Assembly (NCBI RefSeq): GCF_031501865.1
Contig: NZ_JARRCW010000001.1
Coordinates: forward strand, 4,477,001-4,541,000
Direction: 5' to 3'
Source of the DNA: Pseudovibrio sp. M1P-2-3
Lineage (GTDB): Bacteria; Pseudomonadota; Alphaproteobacteria; Rhizobiales; Stappiaceae
DNA length: 64,000 nucleotides
A program made the position numbers and the translations under genes. Shown one piece after another: positions 1 to 64,000 of this stretch (positions within the stretch are counted from its first letter, which is position 1; each line of letters begins with the position of its first letter). The notes beneath the pieces are model-generated. The model was not told where the DNA came from, did no database searches, and saw only the letters and a program-made list of their open reading frames with translations.

Positions 1-564
1 ACAGGCAACCGCTCGTCCATAGTTTGGAGTGAAAAAACCACCGAGGCAGAAAGACTTGTGAACGGAGATGACTTCACGTTCGAAATTGAACTAGAACGTC
101 GCTTTGGTCACCACCTTGGAAAAATTCATATAGATGGCCCAAGAAAAGCATTCCCTTTAAGCCTTACACTGGCACGAACGTTTATCAGTAACCGCTTCGC
201 TCTAGCTGGAGATGCTGCACATGGCATTCACCCTATTGCAGGTCAGGGTTTAAACTTTGGATTTAAAGACGTTGCTGCCTTAAGTGAGGTTCTGGTAGAC
301 ACCCACAGGTTGGGCCTTGATATCGGCGCTGAGCATATTTTGGAAAGGTATCAACGCTGGCGGCGTTTTGATACCTATCAGATGGGTGTGACAACAGACG
401 TTCTAAATCGCTTATTTTCCAATGATATTGGACCTGTTCGGGCTCTTCGTGACTTTGGACTAAGCCTCGTGGAGCGCATGCCACAGTTGAAACAGCACTT
501 TATTGGCGAAGCAGCCGCAATGAGCGGACCTTCTCCAAAGCTTCTAATGGGACACCCGCTCTAA
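1..564 (+). CDS. UbiH/COQ6-family FAD-dependent monooxygenase, C-terminal part (5' cut by window)
   Basis: The frame is open from base 1, so the gene begins upstream and only the last 187 residues are visible. The segment GDAAHGIHPIAGQGLNFGFKD (about residues 71-91 of the visible part) is the second FAD-binding motif of the UbiH/UbiF/COQ6 hydroxylases. These enzymes add hydroxyl groups to the ubiquinone ring at the inner membrane. The N-terminal Rossmann GxGxxG motif lies outside the window, so substrate position cannot be judged. The SDR gene follows 30 bases downstream on the same strand and may be co-transcribed. A related FAD monooxygenase outside ubiquinone synthesis is possible but less likely. 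Confidence 0.85.
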   Translation, partial: TGNRSSIVWSEKTTEAERLVNGDDFTFEIELERRFGHHLGKIHIDGPRKAFPLSLTLARTFISNRFALAGDAAHGIHPIAGQGLNFGFKDVAALSEVLVDTHRLGLDIGAEHILERYQRWRRFDTYQMGVTTDVLNRLFSNDIGPVRALRDFGLSLVERMPQLKQHFIGEAAAMSGPSPKLLMGHPL

Positions 565-594
565 ATTGAAGCTCAAGAAAGTATAGGTTTACTC

Positions 595-1455
595 ATGCAG
601 GCAACCAAGGCTGACCGTTCTATTCTTATAACAGGGTGTTCCAGTGGTATTGGCCTTCATGCCGCTCACATATTGAAAAAACTCAACTGGCAAGTCTTTC
701 CCACTTGTCGGAACTCTAAGGATGTTGACCGGTTACGAGAAGACGGTTTTGAAGCATATAAACTAGATTATCAGAACAGCAATTCCATCAAGAACGCTCT
801 ATCGCATATTCTATCTAAAGCAGATGGACGGTTGGACGCTCTTTTTAATAACGGTGCCTATGGCCTACCTGGAGCTATAGAAGATTTACCAGTTCATGCG
901 CTACGAGAGCAGTTCGAAGCAAACTTCTTTGGATGGCACGATCTGACGACTCAGGTAATTCCTGTAATGAGGCAACAAAAATATGGGCGCATTGTACAGT
1001 GCTCTTCAGTGCTCGGTCTTGTAGCAATGAAATATCGAGGGGCTTACAATGCCTCTAAATTTGCTCTTGAGGGATATACAGACACGCTTCGCCTTGAACT
1101 CGCAGGATCAGGAATCCAAGTCTCTCTGATTGAGCCCGGTCCAATTAGGACCCAATTTACCCAAAACGCTATAGCGGCTTTCTATCGGGATGTTGGCGAA
1201 GAACGCATGAAAGCTTCTCACTTCGCGCAAATTTATGACAAGCGCCTCAAACACATGTCTAAAGGCGGAGCTAGTCGCTTTAAACTGGAGCCAGACGCGG
1301 TTGTTCAAAAACTAATTCATGCTCTTGAAGCCAATAAAGCGCGCCCAAGGTATTATGTCACGGTTCCAACGAGCCTTATGGGAACTTTGCGGCGGGTATT
1401 GCCTTATGCTGTTCTGGACAGAGTACTGCTCAAAGCATCGGACTCTGAAGAATAG
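595..1455 (+). CDS. Short-chain dehydrogenase/reductase (SDR) family oxidoreductase
   Basis: A 286-residue classical SDR. The cofactor motif TGCSSGIG is at about residues 14-21, an NNGAYG segment (the NNAG-like motif) at about 86-91, and the catalytic YNASK with the upstream serine (CSSVLG) near residues 137-160. A PGPI segment follows, as expected. The length is slightly above the usual 250-280 residues because of a C-terminal tail. Substrate cannot be told from sequence; this subgroup includes many NAD(P)-dependent reductases of unknown substrate. It follows the UbiH-like gene closely and ends 20 bases before tspO, so an operon is likely. The ATG at 595 lies after a weak purine-rich stretch. 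Confidence 0.9.
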   Translation: MQATKADRSILITGCSSGIGLHAAHILKKLNWQVFPTCRNSKDVDRLREDGFEAYKLDYQNSNSIKNALSHILSKADGRLDALFNNGAYGLPGAIEDLPVHALREQFEANFFGWHDLTTQVIPVMRQQKYGRIVQCSSVLGLVAMKYRGAYNASKFALEGYTDTLRLELAGSGIQVSLIEPGPIRTQFTQNAIAAFYRDVGEERMKASHFAQIYDKRLKHMSKGGASRFKLEPDAVVQKLIHALEANKARPRYYVTVPTSLMGTLRRVLPYAVLDRVLLKASDSEE

Positions 1456-1475
1456 CAAGAGGAAAGGAGAGCTTT

Positions 1476-2006
1476 GTGCTCTTAAGCGAACACCACAAGA
1501 AGAAATTGAAAAATAGGACTGTCTGGAGCAGGCTCTTTGGCTGGGCATTACTGTGTTACGCAATAGCCAGCTTTGGCGGTATTGTTACGGCTCCAGCAAT
1601 TCCAACGTGGTATGCTCAATTAACAAAGCCTTTCTTCTCTCCTCCTGACTGGGTGTTTGCACCTGTTTGGACCGTTCTATACACCATGATGGCATTCTCT
1701 GTCTGGTTAGCTCAAGAATTCGAACAGCCGCAGCAAAGTAATTCAGCAAATGCGCCCTCAAAGTTTTCTGCTCAATTCCTTTTCTTAATACAGCTAGCCC
1801 TAAATGGTGTGTGGTCGTGGGTCTTTTTCAAATTACAAGCTCCCCTTCCAGCTCTTGGCGTACTCATCTCCATTATCTTTTTTGTTGTGTGTACCCTCAT
1901 CGTTTTTCGAGCAAGACAACCAATTGCCGCGTGGTTTTTACTCCCCTATCTTTTCTGGTTGTTTTTCGCAGCCACCTTGAATGCTGCAATTGTCTATCTA
2001 AACTAA
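1476..2006 (+). CDS. tspO: TspO/MBR family tryptophan-rich sensory protein
   Basis: A 176-residue membrane protein with five predicted helices and the family's aromatic-rich signature: W-Y-x2-L-x-KP-x2-SPPDWVFAPVWTVLYT near residues 45-70, then NGVWSWVFFK and a C-terminal LNAAIVYLN. TspO proteins bind porphyrins and other tetrapyrroles and affect their export or breakdown and stress signalling. The start is a GTG at 1476, chosen because ggaaaggaga sits directly upstream at 1461-1470. It lies 20 bases after the SDR gene. A corrinoid adenosyltransferase two genes later means two tetrapyrrole-linked genes share this run, which may be coincidence. A linker of about 20 residues rich in Gln, Ser and Asn sits between helices 2 and 3. 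Confidence 0.92.
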   Translation: MLLSEHHKKKLKNRTVWSRLFGWALLCYAIASFGGIVTAPAIPTWYAQLTKPFFSPPDWVFAPVWTVLYTMMAFSVWLAQEFEQPQQSNSANAPSKFSAQFLFLIQLALNGVWSWVFFKLQAPLPALGVLISIIFFVVCTLIVFRARQPIAAWFLLPYLFWLFFAATLNAAIVYLN

Positions 2007-2040
2007 GCCTTCAGAGAATCTATCTAATCAGGAGTTTTCT

Positions 2041-2238
2041 ATGAGCGGAGTCCTCTCCACCCTAATTCCAGTAGCTCTGCTGGCGCTCGCCCTCGTGCTT
2101 GCTCTAGGACTTTGGAATATGATGCGTGGCGGAAGTACAGACCGCTCCCAAAAGCTCATGCGCTGGCGAATCCTAATTCAGTTCGTTGTAATTTTGCTTG
2201 TAATGGCTAGCGTTTACCTAGCTAGCACCAACAATTAG
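2041..2238 (+). CDS. Twin transmembrane (HIG1-like) small membrane protein
   Basis: A 65-residue protein made of two hydrophobic helices (about residues 5-27 and 44-62) joined by a short basic loop carrying RSQKLMRWRI. This layout matches the small twin-transmembrane or HIG1-domain proteins that are common in alphaproteobacteria, often just upstream of a cobalamin adenosyltransferase and etfB as here. HIG1 proteins in mitochondria assist respiratory complexes; a similar inner-membrane role in this bacterium is only an inference. An AGGAG sits about 7 bases upstream of the ATG (caggagttttct). It is 34 bases after tspO and 19 before the adenosyltransferase. Confidence 0.8.
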   Translation: MSGVLSTLIPVALLALALVLALGLWNMMRGGSTDRSQKLMRWRILIQFVVILLVMASVYLASTNN

Positions 2239-2257
2239 CCTCTAAAGGTGAATTTCA

Positions 2258-2833
2258 ATGGTTATCTTAAATAAGATTTACACGCGCACCGGGGATGATG
2301 GCACAACAGCTTTAGGAAGTGGCGAGCGGCGTGTGAAACACGACCTTCGTATTGATGCCTATGGAACTGTTGATGAAGTCAACTCCATTATTGGGATTGT
2401 TCGTCTTCATGCCAAAACAGAGCTCCCCGCCTTTGAACAACGTTTGGCCTTGCTTCAGCATGACCTGTTTGATTTGGGTGCCGATTTGGCAACGCCGGAA
2501 AGTGGTGAAGACTTGGGATACGAGCCTTTACGCATAACAAAAAAACAGGTTGAATCCTTAGAAGAGCTAATCGATGAAATGAATGCAGACCTTTCCACCC
2601 TACGCTCTTTCGTTTTACCAGGCGGGACCCCACTAGCAGTACATTTGCACCATGCCAGAACTGTTACACGGCGTGCTGAGAGGGTCGTTAGTGCCCTTAA
2701 AGAACAGGAATCAATTAATCATCAAGCCTTGCTTTATCTAAATCGTCTATCAGACCTACTGTTTGTTGCATCACGGTATGCCAATGACAAAGGGGAAAGT
2801 GATGTCTTATGGGTGGCAGGTCACAATAGATAA
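2258..2833 (+). CDS. PduO-type cob(I)alamin adenosyltransferase
   Basis: A 191-residue enzyme that transfers the adenosyl group from ATP to cob(I)alamin, giving coenzyme B12. The N-terminal TRTGDDGTT motif (about residues 9-17) binds ATP, YGTVDEVNS follows near residues 35-43, and the C-terminal ARTVTRRAERVV helix carries the conserved arginines. Length and motif order are standard for the PduO/MMAB class, which is unrelated to CobA/BtuR. In alphaproteobacteria the product mostly serves methylmalonyl-CoA mutase and similar enzymes. It is the last gene of the run from 595 or earlier; a 275-base gap then leads to etfB. Confidence 0.93.
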   Translation: MVILNKIYTRTGDDGTTALGSGERRVKHDLRIDAYGTVDEVNSIIGIVRLHAKTELPAFEQRLALLQHDLFDLGADLATPESGEDLGYEPLRITKKQVESLEELIDEMNADLSTLRSFVLPGGTPLAVHLHHARTVTRRAERVVSALKEQESINHQALLYLNRLSDLLFVASRYANDKGESDVLWVAGHNR

Positions 2834-3108
2834 TAACTCCGTTTCTAAATTTTTGTTTGAAAACCTGTCACCAAGGGTTGAAATCGCGTCATATGCCCGC
2901 ATGTATCGCAACAGGAATTATACATTGGTTGAACTGCAGCCATAATTTACAATGTACCTGCGTTGACAGTTTATAGGCAGCTAGCTACGGTCACCCGCAA
3001 ATTGCTTCGCATAAAAGATCTCTCATAGTCGTTGCTCAATGTGCAGTCGACCTGAGGTGGCTAGGCAGTAAAACTGTTCCAGCTTTTTCATTTGGAGGTT
3101 TTGTTAGA
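2834..3108 (+). promoter_or_regulatory. Intergenic region with candidate sigma-70-like promoter for etfBA
   Basis: This 275-base gap holds no convincing gene. A TTGACA hexamer at 2963-2968 is followed after exactly 17 bases by TACGGT at 2986-2991. That is a good -35 box with a weak -10, about 118 bases upstream of the etfB start. The transcript would have a leader of about 110 bases; I see no riboswitch fold in it. An aTTTGGAGG stretch lies just before the etfB ATG and is a strong ribosome binding site. Confidence 0.45.
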
Positions 3109-3858
3109 ATGAAAATAATCGTACCCGTAAAAAGGGTCGTTGACTATAACGTAAAAGTCCGCGTCAAATCCGATGGTTCTGGCGTCGAACTTGCTAACGT
3201 AAAAATGTCCATGAACCCGTTTGATGAAATCGCGGTAGAAGAAGCTCTGCGCTTGAAAGAGGCCGGAAAAGCGACTGAAATCATCGTTGTATCCGTTGGC
3301 CCTCAGCAAGCTACAGAAACAATCCGTACTGGCCTTGCAATGGGCGCTGACCGCGGCATTCTCGTTAAATCAGATGAAACCGCTGAGCCTCTGGCAGTTG
3401 CCAAGATTCTCAAAGGTATTGTTGAAGCCGAAGAACCTGGCTTGGTTATTCTTGGTAAACAGGCGATTGATGATGACTGTAACCAAACAGGTCAGATGCT
3501 CGCAGCCCTCCTCGACTGGTCTCAAGGTACTTTCGCTTCCAAGGTAAGCTTGGAAGATGAAACAGTTGACGTGACTCGCGAAATCGACGGTGGTCTACAG
3601 ACCGTAAAGCTGAAGCTACCAGCAATTGTGACTACCGATCTCCGTCTTAATGAGCCTCGCTACGCATCTTTGCCGAACATCATGAAAGCAAAGAAGAAGC
3701 CGATCGACGAAAAAACACCTGCAGATTTTGGTGTTGATTTGGCTCCGCGCCTCAAGGTTCTTAAAACCGCTGAACCTGCTAGCCGTCAGGCTGGTGTAAA
3801 AGTTGCCTCCGTTGCTGAGCTTGTTGACAAGCTTAAAAACGAAGCAAGTGTCCTTTAA
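3109..3858 (+). CDS. etfB: Electron transfer flavoprotein subunit beta
   Basis: A 249-residue EtfB. It begins with [19 protein letters not shown] and carries the AMP-binding region with [16 protein letters not shown] (about residues 36-51) and the DDCNQTGQ segment near residue 125. The C-terminal part has the [21 protein letters not shown] stretch typical of the family's recognition arm. With EtfA it forms a soluble FAD/AMP heterodimer that takes electrons from acyl-CoA and other dehydrogenases and hands them to ETF-ubiquinone oxidoreductase. etfA follows after 23 bases with its own GAGGAG site, so the two are one operon. The start is supported by TTTGGAGG upstream. Confidence 0.97.
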
Positions 3859-3881
3859 AGCCAGACAAGAGGAGTATTGAA

Positions 3882-4811
3882 ATGACCACGCTTCTTGTGG
3901 CTGAACACACAAATACAGAACTGAATGACGCAACATTAAAAGCAGCAGCAGCTGCTGCTGCAATGGGTGGTGACATCCATGTTCTCGTTGCGGGTAAAGA
4001 TTGTGGCGCTGTTGCTGAATCTGCTGCCAAAATTTCCGGTGTCTCCAAGGTTATCGTTGCTGACAACGCCGCCTATGAGCACCAACTGGCAGAAGCAACT
4101 GCAGAGCTAATTCTGGGCCTTGCAAGTGACTATGATGCAATTATTGCGGCAGCTACAACCTCTGGTAAGAACACTCTTCCAAGAGTAGCGGCAAAGCTTG
4201 ATGTCATGCAGATTTCAGATGTGATCGCTGTTGTTTCAGCTGACACATTTGAGCGTCCTATCTATGCAGGTAATGCTATTCAAACTGTACAGTCCACCGA
4301 CGCTAAAAAGGTTCTGACAGTTCGTACAGCTTCCTTTGCAGCAGCAGGTACCGACGGTTCTGCCAGCATCGAGACTGTTTCTGTATCACCAACTTCTGAC
4401 CTCTCTACCTTTGTAGGTGCAGAAATTGCTGAATCCGACCGCCCAGAACTGACTTCTGCGAAAATCATTATCTCCGGTGGCCGTGCACTTGGTTCTGAAG
4501 AGCAGTTCCAGAAAGTCATCACACCTGTGGCTGACAAACTTGGTGCAGCTATCGGCGCATCTCGCGCTGCTGTTGATGCCGGCTACGCTCCTAATGACTG
4601 GCAGGTTGGTCAGACAGGTAAAGTTGTAGCTCCAGATCTCTACATCGCTTGTGGTATCTCCGGTGCTATCCAGCATCTGGCAGGCATGAAAGACTCAAAA
4701 GTGATTGTTGCTATCAACAAGGACGAAGAAGCACCAATTTTCCAGGTTGCTGATTACGGCCTTGTAGCTGATCTCTTTGAAGCTCTCCCTGAGTTAGAAA
4801 AAACACTCTAA
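3882..4811 (+). CDS. etfA: Electron transfer flavoprotein subunit alpha
   Basis: A 309-residue EtfA. The C-terminal FAD domain shows the family sequence [12 protein letters not shown] near residue 200, then [29 protein letters not shown] and [12 protein letters not shown], and a terminal block with NKDEEAPIF and [10 protein letters not shown]. It pairs with EtfB to shuttle electrons from flavin dehydrogenases to the quinone pool. The N-terminal helix has a run of seven alanines encoded by a perfect palindrome at 3942-3961. A strong rho-independent terminator lies directly downstream. The next gene, a hydroxyacyl-CoA dehydrogenase, fits the same fatty-acid or butanoate oxidation theme. Confidence 0.97.
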
Positions 4812-4833
4812 TTCCACGTAAAGTTTAAAATTA

Positions 4834-4871
4834 GAACCCCGAAGTGAAATATTTCGCTTCGGGGTTCTTGC
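4834..4871 (+). terminator. Rho-independent terminator of etfBA
   Basis: A long hairpin with arms at 4834-4848 and 4853-4867 (GAACCCCGAAG... / ...CTTCGGGGTTC), with one G-T wobble and a very short loop, then TTGCTGTTT. It lies 22 bases after the etfA stop codon. Confidence 0.8.
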
Positions 4872-4878
4872 TGTTTAG

Positions 4879-4919
4879 TGCAAGACTTGCAATGTATAAA
4901 ACTAACAATTTGTCTTGCA
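4879..4919. promoter_or_regulatory. Inverted repeat flanking a -10-like box, candidate operator of the downstream dehydrogenase
   Basis: TGCAAGAC at 4879-4886 is matched by its exact complement GTCTTGCA at 4912-4919, with half-site centres 33 bases apart (three helical turns). A TATAAA at 4895-4900 lies between the arms, and the start of the dehydrogenase is 40 bases downstream. The geometry suggests a dimeric repressor site over a promoter. The regulator is not identifiable from sequence alone. Confidence 0.4.
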
Positions 4920-4959
4920 AGGCATCTATGCTTGCTTCAGTAAAAACTCGGATCGGACG

Positions 4960-5841
4960 ATGGTGGTCGAACTAAAAAATATTGGTGTTATTGGCGCTGG
5001 CCAAATGGGGAATGGTATTGCCCATGTCTGTGCTTTGGCTGGTTACGATGTTATTTTATACGATATTAACTCGGAAAACCTTCAAAACTCCCTGAATGTC
5101 ATTAAGAGTAATCTGGCTCGTCAGGCCTCCAAAGGCCTGATTACGACTGAACAGGAAAATAAAGCATTTAACCTGATCAAGACATTTGATGATGTGAACT
5201 GCTTGTCAGATACAGATCTCGTCATTGAGGCTGTAAGCGAAAACGAGCAGATCAAGCGTAAAGTTTTCAATAGCATTTGCCCGATTCTTAAGCCGGAAAC
5301 AATTCTGGGAACCAATACGTCCTCCATATCAATTACCCGCCTTGCCTCCACAACTGATCGCCCTGAGCAGTTCATTGGAATTCATTTTATGAATCCCGTG
5401 CCGGTTATGGATTTGGTTGAGTTGGTCCGCGGTATTGCAACGGGTGATGAAACATTCGAGACCAGCCGTAACTTTGTTAAGTCACTAGGTAAAACAGTTG
5501 CTGTTTCCGAAGACTTCCCGGCATTTATGGTGAACCGTATTCTACTGCCAATGATCAATGAAGCTATCTATACGCTTTATGAAGGCGTTGGCTCGGTTGA
5601 AGCTATTGATACGGCTATGCGCCTTGGAGCCAACCATCCAATGGGTCCTTTGCAGCTCGCTGATTTCATTGGTTTGGATACATGCCTTTCCATTATGCAG
5701 ACGCTTTATGAAGGTCTGGCGGATACCAAGTACCGCCCCTGCCCGCTGCTTGTGAAGTACGTGGAAGCCGGATGGCTTGGTCGCAAAACAAAACGCGGCT
5801 TCTATGACTACCGCGGAGAGATTCCAAAGCCTACACGCTAA
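4960..5841 (+). CDS. 3-hydroxybutyryl-CoA dehydrogenase
   Basis: A 293-residue NAD(P)-dependent 3-hydroxyacyl-CoA dehydrogenase that oxidises 3-hydroxybutyryl-CoA to acetoacetyl-CoA, or the reverse. The Rossmann motif GVIGAGQMGNGIAHVCALAGYD is near the N-terminus. NTSSISIT and GIHFMNPVPVMDLVEL (catalytic His and Asn) follow, and the C-terminal domain has DTAMRLGANHPMGPLQLADFIGLD. I chose the ATG at 4960, which gives the usual family length; upstream in-frame codons add only an unconserved leader. It stands alone after the etfBA terminator and ends before its own hairpin. A palindrome in its promoter region suggests regulation. PaaH or FadB-like use in other acyl-CoA routes is possible. Confidence 0.93.
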   Translation: MVVELKNIGVIGAGQMGNGIAHVCALAGYDVILYDINSENLQNSLNVIKSNLARQASKGLITTEQENKAFNLIKTFDDVNCLSDTDLVIEAVSENEQIKRKVFNSICPILKPETILGTNTSSISITRLASTTDRPEQFIGIHFMNPVPVMDLVELVRGIATGDETFETSRNFVKSLGKTVAVSEDFPAFMVNRILLPMINEAIYTLYEGVGSVEAIDTAMRLGANHPMGPLQLADFIGLDTCLSIMQTLYEGLADTKYRPCPLLVKYVEAGWLGRKTKRGFYDYRGEIPKPTR

Positions 5842-5900
5842 TACTCGCTCAATAGGATTTACATCCTATGTGCGTAAATTGTATTGTTCGCATCCGACTT

Positions 5901-5929
5901 AAACCCGCCATACCGGCGGGTTTATTTTT
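5901..5929 (+). terminator. Rho-independent terminator of the 3-hydroxybutyryl-CoA dehydrogenase gene
   Basis: AAACCCGCC (5901-5909) pairs with GGCGGGTTT (5915-5923) around a five-base loop, followed by ATTTTTG. It lies 60 bases after the stop codon and 16 bases before the end of the convergent CobW gene, and may serve both. Confidence 0.82.
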
Positions 5930-5944
5930 GCCTTTCCATCAATG

Positions 5945-7075
5945 CTATTTAAACGATCCTGAGAAGCCGCCTATGGAAAGCGGGTTATTCATTATGCCTT
6001 CTTTATCTGGCGTATCTGAAGAAAGCCCCCCTGTGAATGCACCAAACATACGCTTCACATAGCCCTCAGATAGCCCGTTAGTGATGAACACGAGCCGAGT
6101 GCGTTCATCCTCATCCGGCCACTGATCCAAGCGTACAGGTGGATGGAACACATGTTGAACACCGTGGATGACAAGTGGACGTTCCGGATCATTCTCAACT
6201 TTGATGATCCCCTTCACCCGTAGAAGCTTCTCACCTTGCGTTGAGCGAAGCAAATCAAGAAACATGTCTACGACGCTTTCAGAGACCGCTTGATTTGTAG
6301 AAATGGTGAAAGCTCGTATGGCATCTGAGTGCCTATTTGGATTGTGTTCGTGGTGAGAATGATCATGGCTGTGCGCTTCTTTGAAAGCTTCTTCTTTCAG
6401 CCAGCGTTGGACATCTGGAATTTTTGTTTCAGGATTATAAAGCCCGCAATTGATTAGGGCTTTGGCAGCTGCCTCACCATTTTGCGAGTTGAGAACTTCT
6501 GCCGCCGGGTTCAGGGTTTTCAGCTCTACTAGCAGTCTTTCATAGGCATCTTGACGCTCTTTGGTGTCCAGAAGATCCGTTTTCGTTAGAACAACTCGAT
6601 CAGCCACTGCGATTTGTTTGACTGATTCTTCATGTTCTTGAACTGTCTGAAAACCATTGACAGCATCAACAAGTGTGACCACTCCATCGAGCCTGAAACG
6701 CATGACCAGATACGGGTGCAGCATGACGCTGTGAAGGACAGGGGCAGGATCGGCCAGCCCTGTTGTTTCAATAATAACCCGATTGATTGGCTTAATACGG
6801 CCGTTGTCTATACGCCGGAGAATGTCTTCCAGAGTATTAATCAGATCTCCGCGAATGGTACAGCACAGGCAGCCAGCAGACAGCTCGATTATGCCGTCTT
6901 CAATGGTATCTACGAGCAAATGATCCAGCCCAATTTCACCAAACTCATTGATGATAACAGCAGTATCTTCCAAAGCAGGCTCTTTTAGAACACTATTTAG
7001 GAGCGTTGTTTTTCCCGAACCAAGGAAGCCCGTAATAATGGTCAATGGGATGGGGGGTTTAGGCGTCTTTTGCAT
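5945..7075 (-). CDS. CobW/COG0523-family G3E GTPase, probable metal chaperone
   Basis: A 376-residue G3E-class GTPase. The Walker A motif GFLGSGKT is at residues 16-23, the metal-binding GCLCC at 68-72 (the family's CxCC), and the ETTGLADP and TKTD segments follow. A histidine-rich linker (about residues 235-252, with HSHDHSHHEH) leads into the C-terminal CobW domain. Members deliver zinc, cobalt or other metals to target enzymes in the cytoplasm. The His-rich stretch points to zinc or cobalt handling, but the metal is not determined. No cobalamin-synthesis genes adjoin it, so a cobaltochelatase role is unlikely. The ATG at 7075 is used; the gene is transcribed away from the carboxypeptidase gene end and shows no obvious operator. 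Confidence 0.88.
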   Translation of the reverse strand: MQKTPKPPIPLTIITGFLGSGKTTLLNSVLKEPALEDTAVIINEFGEIGLDHLLVDTIEDGIIELSAGCLCCTIRGDLINTLEDILRRIDNGRIKPINRVIIETTGLADPAPVLHSVMLHPYLVMRFRLDGVVTLVDAVNGFQTVQEHEESVKQIAVADRVVLTKTDLLDTKERQDAYERLLVELKTLNPAAEVLNSQNGEAAAKALINCGLYNPETKIPDVQRWLKEEAFKEAHSHDHSHHEHNPNRHSDAIRAFTISTNQAVSESVVDMFLDLLRSTQGEKLLRVKGIIKVENDPERPLVIHGVQHVFHPPVRLDQWPDEDERTRLVFITNGLSEGYVKRMFGAFTGGLSSDTPDKEGIMNNPLSIGGFSGSFK

Positions 7076-7191
7076 TTTCGAAGTTGCTCACGATTATACC
7101 TTTTCATCCTTATTATAGCTTATTTCCTCCTGCGCAATATGCAGTAGTTTTTGCCTGTGCTTCCCTCTGGTTTTTGTGGTGTCTATTTCCT

Positions 7192-8400
7192 TCATCCATT
7201 TCCGGGTGCATTCTTGGGAATTACAGCGTTATGAAGAGATTTACGGGCAACCGGCTTTGCTGTTGGCAGTGGTATATTCTCGGCCAAAGGCACACCCTTA
7301 TGTTCTTTGATGCCTGCCACACCCACACTGACTTTTATAGGCGCGTAGGACTTTATCTGAGGGCCCAGAATTTCCTCATAGACCCGCGACCAGTTTACTT
7401 TGTTGTTTGCACTGACAACCTTTATCCCTTCGGAACGTGGAAGCTCTGAGTTTGCATAGGAGAGCGTAGGCAGCTCTGCTCGTTTTGTACCAAATCTATC
7501 GACAAGCTCTTGAGCTGTCGGCTTCTCATTCCGTTTACAGTATTGATCTGCTGGCGGACTTTTAACTTTTTGAGGGGCTAAGTGATAAAGTGACGGGCCA
7601 GTGCTGTTTTTAAACCCGTTATCAATGAGTTTTTTTGCAAATGCCGCTCTTTCAAGGCCTGAGGCCGCGCCTAATACAACGGCTATCAAGGTTCTGCCAC
7701 GACGAGTTGCCGACGTTGCCACATTGTAACCGGAGTTACATATGTACCCTGTTTTCAGTCCATTGGCGCCTTCCACACGCAGAAGGTAATCCTTGTTCCC
7801 AGACCTCATTGTGCGCTTACCGAAACGAATACCCGCTTGTTTCATATAGTTTCGGTGTTGCGGGAATTCGGTCCACAAAGCCCGTGCAAGAATAGCAAGA
7901 TCTCTAGCTGACGATACCTGCCTATTGTCAGGCAAACCGTGGGGGTTCACAAACTGTGTATGTGTTAAACCCATTTTTCTGGCGGTTTTGTTCATCATGC
8001 GAACAAACTCTTGTTCACTCCCACCAGCAGCTTCGCTAATCGCCACTGCAATATCATTTGCAGACTTTACAAGCAGCATATTCAAAGCGCTATCAAGGGT
8101 CATAAGTGTACCAACCTTGAAACCCATTTTGCTGGGAGGCTGGTTAAGAGCCCGCTGTGAAATCCGGACCGGGCTTTGCAGCGTAAGCTGGCTCTGCCCA
8201 ATTTGGCTAAAGACCACATAGGCTGTCATCATTTTAGTGAGAGAGGCTGGATACCATTTTTGAAAAGCCTCATGCTGTTCAAGAACTGTTCCATCCTTCG
8301 CGTCCACAACGATCCATGCCGCCACATCAGCATTTGCAGGAAGAGCTCCGGTAGCCAAAGCCAGCAGAGCAGCCAAAACAATGGTCCTAAATTTTTTCAT
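7192..8400 (-). CDS. D-alanyl-D-alanine carboxypeptidase (penicillin-binding protein, peptidase S11)
   Basis: A 402-residue secreted S11 peptidase that trims the terminal D-Ala from peptidoglycan pentapeptides. A signal peptide covers about residues 1-24 (KKF, hydrophobic core, ANA cleavage). The active-site motifs are SLTK at 53-56, SAN at 113-115 and KTG at 216-218. After the catalytic domain there is a C-terminal extension of about 130 residues, rich in Lys, Pro and Ala, without an obvious amphipathic membrane anchor of the E. coli DacA type. I chose the ATG at 8400 because it starts a clean signal peptide; an upstream TTG at 8427 would add nine residues. The gene is separated from the CobW gene by 116 bases. 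Confidence 0.9.
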   Translation of the reverse strand: MKKFRTIVLAALLALATGALPANADVAAWIVVDAKDGTVLEQHEAFQKWYPASLTKMMTAYVVFSQIGQSQLTLQSPVRISQRALNQPPSKMGFKVGTLMTLDSALNMLLVKSANDIAVAISEAAGGSEQEFVRMMNKTARKMGLTHTQFVNPHGLPDNRQVSSARDLAILARALWTEFPQHRNYMKQAGIRFGKRTMRSGNKDYLLRVEGANGLKTGYICNSGYNVATSATRRGRTLIAVVLGAASGLERAAFAKKLIDNGFKNSTGPSLYHLAPQKVKSPPADQYCKRNEKPTAQELVDRFGTKRAELPTLSYANSELPRSEGIKVVSANNKVNWSRVYEEILGPQIKSYAPIKVSVGVAGIKEHKGVPLAENIPLPTAKPVARKSLHNAVIPKNAPGNG

Positions 8401-8771
8401 AAATCCAAAAATCACGGGTATAGCCAATTTGATCTATAATTTGATGGTCCAGAGTGAATAAAAATATCAGTCCCCTCTTACACAATATTTAAAAAATGAC
8501 ATTTCTAGACAGAGGCGCCCAATATCAAAATCTCAAACGACTTTCGAGTTACAAGCTTATCATGATGGACAATCATGACTTTGATACGCAACGTCCCTCA
8601 CAATTATACGGCTTTCCATAAGTTTTTATACAGTGGCTTCTTAAGGATTTAAGGACGCTCAGAAGTGCGAAAGCCCATCTTACCCGATTAACGTCAGATT
8701 CGAGAACTTTGAGCATAATCAGTATTCGAATTGGCCCGAAGGCCCTACAACGTAAAATACAGGTGAACTGA
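8401..8771. other. Intergenic region, 371 bases, no gene called
   Basis: This is the divergent promoter region between the carboxypeptidase gene and the LprI-like gene. It is AT-rich. A 41-codon ATG frame (8496-8621) lacks a ribosome binding site and is not called. A short GGCCCGAAGGCCC palindrome-like stretch lies near 8732-8745. I see no tRNA or riboswitch. Confidence 0.5.
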
Positions 8772-9179
8772 ATGCGTTTCCTACCCTTGAGTATTCTTTT
8801 TTATATCTCCTTGGTGATGGCCTCTTTTGGAGAGGAAACACACAATATCGTTCTTGATGATTGCCAGCAAAAAACATCAGAAAATGAAGTACTGGCCTGT
8901 TTCAATAGAAACTACCTCATTACCACTGTGGACTTGTCCAACTCCTATGAAAAAGCAGCTGCGCGAGTAAAATTAATTGATGAAACCAACGGCACGAATG
9001 ACGCGTTTTCAGCGCTTGAGGACTCTCAACAGGCCTGGATACTTCACCGTAACAAGACTTGCAAATCATATGGTGAGATTGGGACCAACGCAGTCATAAA
9101 GAAACCCGAGACTGCAGAATGCCTTATCCGGTTAACATTAGAGAGAACGAAAAGCCTTTCCAAACTTTATTCAAAGTGA
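8772..9179 (+). CDS. Secreted DUF1311 / LprI-N-like small protein
   Basis: A 135-residue protein with an N-terminal signal peptide (about residues 1-20) and a mature part matching the DUF1311 (LprI N-terminal) pattern. This shows as an early DCQQKTSENEVLACFN with paired cysteines, then LEDSQQAWILHRNKTCKSYG and a final AECLIRLTLERTKSL helix. Family members are periplasmic or lipoprotein-like; LprI of Mycobacterium inhibits lysozyme, but most proteins with this domain have no known function. There is no lipobox, so a soluble periplasmic location is likely. AGGTG lies 7 bases upstream of the ATG. The gene stands alone between divergent and unrelated neighbours. Confidence 0.75.
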   Translation: MRFLPLSILFYISLVMASFGEETHNIVLDDCQQKTSENEVLACFNRNYLITTVDLSNSYEKAAARVKLIDETNGTNDAFSALEDSQQAWILHRNKTCKSYGEIGTNAVIKKPETAECLIRLTLERTKSLSKLYSK

Positions 9180-9339
9180 CCCTCTTTCAAGCTGCACCTG
9201 TTCCAGACCAATTGAACTATGGTGGAACAACCAAAGTTTGAGAGGTGGACGCTAGACCTCATTCAAAAAGCATGCCCATAATACCCTTGGAGAGGAAATG
9301 TGCTGTAAAGCTCTAGCACACCTTTAAGGGAGGATAATA

Positions 9340-11277
9340 ATGGCAGGAGAAGTTTTTCCAGTTCCTGAAAATATTGCTGATAATGCTTTGCTCGATAACG
9401 AGAAATACTTGGAGCTCTATCAAAAATCGGTTTCTGACCCCGAAGAGTTTTGGGGGGAGCATGGCCAGCGCATTGATTGGATCAAGCCTTACACTCGGGT
9501 GAAAAACACCAGTTATGATCCCCATAATGTGTCTATCAAATGGTTTGAGGATGGCACCTTGAATGTGGCGGCCAACTGCATTGACAGGCATTTGAGCGAG
9601 CGCGGCGATCAGGCTGCGATTATCTGGGAAGGAGATGACCCTTCCGAGCATAAAACTATCACCTATAAAGAGCTGGGCATTGCCGTAAACCGCTTTGCAA
9701 ATGCGCTTTTGGCAAACGGTGTCACCAAGGGAGAGCGTGTCACCATCTATATGCCGATGATACCCGAGGCTGCCTATGCCATGCTGGCATGTGCCAGAAT
9801 TGGGGCTATTCACTCCATCGTATTTGGTGGGTTTTCCCCCGAAAGCCTCGCGGGGCGTATTGAGGGGTGCCAATCCCGTTTTGTGATTACTGCTGACGAA
9901 GGGATACGCGGCGGGCGTAAGGTCCCTCTCAAAGCCAACACAGATGCCGCAATTGAAAAGTGCGGCGGTGTTGACAAGGTTTTTGTGGTCCAGCGCACTG
10001 GCGAGCCTGTTAACATGGTTGATGGCCGTGATGTCTGGTATCACGAAGAAGTTGAGAAGGCCTCGGCAGATTGCCCACCTGCTGAAATGAATGCGGAAGA
10101 TCCGCTGTTTATTCTCTACACTTCCGGCTCCACTGGACAGCCGAAGGGTGTGCTGCACACCAGTGGCGGGTATCTGGTGTATGCATCCATGACCCATCAG
10201 TATGTCTTCGACTATAAACCCGGTGAGGTTTACTGGTGCACCGCCGATGTGGGCTGGGTGACGGGCCACAGCTATATTGTTTATGGGCCACTGGCCAACG
10301 GTGCCACAACCTTGATGTTTGAAGGCGTGCCAAACTACCCCACTTCCGCAAGACTCTGGGAAGTATGTGACAAGCACAAGGTCAATATCTTCTACACTGC
10401 TCCAACTGCTATTCGTGCCCTCATGGGGGCGGGCGATGATCTGGTAAAGCAAACCTCCCGTGACTCCCTGCGTATTTTGGGCTCTGTGGGCGAGCCTATC
10501 AATCCGGAAGCCTGGATGTGGTATTACAATGTGGTTGGCGAAGGGCGCTGTCCTATTGTGGACACATGGTGGCAGACGGAAACCGGCGGCATCCTCATTT
10601 CTCCCCTGCCCGGCGCGACGGATTTGAAACCCGGCTCTGCCACACGGCCCTTCTTTGGCGTTCAGCCCGCCATTGTTGATGGCGCTGGCAACTTTCTGGA
10701 GGGCGCCTGTGAAGGCAATCTGGTGATCACCGACAGCTGGCCGGGACAAATGCGCTCTGTTTACGGGGATCATGAACGCTTTGTGCAGACTTACTTTTCC
10801 TCCTACAAGGGGCTCTACTTCACCGGAGATGGCTGCCGGCGGGACGAGGACGGTTATTACTGGATCACAGGCCGCGTGGACGATGTGATCAACGTCTCCG
10901 GTCACCGTATGGGCACCGCCGAGGTGGAAAGCGCCCTTGTAGCCCATGACAAGGTCTCCGAAGCCGCTGTGGTGGGCTACCCCCATGACCTGAAGGGACA
11001 GGGAATTTATGCCTATGTGACCCTTATGGAGGGCGAAGAGCCAACGGAGGAGCTAAGACTAGCCCTTGTGAAACATGTCCGCTCGGAAATCGGTCCTATC
11101 GCCTCGCCCGATTTGATCCAGTTCTCTCCGGGCCTGCCAAAAACCCGCTCCGGCAAAATTATGCGCCGCATCCTGCGCAAGATTGCCGAGGACTCCTTTG
11201 AAAACTTAGGAGACACCTCAACCCTTGCCGACCCCACAGTGGTTGGCGAGTTGATTGACAACCGGCAAAACCGGTGA
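9340..11277 (+). CDS. acs: Acetyl-CoA synthetase (AMP-forming)
   Basis: A 645-residue acetate-CoA ligase that activates acetate through acetyl-AMP in the cytoplasm. Recognisable parts in order are the N-terminal [10 protein letters not shown] segment, the AMP-binding P-loop [11 protein letters not shown], and [10 protein letters not shown], which holds the substrate tryptophan. Then come [36 protein letters not shown], and the C-terminal [17 protein letters not shown], whose lysine is the site of regulatory acetylation in the family. Length and motifs are complete. GGGAGG lies 6-11 bases upstream of the ATG. It appears monocistronic; a hairpin follows at 11301-11322. A 557-codon antisense frame over it is a shadow of its codon bias. 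Confidence 0.97.
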
Positions 11278-11300
11278 GCCTAAGAGTAGCAGATAAGCTT

Positions 11301-11322
11301 TGAGGGGGCATAAGTCCCCTCA
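11301..11322. terminator. Hairpin between convergent acs and TadG-like genes, possible terminator
   Basis: TGAGGGG (11301-11307) pairs with CCCCTCA (11316-11322) around an eight-base loop. There is no T-run on either side, so a rho-independent terminator is only possible. The position between two converging genes favours it. Confidence 0.45.
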
Positions 11323-11333
11323 TGGGTCCCGAG

Positions 11334-12872
11334 TTACTTGGAAAGGAATATGCTTTGGATGTCGTTTGCTATTTTTGAAAAGGCTTGATTAAGGCCAGCA
11401 GCACCTTCTGCATTATAAAAGTCTGCAGGAGATGAGGCACATTTTTTTATGGTTTCCGTATTTTGATTCTTATAGGTACATACATACTCTTTGTCGTCTC
11501 CGCCTTTACCGCCTCCCTTTCCTCTTCCATTTCGTTTACCATTCTTGCTACCGTCTTCCTTTTCAACCTCAACTTTCTCACATTTATCAAAGTAAATAGA
11601 ATAAATTTTAATATCTTTTGCTTTTATATTTTTACATAAATTTTCTACTGTATTATTTGCCAAGTCTACTGCATCCTTTTTACACTCTTCCTCATAAAAA
11701 CTATTCCAATTATTTGACGGCTCTGTATCAAAACATTCATACGGCCTATAATCTTTTTTGATTTTGTCTTCTTTTCTAAAGACTTGGTTAAATACACCGT
11801 CAGTCATAAAGACTATGAACTTCAAGGTATCTTCTGATGTATATGAACTCGCAGCGGTGCTTGACCCTAAAAAAGTTCCCCAGTCAGGTGAGATTGAATT
11901 CCAGCCCCATGACAAACCACTTTGGCCAGCAGTTCCGCCCATTGGAGCTAATGTACTAATTTTACTAGTAACATCACTACGTTTTGTTGTTAGGGGAAGA
12001 AGTTCAGCATTAGGGCAATTGATACCATAAATCCCGTTGTCATCTCCACTTCCACCACCATAATAACTAGAAAAACTAGCGGAGTCAGCATCATAGTAAT
12101 CATCTGTATACTGACTATCTCCGACCCGTTCTGTAACACAGCCTTTGTTTGATGTTCCCCGCGATACAATCGCTGCATTGCTACCAAGATTAACACCAGA
12201 ACTGTAAGGTATGACAGATACCCGTACTTTGCTATCAGCCGAATTGTCATCCGGTGGCATTACTGTCTTTACAAGATCTTCTGCTGCAGAGCGAAGCGCT
12301 GCTATTTTTGATTGAGTGAGATCCGCAGGATCATTCATCGAATAAGTTGTATCCAAAACCAGTGCAATCTCTACTTTTTTCGTAGGCAACGTTGCCTGAG
12401 CACTTGACGTGACGCTTAGGGTTTCTAGGGAGCTGCCTCCAAGTAATGGAAGAAGCTTTAGAAAGAAAGTTGGAACCTGCGCCGTCACCGATACATTGAT
12501 TTTGTCTTTGTCATCTGAAAAGCTGAGACTAGGGCTCGCCAGTTTGATATCCCGATAAAGCCCACTGCTTCCATTGTCACCATTTGCGGAATTCAGGGCT
12601 TTTCTATTGATGTTTGCGAGGAAGAATTGCTCAAATTCTGTCTCGGCTTCCCCTTCTTTCAACTCAACTGTCGTCGCTTTATACGCCACCGCCAAAACCG
12701 CATTGTCGATCGCATTGCTGATTGTTTGTTTGGTTTTGATGGTTCGGGCCAGATCTATCGCTGCACCGGCCATGATAATAAGAACGACCATCATTAAGCC
12801 GGTAATTACAGCAATGGCTCCGTCGTTGGACTTTAGAAATCTTTTGATTAGGGTCGATTTCGGACTGCGCAT
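11334..12872 (-). CDS. TadG-like pilus-assembly-type protein with von Willebrand factor A domain
   Basis: A 512-residue protein. The N-terminus carries the TadE/TadG pattern: a short basic region, GAIAVITGLMMVVLIIMAGAAIDLAR as a single membrane segment (about residues 18-43), then an extracytoplasmic region. A vWA domain follows from about residue 165, with ALVLDTTYSMND as the metal-site strand (DxTxS in place of the usual DxSxS) and FIVFMTDGVFN near residue 355. Around residues 437-461 is a Lys/Gly-rich low-complexity insert, and the codons for the last third are more AT-rich than the rest. Stand-alone TadG proteins like this are common in alphaproteobacteria; their role in envelope or pilus function is unclear. 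GAGGTAAGGA precedes the ATG. No other tad gene is in the window. Confidence 0.8.
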   Translation of the reverse strand: MRSPKSTLIKRFLKSNDGAIAVITGLMMVVLIIMAGAAIDLARTIKTKQTISNAIDNAVLAVAYKATTVELKEGEAETEFEQFFLANINRKALNSANGDNGSSGLYRDIKLASPSLSFSDDKDKINVSVTAQVPTFFLKLLPLLGGSSLETLSVTSSAQATLPTKKVEIALVLDTTYSMNDPADLTQSKIAALRSAAEDLVKTVMPPDDNSADSKVRVSVIPYSSGVNLGSNAAIVSRGTSNKGCVTERVGDSQYTDDYYDADSASFSSYYGGGSGDDNGIYGINCPNAELLPLTTKRSDVTSKISTLAPMGGTAGQSGLSWGWNSISPDWGTFLGSSTAASSYTSEDTLKFIVFMTDGVFNQVFRKEDKIKKDYRPYECFDTEPSNNWNSFYEEECKKDAVDLANNTVENLCKNIKAKDIKIYSIYFDKCEKVEVEKEDGSKNGKRNGRGKGGGKGGDDKEYVCTYKNQNTETIKKCASSPADFYNAEGAAGLNQAFSKIANDIQSIFLSK

Positions 12873-13002
12873 TCCTTACCTCAACCTGTGATAAATTTAG
12901 TAAAATTTACTTAAATATATCATAGATTGTATGATTCCACCGGAGAAGCTTAGGGTATATTTGCTTCAAGGGGATTAAGGTTAATGATGCCTTAACGCCC
13001 TA

Positions 13003-13560
13003 TTACGGCTCCAGCTCCGTATCCCAGTAAAGAAAGTCCATCCAGCTTTCGTGCAGGTAGTTGGGCGGGAACTGGCGTCCGTTTCGGTGCAGATCAGTTA
13101 CTTTTGGCAGGTAGGGCATCTGCCGTGGCCTCATTTGCATTTCTTGCCACAAGCGGTTTGACTTTCTCAAGTTACAAGGCGAACAAGCTGTAATCACGTT
13201 TTGCCATGTGGTCTGCCCGCCTTTGGAGCGGGGAATGAGGTGGTCAAACGTCAAATCATTCCTTGAACCACAGTATTGGCATTCGAATTTATCGCGCAGG
13301 AAAACATTAAAGCGGGTAAATGCCGGATGCCTGTTGGTGGGCACGAAATATTTCAGGGCCACAACACTTGGCAGGCGAAGGGTAAAGCTTGGGCTGCGCA
13401 CACAAGCCTCGTATTCAGATACGATATTCACCCGTTCCAGAAAAACAGCTTTAACAGTCTCTTGCCACGACCACAGTGACAAGGGGTAATAGGATAAGGG
13501 CCGGTAATCCGCATTTAGGACCAATGCAGGATTGGAGCCCGAGGATACCGAAATAGTCAC
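13003..13560 (-). CDS. HNH endonuclease family protein
   Basis: A 185-residue protein with a C-terminal HNH nuclease domain: CQYCG (residues about 115-119), LTFDHLIPRSKGG with the catalytic His, then WQNVITACSPCNLRKSNR with the second zinc cysteine pair. The N-terminal half (VLNADYRPLSYYPLSLWSWQ) is characteristic of a widespread housekeeping-like HNH family found in alphaproteobacteria and cyanobacteria. Its substrate is not established, so restriction activity should not be assumed. It stands alone between the TadG-like gene and leuC. A 255-base AT-rich gap upstream (13561-13815) contains only the leuC terminator. Confidence 0.85.
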   Translation of the reverse strand: MTISVSSGSNPALVLNADYRPLSYYPLSLWSWQETVKAVFLERVNIVSEYEACVRSPSFTLRLPSVVALKYFVPTNRHPAFTRFNVFLRDKFECQYCGSRNDLTFDHLIPRSKGGQTTWQNVITACSPCNLRKSNRLWQEMQMRPRQMPYLPKVTDLHRNGRQFPPNYLHESWMDFLYWDTELEP

Positions 13561-13760
13561 AGCCTACTCCTTGATTTCATTGCAGAAATCACTTGCACTT
13601 CTGCGCTGGAAAAGTCTTGGGCACTTAAGATAGTGTAGGCATTAAATGACACTGTTGTGAAGAGTGAAGATTAATAATTACTTTTTGTTTATTGTAAAAT
13701 CCGAGTTCAAAACTCTTAAGCCCATGAAATGAAAAAGACTATTCATAGGAGCACTACAAA

Positions 13761-13789
13761 TAAAAACGGGCACTCAAAAAGAATGCCCG
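13761..13789 (-). terminator. Rho-independent terminator of leuC
   Basis: On the minus strand CGGGCATTC pairs with GAGTGCCCG (one mismatch) around TTTTT and is followed by TTTTTATTTG. The hairpin is at 13767-13789 and lies 27 bases after the leuC stop. Confidence 0.8.
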
Positions 13790-13815
13790 ATATCCAATAG
13801 GGATTTATTTCGCTT

Positions 13816-15222
13816 TTACTGGAACTCTCTCACATCCACAAACCGGCCTGCAATTGCAGCGGCGGCGGCCATGCCCGGGGAAACGAGATGGGTTCTGCCC
13901 TTGAAGCCCTGACGGCCTTCGAAGTTGCGGTTTGATGTGGAGGCGCAACGCTCACCCGGCTTCAGCTTATCCGCGTTCATGGCCAGACACATGGAACAAC
14001 CAGGCTCACGCCACTCAAAGCCAGCGGCCTTGAAAATCTCGTCCAGACCTTCCGCTTCTGCCTGTGCCTTCACAAGGCCGGAACCGGGAACCACCATGGC
14101 ATTGACAGAGCTTGCCACATGTTTACCTTTGGCAACGCTTGCAGCTTCGCGCAGGTCTTCAATACGTCCGTTTGTACAGGAGCCGATAAACACGCGGTCG
14201 ATGGCAATGTCTGTCACCTTGGTGCCAGCTTCCAGCCCCATGTATTCCAACGCACGTTCTTTTGAGTGACGGCGGTTTTCATCTGCAATCTTGCTTGGGT
14301 CAGGAACGATCCCATCAATCGAAATAACATCTTCCGGGGAAGAGCCCCATGTGACGTTGGGCTTCAAAGATGCCGCTTCAATAACGATTTCATGGTCAAA
14401 AGCCGCTTCTTCATCGGTGAACAGGCTGGACCAGTACTCAACGGCCTGATCCCACTGCTCGTCCTTCGGCGCTTTTGGACGGCCTTTCAGGTAGGCATAT
14501 GTTTTTTCATCTGGCGCGATAAGACCAGCACGCGCGCCAGCCTCAATGGACATGTTGCACACGGTCATACGACCTTCCATAGACAGGTCCGTAATCGCCT
14601 CACCTGCATATTCAATCACATATCCGGTGCCGCCAGCAGTGCCCAGCTCACCAATGATCGCCAGAACGATATCTTTGGCGGTGACGCCGACAGGCGCTTT
14701 GCCTTTCACAAGAACACGCAGGTTCTTTGCTTTTTGCTGGATCAAGGTTTGGGAAGCAAGCACATGCTCAACTTCCGACGTTCCGATGCCATGGGCGAGC
14801 GAGCCGAATGCGCCGTGAGTAGAGGTGTGGCTATCGCCGCACACAATGGTCATACCCGGCAGCGTGAAGCCCTGCTCTGGGCCAACGATATGCACAACGC
14901 CCTGACGCTTGTCCATTTCAGAATAATATTCAACGCCGAACTCGGCAGCGTTCTTTGCAAGCGTATTCACCTGCAAGGCGCTTTCAGGGTCGTCAATCCC
15001 TTTGGAACGGTCTGTTGTTGGAACGTTATGGTCCACCACAGCCAGCGTTCTTTTCGGGTGGCGCACCTTGCGGCCTGCCATGCGCAAGCCTTCAAATGCC
15101 TGCGGACTCGTCACCTCATGAACGAGATGGCGATCAATGTATAGTAGGCAGGTACCATCATCCTGCGTACTTACAACATGATGATCCCAAATCTTGTCAT
15201 AGAGGGTCTTTGCCTGCGGCAT
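13816..15222 (-). CDS. leuC: 3-isopropylmalate dehydratase large subunit
   Basis: A 468-residue aconitase-family enzyme that, with LeuD, isomerises 2-isopropylmalate to 3-isopropylmalate in leucine synthesis. Visible motifs include [11 protein letters not shown] at the N-terminus, [27 protein letters not shown] with the first cluster cysteine, and [10 protein letters not shown] with the last two [4Fe-4S] ligands. The length is standard. AGGAGAATGAGTT precedes the ATG. leuC next to rplS is the usual order in Hyphomicrobiales, but here 2 kb of other DNA (15223-17266) separates them. leuD and leuB are not in the window. Confidence 0.97.
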
Positions 15223-15908
15223 AACTCATTCTCCTGAAACGTTCAAAGCGTGCGAACACTCCCTATGTTTTGTCTGAATGGGCCTAAAATAGCAACGTGT
15301 CAAAAATTGAATTTCTCTCAACGTTAAAGTGGTAGTAATCGCAACCTGCCGATTTCGTAAGGTTTTGGGCACGCACTGCAAAGCAGCACCACACGGCTTC
15401 CCGGGCAGATTGGAAATCAAGACCCCGAGGAACGGGAGTGGCAAGGCAAACAGGCCCAAGCCTGCGCAGTAATTCATAAAATGTTTCTTCGGCTTTGGCC
15501 TGTCGCCTTGCCCGGGTCTTTTTTTGCAGCGCAGGCACATTGCCCCGGATAGGCGCCATAAGACAGTTTCCTGTCACCACTGTACGCCACCCAAGGATAT
15601 GCATGTCTTAAAGGAGACCTGTGGCCTCGCTCCGGTAAGAACCCGCATGCACGAACCATCCGGAAAGATACGTTACCTCTCCCCGTTAGCCCAACCCGGC
15701 CCATAACGCCCCGGCGGACGGTCCACCGAAGGCCCGCTTTCATGGGCACGAAGCAAGTGTAGAGGAGGTGAGGCAGAGGGGGATAAGATTCTATGAGAAG
15801 TATCTACCAAAGACAGGTGGGAAGTTTTCGCGGATACGCATGAGCTAAAAAGTGGAGGATAGTCGTTACATGGAGTTACATTAAATAGGCATAGAGTAAT
15901 TATATTGA
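15223..15908. other. Unassigned 686-base region, mostly GC-rich, no gene called
   Basis: From about 15340 to 15780 the base composition is clearly richer in G+C than leuC's flank and far richer than the AT-rich gene that follows. Three overlapping minus-strand frames (15226-15540, 15284-15604, 15474-15749) are open, but none has a good ribosome binding site or a recognisable domain. I looked for tmRNA (tag-coding segment), RNase P RNA and SRP RNA signatures and found none. It could be a gene remnant, an unknown structured RNA, or leuC leader sequence plus inserted DNA. Confidence 0.4.
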
Positions 15909-17165
15909 ATGACGAGTACTGTAGCAAAGGGAAATGAACTCGAAAACAAGTTCTATAAATACCTCCGAGACCAACAAGATCGAGGGGATTTAGTCTATGG
16001 AGCATATCCTGGTGAACTTTGTAAGATTCATAAAAAGAAAAAGTACCTCTGTAATTTTCGCGGAGGCGAAGTTGAATTTGATGTTGTTCTCGAGATTTAT
16101 GCCAAAGGAAGAACTTCACCACAAATATACGTGGTTTTTGAATGTAAAAATTATGGAAACAGTATTCCCGAAATCGAAGTTAATGATTTTTCACATAAGT
16201 TAGAGCGAATATTCAAGCACGCAGTCAAAGGTGTTTTTGTTGTATCAACTCGACTGCAATCCGGGGCTGAGCACGTCGTAAGAAATAGCCGTATTGGAAT
16301 TGTCAAATATGATGAACATGGCTTTGAAGTCGTCTCTGATCGCACAGGTAACACATGTTTAGAACGTGGTTATGTAGGGTCACAAATCTTTAGCAACGTG
16401 AACCAACCCAACCCCTTAAAATTTTCAGCATATTATGGCGGAAGTTTTTTTGGTTCACTCAATCATTTTTTGGGAGCTATTATTTCAAATAAGCCCATAG
16501 ACGACGGGCTTGAGAGCAAGCGGATAAATATCCCATATGTCTCTTTTGATGATTTAAATACGTCAGCTCAATATCTTCTGGAAGTAATTGATTATTTTGA
16601 TGGTGACGTTGATCTAAAAAAAATCTGCGCTACACTTAATATTGATCTTCAGTGCTCTAAAGAAAAAATAACCAACAATTACGGTAATCCAATATTAGGA
16701 TCAGCAAACTTCGATCAGAAAACTATTAAGATTAATTTTCATAAAAATAAGGAACGAAAAAGATTCACCATCGCGCATGAAATCGGGCATTTTTATATGC
16801 AACATGATCGCTACTTACGCTCTGAAACCCATATAGAGAATGATCTTTTATTAGATAGTGATAGAGAAAACGAATTTCATTATGAGCGCCTTGAGTATCA
16901 AGCCAATACTTTCGCTTCGTGCCTACTCCTTCCCGAAAAGAGCTTCCTGAGAAAAATTGAAGAATATAGGGCAGGTCTAGATATCAAAAACAGAGGCCAC
17001 GGTTACATCTATGTTGATGATCAACCTTGCAATTATACAATCTACAAACTTTTTCTAACGCAGTTAAAATTGCATTTTAAGGTTTCTGAGCAAGCGATTG
17101 AAATTAAGCTCAAGAAGATGGGACTACTTAATGATCAGAGAGCATTCTCATTAGCCAAGCTGTAA
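15909..17165 (+). CDS. Fusion protein: Mrr-like PD-(D/E)XK nuclease domain plus ImmA/IrrE metallopeptidase domain
   Basis: A 418-residue protein with two recognisable parts. Residues about 8-135 look like an Mrr/type IV restriction-endonuclease fold: an N-terminal GNELENKFYKYL helix, FD at 57-58, ECK at 78-80, then KGVFVVSTRLQSGAEHVVRNSRIGIV. This gives a D-x19-E-x-K active-site pattern. Residues about 270-345 match ImmA/IrrE peptidases: IAHEIGHF (HEIGH at 290-294) and, 35 residues on, LEYQANTFASCLLLP with Glu329 as the likely third zinc ligand. The gene is AT-rich compared with its neighbours and splits the usual rplS-leuC pair, suggesting horizontal gain. No partner antitoxin or HTH gene adjoins it. 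A defence or DNA-damage role is an inference. The ATG at 15909 lacks a strong ribosome binding site. Confidence 0.75.
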   Translation: MTSTVAKGNELENKFYKYLRDQQDRGDLVYGAYPGELCKIHKKKKYLCNFRGGEVEFDVVLEIYAKGRTSPQIYVVFECKNYGNSIPEIEVNDFSHKLERIFKHAVKGVFVVSTRLQSGAEHVVRNSRIGIVKYDEHGFEVVSDRTGNTCLERGYVGSQIFSNVNQPNPLKFSAYYGGSFFGSLNHFLGAIISNKPIDDGLESKRINIPYVSFDDLNTSAQYLLEVIDYFDGDVDLKKICATLNIDLQCSKEKITNNYGNPILGSANFDQKTIKINFHKNKERKRFTIAHEIGHFYMQHDRYLRSETHIENDLLLDSDRENEFHYERLEYQANTFASCLLLPEKSFLRKIEEYRAGLDIKNRGHGYIYVDDQPCNYTIYKLFLTQLKLHFKVSEQAIEIKLKKMGLLNDQRAFSLAKL

Positions 17166-17203
17166 AAATTTAAGTTTGCAATGGCCTTAAGCGCCTAACA
17201 CAA

Positions 17204-17242
17204 TAAAAAACCTGCTGCCTGTGAAAGGCAGCAGGTTCTTTT
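17204..17242. terminator. Bidirectional terminator between the Mrr-ImmA gene and rplS
   Basis: ACCTGCTGCCT (17210-17220) pairs perfectly with AGGCAGCAGGT (17226-17236) over a five-base loop. A-run upstream (AATAAAAA) and TCTTTTG downstream make it work on both strands. It probably ends the rplS operon on the minus strand and the fusion gene on the plus strand. Confidence 0.85.
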
Positions 17243-17266
17243 GTACTGAAAGTACAGAAACTTAGC

Positions 17267-17728
17267 TTATTCAGCAGCGGCTTCTTTTGCAGCGGCTTTT
17301 TCAGCTTCTTTTGCAGCTTTAACAGCAGCAGCAGCTTCACGAGCTTTTTCGTTAAGACGCTTTGCACGTGCGTTAGTTGCTTCAACGATACGTGCAGACT
17401 TACCGCGACGCTCACGCAGGTAGTACAGTTTCGCACGACGTACACGGCCGCGACGAATAACTTCCACGCCTTCAACCATTGGGCTGAAGATCGGGAATAC
17501 ACGCTCAACGCCTTCACCGTAAGAAATCTTACGAACAGTGAAGCTTTCGTTGATGCCACCGCCGGAGCGAGCAATACAAACGCCTTCATAAGCCTGTACA
17601 CGTGTACGTGTGCCTTCGGTTACGCGAACCAAAACACGAACAGTGTCACCAGGGGAGAATTCAGGAAGCTTGCGGTTCTCTTCGATGCGAGCCATTTCTT
17701 CAGCATCGAGCTGCTCAATAATATTCAT
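17267..17728 (-). CDS. rplS: 50S ribosomal protein L19
   Basis: A 153-residue L19, starting [19 protein letters not shown]. The core [35 protein letters not shown] and the [24 protein letters not shown] segment are typical. L19 sits at the 30S-50S interface. The C-terminus after about residue 115 is an Ala/Lys/Glu-rich tail, longer than the E. coli protein (115 residues) but common in alphaproteobacteria. I set the start at the ATG at 17728; the frame is open further upstream but that part is unlike L19. It is the last gene of the ffh-rpsP-trmD series on this strand. Confidence 0.97.
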
Positions 17729-17934
17729 AGCAGTAATCCATTTTCTGCAATTGGTCAGAGCGTCCGCAAACAGTCCAGCTGTAGGGACGTATACACCAAA
17801 CCTTCTCAAGACCGGGAAGTAAGAGTGGAACAGCTTCAAATCATTAAGATTGCAGCAAGTGTTCCAGACTCCGGTTGGCGCGGTAATAAACGGTTTTTGC
17901 CCGTTTGTCACCGGAAAAATACCGCAGGGACTGT

Positions 17935-18639
17935 CTAGCCCTTTTTACCGTCTAAATAAGCTTTCCAGAGGTCCGGACGGCGCTGTTTTGTCAGCTCCTG
18001 TGATTGCTCCAGACGCCATTTATCGATCAACTTGTGATTCCCGCCTGTGAGGATATCGGGAATCGGTCGGCCCTCGAATTCAACGGGGCGTGTGTAGTGG
18101 GGATGCTCCAGCAGACCGTTTTCAAAGCTCTCGCTGTCACCGCTTTCCTTGTTGCCCATAACACCGGGAAGCAGGCGCACAACCGCATCCAGAAGGATGG
18201 TGGCGGCCATTTCACCGCCTGAGAGAATGTAATCGCCGATGGAGACCTCTTGCAGGTTCCGCGCTTCAATCACCCGCTGGTCCACGCCCTCAAAGCGGCC
18301 ACACACGATAATCGCCCCCGGCCCCTCGGCCAGATCCCGCGCCATTTCCTGCGTTAACGGCTTGCCGCGTGGGCTCATAAGAAACCTTGGACGGGGATCA
18401 TTTTCCTCCGTCACATCATCAATGGCCTTTGCAAGGATATCCGGCTTGAGCACCATCCCTGCCCCGCCGCCTGAAGGCGTATCATCAACCGAGCGGTGCT
18501 TGTCGGTGGCGTAATCGCGGATGTTGTGGGCGTTCAGCGTCCAGTCCCCCCGCTCCAGCGCTTTCCCCGAAAGGCTCAGGCCCAGATTTGCAGGAAACAT
18601 TTCAGGATAAAGAGTGAGGATGCTGGCTCTAAAGGTCAT
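17935..18639 (-). CDS. trmD: tRNA (guanine37-N1)-methyltransferase
   Basis: A 234-residue SPOUT-class enzyme that methylates G37 next to the anticodon to prevent frameshifting. Motifs visible are [44 protein letters not shown] and the knot segment [13 protein letters not shown], followed by [27 protein letters not shown]. All are standard. It lies between rplS (206 bases downstream) and an inserted DMT-exporter gene (92 bases upstream); in most relatives rimM would be its direct neighbour. Confidence 0.97.
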
Positions 18640-18731
18640 AGGTCTCGTCGTGAGGTTAAAGAATTCATTGGCCCTGCAATTACTAGATCAAGCCGCAAAC
18701 AGGAACCCCAAACGCTCAGTATTTGTTAAAA

Positions 18732-19226
18732 CTAGGCGGCTGTTTCAGAAGCTTCAGGAAAACTCTGCTCGTTTGCGGGTGCTGACGAATACTGAATACA
18801 GAACAACCCCGCCATTAAAAGAAGAGCTCCAAGAACTCTGATCCCTGATACTCTTATTTCAGGATTTCCGAATGCGCCAAAATGATCCAGCGCGATGGAC
18901 ATTATTGTCTGTCCCACTATTGCAGCGATCAAGACATTGGCGATCCCGATTTTAGGCATCAAAAACATCATCGCGCTTACAAAAATAGCTCCAAGCACTC
19001 CGGGAAGAAAGAGATACCAGTCTACTACCGCTAAAGACTTTAGAGAGGGCGCAGGCATACGAAGCACCAGAATGACCACAAAACAGCTAATCAGCCCGCC
19101 TAGGTATGAAATAAACGTCGAATGCATAGGGTTTTCAAGGAGAGCACCCAATTTTCCACCAAGAGCACCTTGCAGAGGAAGAGCAAAGCCAGCAATGACA
19201 GCTAGAAATAGATAACCAATATTCAT
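18732..19226 (-). CDS. DMT-superfamily small membrane transporter (DUF606/YdcZ type)
   Basis: A 164-residue membrane protein with five hydrophobic segments and the DUF606 features PLQGALGGKLGALLENPMHSTFISYLGG near the N-terminus and GIANVLIAAIVGQTIMSIALDHFGAFG in the second half. Proteins of this five-helix class work as dimers and are thought to be drug/metabolite transporters; no substrate is known. The gene sits between trmD and rimM, which are normally adjacent, so it is an insertion into a conserved translation operon. A 57-codon frame ends 12 bases upstream and may be co-transcribed with it. Confidence 0.85.
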   Translation of the reverse strand: MNIGYLFLAVIAGFALPLQGALGGKLGALLENPMHSTFISYLGGLISCFVVILVLRMPAPSLKSLAVVDWYLFLPGVLGAIFVSAMMFLMPKIGIANVLIAAIVGQTIMSIALDHFGAFGNPEIRVSGIRVLGALLLMAGLFCIQYSSAPANEQSFPEASETAA

Positions 19227-19238
19227 ACCATTCCTCGA

Positions 19239-19412
19239 TCAAGCAAGCAAAAACCCAATAAAATTGCTATGCCTCTGTTGCTTTTGCAGGGCCGATAACC
19301 ACTCTTCCCATAAAGCAGTATCAGCAGGAGATCCATCGTCCAGAAGTCTCATGTAACTAAGAAATCCAGTCAGATCTCCTGATCCCGTGACAAGTTTTCC
19401 AAAATATAACAT
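19239..19412 (-). CDS. Possible small protein or gene remnant, immunity-like pattern
   Basis: A 57-codon frame with an ATG at 19412 and no clear ribosome binding site. The segment GDLTGFLSYMRLLDDGSP followed by ADTALWEEWLSAL resembles, from memory, a family of small acidic proteins with an S-D-D-(I/L)-x2-LL-G-(S/D)-(M/L)-x-L-x-DGSPADP-x2-WEDWL pattern. I associate these with polymorphic-toxin or CDI immunity loci. Here the expected N-terminal helix would lie in sequence that is in frame but has no start codon (19413-19466), so the gene may have lost its 5' end. Its stop codon lies 12 bases before the DMT gene start. Function is not established. Confidence 0.4.
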   Translation of the reverse strand: MLYFGKLVTGSGDLTGFLSYMRLLDDGSPADTALWEEWLSALQKQQRHSNFIGFLLA

Positions 19413-19498
19413 GCAAATGCTATACTCAGGCGAAGGGTGAGCGGGATAGTTTTTAGATTCTATTGTTATCTATTGGAGATTAAAAGTAAGCAGACAGC

Positions 19499-20056
19499 TT
19501 ACCCGTCTTCACCGCCGGTTTCAGGCTCTTTTTCACCTGCTGCAAAAAAGCCTTCCGGTGGGATGACGGTCACTTTGCCAGCTTCCAGATCGATAGCCGG
19601 AACCACTGCCTTGGTAAACGGGAAATAGACTGTTCCGCCGCTTTGTGGCTTTACTTCCAGCAGTTCGCCAGCGCCGAAGTTTTCCAGCGAGACCACTTTG
19701 CCTAAAGGTTCCCCTGCTCCGTCAATAACGGAGAGGCCGATGAGGTCTGAGTGGTAGAACTCGTCTTCGTCTTCTGTTTCGGGAAGTTTATGGCGGGCGA
19801 TGTAAAGCTTGGTGCCGTTCAGAGCTTCGGCCGCGTTGCGATCGTTAATGCCTTCGAACTTGGTAACAACCACGGTCTTTTGCACACGGGCGCGCTTTAC
19901 CTTGAATTTTTGCTGGCCATCGGCTGTTTCCAGCTTGCCATAATCAGCAAATGAGAGCGGATCATCGCCAAAGGGTTTCACCCGCACCTCACCACGAATA
20001 CCGTGGGCAGCTCCAACCTGTGCCATCAAGATGAGTTCATCTGATTTAGCTGACAT
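19499..20056 (-). CDS. rimM: Ribosome maturation factor RimM
   Basis: A 185-residue RimM needed for 16S rRNA processing and 30S head assembly. The N-terminal domain has VGAAHGIRGEVRVKPFGDDPLSF, and the PRC-barrel domain starts around residue 90 with EFYHSDLIGLSVIDGAGEPLGKVVSLENFGAGELLEV and ends with YFPFTKAVVPAIDLEAGKV. A Gly/Glu-rich tail follows. AAGGGC precedes the ATG. The gene lies 127 bases downstream of rpsP, with a palindromic repeat in the gap. Confidence 0.96.
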   Translation of the reverse strand: MSAKSDELILMAQVGAAHGIRGEVRVKPFGDDPLSFADYGKLETADGQQKFKVKRARVQKTVVVTKFEGINDRNAAEALNGTKLYIARHKLPETEDEDEFYHSDLIGLSVIDGAGEPLGKVVSLENFGAGELLEVKPQSGGTVYFPFTKAVVPAIDLEAGKVTVIPPEGFFAAGEKEPETGGEDG

Positions 20057-20083
20057 TTAATAGCCCTTTCACAGACTGGAAAC

Positions 20084-20168
20084 CAGTTTAAAGCAGCAAA
20101 ATACTTCACCGCTTTAAACTGTAATTCTGCGTGTACCCTAACCTGAAAACGCGTAGGCACTTTCAGGT
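20084..20168. repeat. Intergenic palindromic repeat, copy A (double hairpin between rpsP and rimM)
   Basis: Two perfect inverted repeats lie side by side: CAGTTTAAAGC (20084-20094) with GCTTTAAACTG (20111-20121), and ACCTGAAA (20141-20148) with TTTCAGGT (20161-20168). GCGTGTACC lies between them at 20129-20137. The same landmarks recur at about 46996-47084. No T-run follows, so it is not an ordinary terminator; processing or attenuation between rpsP and rimM is possible. Confidence 0.6.
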
Positions 20169-20183
20169 GATACACGGCAAAAA

Positions 20184-20570
20184 TTATTCAGCAGCAGCTT
20201 CTTCAGCAGCAGCGGCAGCAGCAGCTTTTGCTTCTTCTTCAGCAGCCAGCTTTTCGTCAAGACGCTCTTGAGCTTTCTTGCCGAGTTTCGCTTTGTTCGG
20301 GTTGTTGCGTGCTTCACGCTTCAAGAGACCAGCTTCGTCGAGGAAGCGGTGAACACGGTCTGTTGGCTGTGCGCCGTTGGAGAGCCAGTGCTTGATGCGC
20401 TCTTCGTCCAGTTCAACGCGCTTTTCGTCGCCTTTTGGCAGCATTGGGTTGTAGCGACCAACGATTTCAAGGAAACGACCGTCACGTGGGGAGCGAACGT
20501 CAGCAATTACGATACGGTAGAATGGACGCTTTTTTGCGCCACCGCGTGCGAGACGGATTTTAGTAGCCAT
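20184..20570 (-). CDS. rpsP: 30S ribosomal protein S16
   Basis: A 128-residue S16 starting [24 protein letters not shown], with the conserved [17 protein letters not shown] and the [20 protein letters not shown] segments. The last 30 or so residues are an Ala/Glu/Lys-rich tail that E. coli S16 (82 residues) lacks but alphaproteobacterial forms often have. CTAGGAGAATAAAC gives a strong ribosome binding site for the ATG at 20570; the frame extends seven codons upstream but without similarity. It follows the chorismate mutase gene by 17 bases. Confidence 0.97.
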
Positions 20571-20587
20571 GTTTATTCTCCTAGAAT

Positions 20588-20905
20588 TCAATTAGCGCTG
20601 TGGTCAGCGGCAATGGCTTCGTGATGCCGAATAACTTCCTTCACAATGAAGTTCAGAAATTTCTCAGCAAAGTCAGGGTCTAAGTTCGAATCCGCCGCCA
20701 GCTGACGGAGGCGTTCAATTTGTCTTTTTTCTCTCTCAAGGTCTGCCGGGGGAAGGTCATGGGTTGCCTTCAACTCGCCAACAGCCTGCGTACAACGAAA
20801 ACGTTCGGCCAGCATGTGAACCAGCGCTGCATCAATATTGTCGATACTGGAGCGCAGGGAGCCAAGCAGTGCCTGAGCCTGTACGGACTTGTCAGAGCCA
20901 CTCAT
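20588..20905 (-). CDS. Chorismate mutase, AroQ class
   Basis: A 105-residue helical protein of the AroQ type, which converts chorismate to prephenate for Phe and Tyr synthesis. The core [31 protein letters not shown] and the later [16 protein letters not shown] and [14 protein letters not shown] show the family's three helices with the catalytic Arg, Lys and Glu pattern. The start at 20905 overlaps the neighbourhood of the ffh stop (20907), so translation is probably coupled to ffh. A chorismate mutase between ffh and rpsP is typical for Hyphomicrobiales. Confidence 0.92.
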
Positions 20906-20906
20906 A

Positions 20907-22445
20907 TTATTTTTTCCCCTTGCCAAGACCTGGCAGGCCGCCACCTAGGCCGGGAAGTTTAGGACCGCCGATACCCGGAAGACCTTTAGGAAGTTCCATG
21001 CCGCCTGGCATTTGTCCAGCTTTTGCCATCTGTTCAAGGGCTTTGGGGTCGATGTCGGGCATACCGCCCATTCCAGGCATGCCGCCCATGCCCGGCATTC
21101 CGCCGCCCATGGCACCCATCATCTTGCCCAGCATACCTTTGCCCTTGCCTTTGCTCATGGCCTTCATCATGTCGGCCATCTGGCGGTGCATTTTAAGCAG
21201 CTTGTTCACATCAGCAACGGAAACACCTGAACCGGCGGCAACACGCTTTTTACGGCTGGCCTTCAACAGTTCGGGTTTAGAACGTTCCTGCTTGGTCATG
21301 GATTCAATGATCGCAACCTGACGCTTGAACATTTTCTCATCAATGTTCGCAGCTTCAATCTGCTTTTTCATTTTGCCAATACCGGGCATCATGCCCATCA
21401 TACCGGACATGCCACCCATTTTTTCCATCTGGCCAAGCTGGTCTTTCAGATCATTCAGGTCAAAGTGACCTTTCTGCATCTTTCTGGCCATCTCTGCGGC
21501 TTTTTCCGCATCAATTGCCTCGGCAGCTTTTTCCACGAGGGAAACGATATCGCCCATACCCAAGATACGGTCGGCAATACGTTTAGGGTAGAAATCTTCT
21601 AGTTCTTCAGCTTTTTCACCGGTACCAATGAGCTTGATCGGCTTGCCTGTGACCGCACGCATGGAAAGAGCAGCACCACCACGGCCATCACCATCCATAC
21701 GGGTCAGCATAATGCCGGTAATCCCGACGCGCTCATCGAAGTTCTTTGCCAGATTAACAGCGTCTTGACCGGTCAGGGCATCGGCAACAAGCAAGATCTC
21801 ATGGGGGTTGGTCGCCTTTTTGATGTCCGCCATCTCAACCATGAGAGGCTCATCAATGTGGGTACGTCCCGCTGTATCAAGGATAACAACATCGTAACCG
21901 CCAAGCTTGGCCGCTGTCATTGCACGGTTGGCAATATCGACAGGCATCTGACCGTCAACGATCGGCAGGGTATCAACGTCGTTCTGTTCACCCAGAACAC
22001 GCAGCTGTTCTTGAGCTGCCGGACGGCGTGTATCCAGAGACGCCATCAACACTTTGCGCTTGTCGCGGCGTGTGAGACGCAGAGCAATTTTGCCGGAAGC
22101 TGTTGTTTTACCAGCACCTTGCAAACCAACCATCATGATACAGACAGGGGCAGGTGCGTTCAGGTCGATCAGGTTGTCTTCAGTTCCAAGCATCTCCACG
22201 AGTTGATCGTGAACGATTTTGACCACCATCTGGCCCGGCTTGATAGATTTAACAACCTCAGCGCCAACAGCGCGGTTTTTCACCTTATCGGTAAAGGAAC
22301 GCACGATAGGCAATGCCACATCAGCCTCAATGAGCGCGCGGCGAACTTCGCGCAGCGCTTCATTAACATCGGCTTCTGAAAGAGCACCACGTTTGGTGAG
22401 CTTATCGAGAATGCCGCCGAGGCGATCTGACAGGTTATCGAACAT
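20907..22445 (-). CDS. ffh: Signal recognition particle protein Ffh
   Basis: A 512-residue SRP54 homologue that binds signal sequences of nascent membrane proteins together with SRP RNA. The NG domain shows GLQGAGKTTASGKIALRL (G1), DTRRPAAQEQLR, DTAGRTHIDEPLM (G3), LTRMDGDGRGGAALS and TGEKAEELEDFYP. The M domain is methionine-rich and ends in repeated GGMPGM units and a Gly/Lys tail. The ATG at 22445 has AAGGAACGCT upstream. It heads the translation operon running toward rplS. The SRP RNA gene was not seen in this window. Confidence 0.97.
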   Translation of the reverse strand: MFDNLSDRLGGILDKLTKRGALSEADVNEALREVRRALIEADVALPIVRSFTDKVKNRAVGAEVVKSIKPGQMVVKIVHDQLVEMLGTEDNLIDLNAPAPVCIMMVGLQGAGKTTASGKIALRLTRRDKRKVLMASLDTRRPAAQEQLRVLGEQNDVDTLPIVDGQMPVDIANRAMTAAKLGGYDVVILDTAGRTHIDEPLMVEMADIKKATNPHEILLVADALTGQDAVNLAKNFDERVGITGIMLTRMDGDGRGGAALSMRAVTGKPIKLIGTGEKAEELEDFYPKRIADRILGMGDIVSLVEKAAEAIDAEKAAEMARKMQKGHFDLNDLKDQLGQMEKMGGMSGMMGMMPGIGKMKKQIEAANIDEKMFKRQVAIIESMTKQERSKPELLKASRKKRVAAGSGVSVADVNKLLKMHRQMADMMKAMSKGKGKGMLGKMMGAMGGGMPGMGGMPGMGGMPDIDPKALEQMAKAGQMPGGMELPKGLPGIGGPKLPGLGGGLPGLGKGKK

Positions 22446-22846
22446 AGCGTTCCTTTTACAAATTCGTGTTTCTGAAACAGTTGAGAGCAAAGTCTACTTC
22501 AAACCTTGCCTCTCAGCATCAGGAAAGTTCTGTTACCGCCGATTTCCACTAGGGTCCCGCGCAATAATGCAGGGACATAGCAAAAAAGCACCCGAGGGCG
22601 CAACGCGCTGTCGGATGTTGACCTCTGGGATCTCTTTATACCTTCTCGGGTCCCAGTCAGTGGCTCGAAAAACAAACCTTTTCAGAATTTCGCCTGTTTT
22701 TAGAGCTTCACGGCACCTGAGTCAATAAAATTGTGGCTCAATATTATAGTAGCCGCACCTGCCATATATAAAATCTCTGTAATTGTTCAGTGCTATTCAA
22801 TTGCCTAGTGTTGGGCAATTCGAACCAGATTTCACAGGACGAGCCA
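22446..22846. other. Intergenic region, 401 bases, no gene called
   Basis: This is the divergent promoter region between ffh and the alpha/beta hydrolase gene. The stretch 22580-22630 is rich in short GC inverted repeats (GGGTGCTTTTTTGC on the minus strand; GGGCGCAACGCGC). The stretch 22720-22790 is AT-rich and probably holds the hydrolase promoter. ATTGCC and GGGCAAT flank TAGTGTT near 22799-22819 as a small inverted repeat. No RNA gene was recognised. Confidence 0.45.
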
Positions 22847-23857
22847 ATGAAATTTCTCAAGTTCTGTATCGCACTCATAATTCTAGTTGCTGGTTACGGT
22901 TGGCTCACCAACAAGTTTCCCCCTATTTCACTTAGTTTCTCCCCCACGCAGATACCCGTGGATGTCGAGGCGTATCTTCACAATGAAGAGGCACAGTTCC
23001 GCGATATCAAGCCCGGTCTGGAAAAGCAAATTATTTGGAACGATACCGAAACGAAATCTAAAACTCCTTACTCTGTTGTCTATATTCATGGGTTTTCAGC
23101 CAGTAAGGAAGAAATCAGGCCCGTACCCGACAATCTGGCGGAGCACCTTGAGGCAAACTTGTTTTATACGCGTTTGACCGGACACGGGCGCACAAATGCC
23201 GCCATGGGAGAGATGAGCTATAACCAATGGGTCGATGATCTGGCCGAAGCCTATGAGATCGGGAGACGGATCGGAGACAAGGTTATTGTTATGGGAACCT
23301 CGTTGGGAGGAGCGCTTATTGCGTGGTCAGCTCTGGAGGGGGACACTATCGGCACAGACGTGGTGGCTGCAATTTTAGTCTCCCCTGTCCTCAGGATAAA
23401 CAATTTCGGTTCGTCCCTTCTCACCTACCCTTATGCCAAATTCATGAGCAGGATCGCCTTGGGGCCCACACGTTGCTCTGGTACGCATGCCTCAATGGAG
23501 ATTTTGTACGCTTGGACGGTCTGTTACCCAAGTTCAGCCCTATTGCCGCTTGCCCAGTTTGTTCAATTGGTCCGCAAAGCCGAGCCAGACACAGCCACCA
23601 TTCCAACTTTATTCATATACAGTCCCAATGACACTGAAGCCGATGAAGCTGTCACAGCTCAATACTACGAAAACTGGGGCGCCAAAAAAGACAGGCTCAT
23701 TATTCAGCACTCGCAGAATGAGAAAAATCACATAGTTGTTGGCGATTTAGAGAGCCCGAACAATAACGACCTTGTGACCAAAACCACTATCTCATGGCTT
23801 GAAAAATTGGGAATTGCTCCGGTTACTCCCCCTGCTATGACCGAGGAAGCACAATAG
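22847..23857 (+). CDS. Membrane-anchored or secreted alpha/beta hydrolase
   Basis: A 336-residue alpha/beta-fold hydrolase. One N-terminal hydrophobic segment (residues 4-20) acts as signal anchor. The oxyanion segment YIHGF is at 79-83, TGHGR at 111-115, and the nucleophile elbow GTSLGG at 150-155 with Ser152. A late SPNDTEADE supplies the likely acid and KNHIVVGD the likely histidine. This resembles carboxylesterases or lysophospholipase-like enzymes; the substrate is unknown. I chose the ATG at 22847, which starts the hydrophobic segment. A hairpin ends the transcript after the stop. Confidence 0.82.
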   Translation: MKFLKFCIALIILVAGYGWLTNKFPPISLSFSPTQIPVDVEAYLHNEEAQFRDIKPGLEKQIIWNDTETKSKTPYSVVYIHGFSASKEEIRPVPDNLAEHLEANLFYTRLTGHGRTNAAMGEMSYNQWVDDLAEAYEIGRRIGDKVIVMGTSLGGALIAWSALEGDTIGTDVVAAILVSPVLRINNFGSSLLTYPYAKFMSRIALGPTRCSGTHASMEILYAWTVCYPSSALLPLAQFVQLVRKAEPDTATIPTLFIYSPNDTEADEAVTAQYYENWGAKKDRLIIQHSQNEKNHIVVGDLESPNNNDLVTKTTISWLEKLGIAPVTPPAMTEEAQ

Positions 23858-23860
23858 AAT

Positions 23861-23906
23861 AAAAGCCCAACTGCTTTCTCTTGGACGCACATGGGCTTTT
23901 ATAAAT
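23861..23906 (+). terminator. Probable terminator of the hydrolase gene
   Basis: AAAAGCCCA (23861-23869) pairs with TGGGCTTTT (23892-23900), followed by ATAAATTG. The loop is long (22 bases), so strength is moderate. The convergent yggS gene ends 83 bases on. Confidence 0.6.
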
Positions 23907-23988
23907 TGTATTTGCTGGCCTTTATGCCAGAACTGAAGCCTGTTTGCGTTTATTGCACAGCCAGCACTCCATTAAGGTACTGCTGTTG

Positions 23989-24666
23989 TTAGGCGCTGTA
24001 ATCCCGATGACCGAAGATTGCAGAGCCAACGCGTACGTGGCTTGCATGATGCTGAACCGCGATTTCAAAATCGCTGGACATACCCATGGAAAGTTTTTCA
24101 AGGCCATTGCGCCGTGCAATTTTCTCCAGCAACGCAAAGTGCATACCCGGTGCTTCATCGACTGGCGGAATGCACATCAGTCCTTCAATTTGTAGCCCTA
24201 GTTCATCACGGCATTTCGCGATAAAGGCATCGGCCTCTTTGGGCGCAATACCAGCTTTTTGCGGTTCTTCGCCCGTATTGATCTGAATAAACAGCTTCGG
24301 GAATTTCTGCTGTTTTTCCATCTCCGCTTTCAAAGTCTTGGCGATTTTTTCCCGGTCAACCGTGTGAATGACATCAAACAGTTCCACAGCTTCCTTGGAT
24401 TTGTTGGATTGCAAGGGGCCAATCAGGTGCAGCTCTACACCCTCATACGCACTGCGAAGCTCCGGCCACTTTGAAAACGCCTCCTGAACACGGTTTTCAC
24501 CAAAAACCCGTTGTCCGGCATCCAGCACTGGCTTGATTGCATTAACCTCGAAGGTTTTGGAGACTGCAATCAATGTCGTTGCACCAGTTTCACGACCTGA
24601 GTTTTCCTCAGCATTGCGGATAGTTGCTTTCACATCTTCCAAACGTTTTGCCGCTTCTTCTTGCAT
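23989..24666 (-). CDS. YggS-family pyridoxal phosphate homeostasis protein
   Basis: A 225-residue PLP-binding protein of the YggS/PLPBP family, which has an alanine-racemase-like fold and keeps free PLP levels and amino-acid pools in balance. LIAVSKTF holds the PLP lysine near the N-terminus, followed by FGENRVQEAFSKW, LHLIGPLQSNKSKEAV, SMGMSSDFEIAVQHHASHVRVGSAIFG. I set the start at 24666 because GTGGAGGCAAGA lies directly upstream; an ATG at 24690 has no ribosome site. It is divergent from leuS, a frequent arrangement in Hyphomicrobiales. Confidence 0.93.
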   Translation of the reverse strand: MQEEAAKRLEDVKATIRNAEENSGRETGATTLIAVSKTFEVNAIKPVLDAGQRVFGENRVQEAFSKWPELRSAYEGVELHLIGPLQSNKSKEAVELFDVIHTVDREKIAKTLKAEMEKQQKFPKLFIQINTGEEPQKAGIAPKEADAFIAKCRDELGLQIEGLMCIPPVDEAPGMHFALLEKIARRNGLEKLSMGMSSDFEIAVQHHASHVRVGSAIFGHRDYSA

Positions 24667-24877
24667 TCTTGCCTCCACAAAATCCTTCATCGAAAGACTA
24701 TATATATCTTCTTGAAACCTAATCTTGCTTTTCTGTTAGTGACTTTAATGGGATTTGTCGCCGATTATTTCCGCATTTTCCGCAGTTTGAAGGTTGACCA
24801 ACCTAGCAAATTCTGATGACAGTCCTTTCAAACAGTTTACCCGCATGGGCTCGCAAGATTTACGACGGATTGAATTG

Positions 24878-27493
24878 ATGGCTACGGAGCGTTACAACGC
24901 ACGCGCAACAGAAGCGCGCTGGCAAAAGCAATGGGACGAAAAAGACGTCTTCATTACAGACAATGATGACCCAAGGGAAAAATACTACGTCCTTGAGATG
25001 TTCCCTTACCCTTCCGGCCGCTTGCACATGGGGCACGTTCGCAACTACGCCATGGGGGATGTTGTTGCACGCTACAAGCGCTCTAAAGGCTTCAACGTGT
25101 TGCACCCGATGGGCTGGGATGCCTTTGGTATGCCTGCGGAAAACGCGGCCTCCGAGAAAGGCGTCCACCCGAAAGGATGGACCTACAACAACATTGCTGC
25201 CATGCGCGGCCAGCTGAAAACGCTTGGTCTTTCCTTCGACTGGACACGCGAATTTGCGACATGTGACGAAGACTATTACGGCAAACAGCAGAGCCTGTTT
25301 CTGGACTTCCTGAAGGCTGGCCTCATTTACCGCAAGAAGTCCAAGGTCAACTGGGACCCAGTAGACATGACCGTTCTGGCCAACGAGCAGGTTATTGACG
25401 GCAAGGGCTGGCGTTCTGGTGCAACGGTTGAGCAGCGTGAGTTGACCCAGTGGTTCTTCCGCATTTCAGATTACTCCGAGGACTTGCTGAGCGCTATTGA
25501 CGGGCTGGATAAGTGGCCGGAAAAAGTGCGCCTGATGCAGAAGAACTGGATCGGCAAATCCGAGGGCACAAAGGTACTCTTCGAGTTTTCCGAGGCAGCA
25601 CCGACCGGTGATAAAACACTGGAAGTGTTCACAACACGCCCTGATACCTTGTACGGCGCGTCGTTTGTAGGTCTGTCTCCAGATCATGCAATCACAGAAG
25701 AGCTTGCCAAGACCAACTCCGAGCTGCAGGAATTCATCAAGGAATGCCGCAAGATCGGCACGACTGCAGAAGCTATCGAGACAGCAGAAAAGCTGGGCTT
25801 CGATACTGGCCTTCGTGTAAAACACCCTCTGGACCCATCATGGGAACTGCCTGTTTTTGTTGCTAACTTCATTTTGATGGACTACGGCACCGGCGCGATT
25901 TTCGCTTGCCCTGCCCATGACCAGCGCGATCTGGATTTTGCCCGCAAATACGATCTGCCTGTAACAGCCGTTGTTTTGCCTGAAGGTGAAGATGCCGCGA
26001 CTTATGAAGTTGGCACTGAAGCCTATACCGGCGACGGCAAGATCTTCAATTCTCAGTTCATGGACGGTCTTTCCATTGGCGATGCTAAAAAAGCCGTGAG
26101 CGAGCGTCTGGAAGCGCAGCAAGTAGATGGAAAACCACAGGGAGCGCGCGAGACCAATTATCGCCTGCGTGACTGGGGTCTTTCACGCCAGCGCTACTGG
26201 GGCTGCCCTATTCCGATCATCCATTGTGAAAGCTGCGGACCACAACCAGCGCCAAAAGAAACGCTGCCGATTACACTGCCGGAGGATGTTTCATTCGACC
26301 GTCCCGGGAACCCGCTGGACCGCCATCCAACATGGCGTGATGTAAAGTGTCCGTGCTGCGGCGCTGATGCGCAGCGCGAAACGGATACGATGGATACCTT
26401 CGTGGATTCATCTTGGTATTTCGCCCGCTTTACCGACCCGAAAAACGCAAACCCAACAGACCCGAAGGCTGCAACCGAATGGCTGCCGGTGGATCAGTAT
26501 ATCGGTGGTATTGAGCATGCGATCCTGCATTTGCTTTATTCCCGCTTCTTTGCCCGCGCCATGCAAATCACCGGTCACCTTGACATTAAAGAGCCGTTCA
26601 AGGGCCTCTTTACCCAAGGCATGGTGAACCACGAGACCTATAAAGCTTCCAGTGACGGGCGCTGGGTTTCCCCCGCTGATATCAAGTTGGAAGAAGTGGA
26701 CGGCAAGCGCCGGGCGACCCTTCTGGATACGGGCGAAGATGTAGCTATCGGCTCCATCGAGAAAATGTCCAAGTCCAAGAAGAACGTTGTTGATCCAACG
26801 GATATTATTGAGACTTATGGCGCTGATACAGCCCGTTGGTTTGTTCTTTCCGACAGCCCGCCAGAGCGCGATATTATCTGGAGCGAGGATGGGGTTCTTG
26901 GCGCATGGCGTCACGTGCAGCGCATTTATCGCATCATGAGCGATATTGCCGAGCACAGCGAAGCCGTTGCCACAAAGCCTGAGAAATTCAGTGATGAAGC
27001 TCTGGGCCTGCGCCGCGCGGCCCATAAAACACTCTCCGCTGTTTCCAAAGATTTTGAGGGGCTGGGCTTCAACCGTGCTGTAGCACGGCTTTACGAGTTC
27101 ACCAACACCATCAGCAAGGCTTTGCAGGCAGACCTTTCCAAGCCAGATATGGCCTACTCCTTGCGTGAAGCAGCGAGCTTTATGCTGGTGATGATGCAGC
27201 CGATCACCCCTCACCTTGCAGAGGAATGCTGGTCGCTACTGGGCTCTGAAAAGCTGATTTCGCAGAGTGAATGGCCGGAAGTTGAAGAAGAACTGCTTGT
27301 TGAAAACAGTGTGACACTGCCGATCCAGATCAACGGAAAGAAAAAAGGCGAGTTAACAATTGCAAGAGACGCTTCCAAAGAGGTGGTCGAAGCGGCTATT
27401 CTACAACAAGAAGTCGTTATCAAAGCTCTGGACGGTAAGGAACCACGGAAAATTATCGTTGTTCCTCAAAGGATTGTGAATGTCGTCGTATAA
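24878..27493 (+). CDS. leuS: Leucyl-tRNA synthetase
   Basis: An 871-residue class I synthetase. The catalytic HIGH motif appears as [16 protein letters not shown], the CP1 editing domain occupies the region of roughly residues 220-420, [18 protein letters not shown] is seen before the zinc-like cysteine pairs (CESCG and CPCCG), and KMSKSKKN is the second signature. The C-terminus ends [15 protein letters not shown] start it at the ATG at 24878, giving [19 protein letters not shown], the usual beginning; in-frame codons upstream to 24794 look unconserved. Its end overlaps lptE by 14 bases. Confidence 0.97.
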
Positions 27494-28076
27494 CTTAACA
27501 GCGAATCTTTCTGCTTCAGCCTGCCGAGCTTTGCTCGGCAGCGCCGTGATTCTTGCAGGAACTCTCGCTCTTTCAGGATGTCAGGTTCGCCCGTTATATG
27601 GGACATCTCCCAATATTCTAAATAGTAACGGATCCGAAACAACGCTTGTGCAAGACGAGTTGGCCGCGATCGACGTAAAAGTCTCCCTTATCGGCAGCAA
27701 CAATTCTTCACAACGCGTCGATCAGTACATGAGTAATGAACTGCAATACCTTTTCCGTCGCGGGGGAAGCGGTCTTGCACAAAAGTATGACCTTGAAGTT
27801 CTGATTGATACTGTTCAAACCGAAGTGGGTGTGGAAGAGCTCTCCGATGTGCCTTCAGCCTACAACATTACACTCTCTGCCAGCTTTGTTTTGTCAGATG
27901 CATCTTCAGAAAAAACGCTCTATGTGGGACGTTCTTTCGGATCTGCTTCCTATGACTTCTCAAATCAGCGCTTTGCAAACTTAAGAGCCGAGCGGGACGC
28001 CGAAAACCGTGCAACAAAAATTGTAGCCTCGGATATTCAGGCACGCATTGCCGGCTACTTCGCCACAGACCAATAG
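27480..28076 (+). CDS. lptE: LPS-assembly lipoprotein LptE
   Basis: A 198-residue outer-membrane lipoprotein that plugs LptD and helps place lipopolysaccharide on the cell surface. The signal peptide ends in a lipobox (LALSGC, with Cys at about residue 34) followed by QVRPLYG, which is the alphaproteobacterial LptE beginning. The rest has the expected sequence of alternating strands ([18 protein letters not shown] and [36 protein letters not shown]). The start overlaps the end of leuS by 14 bases, so the genes are translationally linked; holA follows within 10 bases. Confidence 0.92.
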
Positions 28077-28086
28077 TCTTGCCTCC

Positions 28087-29127
28087 ATGGTAGCCCTAAA
28101 AAATAATGAAATTGAGCGCTTTGTCTCGAACCCACCAAAATCAGTCAATCTGATTTTGGTGTATGGCCCTGATAGAGGGCTGGTCAATGAACGTGCAAAG
28201 CAACTGATTAACGGTGTTGCAAAAGAAAATGATGATCCGTTTTCTCAAGTAAAACTGGATGCATCTGATTTGGCCTCAGATCCAAATCGACTGATTGATG
28301 AAGCACTTACCATCCCTTTATTTGGCGGCAGACGGACCATTTGGGTTCGTGAGGAAGGCAATAAGGCCGTCACCACTGCTGTTGAGGCACTGCTGAAGAG
28401 CCCGGATTTCGAGGCTTTCATCGTTATTGAGGCGGGAGATCTTAAAAAAGGGACCGGTCTGCGGAAGAAGATTGAAGCAAGCAAGACAGCCTACGCCATT
28501 CCTTGCTTTGCAGATACCACCAGAGACGTTGATAGGCTCATAGACGAGGAAACTCAGATTGCCGGTCTCCAGATATCAAAGGAAGCGAGAAAGGCTCTCC
28601 ACGACCTTTTAGGGGCCGATCGTCTGGCCAGCCGCGGGGAAGTGCAAAAGCTCTGCCTTTATGCATTGGGTAGCGGACGGATCGAATCCAGCCACGTTGA
28701 AGAAATTATTGGGGATGCCTCGGCCTTTGCCATAGATGAGCTGATTGATGCTGCCGCCCTTGGCGATATCAAAACACTGGATCATGGCCTTGAGCGCCTT
28801 TCGGCCAGTGGAATGGACGCAGGTGTGATTGCTAACATGGCCCTCAAACACTTTCAGGTAATCCACAAATGCCGGCTGGAGGCAGACCGCAGGGTCTCCC
28901 CTGAATCTATTGTAGGTGGTCTTCGCCCTCCTATTTTCTGGAAGCGTAAAGCGAAACTCATCAGGGAAATTGAAATCTGGAACGCGGAAAAACTGGAACG
29001 GGCCATGATACGACTGCAGGAATCTGTTAAGGATATACGGCTGAAACCTGCGCTTTCCATCGCAATTTTGTCTCACACGCTTCTTGCCATTACTCAAGCG
29101 GCCCGTATGGCGCAGAAAAAGCGATAA
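28087..29127 (+). CDS. holA: DNA polymerase III subunit delta
   Basis: A 346-residue clamp-loader subunit that opens the beta clamp. It begins MVALKNNEIERFVSNPP, and LILVYGPDRGLVNERA holds the degenerate P-loop region. TIPLFGGRRTIWVREEGNK is the family's conserved mid-domain segment, and the C-terminal helical collar ends in LAITQAARM. The ATG at 28087 is chosen; in-frame sequence upstream overlaps lptE and looks unrelated. It is the third gene of leuS-lptE-holA, an order kept in alphaproteobacteria next to parB. Here a methyltransferase gene on the other strand has entered between holA and parB. Confidence 0.95.
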   Translation: MVALKNNEIERFVSNPPKSVNLILVYGPDRGLVNERAKQLINGVAKENDDPFSQVKLDASDLASDPNRLIDEALTIPLFGGRRTIWVREEGNKAVTTAVEALLKSPDFEAFIVIEAGDLKKGTGLRKKIEASKTAYAIPCFADTTRDVDRLIDEETQIAGLQISKEARKALHDLLGADRLASRGEVQKLCLYALGSGRIESSHVEEIIGDASAFAIDELIDAAALGDIKTLDHGLERLSASGMDAGVIANMALKHFQVIHKCRLEADRRVSPESIVGGLRPPIFWKRKAKLIREIEIWNAEKLERAMIRLQESVKDIRLKPALSIAILSHTLLAITQAARMAQKKR

Positions 29128-29143
29128 GGTATGTTACGAAGCC

Positions 29144-29926
29144 TCAAGTAGAGCCCGTTTTCTGGCCCATAGCAAGATGGGTGGTGTAGTGAACCACCAC
29201 ATTTGCCTCTCCATAATGCTGCTTAATAAGCGCACGTAGCTCCTCTAAAATCCCATCTCCATGTATTTTCAATGCGCTTTGGGTTCGTGTGGAAGAGCAT
29301 GAAAACTGGACAAACCTGTCTGCTGTCATTGGCCGTGTCCACTCACAAGTAAAATCAGGGTTTGGATGAAAGCCGCACGCCTCCATTATTTCGCGGTAGT
29401 TAAGGTCCCTGTAATCCCTGTCGTAGTCTGGGGAATAACGCTCCAAGAAAGCTTCATAGGCCTCCAAAAACGCATTTATGCGCCAGTTTCTCACGTTATC
29501 AGCAACACAAACCCAGCCCTTGGGCTGAAGTAGGTGCTGAGCCTCTTCAAAGAACTTTGCCTTATCGAACCAGTGAATGGCCTGAGCAGTCGTTACACAT
29601 CCGAAACTATTTGATTTAAGCGGAATTTTCTCGGCACTAAACGACAGGTATTGGATTTTCTTAGAAGTTGATGAGCGGCGCGCTTGTGCCAGCATATCCG
29701 CATTCACATCCGAGCCGAATACATTGCAAACTGGGAAGTTTCTGGCTAACCGGCGCGTGAATTTACCTGTGCCACATCCCACATCCAATATGCGATTGCA
29801 TGGCAATGGGGAGACTACCTGATGAAGGTGCGACAGCGCTGCATCGGGATAGGATGGGCGGCTTTGCTCATAATCCCGCTCCAACCCGCTAAAGCTCAAA
29901 ATGCGCTGTGATTGTTTGGAAGGCAA
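29144..29926 (-). CDS. Class I SAM-dependent methyltransferase
   Basis: A 260-residue methyltransferase with motif I ILDVGCGTGKFTRRLA (about residues 46-61), the acidic residue of motif II in GSDVNADMLAQA and motif III-like CVTTAQAIHWFD. The pattern resembles the Methyltransf_11/25 group acting on small molecules or lipids; the substrate is unknown. The start is a TTG at 29926, supported by GAGGAAAGG about 8-16 bases upstream. It ends 17 bases from the end of holA on the opposite strand and lies inside an otherwise conserved chromosome-origin gene series, so it is probably a later arrival. Confidence 0.85.
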   Translation of the reverse strand: MPSKQSQRILSFSGLERDYEQSRPSYPDAALSHLHQVVSPLPCNRILDVGCGTGKFTRRLARNFPVCNVFGSDVNADMLAQARRSSTSKKIQYLSFSAEKIPLKSNSFGCVTTAQAIHWFDKAKFFEEAQHLLQPKGWVCVADNVRNWRINAFLEAYEAFLERYSPDYDRDYRDLNYREIMEACGFHPNPDFTCEWTRPMTADRFVQFSCSSTRTQSALKIHGDGILEELRALIKQHYGEANVVVHYTTHLAMGQKTGST

Positions 29927-30055
29927 ACGTCTTACCTTTCCTCTACTATTCCAATTGTCTTAGGCAAAAGACCTTTTGGACTTGTTAGAAGAGCCTGACT
30001 TCCATTTTATATTCATAAACGCGTTACTTAAAAGCAAAAACCGTCATAAAAGAGC

Positions 30056-30952
30056 TTATTGTTCAATACCCAGCAAGCGGCAGACTTCGTCGAGTTGCTC
30101 AAGAGAGGCGTATTTGATTTTCAGCTCACCTGCGCCCTTCTCCGCTTTATGTGCGATATTTACCTTGAGGCCGAGCCCATCCATAAGGCGCTTTTCCAGT
30201 GCCTTTGTATTGGCGTCTTTGGGTGGCTTTGGAGCTGCCGTTTTCTTTTCCAAAGACGTTGGGTTCTGTGCAAGTTTTTCGGCATCGCGTACCGTTAGGC
30301 CCTTTTCGACAATAAGATCAGCAAGGGCAGCGGGGTCTGGTGCGTTAATCAGGGCCCTTGCATGGCCAGCTGTCAGCAACCCTTCCGCAAGATAGTCTTT
30401 TACCGCGTTTGGTAGTTTCAGAAGGCGCAGGGTATTTGCCACATGGCTTCGGCTTTTACCAATGACCTTTGAGAGTTCAGCCTGACTATAGGAAAACTCA
30501 TCAATAAGCTGGTCATAGCCTAATGCTTCTTCGATTGGGTTGAGGTCTGCTCTTTGAACATTTTCAATAATCGCCAGCTCAAGAGCTTCTTGATCAGTGA
30601 CATTTCTGATGATGACAGGGGCTTCATGCAAGCCAGCTTTTTGAGCTGCCCTCCAGCGCCGCTCCCCTGCAATAATCTCAAAATGACCCGGTTCATTTGG
30701 AGTGGGGCGAACCAGAATCGGTTGAACAATTCCCTTTTCCCGAACAGATTCGGTCAGGCTTTGAAGGTCCTCCTCCACAAAAGCCTTCCTCGGATTGCGC
30801 GGATTCGGCCGAATATACTCAATGGGAACTTTTCTATTATCCCGCTGTCGCTCGGGTTTTGGGCCAGGTTCGGTGCTAACATCACCAATAAGAGCTGCCA
30901 AACCACGGCCCAGACGCTTATTACCGCGTCCGCCTTCTTCTGACTTTGCCAT
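30056..30952 (-). CDS. parB: Chromosome partitioning protein ParB
   Basis: A 298-residue ParB/Spo0J-type CTPase that loads on parS and spreads to form the partition complex. The N-terminal domain has the PIEYIRPNPRNPRKAF box and the CTP-binding region GERRWRAAQKAG. The helix-turn-helix (YDQLIDEFSYSQAELSKVIGKSRSHVANTLRLLKL) reads parS, and the C-terminal dimer domain ends LEQLDEVCRLLGIEQ. Two parS sites are nearby at 32496 and 34694. It follows parA by 119 bases on the same strand. Confidence 0.97.
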   Translation of the reverse strand: MAKSEEGGRGNKRLGRGLAALIGDVSTEPGPKPERQRDNRKVPIEYIRPNPRNPRKAFVEEDLQSLTESVREKGIVQPILVRPTPNEPGHFEIIAGERRWRAAQKAGLHEAPVIIRNVTDQEALELAIIENVQRADLNPIEEALGYDQLIDEFSYSQAELSKVIGKSRSHVANTLRLLKLPNAVKDYLAEGLLTAGHARALINAPDPAALADLIVEKGLTVRDAEKLAQNPTSLEKKTAAPKPPKDANTKALEKRLMDGLGLKVNIAHKAEKGAGELKIKYASLEQLDEVCRLLGIEQ

Positions 30953-31071
30953 TCCCCAGCTAACCTCACTTGAACTCCAAACAGATGGTTAGCTTACATA
31001 GACCTATGAAAAACCGCAAAGATAGACAGCAGGTTCGTCCACATTTAAAAGTAGTATTTGAAAACTAAAAT

Positions 31072-31899
31072 TCAGACAGCAACAGTGCGCAGGTCACGTT
31101 CTCTTTGAATTATCTCCGATGCAAGGCGCAAATATGCCTGGGAACCAGAGCACTTCAGATCATAAAGAAGCGCGGGTTTTCCATGTGAAGGCGCTTCCGA
31201 AACTCGTACATTGCGGGGAATCACAGTGTCGTACACAGCGTCTCCCATGGTTTCCCTTACATCTTGCACCACTTGGGCCGACAGGTTGTTTCTGCTGTCA
31301 TACATTGTCAAAACAATGCCATGAATGCTTAATTCCTCATTGAGCGATTGCTTGACCTGCTCAACAGTGCTGAGGAGCTGGCTCAAACCTTCCAGCGCAA
31401 AAAACTCACACTGCAACGGAACAAGGATGGAGTGTGAAGCTGACAGAGCATTAATTGTCAAAAGGTTCAGCGATGGTGGACAATCTACCAGAACGTAGGA
31501 ATAGCCCTCTATAGCCCCTCTTTCAGCCGCTTTTGCCAGACCCGAAATTGCATTGCGAAGCCGGAAAGTCCGATCCGCAGCACCGGAAATTTCCAGCTCT
31601 ACACCGAGCAAATCCATGTTGGATGGTGCAAGGGAGAGCCGTGGAACTGCGGTTCCAATAATCGCCTCTTCCAGAGTACAATCTCCACAAAGGACATCAT
31701 AGGTGGTGAACTCTCTCACCTTCCTATCAATACCCAATCCTGTTGAGGCATTCCCTTGTGGGTCTAAATCAATAACAAGAACGCGCTCGCCAATAGCGGC
31801 CAGAGCAGTACCCAAATTGATAGCAGTGGTTGTTTTTCCAACGCCGCCCTTCTGATTGGCAACGGTTAGAACTCTCGGTGACTGCGGTAAACTGCTCAT
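31072..31899 (-). CDS. parA: Chromosome partitioning ATPase ParA
   Basis: A 275-residue Walker-type ATPase that moves ParB-parS complexes over the nucleoid. The deviant Walker A motif KGGVGKTTTAINLGTA is near residues 17-32, DLDPQGNASTGLGI follows, and VDCPPSLNLLTINAL carries the Walker B region. Sequence and length match chromosomal (Soj-like) ParA rather than plasmid forms. It lies 14 bases downstream of rsmG in the mnmG-rsmG-parA-parB order typical near bacterial origins. RBS AGGTAAAGCC is seen upstream. Confidence 0.97.
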   Translation of the reverse strand: MSSLPQSPRVLTVANQKGGVGKTTTAINLGTALAAIGERVLVIDLDPQGNASTGLGIDRKVREFTTYDVLCGDCTLEEAIIGTAVPRLSLAPSNMDLLGVELEISGAADRTFRLRNAISGLAKAAERGAIEGYSYVLVDCPPSLNLLTINALSASHSILVPLQCEFFALEGLSQLLSTVEQVKQSLNEELSIHGIVLTMYDSRNNLSAQVVQDVRETMGDAVYDTVIPRNVRVSEAPSHGKPALLYDLKCSGSQAYLRLASEIIQRERDLRTVAV

Positions 31900-31913
31900 C
31901 CGGCTTTACCTCG

Positions 31914-32573
31914 TTAGGCCTGTCGTGCTGTCATTTTTGAAATCAACAACACCTTACTCTGCGGATCTACAAGACTATCTTTTTCTACCAGATCCAGCTC
32001 CCAGTTTTGAGAGGCCTCGTCTATTTCCCTACGAAAATCTTGCCCTTTGTGGAAAACAGCGGTTGCTCCACGTTCAATAAACTGACTGGAAAAACCACAG
32101 AGCATATCCAGCGATGCCAAGGCGCGGGCGGATACCCCCTCTATTGGGGTTTCCCAGTCCTTGGTAACGGCTTCTATTCGCCCCGCATGCACCTTCACCC
32201 TACTGCCGGTTTCACGCGCAACTGTTCTCAGGAAAGAGGCTTTCCTTTGATTACTCTCCACCAGGTTTACAAGCGATCCTTCTTTATCCTTCAAAAGAAT
32301 CGCTGTGATAAGACCCGGAAAGCCTGCCCCACTCCCGAAATCAATCCACTGGGAAGCAGACGGCAGACTCTTCTGGATTTGAATGGAATCTGCCACATGC
32401 CGCAGCCAGATATCCCCCATTGTGGAGGGTGCAATCAAATTCTGTGCCGGTTGCCATTTGCGAACCAGGTCTACATAGATTGAAAAGGAATCAATCGTTT
32501 CACGTGAAACATCTGGATACATGCGTTTAAGCATTTCGATCTGATCACTATCAGAGTTGCTCAAAGTAGTCAT
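31914..32573 (-). CDS. rsmG: 16S rRNA (guanine527-N7)-methyltransferase RsmG
   Basis: A 219-residue RsmG (GidB) that methylates G527 of 16S rRNA; loss gives low-level streptomycin resistance in many bacteria. WIDFGSGAGFPGLITAILL is the SAM motif, LVESNQRKASFLRTVARE follows, and ARALASLDMLCGF carries the later conserved segment. Between codons for about residues 21 and 26 a parS site lies within the coding sequence. It starts 3 bases after the mnmG stop, so the genes are co-translated. Confidence 0.96.
   Translation of the reverse strand: MTTLSNSDSDQIEMLKRMYPDVSRETIDSFSIYVDLVRKWQPAQNLIAPSTMGDIWLRHVADSIQIQKSLPSASQWIDFGSGAGFPGLITAILLKDKEGSLVNLVESNQRKASFLRTVARETGSRVKVHAGRIEAVTKDWETPIEGVSARALASLDMLCGFSSQFIERGATAVFHKGQDFRREIDEASQNWELDLVEKDSLVDPQSKVLLISKMTARQA
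32496..32511. promoter_or_regulatory. parS: parS centromere site 1 (inside rsmG)
   Basis: CGTTTCACGTGAAACA matches the chromosomal parS consensus TGTTTCACGTGAAACA at 15 of 16 positions; the inner 14 bases are a perfect palindrome. It lies in the rsmG coding sequence, 0.6 kb from parA. Confidence 0.92.
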
Positions 32574-32576
32574 TGG

Positions 32577-34460
32577 TTAGGCAGCTCCTGCTGTCTTCAT
32601 GGCAGTACGGCGGATATAAGAAAGAAGCAAAGTCAGAGCGGCTGGGGTCACCCCGTCAATACGCCCTGCCTGCCCAATTGTTGCCGGGCGTACATCAAGA
32701 AGCTTCTGCTTCACTTCATTTGAGAGACCAGCTAAATCGTCATAATTGATATTCTTTGGAATAAGTAGCTCTTCATCCCTCTTCAGCGCTTCAATATCAG
32801 CTGCCTGGCGTTCCAGATAAACAGCGTATAAAGCATCAATGGCAACCTGCTCGGCCAGTGCGCGATCAACACCTTTAAGCTCCTCGAAAACTTCGAGAAG
32901 GCTATCTAGTGTAATATTTGGGTAGGACAGCAAATCAAAAACTGAGCGCTTTACGCCGTCCTGATTTATAGGCAATCCATGCTTGCGGCCCTCATTGGGG
33001 CTAATGCGCAGGCTCTGCATCAGCGCACGAATTTCATCAAGCTGCTGGCGCTTCCTCTCAAAAGAATTTTCGCGAACAGCGCCAACACACCCCCATTCCA
33101 TACCAAGTGGAGTAAGCCGCTGATCCGCATTATCCGCCCGTAGAGATAGCCTGTATTCGGCGCGGGAAGTAAACATGCGGTAGGGCTCGGTAACACCGCG
33201 GGTGACCAGATCATCAACCATCACCCCGATATAACCGGCTGCACGGCTAATAATAATATCCTCACCACCAGAAGCGTGACGTGCTGCGTTTAGGCCGGCC
33301 AGAAGACCTTGAGCACCCGCTTCCTCATATCCCGTCGTTCCATTTATCTGCCCTGCCAGAAAGAGCCCCTTTTGTTTTTTGGTTTCCAGTGTGGGCAGCA
33401 GTTCGGTTGGATCGATATGATCATATTCAATGGCATATCCGGGTTTCAGAATGACCACATCTTCCAACCCGGGAATCGAGCGGATGTATTTTTCCTGAAC
33501 ATCAACAGGCAGCGACGTGGAAATTCCATTGGGATAGACGGTGTAGTCATCCAAGCCTTCGGGCTCCAGGAATACCTGATGGCCGTCTCTATCACCAAAG
33601 CGGACAACCTTGTCTTCAATGGAAGGACAGTATCTTGGGCCCCTTCCCTTGATCTCTCCGGAGTACATGGCCGAGAACTGAATATTGTCGCGAATGATCG
33701 TATGTGTCTCAGCGGTCGTTCGCGTGATGTGACATGGGACCTGTGGGACTTCGATTTTCTCTGTCAGATAAGAAAAAGGAATTGGCTCTTCATCACCGGG
33801 CTGCTCGGCCAATGTGTCCCACTTGATTGTGCGTCCATCCAAGCGTGCTGGTGTTCCGGTTTTCAGTCGTCCCAAGCGCAGACCAAGGTCTTCCAGTGAA
33901 CCGGAAAGGCCCATGGCAGGCGCATCACCATCACGGCCAGCAGGAATTTTTTCCATGCCGATATGGATCATCCCTCTTAGGAAGGTGCCTGCGGTTATGA
34001 CAACAGATGGCGCGGAAACGACAGTACCGTCCTTCAGTGTAACACCTTTGAGCAAACCGCTTTCAAGAATGAGTTTGTCCGCTTCACCCTCAATAACATC
34101 CAGAAACTCGATAGCAGCAATCTCTTTTTGCATCGCTTCTCTGTAGAGTTTCCTGTCAGCTTGTGCCCGAGGGCCTTGTACTGCTGGCCCCTTTCGGCGG
34201 TTGAGCATACGGAACTGGATGCCGGCAGCATCTGCGACGCGCCCCATCAAACCATCCAGAGCATCGATCTCGCGAACAAGATGCCCTTTGCCCAAACCTC
34301 CGATGGCCGGATTACAAGACATAACTCCAACACTATCGAACTTGTGAGTGACTAGGGCTGTACGCGCGCCCATACGGGCTGAGGCAGCTGCAGCTTCGCA
34401 TCCAGCATGACCGCCACCGACGACAATCACATCGAAATTTTGCTTCAAACTATCAGGCAT
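32577..34460 (-). CDS. mnmG: tRNA uridine 5-carboxymethylaminomethyl modification enzyme MnmG
   Basis: A 627-residue FAD protein (GidA) that with MnmE builds the cmnm5 group on U34 of several tRNAs. The Rossmann motif [21 protein letters not shown] is at residues 10-30, [25 protein letters not shown] follows at about 49-73, and [20 protein letters not shown] and [20 protein letters not shown] mark the later FAD and tRNA regions. The length is standard. mnmE lies 0.26 kb upstream in the same direction with a parS site between them. Confidence 0.97.
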
Positions 34461-34693
34461 CTTGTATCCGCTATTTACCCTCTCACTAGTAAAGCTTCAC
34501 TGTAACCAGCCGAGCTGTGTTTGAGCATTCATGTTATCTGAGGGGCTTTTTGTAAAATCTTTGTCCCTTCAATACATCAGGAATGCCAGTGGGTCAAAGC
34601 AAACTCTCCTGATGAAGCCGCTCACATGCGGGCGCTTCAACAGGAGTGTTAAACCAAATATTTTCTTTATATTTTTCAGCGCACTACAGAAAG

Positions 34694-34709
34694 TGTTTCA
34701 CGTGAAACA
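34694..34709. promoter_or_regulatory. parS: parS centromere site 2 (between mnmG and mnmE)
   Basis: TGTTTCACGTGAAACA, a perfect 16-base match to the chromosomal parS consensus. It lies in the 261-base gap between mnmE and mnmG, 2.2 kb from site 1 and about 8 kb from the proposed origin. Confidence 0.96.
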
Positions 34710-34721
34710 TTCTATAACTAT

Positions 34722-36065
34722 CTATTTACCAATACAGAAATCCCTGAAAATAACATCCAGCAGATCCTCAACATCAATGCGCCCTGTGATCCTGCCCAAG
34801 CTATCAGCCGCACTCCGAAGATCTTCACTTCTCAGCTCAATGGGCAGCTGTACCGCTTCAATGGCCCTTTGAATATCATCGAAACATTTTTGCAATAAAA
34901 CCCGATAGCGTTCTCTTGTGATAAGAGGACTTTCAATGAGCCCGATGTTCTCCTCGGCAAATTCCCGAAGAGATTTCAGAAGGCCGTCTATGCCACCCGC
35001 TTCAATAACAGAGGTTTCAATAACCTTCCCCGAGTGGTTATCCTCAACCGTGGGCGCGTGTTTGTTAAGGTCGGATTTGGTGTGCAAGAACCACAGATTG
35101 GACTGGTCGCGGAACTCATCCGGCACAGCATTAAGTGCCTCATCACTATCTACAGTCCAGAGAATAAGATCCGATTCACCGGCATGCTGCATGGCTCTTC
35201 TGATCCCTTCTTTCTCGATCAAGCCTGCATCCTCTCGTATGCCAGCCGTGTCAATCAAGGTCACTGGGTAGCCACCCAAATCCAGATGAACTTCCAGAAC
35301 GTCCCGCGTGGTGCCTGCTTCTGGTGTCACAATCGCAACGTCTCTTTGCGCCAGTTTGTTCATTAAACTTGATTTACCGGCATTGGGAGGGCCAAGCAAA
35401 ATGACCTGCAGTCCGGAGCGTAATCTCTCCCCTCTGCGGGCATCACTCAGGTGAGATGCTATTTCGCCGTTGAGTGATGAAAGCTCCTTCCAGATCTCGG
35501 TTGCCACTGAATCGGGTACATCCTCTTCATCAGAAAAATCCAGTTCGGCTTCAATCAAGGCGCGGCAGCGGATGAGCGTTTTGCGCCAGTTGCTATAAAG
35601 CTCTCCAAGCGCTCCGCCCATCTGTCTTTGGGCCTGCCGCCGTTGAGCTTCTGTCTCCGCATCAATTAAATCCGCCAGCCCTTCAACCTCGGTAAGGTCC
35701 AGCTTCTCGTTATGAAACGCCCGCCGTGTGAACTCACCTTGATCTGCTGGCCTGCAGTCTTTGAAACCGGACAGCGCTTTTAATATGCTTGCGACAACTG
35801 CTCGCCCCCCATGACAGTGGAGTTCAACAACGTCTTCACCGGTAAAACTATTGGGGCCATCAAAACGAAGGACAAGCACTTCATCCAGAATGATCCCGTC
35901 GGCCGGATCATAAAGTTTTCTAAGCGCGGCCTCGCGTGCAGCAGGAAAGCGGCCCTTGGTTAATGCTCTTAAGGCCTCCTTGCTCATTGGTCCTGAAAGC
36001 CGGATAACAGCAACACCTGAAGGCAGAGCTCCACTGGAAACCGCATATATTGTATCGCTATTCAT
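34722..36065 (-). CDS. mnmE: tRNA modification GTPase MnmE
   Basis: A 447-residue GTPase working with MnmG in U34 modification. The N-terminal folate-binding domain starts [25 protein letters not shown] and has [12 protein letters not shown]. The G domain has [15 protein letters not shown], a DTAGIRED switch and HTKSD. The C-terminal CIGK motif with the conserved cysteine is present. I favour the ATG at 36065; another at 36074 would add three residues. The first bases are divergent from, and close to, the DUF255 gene. Confidence 0.97.
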
Positions 36066-36160
36066 TCCCGACATTTTCAAAACCAATCATTTCTTGCGTT
36101 CAACAAAAAAGCACCTACCATGATGCTTCCATAAAAGTACGAGCAGCTTACGAGGCTATG

Positions 36161-38134
36161 ATGAGCTACAACCGCTTGACCGATGCTTCAAGCCCCTACC
36201 TTCTCCAACACAAAGACAATCCCGTCCACTGGTGGGAATGGGGAGAAGAAGCCCTCTTAGCAGCACGTCAATCCAACCGTCCAATCTTATTGTCTGTGGG
36301 CTACTCAGCTTGCCATTGGTGCCACGTTATGGCCCATGAGAGTTTCGAGGACCCACAAACAGCCAACCTCATGAACCAACTCTATATCAATATTAAAGTG
36401 GACCGAGAAGAGCGTCCCGATATTGATCATATATATATGCGGGCACTCAATATATTGGGAGAGCAAGGGGGCTGGCCGTTGACCATGTTCCTGACACCTG
36501 ACGCTGAACCATTCTGGGGTGGCACCTATTTCCCACCCACTCAGCAATATGGAAGGCCTTCATTTAAAGACGTTCTGGTTTCCATCTCGGATGCCTTTAA
36601 CGACAATAAAGAAGGGGTCACTAACAATCGGGAGGCAATAGTCACCCGCCTCAAGCATAATAAAACATCCTCCTCTGGTGAGCTGGACCCTGCCCTCATT
36701 TCCCAAGCTGGCAAAACACTATCGGCTCGGCAGGACCCTCTTTATGGTGGAACCATTGGTGCCCCAAAATTTCCTCAGGCAGCTGTTCAGGAACTCATTT
36801 ATCGAAGCTCTTTGAGAGATGAGGATGACCACCTCCTCTACCAGTTTATAAAATCCGTGGATGCTCTATGTCTGGGTGGAATCTATGATCATGTGGGCGG
36901 CGGACTTGCCCGCTACAGCACCGATGAAAAATGGGAGGTGCCGCACTTTGAAAAAATGCTCTACGACAATGCGTTTTTCATCCAGCATCTCACATGGGCT
37001 TTCGCCGCAACCCAAAACACCTTTTATCTGGAAAAGATCAAGGACTGTGTAAGCTGGTTGGAACGGGAAATGCTTTTACCAGATGGCGGGTTTGCGTCTG
37101 CCCTTGACGCTGATAGCGATGGGGAAGAAGGTAAATACTATCTCTGGACTTGTGAGGAACTCCGTCAGGTTCTTCCAGACGAGCATTGGGAGTTCTTTAC
37201 ACAAATATATGGGATAGACCTTTCAGCTCCTTCGCAGGAAAGTCTTACATTGAAACAAGCCAGCTTCCCTGAAGAGGAGCAAAGACTTGGCGTATGTCAT
37301 CGGTTGCTGCGGGAGCATAGAGAGAGAACAAGAACTCCACCTGCAAAAGATAACAAGGTTCTGGTGGACTGGAATGGCTACATGATTATTGCTCTGGTCA
37401 GCGCCAGTGAAGTGACAGAGCATACTCGTTTCCGAGAACTTGCAGAGCAATGCTATCGCTTTATCAAGAACACAATCGCACAAAGCGATCTGCGCTTAAG
37501 TCATTCCTGGCGAGAGGGCACTGGGTCAAAATGCGATTTCGCGGTAGACTATGCAGCCATGGCGCGCGCAGCCCTTGCCCTTGGCCGAACTGAAAAAAAC
37601 CAACTGGCAAAGAGCAACTTCTATAAGGACGCATCAGGTTTTCTGGACAGGCTAACTGCTGAATTCCAATCGGAGACAGGTGGATTTTATCTTAGCTCTC
37701 ACAATGCGGATAATCTCATAGTACGCCCACTTCATTGCCTTGATGAAGCCGTTCCAAACTATAACAGCAGTGCAGCGCTTGCCTTCACCGAACACTGGAT
37801 TCTGACAGGAGATGATCACAGTAAATCCATTGCAGACAAGATATTCCAGAGTTTTTCAAAACAGATTGTAAAGAATGTCTACGGTACAGCTGCCATGCTA
37901 AACGCACTGGATACAAGGTCGCGCTTTATAAGAGCCCTGATGCCCAAGGAGAATAGCGCTCTGAAGAAAGAGATCCTCTCAAAGGCCGACCCCGTAATTC
38001 TTCTTGATATAGGCAATACTACTTACCTGCCCATGGATGAGGAATTGCAAGAAAAAGAAGCTCTCTACCTTTGCTCAGAGCGTGGCTGTTCCCAGCCAAT
38101 CACTCGACTTCAGGACTTGCACTTTAAGATCTAG
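36161..38134 (+). CDS. DUF255 / YyaL-type thioredoxin-domain protein
   Basis: A 657-residue cytoplasmic protein. It begins with [25 protein letters not shown] and carries a thioredoxin-like [14 protein letters not shown] with a CxxC near residue 60, then a six-hairpin, (alpha/alpha)6-type glycosidase-like region including [33 protein letters not shown]. This is the YyaL/SPATA20 family, whose molecular function is not established. The ATG at 36161 has cGAGG five bases upstream (a second ATG is directly before it). It is on the opposite strand to mnmE and rho, in an accessory segment with an IS630 element. The C-terminus has an extra CSERGC pair. Confidence 0.88.
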
Positions 38135-38195
38135 AACAACGTGTAATCACAAATGTAGAATTTGCTCTAAATATATAAGCTATAGTCTTGAGCCT

Positions 38196-38801
38196 TTATA
38201 CTGAAACATATCCAGCTGCCTTGAAGTAATTCCAACACTCTTGGGGTGTGAACAGATCGCATATGTCACCCAGAGCCTTTATCAAGGTCTCAAAGGTTCT
38301 GGCTTTCATTCTGCGTAGGTGTGCTTTGAGCTTGGAAAACGCCATTTCGATAGGATTGAGATCAGGAGAATAGGGCGGCAGAAAAAGGAACCAACACCCG
38401 CTTTGTCTGAGGGCCCTTGCGGCTTCTGGAACTTTGTGTGTGGACAGGTTATCCAGAATGACCACCGTTTTAGGGTGCAAGCATGGAGCCAGTTGTGTCG
38501 TGATATAAGTGGTGAATGCCTTGCCATTCATGGCCCCGTCCAGAACCCAGGGCGCAATGAGTCCCTCGTGGGTCAAACCGGCGATAAAGGTCTGGTTCTG
38601 CCAGCGTCCAAACGGCGCTGTGTCAAGGGCTCGTTCCCCTTTAAAGGCTCGGCCTCGCAGCCGGGTTAAATTCGTTTTAACACTGGTTTCATCGAGAAAC
38701 ACCAGTCTCTCAGGCAGATCACGCATTATAGGCTGACGGGTGTGGCGCCATTCATCTCTGGCATTTTGTACATGGAGTTTGCCACGCTCGGTTGCCACCA
38801 A
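38196..38801 (-). CDS. IS630 transposase, second frame (DDE catalytic part)
   Basis: A 201-codon frame, without its own ribosome site, holding the DDE domain. The first Asp is in [11 protein letters not shown], the second in [11 protein letters not shown] and the Glu in [16 protein letters not shown]. The triad is intact. It lies in the -1 frame relative to the first part. A slip on the A8 run at 38805-38812 joins them (residue 116, then K-S-L-V-A-T-E-R) into one protein of about 319 residues, a normal IS630 transposase length. This is best seen as programmed -1 frameshifting; a disabling mutation is the alternative. Confidence 0.85.
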
Positions 38802-39154
38802 CGATTTTTTTTATAGGTGTAGCCAAGACGGCGCAAAGCCTTGGAGACGGAAGTATGGTGAACCCTCACTCCCTCAGCCATGAAAAGTGCATCACATAAC
38901 TCCATCAACGTGATATCTCCGTCTTGATTGACCAGCTCGCGCAAGAAGGAGAGGTAGGGCTCCAATTTTCCGCCTCCCTTTGGGCGCCCTGTCCTGACCG
39001 GGATTAAACTCTGCCCCTCCCGAACTTTACGGGCCAAGCGAGATCCTGATGCTGGAGAGATCAGCAGGCGGCGTGCTGCTTCACGCCCGCTCATCCCGGA
39101 TAAAATGAGCCTTTTAAAGCGAAGGCGTAAATCAAGTGAAAGTGGCCGGCCCAT
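38726..39154 (-). CDS. IS630 transposase, first frame (DNA-binding part)
   Basis: A 142-residue frame starting [20 protein letters not shown]. It carries the IS630 helix-turn-helix pair: [23 protein letters not shown] and [42 protein letters not shown]. In-frame reading beyond KK (residue 116) is unrelated to transposases and stops at 38726. A strong ribosome site GGGAGGAG precedes the ATG. The product alone would bind DNA without a catalytic domain. Confidence 0.85.
38805..38812 (-). other. A8 slippery tract for -1 frameshift in the IS630 transposase
   Basis: Minus-strand TAT-AAA-AAA-AAT can slip back one base to give AAA-TCG-TTG, entering the DDE frame. A TAA in the second frame sits directly before the run, so this tract is the only site where the two frames can join. 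Confidence 0.7.
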
Positions 39155-39237
39155 GTGATCTCCTCCCTAAAAGGAGTGAATCACAAATCAACCTGATTGG
39201 GAATCCCCAATCGATTCAGCGTTGCGCCTCATTGCTT

Positions 39238-39269
39238 TAGAGTACAACGCGTGAATGCAATGTACTCTA
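39238..39269. repeat. Inverted repeat at the end of the GNAT gene
   Basis: TAGAGTACA (39238-39246) is the exact complement of TGTACTCTA (39261-39269), which overlaps the GNAT stop codon. There is no T-run, so a terminator is doubtful; it may be a hairpin or part of a mobile-element border. Confidence 0.5.
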
Positions 39270-39845
39270 GGCCTTCATGGCAGACCAGTCACTGGCTCTC
39301 ATCCGGTAAAGAACATGCATGGCGAGCGGATGATCTGGAGACAGGCTCGGGTGATTAAAATCATCCGCACTGTTGTATGTCATGCGCAGTTTTTCCATAA
39401 CTCGTCTGGACTTAACATTTTCTTTTGTCGTAAACGCAATTATTTCATGCAAGCCACATTGCTTGAAACCATAGTCCAGCCATGCAGTTGCCGCTTCCAA
39501 TGCAACGCCCCTGCCCCAGCAACCTGGTAACAAGCGCCAACCGATTTCCACACAAGGTCCAAACTCAAGCTTATCTTGATATGCAGGTATAGTAAGGCCG
39601 GTAAACCCAAGAAACTCCCCGGAAGTTTTATCTTCTACCACCGGAAAACAAGAGCCAAATTCCTCTTGCCTCACAAGGCACCGTTCAAGAAAGGCCGCTG
39701 CCTCTTGCTCAGACAGGGTTGATGGAAAAAACTCCATAACCTTCGTGTCAGAGCAAAGTTCAATCAGCCCCTCCAGATCCCGCTTCTCCCATTTACGAAG
39801 AATGAGGCGTTCGGTTTCTATCGTAGGTGTATCAAGTATCTTCAT
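39267..39845 (-). CDS. GNAT family N-acetyltransferase (RimJ-like)
   Basis: A 192-residue acetyltransferase of the RimJ/RimL type. IETERLILRKWEKRDLEGLIEL is the usual N-terminus, EIGWRLLPGCWGRGVALEAATAWLDYGF holds the acetyl-CoA loop (GxGxA-like), and AFTTKENVKSRRVMEKLRM follows. Substrates of such enzymes range from ribosomal protein N-termini to small molecules, and nothing here decides. I use the ATG at 39845. It lies between the IS630 element and rho, on the same strand as rho but after rho's terminator. Confidence 0.87.
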   Translation of the reverse strand: MKILDTPTIETERLILRKWEKRDLEGLIELCSDTKVMEFFPSTLSEQEAAAFLERCLVRQEEFGSCFPVVEDKTSGEFLGFTGLTIPAYQDKLEFGPCVEIGWRLLPGCWGRGVALEAATAWLDYGFKQCGLHEIIAFTTKENVKSRRVMEKLRMTYNSADDFNHPSLSPDHPLAMHVLYRMRASDWSAMKA

Positions 39846-39856
39846 AGGAAATTCCA

Positions 39857-39890
39857 AATAAAAACCGCACTCCAGTTAGTTGGAGTGCGG
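39857..39890 (-). terminator. Rho-independent terminator of rho
   Basis: CCGCACTCCA (39865-39874) pairs with TGGAGTGCGG (39881-39890) around a six-base loop; on the minus strand GTTTTTATTTGG follows. It lies 30 bases after the rho stop codon and just upstream of the GNAT gene start. Confidence 0.9.
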
Positions 39891-39919
39891 TGGACAATAC
39901 AACAATTTTAATTCTTCAA

Positions 39920-41185
39920 TTAGGTATTCATTGAATCGAAGAAGTCTTCATTGGATTTTGTCTGCCGGAGTTTATCCAGCAGGAACTCGGCGGCATCGAC
40001 AGTTCCCATTGGGTTGAGAATACGGCGCAGCACAAAGGTTTTCTTGAGCTTATCCTTGGATACCAGCAACTCTTCCTTACGTGTACCGGAGCGTTGAATA
40101 TCAACAGCTGGGAAGATACGCTTGTCGGAGATCTTACGGTCAAGGATGATTTCAGAGTTACCGGTTCCCTTGAACTCTTCAAAGATAACCTCATCCATAC
40201 GGCTACCTGTATCAATAAGAGCCGTTGCGATGATTGTTAAAGAGCCACCCTCTTCAATGTTACGAGCAGCACCAAAGAAGCGTTTAGGACGTTGCAGCGC
40301 GTTCGCATCCACACCACCTGTCAGCACCTTACCGGAGGACGGCACAACGGTGTTATACGCGCGGCCCAGACGGGTAATGGAATCCAGAAGGATTACAACA
40401 TCGCGTCCATGCTCAACCAGCCTCTTGGCTTTTTCAATGACCATTTCTGCAACTTGAACGTGGCGTGATGCAGGTTCGTCAAATGTAGAAGAAACAACTT
40501 CACCATTCACCGTGCGCTGCATGTCCGTCACTTCTTCAGGACGTTCATCGATCAAGAGAACGATGAGATAGCATTCCGGGTGGTTGGTTGTAATGGATTT
40601 GGCAATATTTTGAAGGAAAACAGTCTTACCGGTTCTTGGAGGCGCTGTAATCAGAGCGCGCTGACCTTTACCCAACGGTGCAACCAGATCGATAATTCTT
40701 GGAGATAGGTCCTTGGAGGCAGGACTTTCAACTTCCAGGTTAAAACGTTCATCTGGATAGAGCGGCGTCAAGTTATCGAAGTGAACTTTGTGACGGGCTT
40801 TTTCGGGATCTTCAAAGTTAATCTTGTTAACCTTGAGAAGTGCGAAGTAACGCTCCCCTTCTTTTGGACTTCTAATCTGCCCTTCAACAGTGTCGCCTGT
40901 TCTCAAAGAGAAACGGCGGATCTGCGATGGCGAGACATAAATATCATCTGGCCCAGGCAGGTAGTTCGCATCTGGAGAGCGCAAGAAGCCAAAACCATCT
41001 TGAAGGACTTCAACAACGCCTTCACCGATAATTTCAATATCTTGTTCAGCAAGCCTTTTCAAAATTGCAAACATCAACTCTTGTTTGCGCATTGTGCTTG
41101 CGTTTTCTACATCATGCTCCTCTGCAACAGTGAGGAGTTCTGTAGGAGTTTTTAATTTAAGGTCTTTAAGTTTCATTTCCCGCAT
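39920..41185 (-). CDS. rho: Transcription termination factor Rho
   Basis: A 421-residue Rho helicase. The N-terminal Rho_N and cold-shock-like RNA-binding region shows [29 protein letters not shown], and the ATPase domain has the P-loop [30 protein letters not shown] (Walker B region) and the Q-loop segment with [11 protein letters not shown] and [12 protein letters not shown]. Length is as in E. coli (419). I keep the ATG at 41185 ([10 protein letters not shown]), as in relatives; an ATG three codons later is possible. No gene lies in the 243-base leader (41186-41428), which includes a purine-rich TTGGAGGAGGG at 41250-41260. Confidence 0.97.
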
Positions 41186-41428
41186 GAATAGGGGTCGTCT
41201 TTTCTACTGGTTCTATGCTGAATTTTGTATGCTAGAACTATCGATTAAATTGGAGGAGGGATTAAGGACTTCAGACAGGCTTCTACGTTTACGACTTCGT
41301 TATATAAGCTCACATATATCCAGCTGAAGTGGGATTGCCATAAACATAACGAAATCTGATGAGTTCAGCAAGTAGCAAAACACACTGAAATCTCAGATTT
41401 CTCAATTTTTATAGCTCTGCCACAAGAA

Positions 41429-41857
41429 TTAGGGCTTGAAGATTACAATAAAGACAATGGCAATCATTAAAAGAGTAGGAATTTCATTGATAATCCGGAA
41501 GTATCTCTCACTCTTTTTATTCTGATCAACAGCAAACCGTTTCACATGTCCACTTAAAACCATGTGATAGGCAGTCATACAGATAACAAGAGAGACCTTT
41601 AGTATAAACCAGAGGTCATGATAGGCATCAAGGATATACACAGTCCACAAGCCGAAGATCCAGCTGGCCATCATCGCCGGATTCATAATCGCTTTCAGAA
41701 GGCGGCGCTCCATAACCTTGAAGGTTTCACTCATCTGGGAGCCTGTTTCGGCTCCGGAATGATATACGAAAAGCCGGGGTAGATAGAAGATTCCAGCCAT
41801 CCAGGATATTACTGAAATTATATGCAGGGACTTTGCCCAGCTATATGCATCCCACAT
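41429..41857 (-). CDS. hemJ: Protoporphyrinogen IX oxidase HemJ
   Basis: A 142-residue membrane protein of the HemJ (UPF0093) family that oxidises protoporphyrinogen IX to protoporphyrin IX in heme synthesis. WAKSLHIISVISWMAGIFYLPRLFVYH contains the conserved His of helix 1, and WFILKVSLVICMTAYHMVLSGHVKRF follows with the KxxL-type segment. Four helices are predicted. The gene is 21 bases downstream of hemE on the same strand, a normal pairing in alphaproteobacteria, with rho next. Confidence 0.93.
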   Translation of the reverse strand: MWDAYSWAKSLHIISVISWMAGIFYLPRLFVYHSGAETGSQMSETFKVMERRLLKAIMNPAMMASWIFGLWTVYILDAYHDLWFILKVSLVICMTAYHMVLSGHVKRFAVDQNKKSERYFRIINEIPTLLMIAIVFIVIFKP

Positions 41858-41878
41858 TTTCTGCCCCTACCTTTGCTG

Positions 41879-42907
41879 TTAAAGCCCCTTAACGCGCTTA
41901 ACCATCTGCATAACATGATCCGGAGATGTCTGCGGTGTGACGCCGTGACCCAAGTTAAAGATATGTGGCCCGGACTTCAGTGTCTCGATTGTGTAATCAA
42001 TACCCTCATCAAGAGCTTTACCGCCGGCAACAAGCCTCATTGGGTCCAGATTACCCTGAACTGGAACCAGCTTCTGGATTTTCTGGGCAACTTCAGCGGG
42101 TACTGTCCAATCCAGACCAATTGCATCTACTTTAGTTTCCCGAACATAGCTTTCTAAGCGTGCTGCAGAGGCTTTTGGGAAGCCGATGATCTTGGCATCA
42201 GGGTAGACCGCTTTAACGCCCTCTACGATCTTTTTTGTGGGTTCAATGCACCAGCGCTTGAAACCGGTGTCATCGAGAACACCTGCCCAAGTGTCAAATA
42301 TCTGGAGAGCGTCGGCTCCGCCTTTCAATTGAGCGATCAAATAAGTGATTGAAGCTTCGACAAGGTTGTCGATGAAAGCTGCAAGAAGCTCAGGATCTTG
42401 ATAGGAGCCGATTCTAGCCGCTGTTTGATCTTGAGTGGTGTGTCCGGCTACAGAATAGCAGGCAACCGTCCATGGAGCTCCGCAGAAGCCTAGAAGGGTG
42501 GTTTCATTAGGCAACTGTGCACGCAGGCGTTCCACTGTTTCGATAACAGGTGCCAAATGCACCATTGTCCTTGCCTGATCAAGTTTTGCAACGAGCTCAG
42601 AGCTGAGTGGTTCCAATACAGGCCCTCTGCCCTCTTCAAACCATACAGGATACCCAAGTGCATCGGGGACAACGAAGATATCAGAAAAGAGAATGGCTGC
42701 ATCAAAGCCATAACGGCGGATCGGCTGAAGAGTGACTTCTGTGGTGAGATCTGGATTGTAACAGAAATCGAGAAAGTTTGGAGCCTTTGCGCGTTCAGCT
42801 CGGTACTCGGGTAAATATCTTCCTGCCTGACGCATCATCCAAATTGGAGGGCGCTCAAGCTTCTCGCCATTTAGTACCCGCATGACACTACGTTCATGAG
42901 CTTGCAT
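41879..42907 (-). CDS. hemE: Uroporphyrinogen decarboxylase
   Basis: A 342-residue enzyme that removes four carboxyl groups from uroporphyrinogen III to give coproporphyrinogen III. The N-terminal signature RPPIWMMRQAGRYLPEYR is present, and GFCGAPWTVACYSVAGHTTQ and the later GLDWTVPAEVAQKI are conserved. AGAGGTTCAGC lies before the ATG. Its start faces the AT-rich stretch proposed here as the replication origin, the same relation that hemE has to the origin in Caulobacter. Confidence 0.97.
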   Translation of the reverse strand: MQAHERSVMRVLNGEKLERPPIWMMRQAGRYLPEYRAERAKAPNFLDFCYNPDLTTEVTLQPIRRYGFDAAILFSDIFVVPDALGYPVWFEEGRGPVLEPLSSELVAKLDQARTMVHLAPVIETVERLRAQLPNETTLLGFCGAPWTVACYSVAGHTTQDQTAARIGSYQDPELLAAFIDNLVEASITYLIAQLKGGADALQIFDTWAGVLDDTGFKRWCIEPTKKIVEGVKAVYPDAKIIGFPKASAARLESYVRETKVDAIGLDWTVPAEVAQKIQKLVPVQGNLDPMRLVAGGKALDEGIDYTIETLKSGPHIFNLGHGVTPQTSPDHVMQMVKRVKGL

Positions 42908-43334
42908 TGCTGAACCTCTTTTCCACGATCACTCTAATATAAAGATTCTTATATATTGGTTTTTGTTTCTATTAGGCAGTGGATTACATGGATCAAATAA
43001 ACTCCACAATGCACTAACCACTAGTGAGATTTTAAAAACTGGGACTTTATTATTGGCATAGAGTCTCTAACAGGAGTCGATAACTCTTAAAAAAACTAAT
43101 TAAAACATATATATAGCTATAATATATCACAAATTATCTGTTGGATTTTCTGCAATTTAATTTGTGAAAAGACTCACAAAAATATGTGTAATCCAAAGAA
43201 TGCAGATTGTTTCGGATTCCGTTTTCTCATGCCTGTGAGTTGTTGATCAATTTCTGTCTAGTGGTACAGTTTTCAAAGAGGGGCTCAGTTATCAGCACTT
43301 GTCATAGATTCTCGGCCCTGTTGGGGATTATTTC
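42908..43334. other. Candidate chromosomal replication origin (oriC) between hemE and ppsR
   Basis: A 427-base gene-free gap between divergent hemE and ppsR. The middle (about 43085-43165) is extremely AT-rich and could be the unwinding element. Six GANTC methylation sites occur (42944, 43061, 43074, 43171, 43215, 43307), more than expected. No perfect DnaA box TTATCCACA is present; weak matches are TTTTCCACG (42919-42927), AACTCCACA (43000-43008) and TTATCAGCA (43289-43297). In Caulobacter the origin lies in the same gene interval (hemE / CC_0001 series). Promoters for both flanking genes must also lie here. Confidence 0.6.
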
Positions 43335-44177
43335 ATGGGAAACGATGCTAACTACTTCCATTTACACATGGTTTCTGACTCAACTGGTGAGACTTTGATT
43401 ACTGTTGTCCGTGCGGCAAGCGTTCAATATCAAGGTACAGAAGCGATTGAGCATATCTATCCCCTCATCCGCTCAGAAGCGCAGCTGAATTGCGTGCTCT
43501 CGGAAATTGAAGGGGCACCGGGAATTGTGTTGTTTACGCTTGTTGAGGAAGCACTGGAGAGTGCGCTGAGAAACAAATGCGGTGAATTGGGGGTTCCTTG
43601 CGTCAACATTCTGCGGCCCGTGTATGATGCGTTTCATAACTACTTGAACATTGCGGAAACTTGGCGTGTTGGGGGGCAACATGTTCTCAATGAAGTATAT
43701 TTTGAGCGAATGGAAGCGCTTAACTATACGATGCTGCATGATGACGGCCAGCAGACAGCGGATCTGGAAGACGCTAATGTTGTGCTTTTGGGTATAAGCC
43801 GGACTTCAAAAACCCCCACTTGTATCTATTTGGCTAATCGGGGCATTAAAGCGGCAAATATTCCTATCGTCCCCGAAATAAAGCTACCGCGCAATGTCTT
43901 CAAGCTCCGCGCACCACTTGTGGTCTGCCTTGTAGCAACCGCCAGCCGTATTCGCGAGATTAGGCAAAACAGAGTTCTTGGCCTCTCGGAATCCATGAGA
44001 AATGAGAGTTATGTAAGCCGCAAAGCCATTGCCGAGGAAATAAGAGCTTGTAAGGCAATGGCAAATGAGAACGGTTGGCCTCTTATTGATGTTACGAGGC
44101 GTTCCATAGAAGAAACCTCAACCGAAATTATTTCTTTGTTGCAAAAGCATAAACCCTTGACTGGGAACCAGTCATAA
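43335..44177 (+). CDS. Pyruvate, water dikinase (PEP synthetase) regulatory protein, DUF299
   Basis: A 280-residue DUF299 protein, a bifunctional kinase/phosphorylase that acts on PEP synthetase or pyruvate phosphate dikinase. The N-terminal HLHMVSDSTGETL and the P-loop-like GISRTSKTPTCIYLANRG are diagnostic. Most alphaproteobacteria have PPDK rather than PEP synthetase, so that may be the target here. It starts the ppsR-maf-aroE-coaE-dnaQ run directly after the proposed origin, the order known from Caulobacter. Confidence 0.92.
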   Translation: MGNDANYFHLHMVSDSTGETLITVVRAASVQYQGTEAIEHIYPLIRSEAQLNCVLSEIEGAPGIVLFTLVEEALESALRNKCGELGVPCVNILRPVYDAFHNYLNIAETWRVGGQHVLNEVYFERMEALNYTMLHDDGQQTADLEDANVVLLGISRTSKTPTCIYLANRGIKAANIPIVPEIKLPRNVFKLRAPLVVCLVATASRIREIRQNRVLGLSESMRNESYVSRKAIAEEIRACKAMANENGWPLIDVTRRSIEETSTEIISLLQKHKPLTGNQS

Positions 44178-44246
44178 AACTTGAATTTTAGGTGGCCCTA
44201 TGTCTGTGTGAAGGAAAGAGCGATTGAAAGCACAGGACCTTTATTT

Positions 44247-44843
44247 ATGACCAGCCTTATTTTGGCGAGCGCCAGCAAGATTCGCGGAGAACTCTTAAAA
44301 AACGCTGGCCTGACCTTCAAAACTGATCCTGCACAGGTTGATGAAAGAGAATTGGAAAAGCCCCTTCTGGAAGCAAATGCTTCGCCTGAAGGACTTGCAG
44401 CGGCATTGGCCCGCGCAAAAGCTTTGGAAGTTTCCAGCCGCAATGAAGGCAGTATGGTTATTGGGGCCGACCAAATTCTCGCATTTGAGGGAAACAGGCT
44501 GACGAAACCGGAGAATATGGCTGCTGCCCGGTCTCAACTTGAGAAGTTTTCTGGAAAGTCACACCGTCTTTACTCCGCTGTTTGCGTGGTCAGAAATGGT
44601 GAAACTCTATGGGAAACAGTGACCTATGCGGACCTGCACGTTCGGGATCTCTCCGCGAACTTTTTGGATTGGTATCTTGAAGCTGCTGGAAACGACATTC
44701 TCAGTAGTGTGGGAGCTTATCAGCTGGAAGCGGTGGGTCTTCAACTCTTTGAGAAAATTGAAGGGGATTACTTTACAATTCTTGGATTGCCCCTGCTCCC
44801 TCTCCTATCGTTTCTGCGCCAAAACGAGGTTGTTCTTCCATGA
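44247..44843 (+). CDS. Maf family nucleoside triphosphate pyrophosphatase
   Basis: A 198-residue Maf-like enzyme that hydrolyses non-canonical or modified nucleotides. SLILASASKIRGELLKNAGL is the N-terminal signature, VIGADQILAFEGNRLTKPE holds the catalytic Asp, and the C-terminal GAYQLEAVGLQLFEKIEGDYFTILGLPLLPLL is typical of the YceF-type branch. AGGA precedes the ATG at 44247. It overlaps aroE by four bases (ATGA), so translation is coupled. Confidence 0.92.
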   Translation: MTSLILASASKIRGELLKNAGLTFKTDPAQVDERELEKPLLEANASPEGLAAALARAKALEVSSRNEGSMVIGADQILAFEGNRLTKPENMAAARSQLEKFSGKSHRLYSAVCVVRNGETLWETVTYADLHVRDLSANFLDWYLEAAGNDILSSVGAYQLEAVGLQLFEKIEGDYFTILGLPLLPLLSFLRQNEVVLP

Positions 44844-45673
44844 AAATTGCGGCAGTTACAGGCCACCCTGTCAAACATTCCCGCTCGCCTTTGATCCATA
44901 ATCACTGGTTAAAAACCTATGGTCTTGAAGGGACCTATGAAAAACGGGATGTGCCTCCGGATGAAGCTGCATATTTTTTCAAGAGTCTGAAGGAAAACGG
45001 TCTGGTTGGGGTGAATGTGACCATTCCGAACAAGGAAAAAGCTCTTGAGTGTGCCGAGGTGGTTGATGAGGCAGCCAAAGCTATCGGCGCTGTGAATACA
45101 CTCTGGCTTGACCCGGATGGAAAGCTTTGCGGATCGAACACAGATGGTATCGGTTTCGTTTCGAATCTGGATCAAAACGCTCCCGGTTGGGACAAGAACC
45201 ATCAAAAGGCTGTGGTGCTGGGAGCGGGCGGCGCTTCGCGGGCAATTGTGTGGGCATTGTTGCAGCGAGGATTCACAGAAGTGCATATATTGAACCGGAC
45301 ACTGGAAAAAAGTCAGAGTCTGCGTGACCATTTCGGATCCCGAGTCCTTGTTGAGCATTGGGATAACCGCTCCAAAATTCTGGATAACTGCAACTTATTA
45401 GTGAATACAACCTCCTTAGGCATGGAGGGACAGAACGCTCTCGAAATAAATTTACAGAACTTGCCTACCGACGCCGTCGTTACAGATATTGTATATACGC
45501 CCTTGATGACAGACTTGCTTGTGCGGGCGCGCGAGCGTGGAAACACTGTGGTTGATGGGCTCGGGATGCTGTTGCATCAAGCTGTTTCCGGTTTTGAGAA
45601 ATGGTTTGGGATAACGCCCACAGTTACGGATGAACTTCGGCAGATAATTCTAAAGGATATGGGGCGTATGTAA
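44840..45673 (+). CDS. aroE: Shikimate dehydrogenase
   Basis: A 277-residue NADP-dependent enzyme reducing 3-dehydroshikimate in aromatic amino acid synthesis. Substrate-binding GHPVKHSRSPLIHNHWL is at the N-terminus, NVTIPNKEKAL carries the catalytic Lys, GAVNTLW and GSNTDGIGFV follow, and VLGAGGASRAIVWAL is the cofactor motif. VDGLGMLLHQAVSGFEKWFG is the C-terminal signature. It overlaps maf upstream and coaE downstream (TAATG), so these genes form one operon. Confidence 0.96.
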   Translation: MKIAAVTGHPVKHSRSPLIHNHWLKTYGLEGTYEKRDVPPDEAAYFFKSLKENGLVGVNVTIPNKEKALECAEVVDEAAKAIGAVNTLWLDPDGKLCGSNTDGIGFVSNLDQNAPGWDKNHQKAVVLGAGGASRAIVWALLQRGFTEVHILNRTLEKSQSLRDHFGSRVLVEHWDNRSKILDNCNLLVNTTSLGMEGQNALEINLQNLPTDAVVTDIVYTPLMTDLLVRARERGNTVVDGLGMLLHQAVSGFEKWFGITPTVTDELRQIILKDMGRM

Positions 45674-46260
45674 TGATTTTACTCGGGCTTACCGGCTCCA
45701 TCGGGATGGGGAAATCTACAACTGCGAAGATGTTTGCTGCGCAAGGGGCGGCGGTTTATGATGCGGATGCAGCCGTGCACAAACTCTACCGGGAAAAGGC
45801 CGTACCATTAATTGCGAAGGCATTTGACGGGGTCGTACACAACGGTATTGTGGACCGCGCAGCCCTTGGAAAAATCGTCCTTTCGAATGTTTCGGAAATG
45901 AAACGATTGGAGGAAATCGTACATCCTTTGGTGCATGAAGAAGAGCGGTTGTTTATAGAAAGAGCACTGGAACAACGGCGCAGGGTTGCTGTTTTGGATA
46001 TTCCTCTGCTTTTCGAAACAAAAGCTGAAAAGCGTGTACAGGCCGTTGTTGTTGTAACAGCCAGTGAAGCTGTGCAAAGGCAGAGAGTTCTGGCCCGTGA
46101 AGGGATGAATGAAGAGAAATTTCTCTCTATTGTGTCCAAACAAATGAGTGATGCAGAAAAACGTAGAAAAGCCCACTTCCTTATTGATACAGGAAGAGGA
46201 CTTGAAGCGGCTGAGGCATCTGTAGCTTCCATATTGAAAGCTGTATCTGCAATCTCCTAG
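45673..46260 (+). CDS. coaE: Dephospho-CoA kinase
   Basis: A 195-residue kinase doing the last step of coenzyme A synthesis. GLTGSIGMGKSTTAKMFA is the P-loop at residues 5-22, followed by DADAAVHKLYRE, VHPLVHEEE and LDIPLLFETKAEKRVQAVVVVTAS. The ATG overlaps the aroE stop. Its end is 20 bases before dnaQ. Confidence 0.96.
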   Translation: MILLGLTGSIGMGKSTTAKMFAAQGAAVYDADAAVHKLYREKAVPLIAKAFDGVVHNGIVDRAALGKIVLSNVSEMKRLEEIVHPLVHEEERLFIERALEQRRRVAVLDIPLLFETKAEKRVQAVVVVTASEAVQRQRVLAREGMNEEKFLSIVSKQMSDAEKRRKAHFLIDTGRGLEAAEASVASILKAVSAIS

Positions 46261-46280
46261 TACAAATGGAATGATATAAA

Positions 46281-46988
46281 ATGCGGGAAATTTCCTTCGA
46301 TACGGAAACAACTGGCCTTAATCCACTAGATGGGGACCGCCTTGTTGAAATCGGAGGGGTGGAATTAATTAATTTCATCCCGACGGGCCGCATCTATCAC
46401 GTCTATTGTAACCCGCAAAGAGATATGCCCGAGGGCGCATTTAGGGTGCATGGTCTATCTGCTGAATTCCTTTCGGATAAGCCACTGTTTGCCGATATTG
46501 CCGATGAGTTTCTCGCATTTGTAGGCGATGCCCGTCTCGTTATTCACAATGCACCGTTTGATATGGGCTTTATCAATATGGAGCTGGGTCGATGTGGGCG
46601 CCCGCCCATATCCAATGATCAGGTACTGGATACACTGACCATGGCACGGCGCAAGCATCCGACGGGCTCTGCCTCTCTGGATGCCCTTTGCTCGCGCTAC
46701 GGGATTGATAACTCCAAACGTACAAAACACGGGGCGCTTCTTGATGCGGAGCTTCTTGCGGAAGTGTACCTTGAGCTCAATGGGGGTAAGCAGAAAAATC
46801 TGGGTCTAATTGGTGAAGAGAGCTCCACCAGCGCCGATCATGCAGCAGCAGGTGTAAGTGAGCAACCGCCTGCAAAGCAGCGCCCTGCCCCCTTGCCAAT
46901 CAGTTTATCCGATGATGAGAAGAGACTGCATCTGGAATTTATCAGCGGTATGAAGGCAGATCCAATCTGGAACAAATACCGAGATTAG
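46281..46988 (+). CDS. dnaQ: DNA polymerase III subunit epsilon
   Basis: A 235-residue DEDDh 3'-5' exonuclease, the proofreading subunit. Exo I is ISFDTETTGLNPLDGDRLVEIG at residues 3-24, Exo II NAPFDMGFINMEL, and Exo III HGALLDAELLAEVYLEL. The C-terminal part after about residue 175 is the linker that binds the polymerase subunit. In many relatives secB follows dnaQ; here it does not. The operon ppsR-maf-aroE-coaE-dnaQ ends here, before a repeat and a terminator. Confidence 0.96.
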   Translation: MREISFDTETTGLNPLDGDRLVEIGGVELINFIPTGRIYHVYCNPQRDMPEGAFRVHGLSAEFLSDKPLFADIADEFLAFVGDARLVIHNAPFDMGFINMELGRCGRPPISNDQVLDTLTMARRKHPTGSASLDALCSRYGIDNSKRTKHGALLDAELLAEVYLELNGGKQKNLGLIGEESSTSADHAAAGVSEQPPAKQRPAPLPISLSDDEKRLHLEFISGMKADPIWNKYRD

Positions 46989-46995
46989 AAAATTA

Positions 46996-47084
46996 GAGCA
47001 GTGAAGCATTTATTGAAACAGCTCACTGCTTTAAACTATTGTTTGGGCGTGTACCTTTTACCAAAAACGGTACCTACTTTTTCA
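46996..47084. repeat. Intergenic palindromic repeat, copy B (after dnaQ)
   Basis: AGCAGTGA (46997-47004) pairs with TCACTGCT (47023-47030). GCTTTAAACT follows at 47028-47037 and GCGTGTACC at 47047-47055, then GTACC...GGTAC. The GCTTTAAACT and GCGTGTACC landmarks and their spacing (19 here, 18 in copy A at 20111-20137) match the element between rpsP and rimM. Confidence 0.6.
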
Positions 47085-47099
47085 AAGATACGCGTAAAA

Positions 47100-47118
47100 G
47101 CCCGCTGAAGAAGCGGGC
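47100..47118. terminator. Terminator between dnaQ and the hydroxyacid dehydrogenase gene
   Basis: GCCCGCT (47100-47106) pairs with AGCGGGC (47112-47118) around GAAGA. It is followed by ACTTGTTGTTT on the plus strand and CTTTTACG on the minus strand, so it can serve both converging genes. Confidence 0.75.
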
Positions 47119-47127
47119 ACTTGTTGT

Positions 47128-48114
47128 TTAGAGCATTGAAGGCAGAACGCGGTCCGGTGGACAGTGTCCATCCATAAAGGCTTTGATGTTTATGATAACT
47201 TTCTCGCCCATATCCACACGCCCCTCTAGTGTGGAAGACCCCATATGTGGAAGAAGGACCACCTTTTTGGAGGCAATCAAACGGGGATTAATGGCAGGTT
47301 CGCGCTCGAAAACATCCAAAGCGGCCCCACCAAGTTCCCCTGCTTCAATTTGACGAATGAGAGCGTTTTCATCGACGATTTCACCACGTGCTGTATTCAC
47401 CACATAAGCGTCAGGCTTCATCAACTTCAGGCGGCGGGCTGATAAGAGGTGGTAAGTTGCAGGTGTGTGGGGACAGTGAATGGAGACAACATCCATGCGG
47501 GCAAGCATTTGATCAAGGCTTTCCCAATAGGTTGCTTCCACTTCTTCTTCAATCTCAACCTGTTCACGAATGCGGTTGTGATAGTGAATGGACATGCCAA
47601 AGGCTTTTGCGCGGCGTGCGACGGCTTGACCAATGCGCCCAAAGCCAATAATTCCGAGTCTCTTGCCCCAAATGCGTCTGCCAAGCATCCAGTTGGGAGC
47701 CCAGCCAGCCCAGTCGCCTTCCTCCAGCTTCTCAATGCCTTCCACAAGCCTGCGTGGAACAGCAAGAATGAGGGCCATTGTCATATCCGCTGTGTCCTCG
47801 GTCATAACACCAGCGGTATTTGTAACAGCTATTCCGCGGTTATTTGCCGAGACCACATCGATGTTATCGACACCATTGCCGAAGTTGGCGATTATTTTAA
47901 GGTCCGGGCCAGCTTGAGCGAGTACAGAGGCATCTATTCGGTCTGTAACAGTGGGAACCAAAACATCGGCAGTTTTAACAGCCTCAACAAGCTCCGCCTG
48001 GCTGAACGGCACATCGCTGTCGTTTAATCGCGTATCAAATAACTCACGCATACGTGTTTCAACTGCTTCAGGCAGCTTGCGTGTTACAACCACAACGGGC
48101 TTTTTCTTGGGCAT
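47128..48114 (-). CDS. D-2-hydroxyacid dehydrogenase (glyoxylate/hydroxypyruvate reductase type)
   Basis: A 328-residue NAD(P)-dependent enzyme of the D-isomer 2-hydroxyacid dehydrogenase family. GNGVDNIDV marks the substrate domain, LGIIGFGRIGQAVARRAKAFGM the cofactor fold, and NTARGEIVDENAL the active-site Arg region. LLPHMGSSTLEGRVDMG holds the catalytic His. Relatives act as glyoxylate or hydroxypyruvate reductase (GhrB-like); I cannot settle the substrate. GGCGGGAAAC precedes the ATG. It is divergent from an SH3-domain gene, a common pair in Hyphomicrobiales. Confidence 0.9.
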   Translation of the reverse strand: MPKKKPVVVVTRKLPEAVETRMRELFDTRLNDSDVPFSQAELVEAVKTADVLVPTVTDRIDASVLAQAGPDLKIIANFGNGVDNIDVVSANNRGIAVTNTAGVMTEDTADMTMALILAVPRRLVEGIEKLEEGDWAGWAPNWMLGRRIWGKRLGIIGFGRIGQAVARRAKAFGMSIHYHNRIREQVEIEEEVEATYWESLDQMLARMDVVSIHCPHTPATYHLLSARRLKLMKPDAYVVNTARGEIVDENALIRQIEAGELGGAALDVFEREPAINPRLIASKKVVLLPHMGSSTLEGRVDMGEKVIINIKAFMDGHCPPDRVLPSML

Positions 48115-48332
48115 GTTTCCCGCCTTCTAACGTTCCATTTAGGGTTAATATACCCTATGTTTTTCACCTCTGGAGGGGGTGGACAACTTAAGAATCTCCT
48201 TAAGCACCAAATAAGTGTTAAACAACTCTTGCCAAATCTTTTAGATCAAACAAGATGGTGTTTAACAAAGCCCCATTAAACGACGAGTTTTTGGCCCGTC
48301 TTTTAGACATAACCTAAATACGATTCTGCCCC

Positions 48333-48896
48333 ATGAAAAGATTCGAAACTACTATGGCAAAAAACAGTTTTCTCGCCCACAGAAATTTTTTAGGCGGACT
48401 AGCACTTATCACCTTTCTCTTGACTTTTAACGGCACTGCGTTTGCTCAGGCAGCTTCCATTGGAGCCTCCGGTTTGCCACTCCCAAGATATGTGAGTCTT
48501 AAGTCGGATCGTGTGAATGTTCGTGTTGGCCCAAGCCGAGAACATGATGTGGCTTGGACATTCGTTCGTGAACGCTTACCCGTTGAAATTATTCAAGAAT
48601 ACGACGAGTGGAGACGGATTAGAGACTGGGAGGGAAAGACCGGATGGGTCTTTAGAACACTACTTACCGGATATCGTTCGGCCTTAGTTAGCCCATGGGA
48701 AGGCTCTAGTGGTAACACGCCCTTACGCAAGAAGCCCGGACCCAATGAAAAGGTGGTTGCTGAATTGGAACCCTATGTTCTTATTGGGGTTTTGGAATGT
48801 AAGGACGGGTATTGCCGGGTGTCTGGAAAAGATTTTGAAGGTTGGGTGGATCAAACCCGTCTCTTTGGTGTTTATCCCGACGAAAATGTTGATTAA
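48333..48896 (+). CDS. Secreted SH3-domain protein (DUF1058-like)
   Basis: A 187-residue exported protein with a signal peptide (about residues 17-39, ending AFAQA). Two SH3b-like repeats follow: LKSDRVNVRVGPSREHDVAWTFVRERLPVEIIQEYDEWRRIRDWEGKTGWVFRTLLTG, then a second one with NEKVVAELEPYVLIGVLECKDGYCRVSGKDFEGWVDQTRLFGVYP. Such proteins are periplasmic and may bind peptidoglycan, but the function is not established. An ATG seven codons later is a possible start. A strong hairpin terminator follows directly. Confidence 0.85.
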   Translation: MKRFETTMAKNSFLAHRNFLGGLALITFLLTFNGTAFAQAASIGASGLPLPRYVSLKSDRVNVRVGPSREHDVAWTFVRERLPVEIIQEYDEWRRIRDWEGKTGWVFRTLLTGYRSALVSPWEGSSGNTPLRKKPGPNEKVVAELEPYVLIGVLECKDGYCRVSGKDFEGWVDQTRLFGVYPDENVD

Positions 48897-48902
48897 ACTA
48901 AG

Positions 48903-48931
48903 AAAAACTGCGGTTTAAGGCCGCAGTTTTT
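48903..48931. terminator. Bidirectional terminator between the SH3 gene and fabI
   Basis: AAAAACTGCGG (48903-48913) pairs perfectly with CCGCAGTTTTT (48921-48931) around TTTAAGG, giving A- and T-runs on both strands. Confidence 0.92.
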
Positions 48932-48949
48932 CTGATCTTTTGAAAGAAG

Positions 48950-49759
48950 TTAGCGCAGCTGATCAAAAGCTTTCAGCTGTGAAAGACGGGGCATTGAAAC
49001 AATATTGTAGCCCGAATCCACAAAATGGATTTCTCCGGTAACCCCACCAGACAAGCTGGACAGCAAATAAAGGCCTGAGCCTCCCAATTGCTCGGTGCTA
49101 ACTGTGTCTGCCAGTGGTGAGTTAACCTGTTGATAGTTGTACATCTGGCGAGAATCAGCAATCCCCGCACCGGCTAAGGTGCGTACTGGACCCGCTGACA
49201 TGGCATTGACGCGAATCCCCCGCTCACCATAATCCATCGCCAAATAACGGACAGAAGCTTCAAGTGCGGCTTTTGCAACGCCCATAACATTATAGTTAGG
49301 CATGACTCGTGTAGACCCACCATAGGTGAGTGTGAGCATGGACCCACCGTCAACCATCAGCTCGGCAGCACGCTTTGCAACTTCGGTAAAGGAGAAGCAG
49401 GATATCAACATGGTACGAGAGAAGTTCTCTCTGGTTGTGTCTGCGTAAAGGCCCTTTAGTTCACTCTTGTCTGAAAACGCAATCGCATGGACAAGGAAAT
49501 CAATAGAGCCCCATTTTTCCTTTAATATATTGAAGACATTATCGACGCTTTCCAGATCTTCCACGTCGCAAGGTATCAATGTGTCGCAACCAATGCTGTC
49601 CGCAAGGGGTTTTACACGGCGGCCAAAGGCTTCCCCTTGATAGGTGAAAGCCATTTCCGCACCCTGATCAGCAAGCGATTTGGCAATGCTCCAAGCAATG
49701 GAATGGTCGTTTGCGACACCCATTACAAGGCCACGCTTACCTTTCATCAAATCGCTCAT
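48950..49759 (-). CDS. fabI: Enoyl-[acyl-carrier-protein] reductase FabI (NADH)
   Basis: A 269-residue FabI, the target of triclosan in other bacteria, which makes the last reduction of each fatty-acid elongation cycle. MKGKRGLVMGVANDHSIAWSIAKSLADQGAEMAFTYQG is the SDR cofactor region. The catalytic Tyr-x6-Lys is in YNVMGVAKAALEASVRYLA, and AGPVRTLAGAGI follows. GGAGAATTACT precedes the ATG. It is the third gene of fabA-fabB-fabI, all on the minus strand. Confidence 0.96.
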   Translation of the reverse strand: MSDLMKGKRGLVMGVANDHSIAWSIAKSLADQGAEMAFTYQGEAFGRRVKPLADSIGCDTLIPCDVEDLESVDNVFNILKEKWGSIDFLVHAIAFSDKSELKGLYADTTRENFSRTMLISCFSFTEVAKRAAELMVDGGSMLTLTYGGSTRVMPNYNVMGVAKAALEASVRYLAMDYGERGIRVNAMSAGPVRTLAGAGIADSRQMYNYQQVNSPLADTVSTEQLGGSGLYLLSSLSGGVTGEIHFVDSGYNIVSMPRLSQLKAFDQLR

Positions 49760-49810
49760 AGTAATTCTCCTAGAGACAACGGTAGTGTTCCCATTTCCAT
49801 TTAATCTTGC

Positions 49811-51028
49811 TTAATCAGTGTAACGTTTGAAAACTACGGTTGCGTTGGTTCCACCAAAGCCAAAGCCATTGGAGAGAACGCAATTTAAACCAGCATTGTC
49901 AATCCGTTCGCGAACAATTGGCAAGTCGGAGAATTCTGGGTCAATTTCCTCAATATGGGCGGAAGAAGCAATGAAGTCCCCTTGCATCATGAGAAGAGAG
50001 TAGATTGCCTCATGAACACCAGCAGCCCCTAGAGAGTGACCGGAAAGGGATTTTGTTGCAGAAATTTTAGGGACTTTATCTCCAAAGACTTCGCGAATCG
50101 CTTGGATTTCTTTCACGTCGCCAACTGGAGTGGATGTGGCATGTGGGTTGATGTAGTCCACTTCACAGTCCACAGTTTCAAGCGCCAACTTCATACAGCG
50201 TGCAGCACCCTCACCGCTTGGTGCAACCATGTCATGGCCGTCTGATGTGGCTCCATAGCCGACAACCTCACCATAAATGGTTGCTCCGCGTGCTTTGGCA
50301 TGCTCCAACTCTTCAAGAACCAGAATGCCGCCACCGCCTGCAATTACAAAGCCATCTCGGTTTTTATCGTAGGGACGCGATGCTGTCTCAGGAGTATCGT
50401 TATACTTGCTGGACATGGCGCCCATGGCATCAAACAGGTTGGATAGTGACCAGTGCAGATCTTCTCCGCCACCGGCAAAGACAATGTCCTGTTTGCCCCA
50501 CTGGATCAGCTCGGCTGCGTTTCCGATACAGATATTCGTTGTCGCACAAGCAGCTGAAATGGAGTAATTTACTCCATGAATTTTAAAGGGAGTTGCAAGG
50601 GTCGCCGAGTTGGTTGAGCTCATAGCCTTTGGAACGGCTGTTGGGCCAATGCGGCGTGGACCTTTTTCACGGGTGATGTCGGCAGCTTCTACGATTGCTT
50701 GGGTAGAGGGGCCACCTGATCCCACGATGAGACCTGTGCGATCGTTGGAAACGAGCTCCTCGGAAAGTCCAGCATCAACAATGGCTTGCTCCATGGCAAT
50801 ATAGGCCCAAGCGGACCCTTCGCCCATAAAGCGTGTCGTACGACGATCGAGCTTTTCAAAAGGGTCAAGAGTGGGTTGTCCGTGGACCTGACAGCGGAAT
50901 CCGAGCTCTGCGTACTTATCAGCGCGCACAATTCCCGATTTACCTTCACGCAGGCTTGCCTGAACTTCTTCAACATCGTTTCCTAGTGAGGAAACAATAC
51001 CCATACCGGTAACGACCACACGCCTCAT
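49811..51028 (-). CDS. fabB: 3-oxoacyl-[acyl-carrier-protein] synthase I
   Basis: A 405-residue condensing enzyme that extends unsaturated acyl chains. [22 protein letters not shown] begins it; the catalytic Cys is in [16 protein letters not shown], and the two histidines are in [13 protein letters not shown] and [18 protein letters not shown]. The ATG at 51028 has GGGAGTTCCTC upstream, so I prefer it to codons further up. With FabA it forms the anaerobic-type unsaturated fatty acid pathway. Confidence 0.96.
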
Positions 51029-51115
51029 GAGGAACTCCCGTGGTTGATTACGGAAAGTCACGTATGGTAACTTTCCTATAATTATCAGATATCTCTCAAG
51101 TTATCTTGAGTACTA

Positions 51116-51643
51116 TTATTTTGTTTCGGATGTGGCTTCTTCTTGGAAAAGCCCAACACGTAGATCTTTTGCAGTGAAGATTGTTTCTCCGTCTGCTTTT
51201 ACCCAGCCATCAGCAATTGCAAGTTTCAGGCGCGAACGCATAACGCGTTTCATGTCTACACCAAACTCCAGCTTTTTGACGGAGGGAGTAACCATTCCTG
51301 TGAACTTAACTTCGCCTGAAGAAAGGGCACGACCTTTACCCGGCTCACCTAGCCACCCAAGGTAGAAGCCTGTCATTTGCCATAGAGCGTCAAGGCCCAG
51401 ACAACCAGGCATTACCGGGTCACCAATGAAATGGCATTCGAAGAACCAAAGGTCAGGCTTGATCTCGAATTCGGAACGCATGTGACCTTTTCCGTACTCA
51501 CCACCTTCTTCGGAAATCTGGGTGATACGGTCAAACATGAGCATGGGGGGGACTGGAAGCTGGGCGTTTCCCTGTCCGAAGAGTTCGCCGCGACCGCAGG
51601 CTAGGAGATCTTCATAATCATAACTTGAACGCTGTTCGTGCAT
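51116..51643 (-). CDS. fabA: 3-hydroxydecanoyl-[acyl-carrier-protein] dehydratase
   Basis: A 175-residue dehydratase/isomerase that introduces the cis double bond at the C10 stage. [30 protein letters not shown] contains the active-site His and Asp. The length matches E. coli FabA (172). The ATG at 51643 gives the standard N-terminus ([17 protein letters not shown]); the open frame upstream lacks similarity. It heads the fabA-fabB-fabI cluster; irr is divergent 0.35 kb away. Confidence 0.96.
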
Positions 51644-51996
51644 TCTTTTTCCGCAAAGTTTTACACCATCATGACTTGGCAACAATAGTGAGCAGTTACA
51701 AAACCATGAGATGTTTGATTTCAATTATAAACTGTCGAGCAACTCCTATCACATGCTGTAACATACTGAAAGGGTCTCGCTAGCGGCAGGTGTTTAACGA
51801 GTAGTTCTGAAGGTGTTTAAGTATTGTTGCTATGTCAGCTTTAAGGGGATTTGATGATTTTTCATGCGTAAGTTAAACTGGTCGCAGAAGCGGGCCTCTT
51901 TGAGTTTTCCTATGAACTAAGAGAAAGAATTATACAATCTGGTTATAATTGTTTATGATAATGCTTCTTAGAAGCAATGAATATGTGAAGGTATTG
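51644..51996. promoter_or_regulatory. Divergent fabA-irr control region with two palindromes
   Basis: In this 353-base gap AATTATA (51928-51934) is mirrored by TATAATT (51944-51950), 23 bases in all. GCTTCTTAGAAGC (51963-51975) is a 13-base palindrome whose centre TTCTTAGAA resembles iron-control (ICE-type) elements. Both are within 70 bases of the irr start and may be sites for Irr or another Fur-family protein. No gene is called here. Confidence 0.4.
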
Positions 51997-52428
51997 ATGG
52001 GTATCGTCGGCGAGGTCCTAGGTCAGGGTGTAAAAGATAAGCTAAGACATGCTGGTTTAAGGCCAACAAACCAACGTGTTGCGCTCGCTAACCTTCTGTT
52101 TGGGCAGGGAAATCGTCATATTTCCGCTGAGGAGCTTCACGAAGAGGCAATGGTTGCGAGTGTACCGGTCTCTCTTGCAACGGTTTATAATACACTGCAC
52201 CAGTTCACAGAAGTAGGACTTTTGCGGGAAGTGGCTGTTGAAGGCACCAAGACCTATTTCGACACCAATACAACAGACCACCATCACTTCTTTTTTGAAG
52301 AAGAAAACCGCGTTGTTGATATACCTGTAAGTGGCCTGCAATTGGATAATATACCAGAACCACCTGAGGGTATGGAGATTTCCCGAGTTGAAATCGTCGT
52401 ACGGGTCCGCAAAAAACTCGTGAGTTAA
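51997..52428 (+). CDS. irr: Iron response regulator Irr (Fur family)
   Basis: A 143-residue Fur-family protein. The winged-helix part is LRHAGLRPTNQRVALANLLFGQGNRHISAEELHEEAM and LATVYNTLHQFTEVGLLREVAVEG. The DHHHFFFEEENRVVDI segment is the Irr signature: a histidine run that in Rhizobium and Bradyrhizobium relatives takes part in heme sensing. It controls heme synthesis and iron uptake genes. I chose the ATG at 51997 with GAAGG upstream; in-frame codons to 51949 are possible. irr next to fabA is typical for Hyphomicrobiales. The N-terminal heme regulatory motif of Bradyrhizobium Irr is absent. Confidence 0.88.
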   Translation: MGIVGEVLGQGVKDKLRHAGLRPTNQRVALANLLFGQGNRHISAEELHEEAMVASVPVSLATVYNTLHQFTEVGLLREVAVEGTKTYFDTNTTDHHHFFFEEENRVVDIPVSGLQLDNIPEPPEGMEISRVEIVVRVRKKLVS

Positions 52429-52470
52429 CTGCACGGGTTTTTGGTCCCAAGCTAAACGATTCATTTCAAA

Positions 52471-53202
52471 TCAGAGATTGATCTGCTTTTCCTTGCTTTT
52501 GCATTGGTCAAAGATAATGCAGCGATGGCATTCGGGCTTTCGGGCTTTGCAAATATAGCGCCCGTGCAGGATCAACCAGTGATGAGAATCGCGTATAAAC
52601 TCTTTTGGTAGAATTTTCGCAAGCTTCTCCTCAACCTCCAGCGGAGTTTTTCCCGGAGCAAGACCAAGGCGGTTTCCCAGCCTGAAGAGATGCGTATCTA
52701 CGGCAATGGTAGGCTGACCAAAAGCTATATTGAGCACCACATTTGCTGTTTTTCTTCCCACGCCCGGTAAAGCTTCCAGTTCTTCACGGGTTTGAGGCAC
52801 TTTACCATCATGCTTGTCGATGAGCTGTTGGCACAACAGGTACACATTCTTCGCCTTTGTTTTGTAAAGGCCAATGGTGCGAATTTCTTCCCTGATACGA
52901 TCCAGCCCAAGAGCCAGCATTTTCTCGGGAGTATCTGCCATTTGGAAGAGAAATTTTGTCGCTTTGTTAACACCAACATCAGTTGCTTGAGCGGATAAAA
53001 CAACCGCGACCAACAAAGTGAACTCATTGGTGTGGTCCAACTCCCCTTTAGGCTCTGGGTTATAACGTTGAAAAACCTCAAATAACTCCTGTATTTCCTG
53101 CTTTGAATAACGGGAGCGGCGCACGGGCTTACGCTTTGCCTTCGTACCTGCTGTATTTAGAGCTTTTTTAGTCTGAGGCTGGATGATCTTTTGGTCAGTC
53201 AT
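52471..53202 (-). CDS. nth: Endonuclease III
   Basis: A 243-residue DNA glycosylase/AP lyase for oxidised pyrimidines. Visible are the helix-hairpin-helix LEALPGVGRKTANVVLNIAFGQPTIAVDTHLFRLGNRL with catalytic Lys and Asp, and the [4Fe-4S] ligands CKARKPECHRCIIFDQC (C-x6-C-x2-C-x5-C). A Lys/Arg-rich N-terminal extension is present. I chose the ATG at 53202. The ATG at 53220 would overlap the start of the divergent DUF2244 gene. Confidence 0.95.
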   Translation of the reverse strand: MTDQKIIQPQTKKALNTAGTKAKRKPVRRSRYSKQEIQELFEVFQRYNPEPKGELDHTNEFTLLVAVVLSAQATDVGVNKATKFLFQMADTPEKMLALGLDRIREEIRTIGLYKTKAKNVYLLCQQLIDKHDGKVPQTREELEALPGVGRKTANVVLNIAFGQPTIAVDTHLFRLGNRLGLAPGKTPLEVEEKLAKILPKEFIRDSHHWLILHGRYICKARKPECHRCIIFDQCKSKEKQINL

Positions 53203-53218
53203 AGGATCTATATAGTTC

Positions 53219-53773
53219 ATGTCCCCTAGCCGCCGCAATGAATCTGAGCAGGTAAGTGTAGAATTCCCTCAAAATAGTGAGACTGACTTTCCCGTGTTCT
53301 TTAGAGCTGTTCTGACGCCCTATCGGTCCCTGACTAAAACGGGAACCAGAATAGTGTTGGGAATTTTTGGAGGAGTTTTTACGGCTGTCTCCATAGCCTT
53401 CTATTTTATGGGTGCTTGGCTCATCTCATTGTTTTTATTAGCTATACCAATATTGCTAGGGTTTTGTTTCAGAAGAAACAACCTTGACGCCAAGGTATAT
53501 GAAGAGGTCTCGGTATCCGCCCTTGAAGTTGTGGTAAAGCATGTCGCACTCAGGCGGAAGGTCTGTGAGTTCCGGTGTAACCCCTATTATGCCCGTCTGG
53601 AGAAAACAGAGGATACGGATGTAGAAATATCGCAGATTTTTCTGTTTGCCAGAGGACGGCGGGTGGAAATCGGGTGCTTCTTAAACCCTGCGGATCGCAG
53701 TTCTTTTTACCGCTCGTTTTCATTGGCATTACTTCAGGCGGTTCAAAATAACAGGGGCTACCCGTTAAACTAG
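53219..53773 (+). CDS. DUF2244 membrane protein
   Basis: A 184-residue inner-membrane protein with two helices (about residues 44-66 and 70-85) after FRAVLTPYRSLTKTG, the DUF2244 opening. The C-terminal half is cytoplasmic-looking and includes ARLEKTEDTDVEISQIFLFARGRRVEIGCFLNPADR. Function is unknown. It is divergent from nth, a pairing kept in many alphaproteobacteria. The ribosome site is weak. Confidence 0.87.
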   Translation: MSPSRRNESEQVSVEFPQNSETDFPVFFRAVLTPYRSLTKTGTRIVLGIFGGVFTAVSIAFYFMGAWLISLFLLAIPILLGFCFRRNNLDAKVYEEVSVSALEVVVKHVALRRKVCEFRCNPYYARLEKTEDTDVEISQIFLFARGRRVEIGCFLNPADRSSFYRSFSLALLQAVQNNRGYPLN

Positions 53774-53868
53774 TATTTGGTGTGCAGCTCGGTTATCGGG
53801 TCGTCTTCATTTTGTAATACTGGTAGGAGTTCATCACGAAATTTTTAAAAGAGGATAAGGGTGAAACC

Positions 53869-54768
53869 ATGATTAATCTTGGTCAGGCTCTTAAAAAGTC
53901 TAAGCGTTTACATTCTGAAGAAGCTTTTGCGGACTATCGGGTCATTCAGGATACGCTTAAATCCATTAGTGACAGCTGGCGTGAGCAGCCATCGCTAGAA
54001 AGCCTTGCTCATCAGGTGGGTCTTCAGCCCATTCAGTTACAGCGGGTGTTTTCTCGGTGGGCAGGAATAACGCCCAAACAGTTTCTGCAGGCCATTACTT
54101 TGGACCATGCAAGGCAACTCCTAAAAGACTCCGCTTCTGTCTTTGAAACCTCCTATGAGCTGGGCTTATCAGGTCCTGCCCGATTGCATGATTTGTTTGT
54201 AACCCATGAGGCTATGACACCGGGCGAATATCGCCGCCGGGGAGAAGGTGTACAAATCTCCTATGGCTTTCACCAAAGTCCGTTTGGGAAAGCTCTCATA
54301 ATGGCGACAGACAAAGGGCTTGCAGGGCTGGCCTTTGCTGATGATGGTGATGAACAGCAAGTGCTGGAAGATATGTGCCGCCGGTGGCCTGCCGCCCGGT
54401 TTATTCAAAACCCCAGCGTGACAGAGCCTTATATTCTACGTGTTTTCGATCCTGATCAATGGACGAGTGATAACCCCCTCAAACTGGTGTTTATCGGATC
54501 TGACTTTGAAATCCGTGTTTGGGAAACACTTCTTAAAATCCCTATGGGAGCTGCGACGACGTATTCTGACATTGCTGAAAGGGTCGGTAGCCCGAGAGCA
54601 TCGCGAGCCGTGGGAACTGCGGTTGGGAAGAACCCGCTTGCTTTTGTTGTTCCCTGTCATCGCGTTTTGGGAAAAAGTGGCAAGCTCTGTGGCTACCACT
54701 GGGGTCTAACCCGCAAAAAAGCAATTATGGGATGGGAAATGGGGTTTGCACTCAATCAAGAGGGCTAG
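53869..54768 (+). CDS. AraC-type HTH plus O6-methylguanine-DNA methyltransferase (Ada-like)
   Basis: A 299-residue protein with an AraC-family DNA-binding part (SLESLAHQVGLQPIQLQRVFSRWAGITPKQFLQAITLDHARQLL, about residues 43-86) followed by an Ogt domain. That domain has MGAATTYSDIAERVGSPRASRAVGTAVGKNP and the active-site PCHRVLGKSGKLCGYHWG. It repairs O6-methylguanine by taking the methyl group on its cysteine. The Ada N-terminal zinc domain, which takes phosphotriester methyl groups and switches on transcription in E. coli, is missing. Self-activation by that route is therefore unlikely. GAGGATAAGGG precedes the ATG. Confidence 0.92.
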   Translation: MINLGQALKKSKRLHSEEAFADYRVIQDTLKSISDSWREQPSLESLAHQVGLQPIQLQRVFSRWAGITPKQFLQAITLDHARQLLKDSASVFETSYELGLSGPARLHDLFVTHEAMTPGEYRRRGEGVQISYGFHQSPFGKALIMATDKGLAGLAFADDGDEQQVLEDMCRRWPAARFIQNPSVTEPYILRVFDPDQWTSDNPLKLVFIGSDFEIRVWETLLKIPMGAATTYSDIAERVGSPRASRAVGTAVGKNPLAFVVPCHRVLGKSGKLCGYHWGLTRKKAIMGWEMGFALNQEG

Positions 54769-54792
54769 GCTTTAACCTCATGACCAACAAAA

Positions 54793-54821
54793 AGAGCGGA
54801 CAGTACTGCCCGCTCTGACGT
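54793..54821. terminator. Bidirectional terminator between the Ada-like gene and trpB
   Basis: AGAGCGG (54793-54799) pairs with CCGCTCT (54810-54816). On the minus strand TTTTTGTTGG follows the hairpin, giving a strong terminator directly after trpB; on the plus strand GACGTTTT follows. Confidence 0.88.
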
Positions 54822-54836
54822 TTTAAAATCAAAGAA

Positions 54837-56051
54837 TTAGAGGTCGAATCCGAGCATTTTACCGACGGTGAAGACGTCTTTGTCACCGCGCCCACACAGG
54901 TTCATGACAATAATCTGGTCTTTATCCATTTGTGGAGCCAGTTTTACCACTTGGGCCAATGCATGGCTTGGTTCTAGTGCCGGAATGATCCCCTCAACAC
55001 GGGTCAGCATTTGGAACGCATCAAGCGCTTCGGTATCGGTGGCCGTCACATACGTCACTCGACCTGTGTCTTTCAGCCATGAGTGCTCTGGACCAATGCC
55101 GGGATAATCCAGACCGGCGGAAATGGAGTGGCCTTCCAAAATCTGCCCATCATCATCTTGTAGCAGGTAAGTCCGGTTTCCATGTAGAACGCCGGGTTTT
55201 CCGGCTGTCAAAGATGCACAATGCTCGTCACCTTCCAGCCCGCGACCACCTGCTTCAACACCGTAGATTTTTACAGATTTGTCATCAAGGAATGGATGGA
55301 ACAGGCCGATGGCATTGGAACCACCTCCAACGGCTGCCACAAGTGCGTCCGGCAGGCGTCCTTCCATTTCCATCATCTGCTTTTTGGTTTCGTCCCCAAT
55401 AACAGATTGGAAGTCACGGACCATTTCCGGATATGGGTGCGGGCCTGCGGCGGTTCCGATCAGGTAGTAGGTATCTTCAACATTTGTCACCCAGTCTCTC
55501 AGCGCTTCGTTCATAGCGTCTTTGAGAGTTCCTGCACCTGCGGTTACCGGAACAATTTCGGCGCCCAGAAGCTTCATTCTGAAAACATTTGGCTTTTGGC
55601 GCTCTACATCTGTTGCCCCCATGTAAACAACACATGGCAAACCAAAACGGGCACAGACTGTGGCTGTGGCAACACCGTGCTGCCCTGCGCCGGTTTCAGC
55701 AATGATGCGCTTTTTGCCCATGCGCTTTGCCAGAAGGATCTGCCCCAAACAATTGTTAATTTTGTGGGAGCCTGTGTGGTTTAACTCATCACGCTTGAAG
55801 TAAACTTTCGCGCCGCCCAGCTCTTCCGTCAGGCGCTCTGCAAAATAAAGCGGGGATGGCCGACCAGTGTAATATTTATTGAGGTTCTTGACTTCATCCA
55901 GAAACGTCTCGTCGGCTTTTGCAGCACTATAAGCTTTTTCCAGATCGAGGATAAGAGGCATAAGTGTTTCGGCAACGAAACGACCGCCAAAATTACCGAA
56001 GTGACCACAATCATCTGGACCTGAGCGTAAGGTGTTTGGGGTTTGATTCAT
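54837..56051 (-). CDS. trpB: Tryptophan synthase beta chain
   Basis: A 404-residue PLP enzyme joining indole and serine. [18 protein letters not shown] begins the conserved part. The PLP lysine is in [47 protein letters not shown] and the phosphate-binding [17 protein letters not shown] follow, and LEPSHALAQ is near the end. All key residues are present. It lies 10 bases downstream of trpF. Unusually, a strong terminator follows it and no trpA is nearby. Confidence 0.97.
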
Positions 56052-56061
56052 CGGATGGTCC

Positions 56062-56721
56062 TTAAACTTTCAGGTTAGCTTGCGTGGCTTCACGCACAAA
56101 CGTTTTAATCAACTCAATATCCTTTAGTCCTTTCTGGCTTTCAACACCAGAGGAGACATCGACCCCAAGAGCGCCTGATAGAACGAGGGCGTTTCGTACA
56201 TTTTCAGGGTTTAAGCCACCTGAAAGCATCCACGGTTTTTCAAGTTCAAGATTATTGAGAATATTCCAATCAAAGCTGACGCCGTTTCCACCGGGTAAGT
56301 CTGCATCTTTGGGTGGTTTGGCATCAAAAAGAAAACGGTCAATACTGTCTTCATAGCCCAGAGCCGAGTCAAGGTCACTTTTCTCAGCAATTCCGAAAGC
56401 TTTCATAACCGGAATATTGAAGAGCGCGCGCACTTCCTTTGCCCGCTCTTTTGTTTCCGAGCCATGAAGCTGGATCAGGTCGGGGGAGCAAGCTTCTACA
56501 ACTTGTTCCAGATCGCTATTTTCCATATTCACGGTCAGGGCAACAACTGTAGCCTTGCCCTTCACAAGGGCGGAGAGCTCTTTGGCCTTGCTGAGCGAAA
56601 TATGGCGTGGACTTTTGGGAAAAAACACAAAGCCGATCATATCCGCTCCAGCTTCAAGAGCAGCATTAACTGTAGCTTCATTTGATAGTCCGCAAATTTT
56701 TATGAGAGGCTTACTCACCAC
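56062..56721 (-). CDS. trpF: Phosphoribosylanthranilate isomerase
   Basis: A 219-residue TIM-barrel enzyme of tryptophan synthesis. [35 protein letters not shown] contains the catalytic Cys, and [36 protein letters not shown] and [24 protein letters not shown] are diagnostic. The start is GTG at 56721 (a second GTG follows directly). It is the first gene of trpFB here. No leader-peptide attenuator is evident upstream. Confidence 0.95.
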
Positions 56722-56825
56722 ATTTAGACCTTGTTCTCACGTAAGTATCAACCGCATTTAAAGCAGAAAACGTAATCCAAGTCACCTCTCCTGGTGAGCA
56801 CTGAACTGATTACGAGACGGGTACA

Positions 56826-57008
56826 ATGAGAAAAATGAAAAGATATCTGACGATCGCCTTTCTGGTTTTAATAGCAGCAATCCTGATTGGTGGTCCCTTT
56901 GTGCAGGCAAAGGCTCAAACCACCTCCCTACGCTATCACATGGAAGCTCCTGTTATGTACAAGCAGGTTTGCGCTGGCTCCTTGCAATGTGGGAAATCTC
57001 TTCCTTGA
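56826..57008 (+). CDS. Possible small secreted cysteine-containing protein (may be frameshifted)
   Basis: A 60-codon frame starting MRKMKRYLTIAFLVLIAAIL, with a clear signal peptide ending near VQAKAQT (about residue 30). The short mature part has two cysteines (VCAGSLQCGKS). A +1 change near its end would continue into LFLDKACYIQIENSGSMVFLDKF and KSCSVYL, stopping at 57090 just before a hairpin, which makes a more protein-like 87-residue product with four cysteines. I recognise no family. It may be a real small periplasmic protein, a decayed gene, or carry a base-call error. Confidence 0.45.
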   Translation: MRKMKRYLTIAFLVLIAAILIGGPFVQAKAQTTSLRYHMEAPVMYKQVCAGSLQCGKSLP

Positions 57009-57073
57009 CAAGGCCTGCTACATCCAGATAGAAAACTCAGGTTCAATGGTATTTCTGGACAAATTCAAATCTT

Positions 57074-57109
57074 GCTCGGTTTATCTTTAATAAAGAACGA
57101 GCTTTTATT
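57074..57109 (+). terminator. Probable terminator after the small secreted protein gene
   Basis: GCTCG (57074-57078) pairs with CGAGC (57098-57102), with an AT-rich inner stem (TTTAT / ATAAA), followed by TTTTATTG. It overlaps the end of the +1-frame continuation of the small ORF. Confidence 0.6.
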
Positions 57110-57131
57110 GTCAGCCTAGGAGGTGCGTTTT

Positions 57132-57179
57132 ATGATTGTTGTTTCCCATCTTCAGGTAGGTTTGACCTTTCAAGTTTAA
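57132..57179 (+). CDS. Possible 15-residue leader peptide upstream of rsgA
   Basis: A 15-codon frame (MIVVSHLQVGLTFQV) with an excellent ribosome site: GGAGG at 57119-57123, 8 bases before the ATG. It ends 102 bases before the chosen rsgA start. The strength of this site against the weak ones at rsgA itself suggests either a regulatory short ORF or a translation entry for an older gene. No run of one amino acid is present, so simple attenuation is not evident. Confidence 0.4.
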   Translation: MIVVSHLQVGLTFQV

Positions 57180-57281
57180 GGCCGCTTAGCGCCTCTTTAT
57201 TTCTTCCTGCCTGACGAAGCCTTGGCCCGCATGCGTTTGCTGCGGCGCGCATTCTTTGTGTTTCCAATCATGGCATATTCA

Positions 57282-58319
57282 ATGAATTCCAGTCTGCTCG
57301 ACCTTGGATGGTCGTCTTTTTTTATGATGCAGCTCGAAACCTATGAGCTGAATGAACTTACACCTGCCCGTGTTTCAAAGGTTCACCGTAATGAGCTTCG
57401 GGTAATTACGACAAACGGTGAACTGATCCCCATTCTTCCCTCCAATACAAGTTCCGGTGAATACGCCGTTGGAGATTGGGTCCTCTTAGAGGCGCAAGCT
57501 AAAGTAAATCGACGTCTTGAACGGTTCTCCTGCCTAGAACGTGGGGCCGCTGGAGAGGATGCTCGTACTCAGTTGATTGCAACAAACCTTGATGTTTTGT
57601 TCATTACGACATCTTGCAATGCCGATTTTAATATCGCCCGCCTTGAACGCTACATAGTTATGGCGGCCCAGTCCGGCATTCAGCCCGTGGTACTGCTGGG
57701 TAAGGCTGATCTTTGTGATGATATTCAAGAATATATAAATCACACTGCTTCTTTGGGCCAAAACATACCGGTTATCGCGCTGGATAACAGGGAGCAAGAT
57801 CAGGTAGAGCAGTTATTCAACTGGTGGAAAAAGGGACAAACCGCTGCTTTGTGCGGTTCCTCTGGCGTTGGCAAAACAACACTCCTCAATACAATGACAG
57901 GAGAGAACGCCACCACTCGATATATTCGTGAGGATGATGCAAAGGGGCGCCACACGACCACGTCTCGTGGTCTTTATAAAACCCCCAATGGTCGATGGGT
58001 TATTGATACTCCGGGAATGAGAGAGCTCCGCCTGTTTGATGTGAGTGATGGGATCAATGCCGTATTTGATGATCTTGTAGAACTGGCGGGCAACTGCCGT
58101 TTTTCTAACTGTCAACACGACAGCGAACCACATTGCGCCATTCAAAGGGCCATCAATGAGGGGATGTTGGAAGAAAAGCGCTTCAAACGCTGGCAAAAAC
58201 TCTTGCGGGAAGATCATTACAACAGCGAAACAATTGCCCAAAGACGGAAACGGCAAAAAAAGTTTGCCATGCATGCCAAGCACACATCATCCACGAACAG
58301 AATTTTGAAGGGATATTAG
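57282..58319 (+). CDS. rsgA: Ribosome small subunit-dependent GTPase RsgA
   Basis: A 345-residue circularly permuted GTPase that checks late 30S assembly. After the OB fold the motif order is G4 first (LGKADL), then G1 GSSGVGKTTLLNTM and G3 DTPGMRELRLFD. The zinc site CRFSNCQHDSEPHCAIQ closes the domain. Starts are uncertain: the ATG at 57282 gives the usual NSSLLDLGWSSFF beginning, while ATG 57270 and a codon at 57222 are also in frame, all with poor ribosome sites. It may belong to the plasmid- or chromosome-encoded second class of RsgA found beside GNAT genes; only one copy is visible here. Confidence 0.93.
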   Translation: MNSSLLDLGWSSFFMMQLETYELNELTPARVSKVHRNELRVITTNGELIPILPSNTSSGEYAVGDWVLLEAQAKVNRRLERFSCLERGAAGEDARTQLIATNLDVLFITTSCNADFNIARLERYIVMAAQSGIQPVVLLGKADLCDDIQEYINHTASLGQNIPVIALDNREQDQVEQLFNWWKKGQTAALCGSSGVGKTTLLNTMTGENATTRYIREDDAKGRHTTTSRGLYKTPNGRWVIDTPGMRELRLFDVSDGINAVFDDLVELAGNCRFSNCQHDSEPHCAIQRAINEGMLEEKRFKRWQKLLREDHYNSETIAQRRKRQKKFAMHAKHTSSTNRILKGY

Positions 58320-58357
58320 CGGCAGAGCGTACGCCTGTTTCTAATAGACCTGAAGGC

Positions 58358-58391
58358 ACGGGAAAGGAAGGGCCTCGCTTTTCTTTCCCGT
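58358..58391. terminator. Hairpin between rsgA and the GNAT gene, possible weak terminator
   Basis: ACGGGAAAG (58358-58366) pairs perfectly with CTTTCCCGT (58383-58391) across a 16-base loop. No T-run follows; the next gene's ribosome site (CGGAGA) begins three bases later, so it may instead affect translation of that gene. Confidence 0.45.
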
Positions 58392-58405
58392 CTCCGGAGA
58401 ATTTG

Positions 58406-59191
58406 ATGACATTACTACCTATGAATAATGACCTGAAAAACTTGGAAATTTCTTACGCGCATTTCAATGCAGAACGCGCTCTTTCCGCAGCTTCTGAAAG
58501 TCGGTTCTACCTCACAAACATTGGCGGTCTGACACTCTTGATTGATGAGAACCGCCCTCGTGATAACCGTATACTGGGCCTGTGTGACAGGGAGCTGGAA
58601 AATCTGCCGCTTGCGATGCGGGAATATTCCTCTTTTGGCATCAAGCCTCGCATTGATCTTGAACCAGAGGCTTTAACTGTAAAGACAACGCAGATCCTTA
58701 GAAAACTAGGATATCATCCCTCTCAATCCTTGATATTTCTTGCAATGGAAACCAACGACGGAGCAGGTAACTCTTCCTCTCAAGTTACTGTCGAAGTGAT
58801 TTCACATAACCGCGTTGATACATTTTTGGAGGTTTTGAAAAAAACGACAGGACTTACATGTGATGATGATCTCTGGCAGAGGCGCAAGCATCTTTATTGT
58901 ACTGACAAGTTTGTGGGCTTTGTCGCTTATTTTGAAGGTGTCCCGTGTGCCTGTGCAACTCTTTTCATAGAGGGAACCAAAGGCATTTTAGCGAATGCTA
59001 TCACGCTTGAGCCTTACCGTGGGCGAGGTTGCCAACAGGCACTGCTTCAAACGCGTATAAATTATGCACGTTTGAGGGATGTTCAGGTGCTTTTGACAGA
59101 TGTTTTACCCAACAGCATCAGCCTGCGTAACTGTCAACGAGCCGGTTTTTCGCCCGTTAATCTGCGGAATCTATGGGAATACGTTGTGTAA
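58406..59191 (+). CDS. GNAT family N-acetyltransferase
   Basis: A 261-residue protein whose C-terminal half is a GNAT domain: GFVAYFEGVPCACATLFIEGTKGILANAITLEPYRGRGCQQALLQTRINYA, with the acetyl-CoA loop RGRGCQ, then DVLPNSISLRNCQRAGFSPV. The N-terminal half resembles a degenerate first GNAT-like domain, as in several two-domain members. The substrate is unknown. GGAGA precedes the ATG at 58406. It follows rsgA by 86 bases and ends before a strong terminator. Confidence 0.82.
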   Translation: MTLLPMNNDLKNLEISYAHFNAERALSAASESRFYLTNIGGLTLLIDENRPRDNRILGLCDRELENLPLAMREYSSFGIKPRIDLEPEALTVKTTQILRKLGYHPSQSLIFLAMETNDGAGNSSSQVTVEVISHNRVDTFLEVLKKTTGLTCDDDLWQRRKHLYCTDKFVGFVAYFEGVPCACATLFIEGTKGILANAITLEPYRGRGCQQALLQTRINYARLRDVQVLLTDVLPNSISLRNCQRAGFSPVNLRNLWEYVV

Positions 59192-59294
59192 GTGACGGTA
59201 AACTTGGGCGAAGGCCCTTAAGATAACTTTGGATTGAAAAATTTTGGATAAGGAGGCTTAAAAGCGGCTTGTTGACTGTCCGTTTTGGCCTTTG

Positions 59295-59334
59295 ACACTG
59301 CCCACTCGATTAAATGCGGTGGGCAGTGTTTCAT
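59295..59334. terminator. Terminator between the GNAT gene and maeB
   Basis: ACACTGCCCAC (59295-59305) pairs perfectly with GTGGGCAGTGT (59319-59329), followed by TTCATAATTT. It lies between two converging genes. Confidence 0.85.
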
Positions 59335-59398
59335 AATTTCTGGTGGTCCTAAAAGCACAGGACGCGCGTCCTGCGCATCCAATCAAATGGTGTAGAAC

Positions 59399-61681
59399 CT
59401 AGGTAATATTAAAGGCCGCAATTGCCGCCATGTTGAAGATATCGGTGTCTTTCGCGCCGATTGGTACGATTTGAACTGGCTGGTCCATTCCCACCAAAAG
59501 AGGCCCGATTACTGTAGCTCCACCCAGTTCCTGCAGCATGTTTGTTGCAATGGAAGCGGAGTGGAAGGCTGGCATGACAAGAACGTTTGCAGTGTCAGAT
59601 AAACGGCAGAACGGGTAAGCCGCCATTTTATCCATATTCAACGCAACTTCAGCGCCCATTTCACCATCATACTCAAAATCAACATGACGGTTATCTAGGA
59701 TTTTTACAGCCTCTATGAGGCGGTCAGAGCGCTCGCCTTTTGGATGTCCAAAAGTGGAGTTTGCCAGCAGACCGACACGTGGTTCATATCCAAGGCGGCG
59801 GGCAACGTGGGCCGCTTCCTCTGCAATATCTGCAAGCTCTTCGGATGTTGGCATCTCGTGAACAGCAGTATCTGCCACCAGAACGGTTTTTTCGCGGCTG
59901 ATGATTAGGGAAACACCAATAACGGTATGTCCGGGTTTGGCATCAATGCAGTGGCGGATTGTTTCAAGAGCAACAGAATAATTGCGTGTTAAGCCTGTTA
60001 CCATGCCATCCGCATCGCCTTTGGCCACCATAATGGATGCCCAATAGTTCCTGTCACTGTTTACCAGCCGCTGGCAGTCGCGGTGCAGGAAGCCTTGACG
60101 CTGCAATTTGGAGTATAGGAAGTCGGCATACTCACTGTTTTGGTTTGAAATTCGAGCATTTTCAATGGTGATGCCCTGCCGGTTGATATCAATACCGGCG
60201 GATGCAGCATTGGCCCTGATTTCATCCTCGCGGCCCACCAGAATTGCTTCACCCAAATCATGCGCCACATAAGAGGAGGCAGCGCGGATAACGGCCTCTT
60301 CCTCACCCTCGGCAAAAACAATCCGTTTGGGATTACTTCTAACTTTGGAAACGATATTTTGAACTGTGCCCGCAACCGGATCGCGTCTTGATTTTAGGTG
60401 GTTTGTGTAGTTCTCGAAATCGACGATCGGCCTTTTGGCAACACCGCTGTCGATGGCTGCCCGTGCGACCGCCGGTGGAATAACGGAAATGAGACGTGGG
60501 TCAAATGGCACCGGAATAATATATTCGGGTCCGAAACGAGGTCTTGTTCCCCTGTATGCTGCGGCAACATCATCGGGCACTTCCTCCCGTGCCAACTTAG
60601 CCAGAGCTTGCGCACAGGCAATTTTCATCTCATCGTTGATTGTGGTTGCATGCACATCCAGAGCACCGCGGAAAATATAGGGGAAGCCAAGAACATTATT
60701 GACCTGATTGGGATAATCAGAACGCCCTGTTGCAATGATCGCGTCATTGCGGATTTCCGCCGCTTCTTCCGGTGTAATTTCTGGATCCGGATTTGCCATT
60801 GCGAAAATAATCGGCTTTGCGGCCATAGAACTGAGCATATCGGGGGTCAGGGCACCTTTTACGGATACACCAAGGAACACGTCAGCCCCATCCAGAGCTT
60901 CCGCGAGTGTCCTTTTGTCGGTTTCAATAGCGTGTGCGCTCTTCCACTGGTTCATGCCCTCGGGGCGACCATTGTAAATAACGCCTTTGGTGTCGCAAAG
61001 AATGACGTTGTCATGGGGGACGCCCATTGCTTTGATGAGTTCAATACAAGCAATGCCTGCAGCCCCTGCCCCGTTACAGACAACTTTGGTGTCTTTGATA
61101 TGCCGATCTGTCAGGTGAAGAGCGTTGATCAGGCCTGCTGCTGCGATAATCGCCGTGCCGTGCTGATCATCATGAAATACGGGTATATCCATGAGTTCGC
61201 GAAGACGCTGCTCGATGATGAAGCAATCCGGAGCCTTGATGTCTTCCAGATTGATGCCGCCAAAAGACGGGCCCAGATAGCGAACGCTATTGATGAACTC
61301 ATCCACGTCTGTGGTATCAACTTCCAAGTCGATTGAATCCACATCAGCGAACCGTTTGAACAGGACAGCCTTACCCTCCATTACCGGCTTGGAGGCAAGA
61401 GCACCCAGATTTCCCATTCCCAAAATAGCGGTACCGTTTGATATCACTGCAACCATATTTCCACGGGTGGTGTAATCAAAGGCCTTGCTTGGGTCGTTGG
61501 CGATCTCTTGAACAGGTACGGCAACACCTGGAGAGTATGCCAAACTCAGGTCTCGCTGAGTTGCCATAGATTTAGTTGGGGTTATTTCTAGTTTACCAGG
61601 CCTGCCTTGCTGATGGAATTGAAGGGCATCTTGATCTGTAAAATTAATTTGGCTGTTTGCCGTTTTATCCGTTGCTGGCAT
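59399..61681 (-). CDS. maeB: NADP-dependent malic enzyme with phosphotransacetylase-like domain
   Basis: A 760-residue MaeB. The N-terminal malic enzyme part has SLAYSPGVAVPVQEIANDPSKAF, FKRFADVDSIDLEV, DIKAPDCFIIEQRLRE, FHDDQHGTAIIAAAGLINAL and the cofactor motif CNGAGAAGIACIELIKAMG. The C-terminal 330 residues are a phosphotransacetylase-like domain (NPKRIVFAEGEEEAVIRAA; AVHEMPTSEELADIAEEAA) that regulates the enzyme rather than catalysing. It turns malate into pyruvate and CO2 and supplies NADPH. It is divergent from mutS, a conserved alphaproteobacterial neighbourhood. Confidence 0.96.
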   Translation of the reverse strand: MPATDKTANSQINFTDQDALQFHQQGRPGKLEITPTKSMATQRDLSLAYSPGVAVPVQEIANDPSKAFDYTTRGNMVAVISNGTAILGMGNLGALASKPVMEGKAVLFKRFADVDSIDLEVDTTDVDEFINSVRYLGPSFGGINLEDIKAPDCFIIEQRLRELMDIPVFHDDQHGTAIIAAAGLINALHLTDRHIKDTKVVCNGAGAAGIACIELIKAMGVPHDNVILCDTKGVIYNGRPEGMNQWKSAHAIETDKRTLAEALDGADVFLGVSVKGALTPDMLSSMAAKPIIFAMANPDPEITPEEAAEIRNDAIIATGRSDYPNQVNNVLGFPYIFRGALDVHATTINDEMKIACAQALAKLAREEVPDDVAAAYRGTRPRFGPEYIIPVPFDPRLISVIPPAVARAAIDSGVAKRPIVDFENYTNHLKSRRDPVAGTVQNIVSKVRSNPKRIVFAEGEEEAVIRAASSYVAHDLGEAILVGREDEIRANAASAGIDINRQGITIENARISNQNSEYADFLYSKLQRQGFLHRDCQRLVNSDRNYWASIMVAKGDADGMVTGLTRNYSVALETIRHCIDAKPGHTVIGVSLIISREKTVLVADTAVHEMPTSEELADIAEEAAHVARRLGYEPRVGLLANSTFGHPKGERSDRLIEAVKILDNRHVDFEYDGEMGAEVALNMDKMAAYPFCRLSDTANVLVMPAFHSASIATNMLQELGGATVIGPLLVGMDQPVQIVPIGAKDTDIFNMAAIAAFNIT

Positions 61682-61822
61682 TTATTATGAACCTTTTTTC
61701 GAGTCAGCCTGAGTACCACTAGTGAAATGTGCTGAACCTTATCCCCGTAAAATCGCTATCTCAAGCTTTCAGAGCTACGAACAATCGTGAAAGAGCCTAT
61801 CCATTTTGGTAAGGTTTCCAGC

Positions 61823-64000
61823 ATGACGACGAAATCTGCTACAAAAAAAGCTGGCGACGTAAATCGCGTAACGCCGATGATGGCGCAGTACCTTGAAATC
61901 AAAGCTGCAAACTCTGACAGTCTGCTCTTCTACCGAATGGGTGACTTCTACGAGCTGTTTTTTGAGGATGCCGAAAATGCATCTCGGGCGCTTGGAATTA
62001 CTCTGACTAAACGGGGTAAGCATCAGGGCGAGGATATTCCCATGTGCGGGGTTCCCGTTCATGCCGCTGATGATTACCTGCAAAAACTTATTGGCCTTGG
62101 TTTTCGTGTCGCTGTGTGTGAGCAGACTGAAAGTCCTGCTGAGGCCAAAAAACGGGGTGCGAAGTCGGTTGTCCAGCGTGATGTTGTTCGCCTTGTGACA
62201 CCGGGAACATTGACCGAAGACCGCCTACTGGATGCGAAGCGCAATAACTATCTGGCTGCCGTTTCACGTTTGAAAGCTGGAGTTGGCGGCGACGCCAACC
62301 TGTTTGGCCTTGCGTGGATTGATATGTCTACGGGTTCGTTTCGGGTTGCTGAATCTGATGATGTACGGCTCGGGGCGGACCTTGCACGTATAGAGCCCAG
62401 TGAGCTTGTCGTTGCCGACGCTGTTTTGCAAGAACCAGACATTCGTATGGTGCTGGAGGGAGGAAATGCGGCGCTCTCCCCTGTACCTAAAGCTTATTTC
62501 GACGGAGCCACAGCGGCCGATCGCCTCTCCTCTTTTTTCGGCGTTGGCACACTGGATGGTTTTGCCAGCTACTCTCGCGCCGAGTTGACAGCTGCTGCCG
62601 CTGTTCTGGCCTACATTGAGAAAACTCAATTGGGGGAACGCCCCCTTCTCGACCGCCCGTCCAAGGAAGCTGCAACGGGTCAAATGCTTATTGATCCTGC
62701 AACGCGAGCAAACCTTGAGCTGACGCGCACTTTGAGCGGCGAACGACGGGGCAGTTTGCTATCTGCCCTTGATAAAACGGTTACAGGTGCGGGTTCCCGC
62801 CTGTTAACCAGCCGTCTGGCAAGCCCGCTGACCGATCCGGATCAGATCAATAAACGCTATGATACTGTAGATTGTTTCACATCCGATACGATGTTGCGGG
62901 AAGATGTTCGCTCGCTGTTGAAAGCAGCTCCAGACATGCCCCGTGCGTTGTCTCGCCTTGCCGTAGGGCGCGGTGGACCACGTGATTTGCAAAGCATTGC
63001 TTTAAGCTTGGAAACTGCCCGTGAAATTGCAGGGCTGATTGCGAGCAGTAATGTGCAATCAGTAGAAATTCTGCATGCTTTGGAGTGCTTGAGACAAGCG
63101 CCGCATGAGTTGGGAGAAACGCTGGTTCAGGCCATTGGTGACGAGCCGCCTCTCCTTAAAAGGGATGGTGGATTTGTTGCAAAGGGCTACAACACTGATC
63201 TGGATGAGCTGAAATCCTTACGCGATGAAAGCCGTAAGGTTATTGCGCAGATGCAGGCCGACCTATCCGAGGAACTTGGAGTTCGTTCCTTGAAAATTAA
63301 GCACAATAATGTGCTTGGCTGGTTTATGGAGGCCCCAACAGCCCAATGTGAACCGTTTTCCTCTAATAGTGCGCGCTTTATTCACCGGCAGACTATGGCC
63401 GGCGCCATGCGCTTCACCACCACGGAGCTTGCTGACCTTGAATCCAAGATTGCAAGTGCAGGTGAACGTGCTCTTGCCATTGAGCTGGAAATTTTTGAAG
63501 AGCTCGCCAAAGCGATTATCACGGCAGGCCCAAAAATCAAATCTGCGTCCGATGCTCTGGCCCTGTTAGATGTCTCGATTTCTTTTGCCGTTCTGGCAGA
63601 AGCAGAAAACTACATTCGGCCAATGGTAGATTCTTCACTCGCCTTTGATATTCAAGGCGGACGCCATCCAGTTGTGGAACAGGCACTGCGGAAGACCTCC
63701 GGCGAACAGTTTGTTGCGAACAACGCGAATTTGGGGCCAAGCGGGGATGAACTCGGCCAGATCTGGCTAATTACCGGTCCCAATATGGCTGGTAAATCCA
63801 CATTCTTGAGGCAAAATGCGCTCATTTCCGTTCTTGCCCAGATAGGGTGTTTTGTCCCTGCCGATGCCGCCCACATTGGGGTTGTCGACCGTTTATTCTC
63901 GCGGGTTGGTGCGGCTGACGATTTGGCTCGTGGCCGTTCGACCTTCATGGTGGAAATGGTCGAAACTGCTGCCATTCTCAATCAGGCAACCGAGCGCTCG
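61823..64000 (+). CDS. mutS: DNA mismatch repair protein MutS (3' end cut by window)
   Basis: The first 726 codons of mutS are present and the frame is open to the last base; the C-terminal part lies outside. The N-terminal mismatch-binding domain has [32 protein letters not shown] with the Phe-x-Glu mismatch wedge, then [16 protein letters not shown] and CEQTE. The ATPase domain shows [15 protein letters not shown] (Walker A near residue 651), [39 protein letters not shown]. The ATG at 61823 has AAGG about 10 bases upstream. It is divergent from maeB. Confidence 0.97.

Follow-up and report, generated by a model that had tools for sequence, protein, structure and literature searches.

Results

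The fusion gene and its locus

The window analysed here, a stretch of DNA of 64,000 nucleotides, carries at positions 15909-17165 of the forward strand an open reading frame, exact in coordinates, length and strand, that encodes a nuclease-peptidase fusion protein of 418 residues. Its flanking genes, recognised from sequence, are leuC, from which it diverges, and rplS, on which it converges. A strong stem-loop lies between the convergent gene ends (17205-17241; a 16-pair stem, a 5-nt loop and T-rich tails on both strands) and is likely to be a two-way terminator. No CapH-like helix-turn-helix (HTH) repressor gene adjoins the fusion gene, whose immediate neighbours are leuC and rplS; likewise, no XRE repressor or antitoxin gene adjoins it, and no immune operon, the gene ending at the stem-loop against rplS.

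The GC content of the fusion gene, 36.8%, is the lowest of 54 non-overlapping ORFs of at least 150 aa, picked by length, within the window (median 48.5%, SD 3.2), which agrees with the AT-rich composition remarked on in an earlier note on this DNA. The same note held that the gene had been gained horizontally by insertion into a normally adjacent leuC-rplS pair. We compared the locus with 15 congeners, of which 14 have a match to rplS and 13 have leuC and rplS both on the stretch examined. A metallophosphoesterase gene (286-300 aa) separates rplS from leuC in 11 of these 13 (all 11 matched by tblastn, the Pfam domain being checked on one congener gene), and in the other two nothing but 392 or 383 bp lies between the genes. 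The fusion gene lies between rplS and leuC in none of the 13. Horizontal gain is well supported, but the notion of a normally adjacent pair does not hold.

The metallophosphoesterase gene is absent from the entire window genome and also from two congeners, G001 and G013. The loss is real, since the query that finds no match in these three genomes detects the gene in G012, G014 and G009. Because the gene is missing genome-wide, the fusion gene now stands where another gene has been lost. The gap-only state between rplS and leuC also exists without the fusion gene.

Domain layout of the protein

The protein consists of a PD-(D/E)XK nuclease domain (residues 1-195; 15909-16493, forward strand, as are all codons given below), an inter-domain linker (residues 195-208; 16491-16532) and an M78/IrrE/CapP-like zinc peptidase domain (residues 209-418; 16533-17162). 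The catalytic aspartate D58 is encoded at 16080-16082 and the E78-C79-K80 triplet at 16140-16148. In the second half, the HEIGH zinc site (residues 290-294) lies at 16776-16790, and E329, the third zinc-site residue, which belongs to an E-x-QAN motif, at 16893-16895. The active-site patterns that the earlier note had read in one 418-residue chain, D58-x19-E78-C-K80, HEIGH at 290-294 and E329, thus proved exact at every position. Its two-fold architecture was confirmed as well: an AlphaFold2 model aligned with VIA-align gives both folds, and the Pfam matches to Mrr_cat (marginally) and Peptidase_M78 exceed their cut-offs. The gene product is almost certainly an intact two-enzyme protein.

An AlphaFold2 model built from six aligned family members has a mean pLDDT of 71.3 and a pTM of 0.47; at that pTM the single domains may be used, while their mutual arrangement is not reliable. 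The low-confidence stretches between the domains are residues 141-167 and 195-208, with pLDDT below 50 in the latter. Sequence conservation varies along the chain: mean pairwise identity among 16 members is 39.9% for residues 1-140, 36.3% for 209-300, 26.0% for the loop 301-324 and 41.1% for 325-411, and falls to its lowest value, 19.3%, across residues 141-208. The linker at 195-208, which shares in this low conservation, is a candidate hinge or cleavage region.

The nuclease half

Mrr_cat matches residues 56-134 of the window protein at 21.4 bits (E = 2.8e-4), only marginally over the Pfam cut-off of 21, and matches 12 of the 14 family members scanned (E<=0.01). The residues expected of a D...ExK catalytic site, D58, E78 and K80, are present and are kept in all 16 intact members, and the D-x19-ECK spacing is identical in 14 of 14 members and in the two added later. 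In the AlphaFold2 model the secondary structure of the N-terminal half runs H4-24, E38-48, E53-63, E73-80, H88-101, E106-112, H118-126 and E130-143, so that the modelled residues 1-195 have the order of helices and strands expected of a PD-(D/E)XK nuclease. Structural alignment with VIA-align gave a Z score of 11.9 against Can2 (7bdv_C; rmsd 2.6, 129 residues aligned), followed by AF1548 (11.8), EndoMS (5gke, 10.2), NucC (9.1), McrBC (8.7) and Card1 (8.5). The nuclease half thus has the fold found in suicide and restriction DNases such as Can2, NucC and McrBC.

Mrr type IV restriction enzymes have an N-terminal winged-helix domain, Mrr_N, preceding Mrr_cat. Neither Mrr_N, which sets the protein apart from that layout, nor a CARF domain gave a match in the window protein (Pfam, E<=1). 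A PDB profile search with the nuclease half returned no credible match; four with E values of 0.47-1.6 were taken for chance. By analogy with its structural relatives, the nuclease half is probably a metal-dependent DNase of the Mrr/Can2 type, with DNase activity predicted from the family.

The peptidase half

Assignment of the C-terminal half is stronger in score. Peptidase_M78 matches residues 269-402 at 61.7 bits (Pfam cut-off 22; E = 7.9e-17) and matches all 14 family members scanned (E<=0.01), and all 16 intact members have the HExxH zinc motif and downstream glutamate (H290, E291, H294 and E329). The PADLOC capP model matches residues 216-358 of the window protein (4e-23) and, again, all 14 members. 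CapP is also the best structural match of residues 207-418 (7t5t; Z 13.3, rmsd 2.9, 158 aligned), with PprI (8sln; Z 12.2, rmsd 3.3, 159 aligned) and IrrE (3dti; Z 11.7) also scoring well, and a PDB search with a profile of both halves retrieved CapP at 9.8e-10. Peptidase activity is accordingly predicted, from the family.

No model in PADLOC (database of 2023) spans both halves of the window protein: the 15 models that match at E<=0.01, or 16 at E<=1, are all confined, in their best stretch, to residues 216-410. The models shared by 13 other members are the same peptidase ones, and weak matches to Specificity_I and mREase_IV were each found in a single member.

CapP and PprI are M78 peptidases that are activated by single-stranded DNA (ssDNA) and then cut a repressor (PMC10904395, PMC13373217). 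Sensing of ssDNA by the peptidase half of the fusion protein may be expected by analogy. Residues R85 and F88 of PprI belong to its ssDNA contacts (PMC10904395), and given a two-residue numbering offset derived from His92 of HEXXH, they align with R283 and F286 of the window protein. As a special ssDNA-sensing mark of the fusion family this pair was rejected, being general in M78: an arginine occupies the R283 position in 20 of 23 generic M78 proteins scored, from 53 loci (the script read one strand only), and in 12 of 16 family members. The other two ssDNA arginines of PprI sit in its GAF-like domain.

Family membership and conservation

Sixteen intact full-length members were found, the window gene included, in Alpha- and Gammaproteobacteria, Bacteroidota and viral contigs, and the fusion is thus conserved in two bacterial phyla. 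Nine of them are the window gene, L009 (Microvirga), L010 (a Rhodobacteraceae MAG), L076, L077, L078, L079, L014 (Acinetobacter) and L013 (a Spirosoma plasmid); the other seven, L072, L074, L075, L122, L123, L139 and L140, come from a viral collection. A near-identical copy of the Acinetobacter gene is present in two further records.

Residues invariant in all 16 are spread over both halves: G8, E12, Y46, R51, D58, E62, E78, C79, K80, F94, K107 and G119 in the first, and I273, F286, H290, E291, H294, E329, Q331, A332, N333, F335, P342, D370 and N375 in the second. Every one of the 16 intact members keeps both active sites, from which we conclude that selection holds both halves. The pattern D370-x-Q-x-x-N375 (17016-17033; D370 and N375 in 16 of 16, Q372 in 15 of 16) was absent from all 43 generic M78 ORFs that were scored among the 53 loci examined, and is a mark of the fusion family.

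Several relatives are broken or partial. L073 has an in-frame stop and L080 a frameshift, and in Rhizobium gallicum (L012) the C-terminal half stands alone from residue ~181 with a transposase gene adjoining; L081 is cut off by the end of its contig, while only an N-terminal part of L082 is present, on a short contig. A three-gene set on an Adhaeribacter plasmid (L015; Bacteroidota; HTH, M78 and 'PDDEXK nuclease') was considered as a split member and rejected, its M78 protein being without the family motif and its nuclease resembling the YhcG/DUF1016 kind.

Phylogenetic analysis of the 16 intact members places the window gene with L010 and L076 (support 99/96), and this cluster is nested in a group of eight that includes the Microvirga gene and viral members (100/100). 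Elsewhere in the tree support is mostly weak, and long branches come together.

Distribution across genomes, plasmids and phages

In a class sample of 385 genomes, 74 match at all and two carry the full-length fusion (the window genome and G101); the corresponding numbers for a phylum sample of 398 genomes are 84 and four (the window genome, G711, G577 and G744), with three further partial or split cases (G701, at a contig end, G551 and G733). Among the genomes of relatives 8 of 101 match, the seven besides the window genome by the peptidase half only, and no full-length fusion was found in the 15 congeners. A sample of the class of G711 gave three matches in 369 genomes, none of them new. Plasmid records yielded 32 matches, two covering at least 80% of the query, and phage records three, of which two cover at least 80% and both are the Acinetobacter gene. 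When the L123 protein served as a second query, the plasmid and phage records yielded no additional full-length match, and no relative turned up in two scans of viral contigs. The distribution of the fusion family is patchy and mobile.

In annotated records the relatives go by the peptidase alone, as 'ImmA/IrrE family metallo-endopeptidase' or 'Domain of uncharacterised function (DUF955)', and the nuclease half is left unmarked.

Genomic context of relatives

No partner gene recurs at the 16 intact loci, as judged from lists of ORFs, from annotation and from domain scans of selected neighbours. The window gene and L009, L014, L076, L077, L078 and L079 have ordinary chromosomal neighbours and no recognised partner; an HTH gene lies 255 bp upstream of L078. 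The evidence supports a one-gene mobile unit, with some relatives located in prophages and beside or inside loci of the defence type. Seven intact members and the broken copy L073 are viral by construction, having been drawn from a viral collection, and are no measure of the frequency of phage carriage; of the nine intact loci from elsewhere, one (L010) clearly belongs to a prophage and one (L013) to a plasmid.

The L010 gene lies within a prophage head module, with GpA terminase, portal and head decoration genes upstream and a DUF6441 gene downstream. L072 and L139 lie between the exonuclease and portal genes of phages that read as T7-like. We gathered 27 loci of this lineage by portal, 24 of which have both flanks (some being near-duplicates). 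The fusion gene is optional there: it is present in two of the 24, the contigs of L072 and L139, and absent from 22, including a relative with a 90% identical portal, and the L072 and L139 copies share no more than 54% identity.

L075 belongs to a Mu-like phage with transposase, Ner-like repressor and terminase genes. The L075 ORF begins 37 bp downstream of an XRE/CI-like repressor gene, which faces the Ner-like repressor and transposase genes; the start that matches relatives is at 7995, ~136 bp after the repressor gene. L123 belongs to a P2-related prophage in which the order is integrase, ParA-like gene, 172-aa ORF, fusion gene, 135-aa ORF, CI repressor and gpA-type nickase. In a P2-related Vibrionaceae phage, a site of the integrase-to-CI type is reported as an antiviral hotspot (PMC9122126), and the position of L123 between integrase and CI repressor would, by analogy, be the same kind of site. 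Short membrane-like ORFs lie upstream of L123 (36 bp) and L140 (87 bp), two cases only, and that of L123 has no Pfam or PADLOC match.

PADLOC was run on the neighbours of L073, L013, L122, L123 and L075 (and L124), the remaining loci being read by Pfam, annotation or eye. A gene for a DRT6 reverse transcriptase lies 69 bp upstream of the broken copy L073 (PADLOC 2.2e-156; Pfam RVT_1), with a terminase gene further downstream. The upstream neighbour of L013 encodes an nSTAND3 ATPase whose end is weakly Mrr-like (PADLOC candidate PDC-S73, 1.5e-28), and the next ORF after L122 is a DUF3800 gene (PADLOC candidate PDC-M04A), spanin and UmuC-type genes lying upstream (the polymerase named by eye). 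The scanned neighbours of L123 and L075 gave no PADLOC match. An adjacent defence-type gene is thus found at 3 of 17 loci (the 16 intact and L073); at two of the three it was recognised through candidate models of PADLOC. L074 is beside DNA ligase, SRAP and muramidase genes, and L140 is near a lysozyme-like gene (by eye). Against a defence role, the window gene, the Acinetobacter gene and several others have ordinary chromosomal neighbours.

Discussion

The domains of the fusion protein and its conflict niche are known; the wiring of a nuclease to an M78 peptidase appears to be new. No such fusion is described in the literature searched, which comprised titles, opening lines of abstracts and selected passages and included few subscription journals. 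The nearest relatives of the nuclease half, Mrr_cat and the Can2-Card1-NucC DNases, share its PD-(D/E)XK core and D-x19-ExK spacing, but the second domain of the fusion protein is a peptidase and neither Mrr_N nor CARF is matched. CapP is likest to the peptidase half, as its best structural match and through the capP profile. It differs in being a separate protein, part of the CBASS-associated pair CapH and CapP, that cuts the repressor CapH beside an immune operon (PMC13373217), whereas the fusion gene adjoins no CapH-like gene or operon and its product unites peptidase and nuclease. IrrE/PprI of Deinococcus shares the peptidase fold and the R-x-x-F before HExxH; PprI combines its peptidase with HTH and GAF-like parts and has DdrO as its partner (PMC10904395), while in the fusion protein a nuclease precedes the peptidase.

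The closest description in the literature searched is that of PD-lambda-2 of E. coli (PMC9519451). This system for phage defence resembles the fusion in having an ImmA/IrrE-like peptidase, but it comprises three genes (a HigB-like toxin, an Xre-peptidase and a P4 antitoxin-like gene), with no nuclease fusion. Another system in the same paper is a beta-propeller with an N-terminal nuclease of the Mrr family.

We favour the reading that the gene is a mobile one-gene anti-phage or prophage superinfection-exclusion cassette, at a probability of roughly 0.6; a role of some kind in phage or mobile-element conflict is probable. Both folds and their catalytic residues are kept, prophages carry several relatives, one relative occupies a hotspot-type site, and some have defence genes as neighbours. 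In such a cassette the N-terminal DNase half would be the effector, and the C-terminal zinc peptidase of the CapP/PprI type would be sensor and switch. In a healthy cell the peptidase would be idle and the nuclease restrained. Single-stranded DNA from an invading phage or from damaged DNA would engage the peptidase, which would then cut its target, freeing the nuclease to degrade DNA. The target might be the fusion chain itself, at the loose linker within residues 141-208, or a phage or host protein; these candidates are favoured because no substrate gene recurs nearby, in contrast to CapH-CapP and ImmR-ImmA. Control of the DNase by the sensor-peptidase would be the simplest circuit, and we put the chance that the peptidase switches the nuclease at slightly less than even, whereas self-cleavage of the chain seems unlikely.

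The phage setting also suits a regulator of lysogeny or of a mobile element, resembling ImmA, whose peptidase would cleave a repressor after DNA damage while the nuclease, as an accessory, would bind or nick DNA. Several relatives are in prophages, and the ORF of L075, which follows an XRE/CI-like repressor gene directly, resembles the ImmR-ImmA arrangement of ICEBs1-type elements, with which the family shares the M78 peptidase. ImmA is not known to have a nuclease. An XRE repressor adjoins the peptidase gene in ImmR-ImmA, however, and none does so in the window; an XRE gene directly upstream was recognised at L075 alone, 1 of the 16 intact loci, and no repressor gene adjoins the window gene, L009, L010, L072 or L139 (ORF lists, partly read by eye). 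The nuclease active site, moreover, is strictly conserved, and a regulator would not need it. We regard this reading as quite unlikely.

A toxin-antitoxin or addiction module in one chain, in which the peptidase half would check a DNase toxin and which would serve to stabilise the carrier element, is improbable. Pairs and fusions of M78 (COG2856) with Xre are common in predicted toxin-antitoxin operons (PMC2701414), and the Xre-peptidase PD-lambda-2B, from a phage-defence system, is toxic and is neutralised by its HigB-like partner (PMC9519451). The broken copies L073, L080 and L012 would also fit such a module, but no second gene recurs, and with both parts in one chain unequal half-lives could not, by the usual logic, produce post-segregational killing.

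The resemblance of the nuclease fold to the repair enzyme EndoMS (5gke, Z 10.2) and the part that PprI plays in governing the DNA-damage response (PMC10904395) would fit a housekeeping damage or repair enzyme, a relative of IrrE with a repair nuclease. Such an enzyme is hard to square with a full-length gene in 2 of 385 class genomes and 0 of 15 congeners, with the lowest GC of 54 window ORFs and with carriage by phages, and we consider it highly improbable. That the gene is a decaying, functionless passenger in its present host, as three broken relatives might suggest, is scarcely credible for a copy that is intact with all invariant residues.

The cassette reading can be carried one step further, to a self-activating 'protease-zymogen nuclease' in which the ssDNA-bound peptidase would cut its own linker and release the DNase; cuts made by the DNase would yield more ssDNA, and the switch would feed itself. 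This version is doubtful. If it is true, a single gene would provide a counterpart to the SOS response that does without RecA, is coupled to abortive infection and is spread by prophages. The damage-sensing M78 peptidases CapP and PprI cut a separate repressor and control other genes. In the fusion family, if the proposed circuit is right, the sensor would be welded to a DNase and mobile without a partner, and no damage-triggered defence circuit of this type would be simpler.

Surroundings of the fusion gene in Pseudovibrio

A dispersed intergenic repeat lies directly upstream of the fusion gene, at window positions 15386-15790. A genome search returned 12 matches to it in the strain's own genome, itself counted, and the same search matched it in 13 of the 15 congeners searched, while the other 45 genomes covered gave no match. 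The repeat might have served as a landing or recombination site. The slot between rplS and leuC, where the fusion gene resides (loci L108-L121 in the congeners), is occupied in 11 of the 13 scorable congeners by a gene for a Calcineurin-like metallophosphoesterase; no copy of this gene was found genome-wide in the window's genome, in G001 or in G013.

Neighbours of related genes in phages and other bacteria

Two prophage loci with intact relatives of the fusion, L123 (P2-related) and L140, both from a viral collection, carry short open reading frames (L123:2557-3075 and L140:3536-3892) that end 36 bp and 87 bp, respectively, before the fusion gene. Judged by eye from their sequences, their products look membrane-bound. 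At the Microvirga locus, a second, single-domain M78 protein (L009:9418-10056) is encoded adjoining the fusion relative on the opposite strand, and its gene precedes a large gene that by eye resembles ribonucleotide reductase.

Distant relatives of the T7-like phages hold other cargo in the exonuclease-portal slot where the fusion gene can sit (L241:1396-2799 and L243:807-2210), including a 467-aa open reading frame that also reads by eye like a ribonucleotide reductase.

An Adhaeribacter plasmid carries, in a row, a helix-turn-helix (HTH) gene, a separate M78 peptidase gene and an annotated PDDEXK nuclease gene (L015:4601-6658). We rejected this set as a member of the fusion family, although its three adjacent, separate genes supply the same functions.

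Stand-alone and divergent M78 proteins

In another prophage, a stand-alone M78 protein of 248 aa is encoded after the terminase (L124:7809-10222, with the adjacent reverse transcriptase). Its C-terminal motif, DxExxN, is similar to that of the fusion family, and a DRT8-type reverse transcriptase (PADLOC, 1.5e-102) begins 80 bp after its gene. This is the second pairing of such an M78 protein with a defence reverse transcriptase, after that of the broken fusion copy with DRT6 at L073.

A viral protein of 625 aa (L125:6189-8066) ends in an M78 domain, its only match in Pfam. By eye, the stretch ahead of this end resembles the same nuclease core, with EAY replacing ECK, and is perhaps an inactive sister form.
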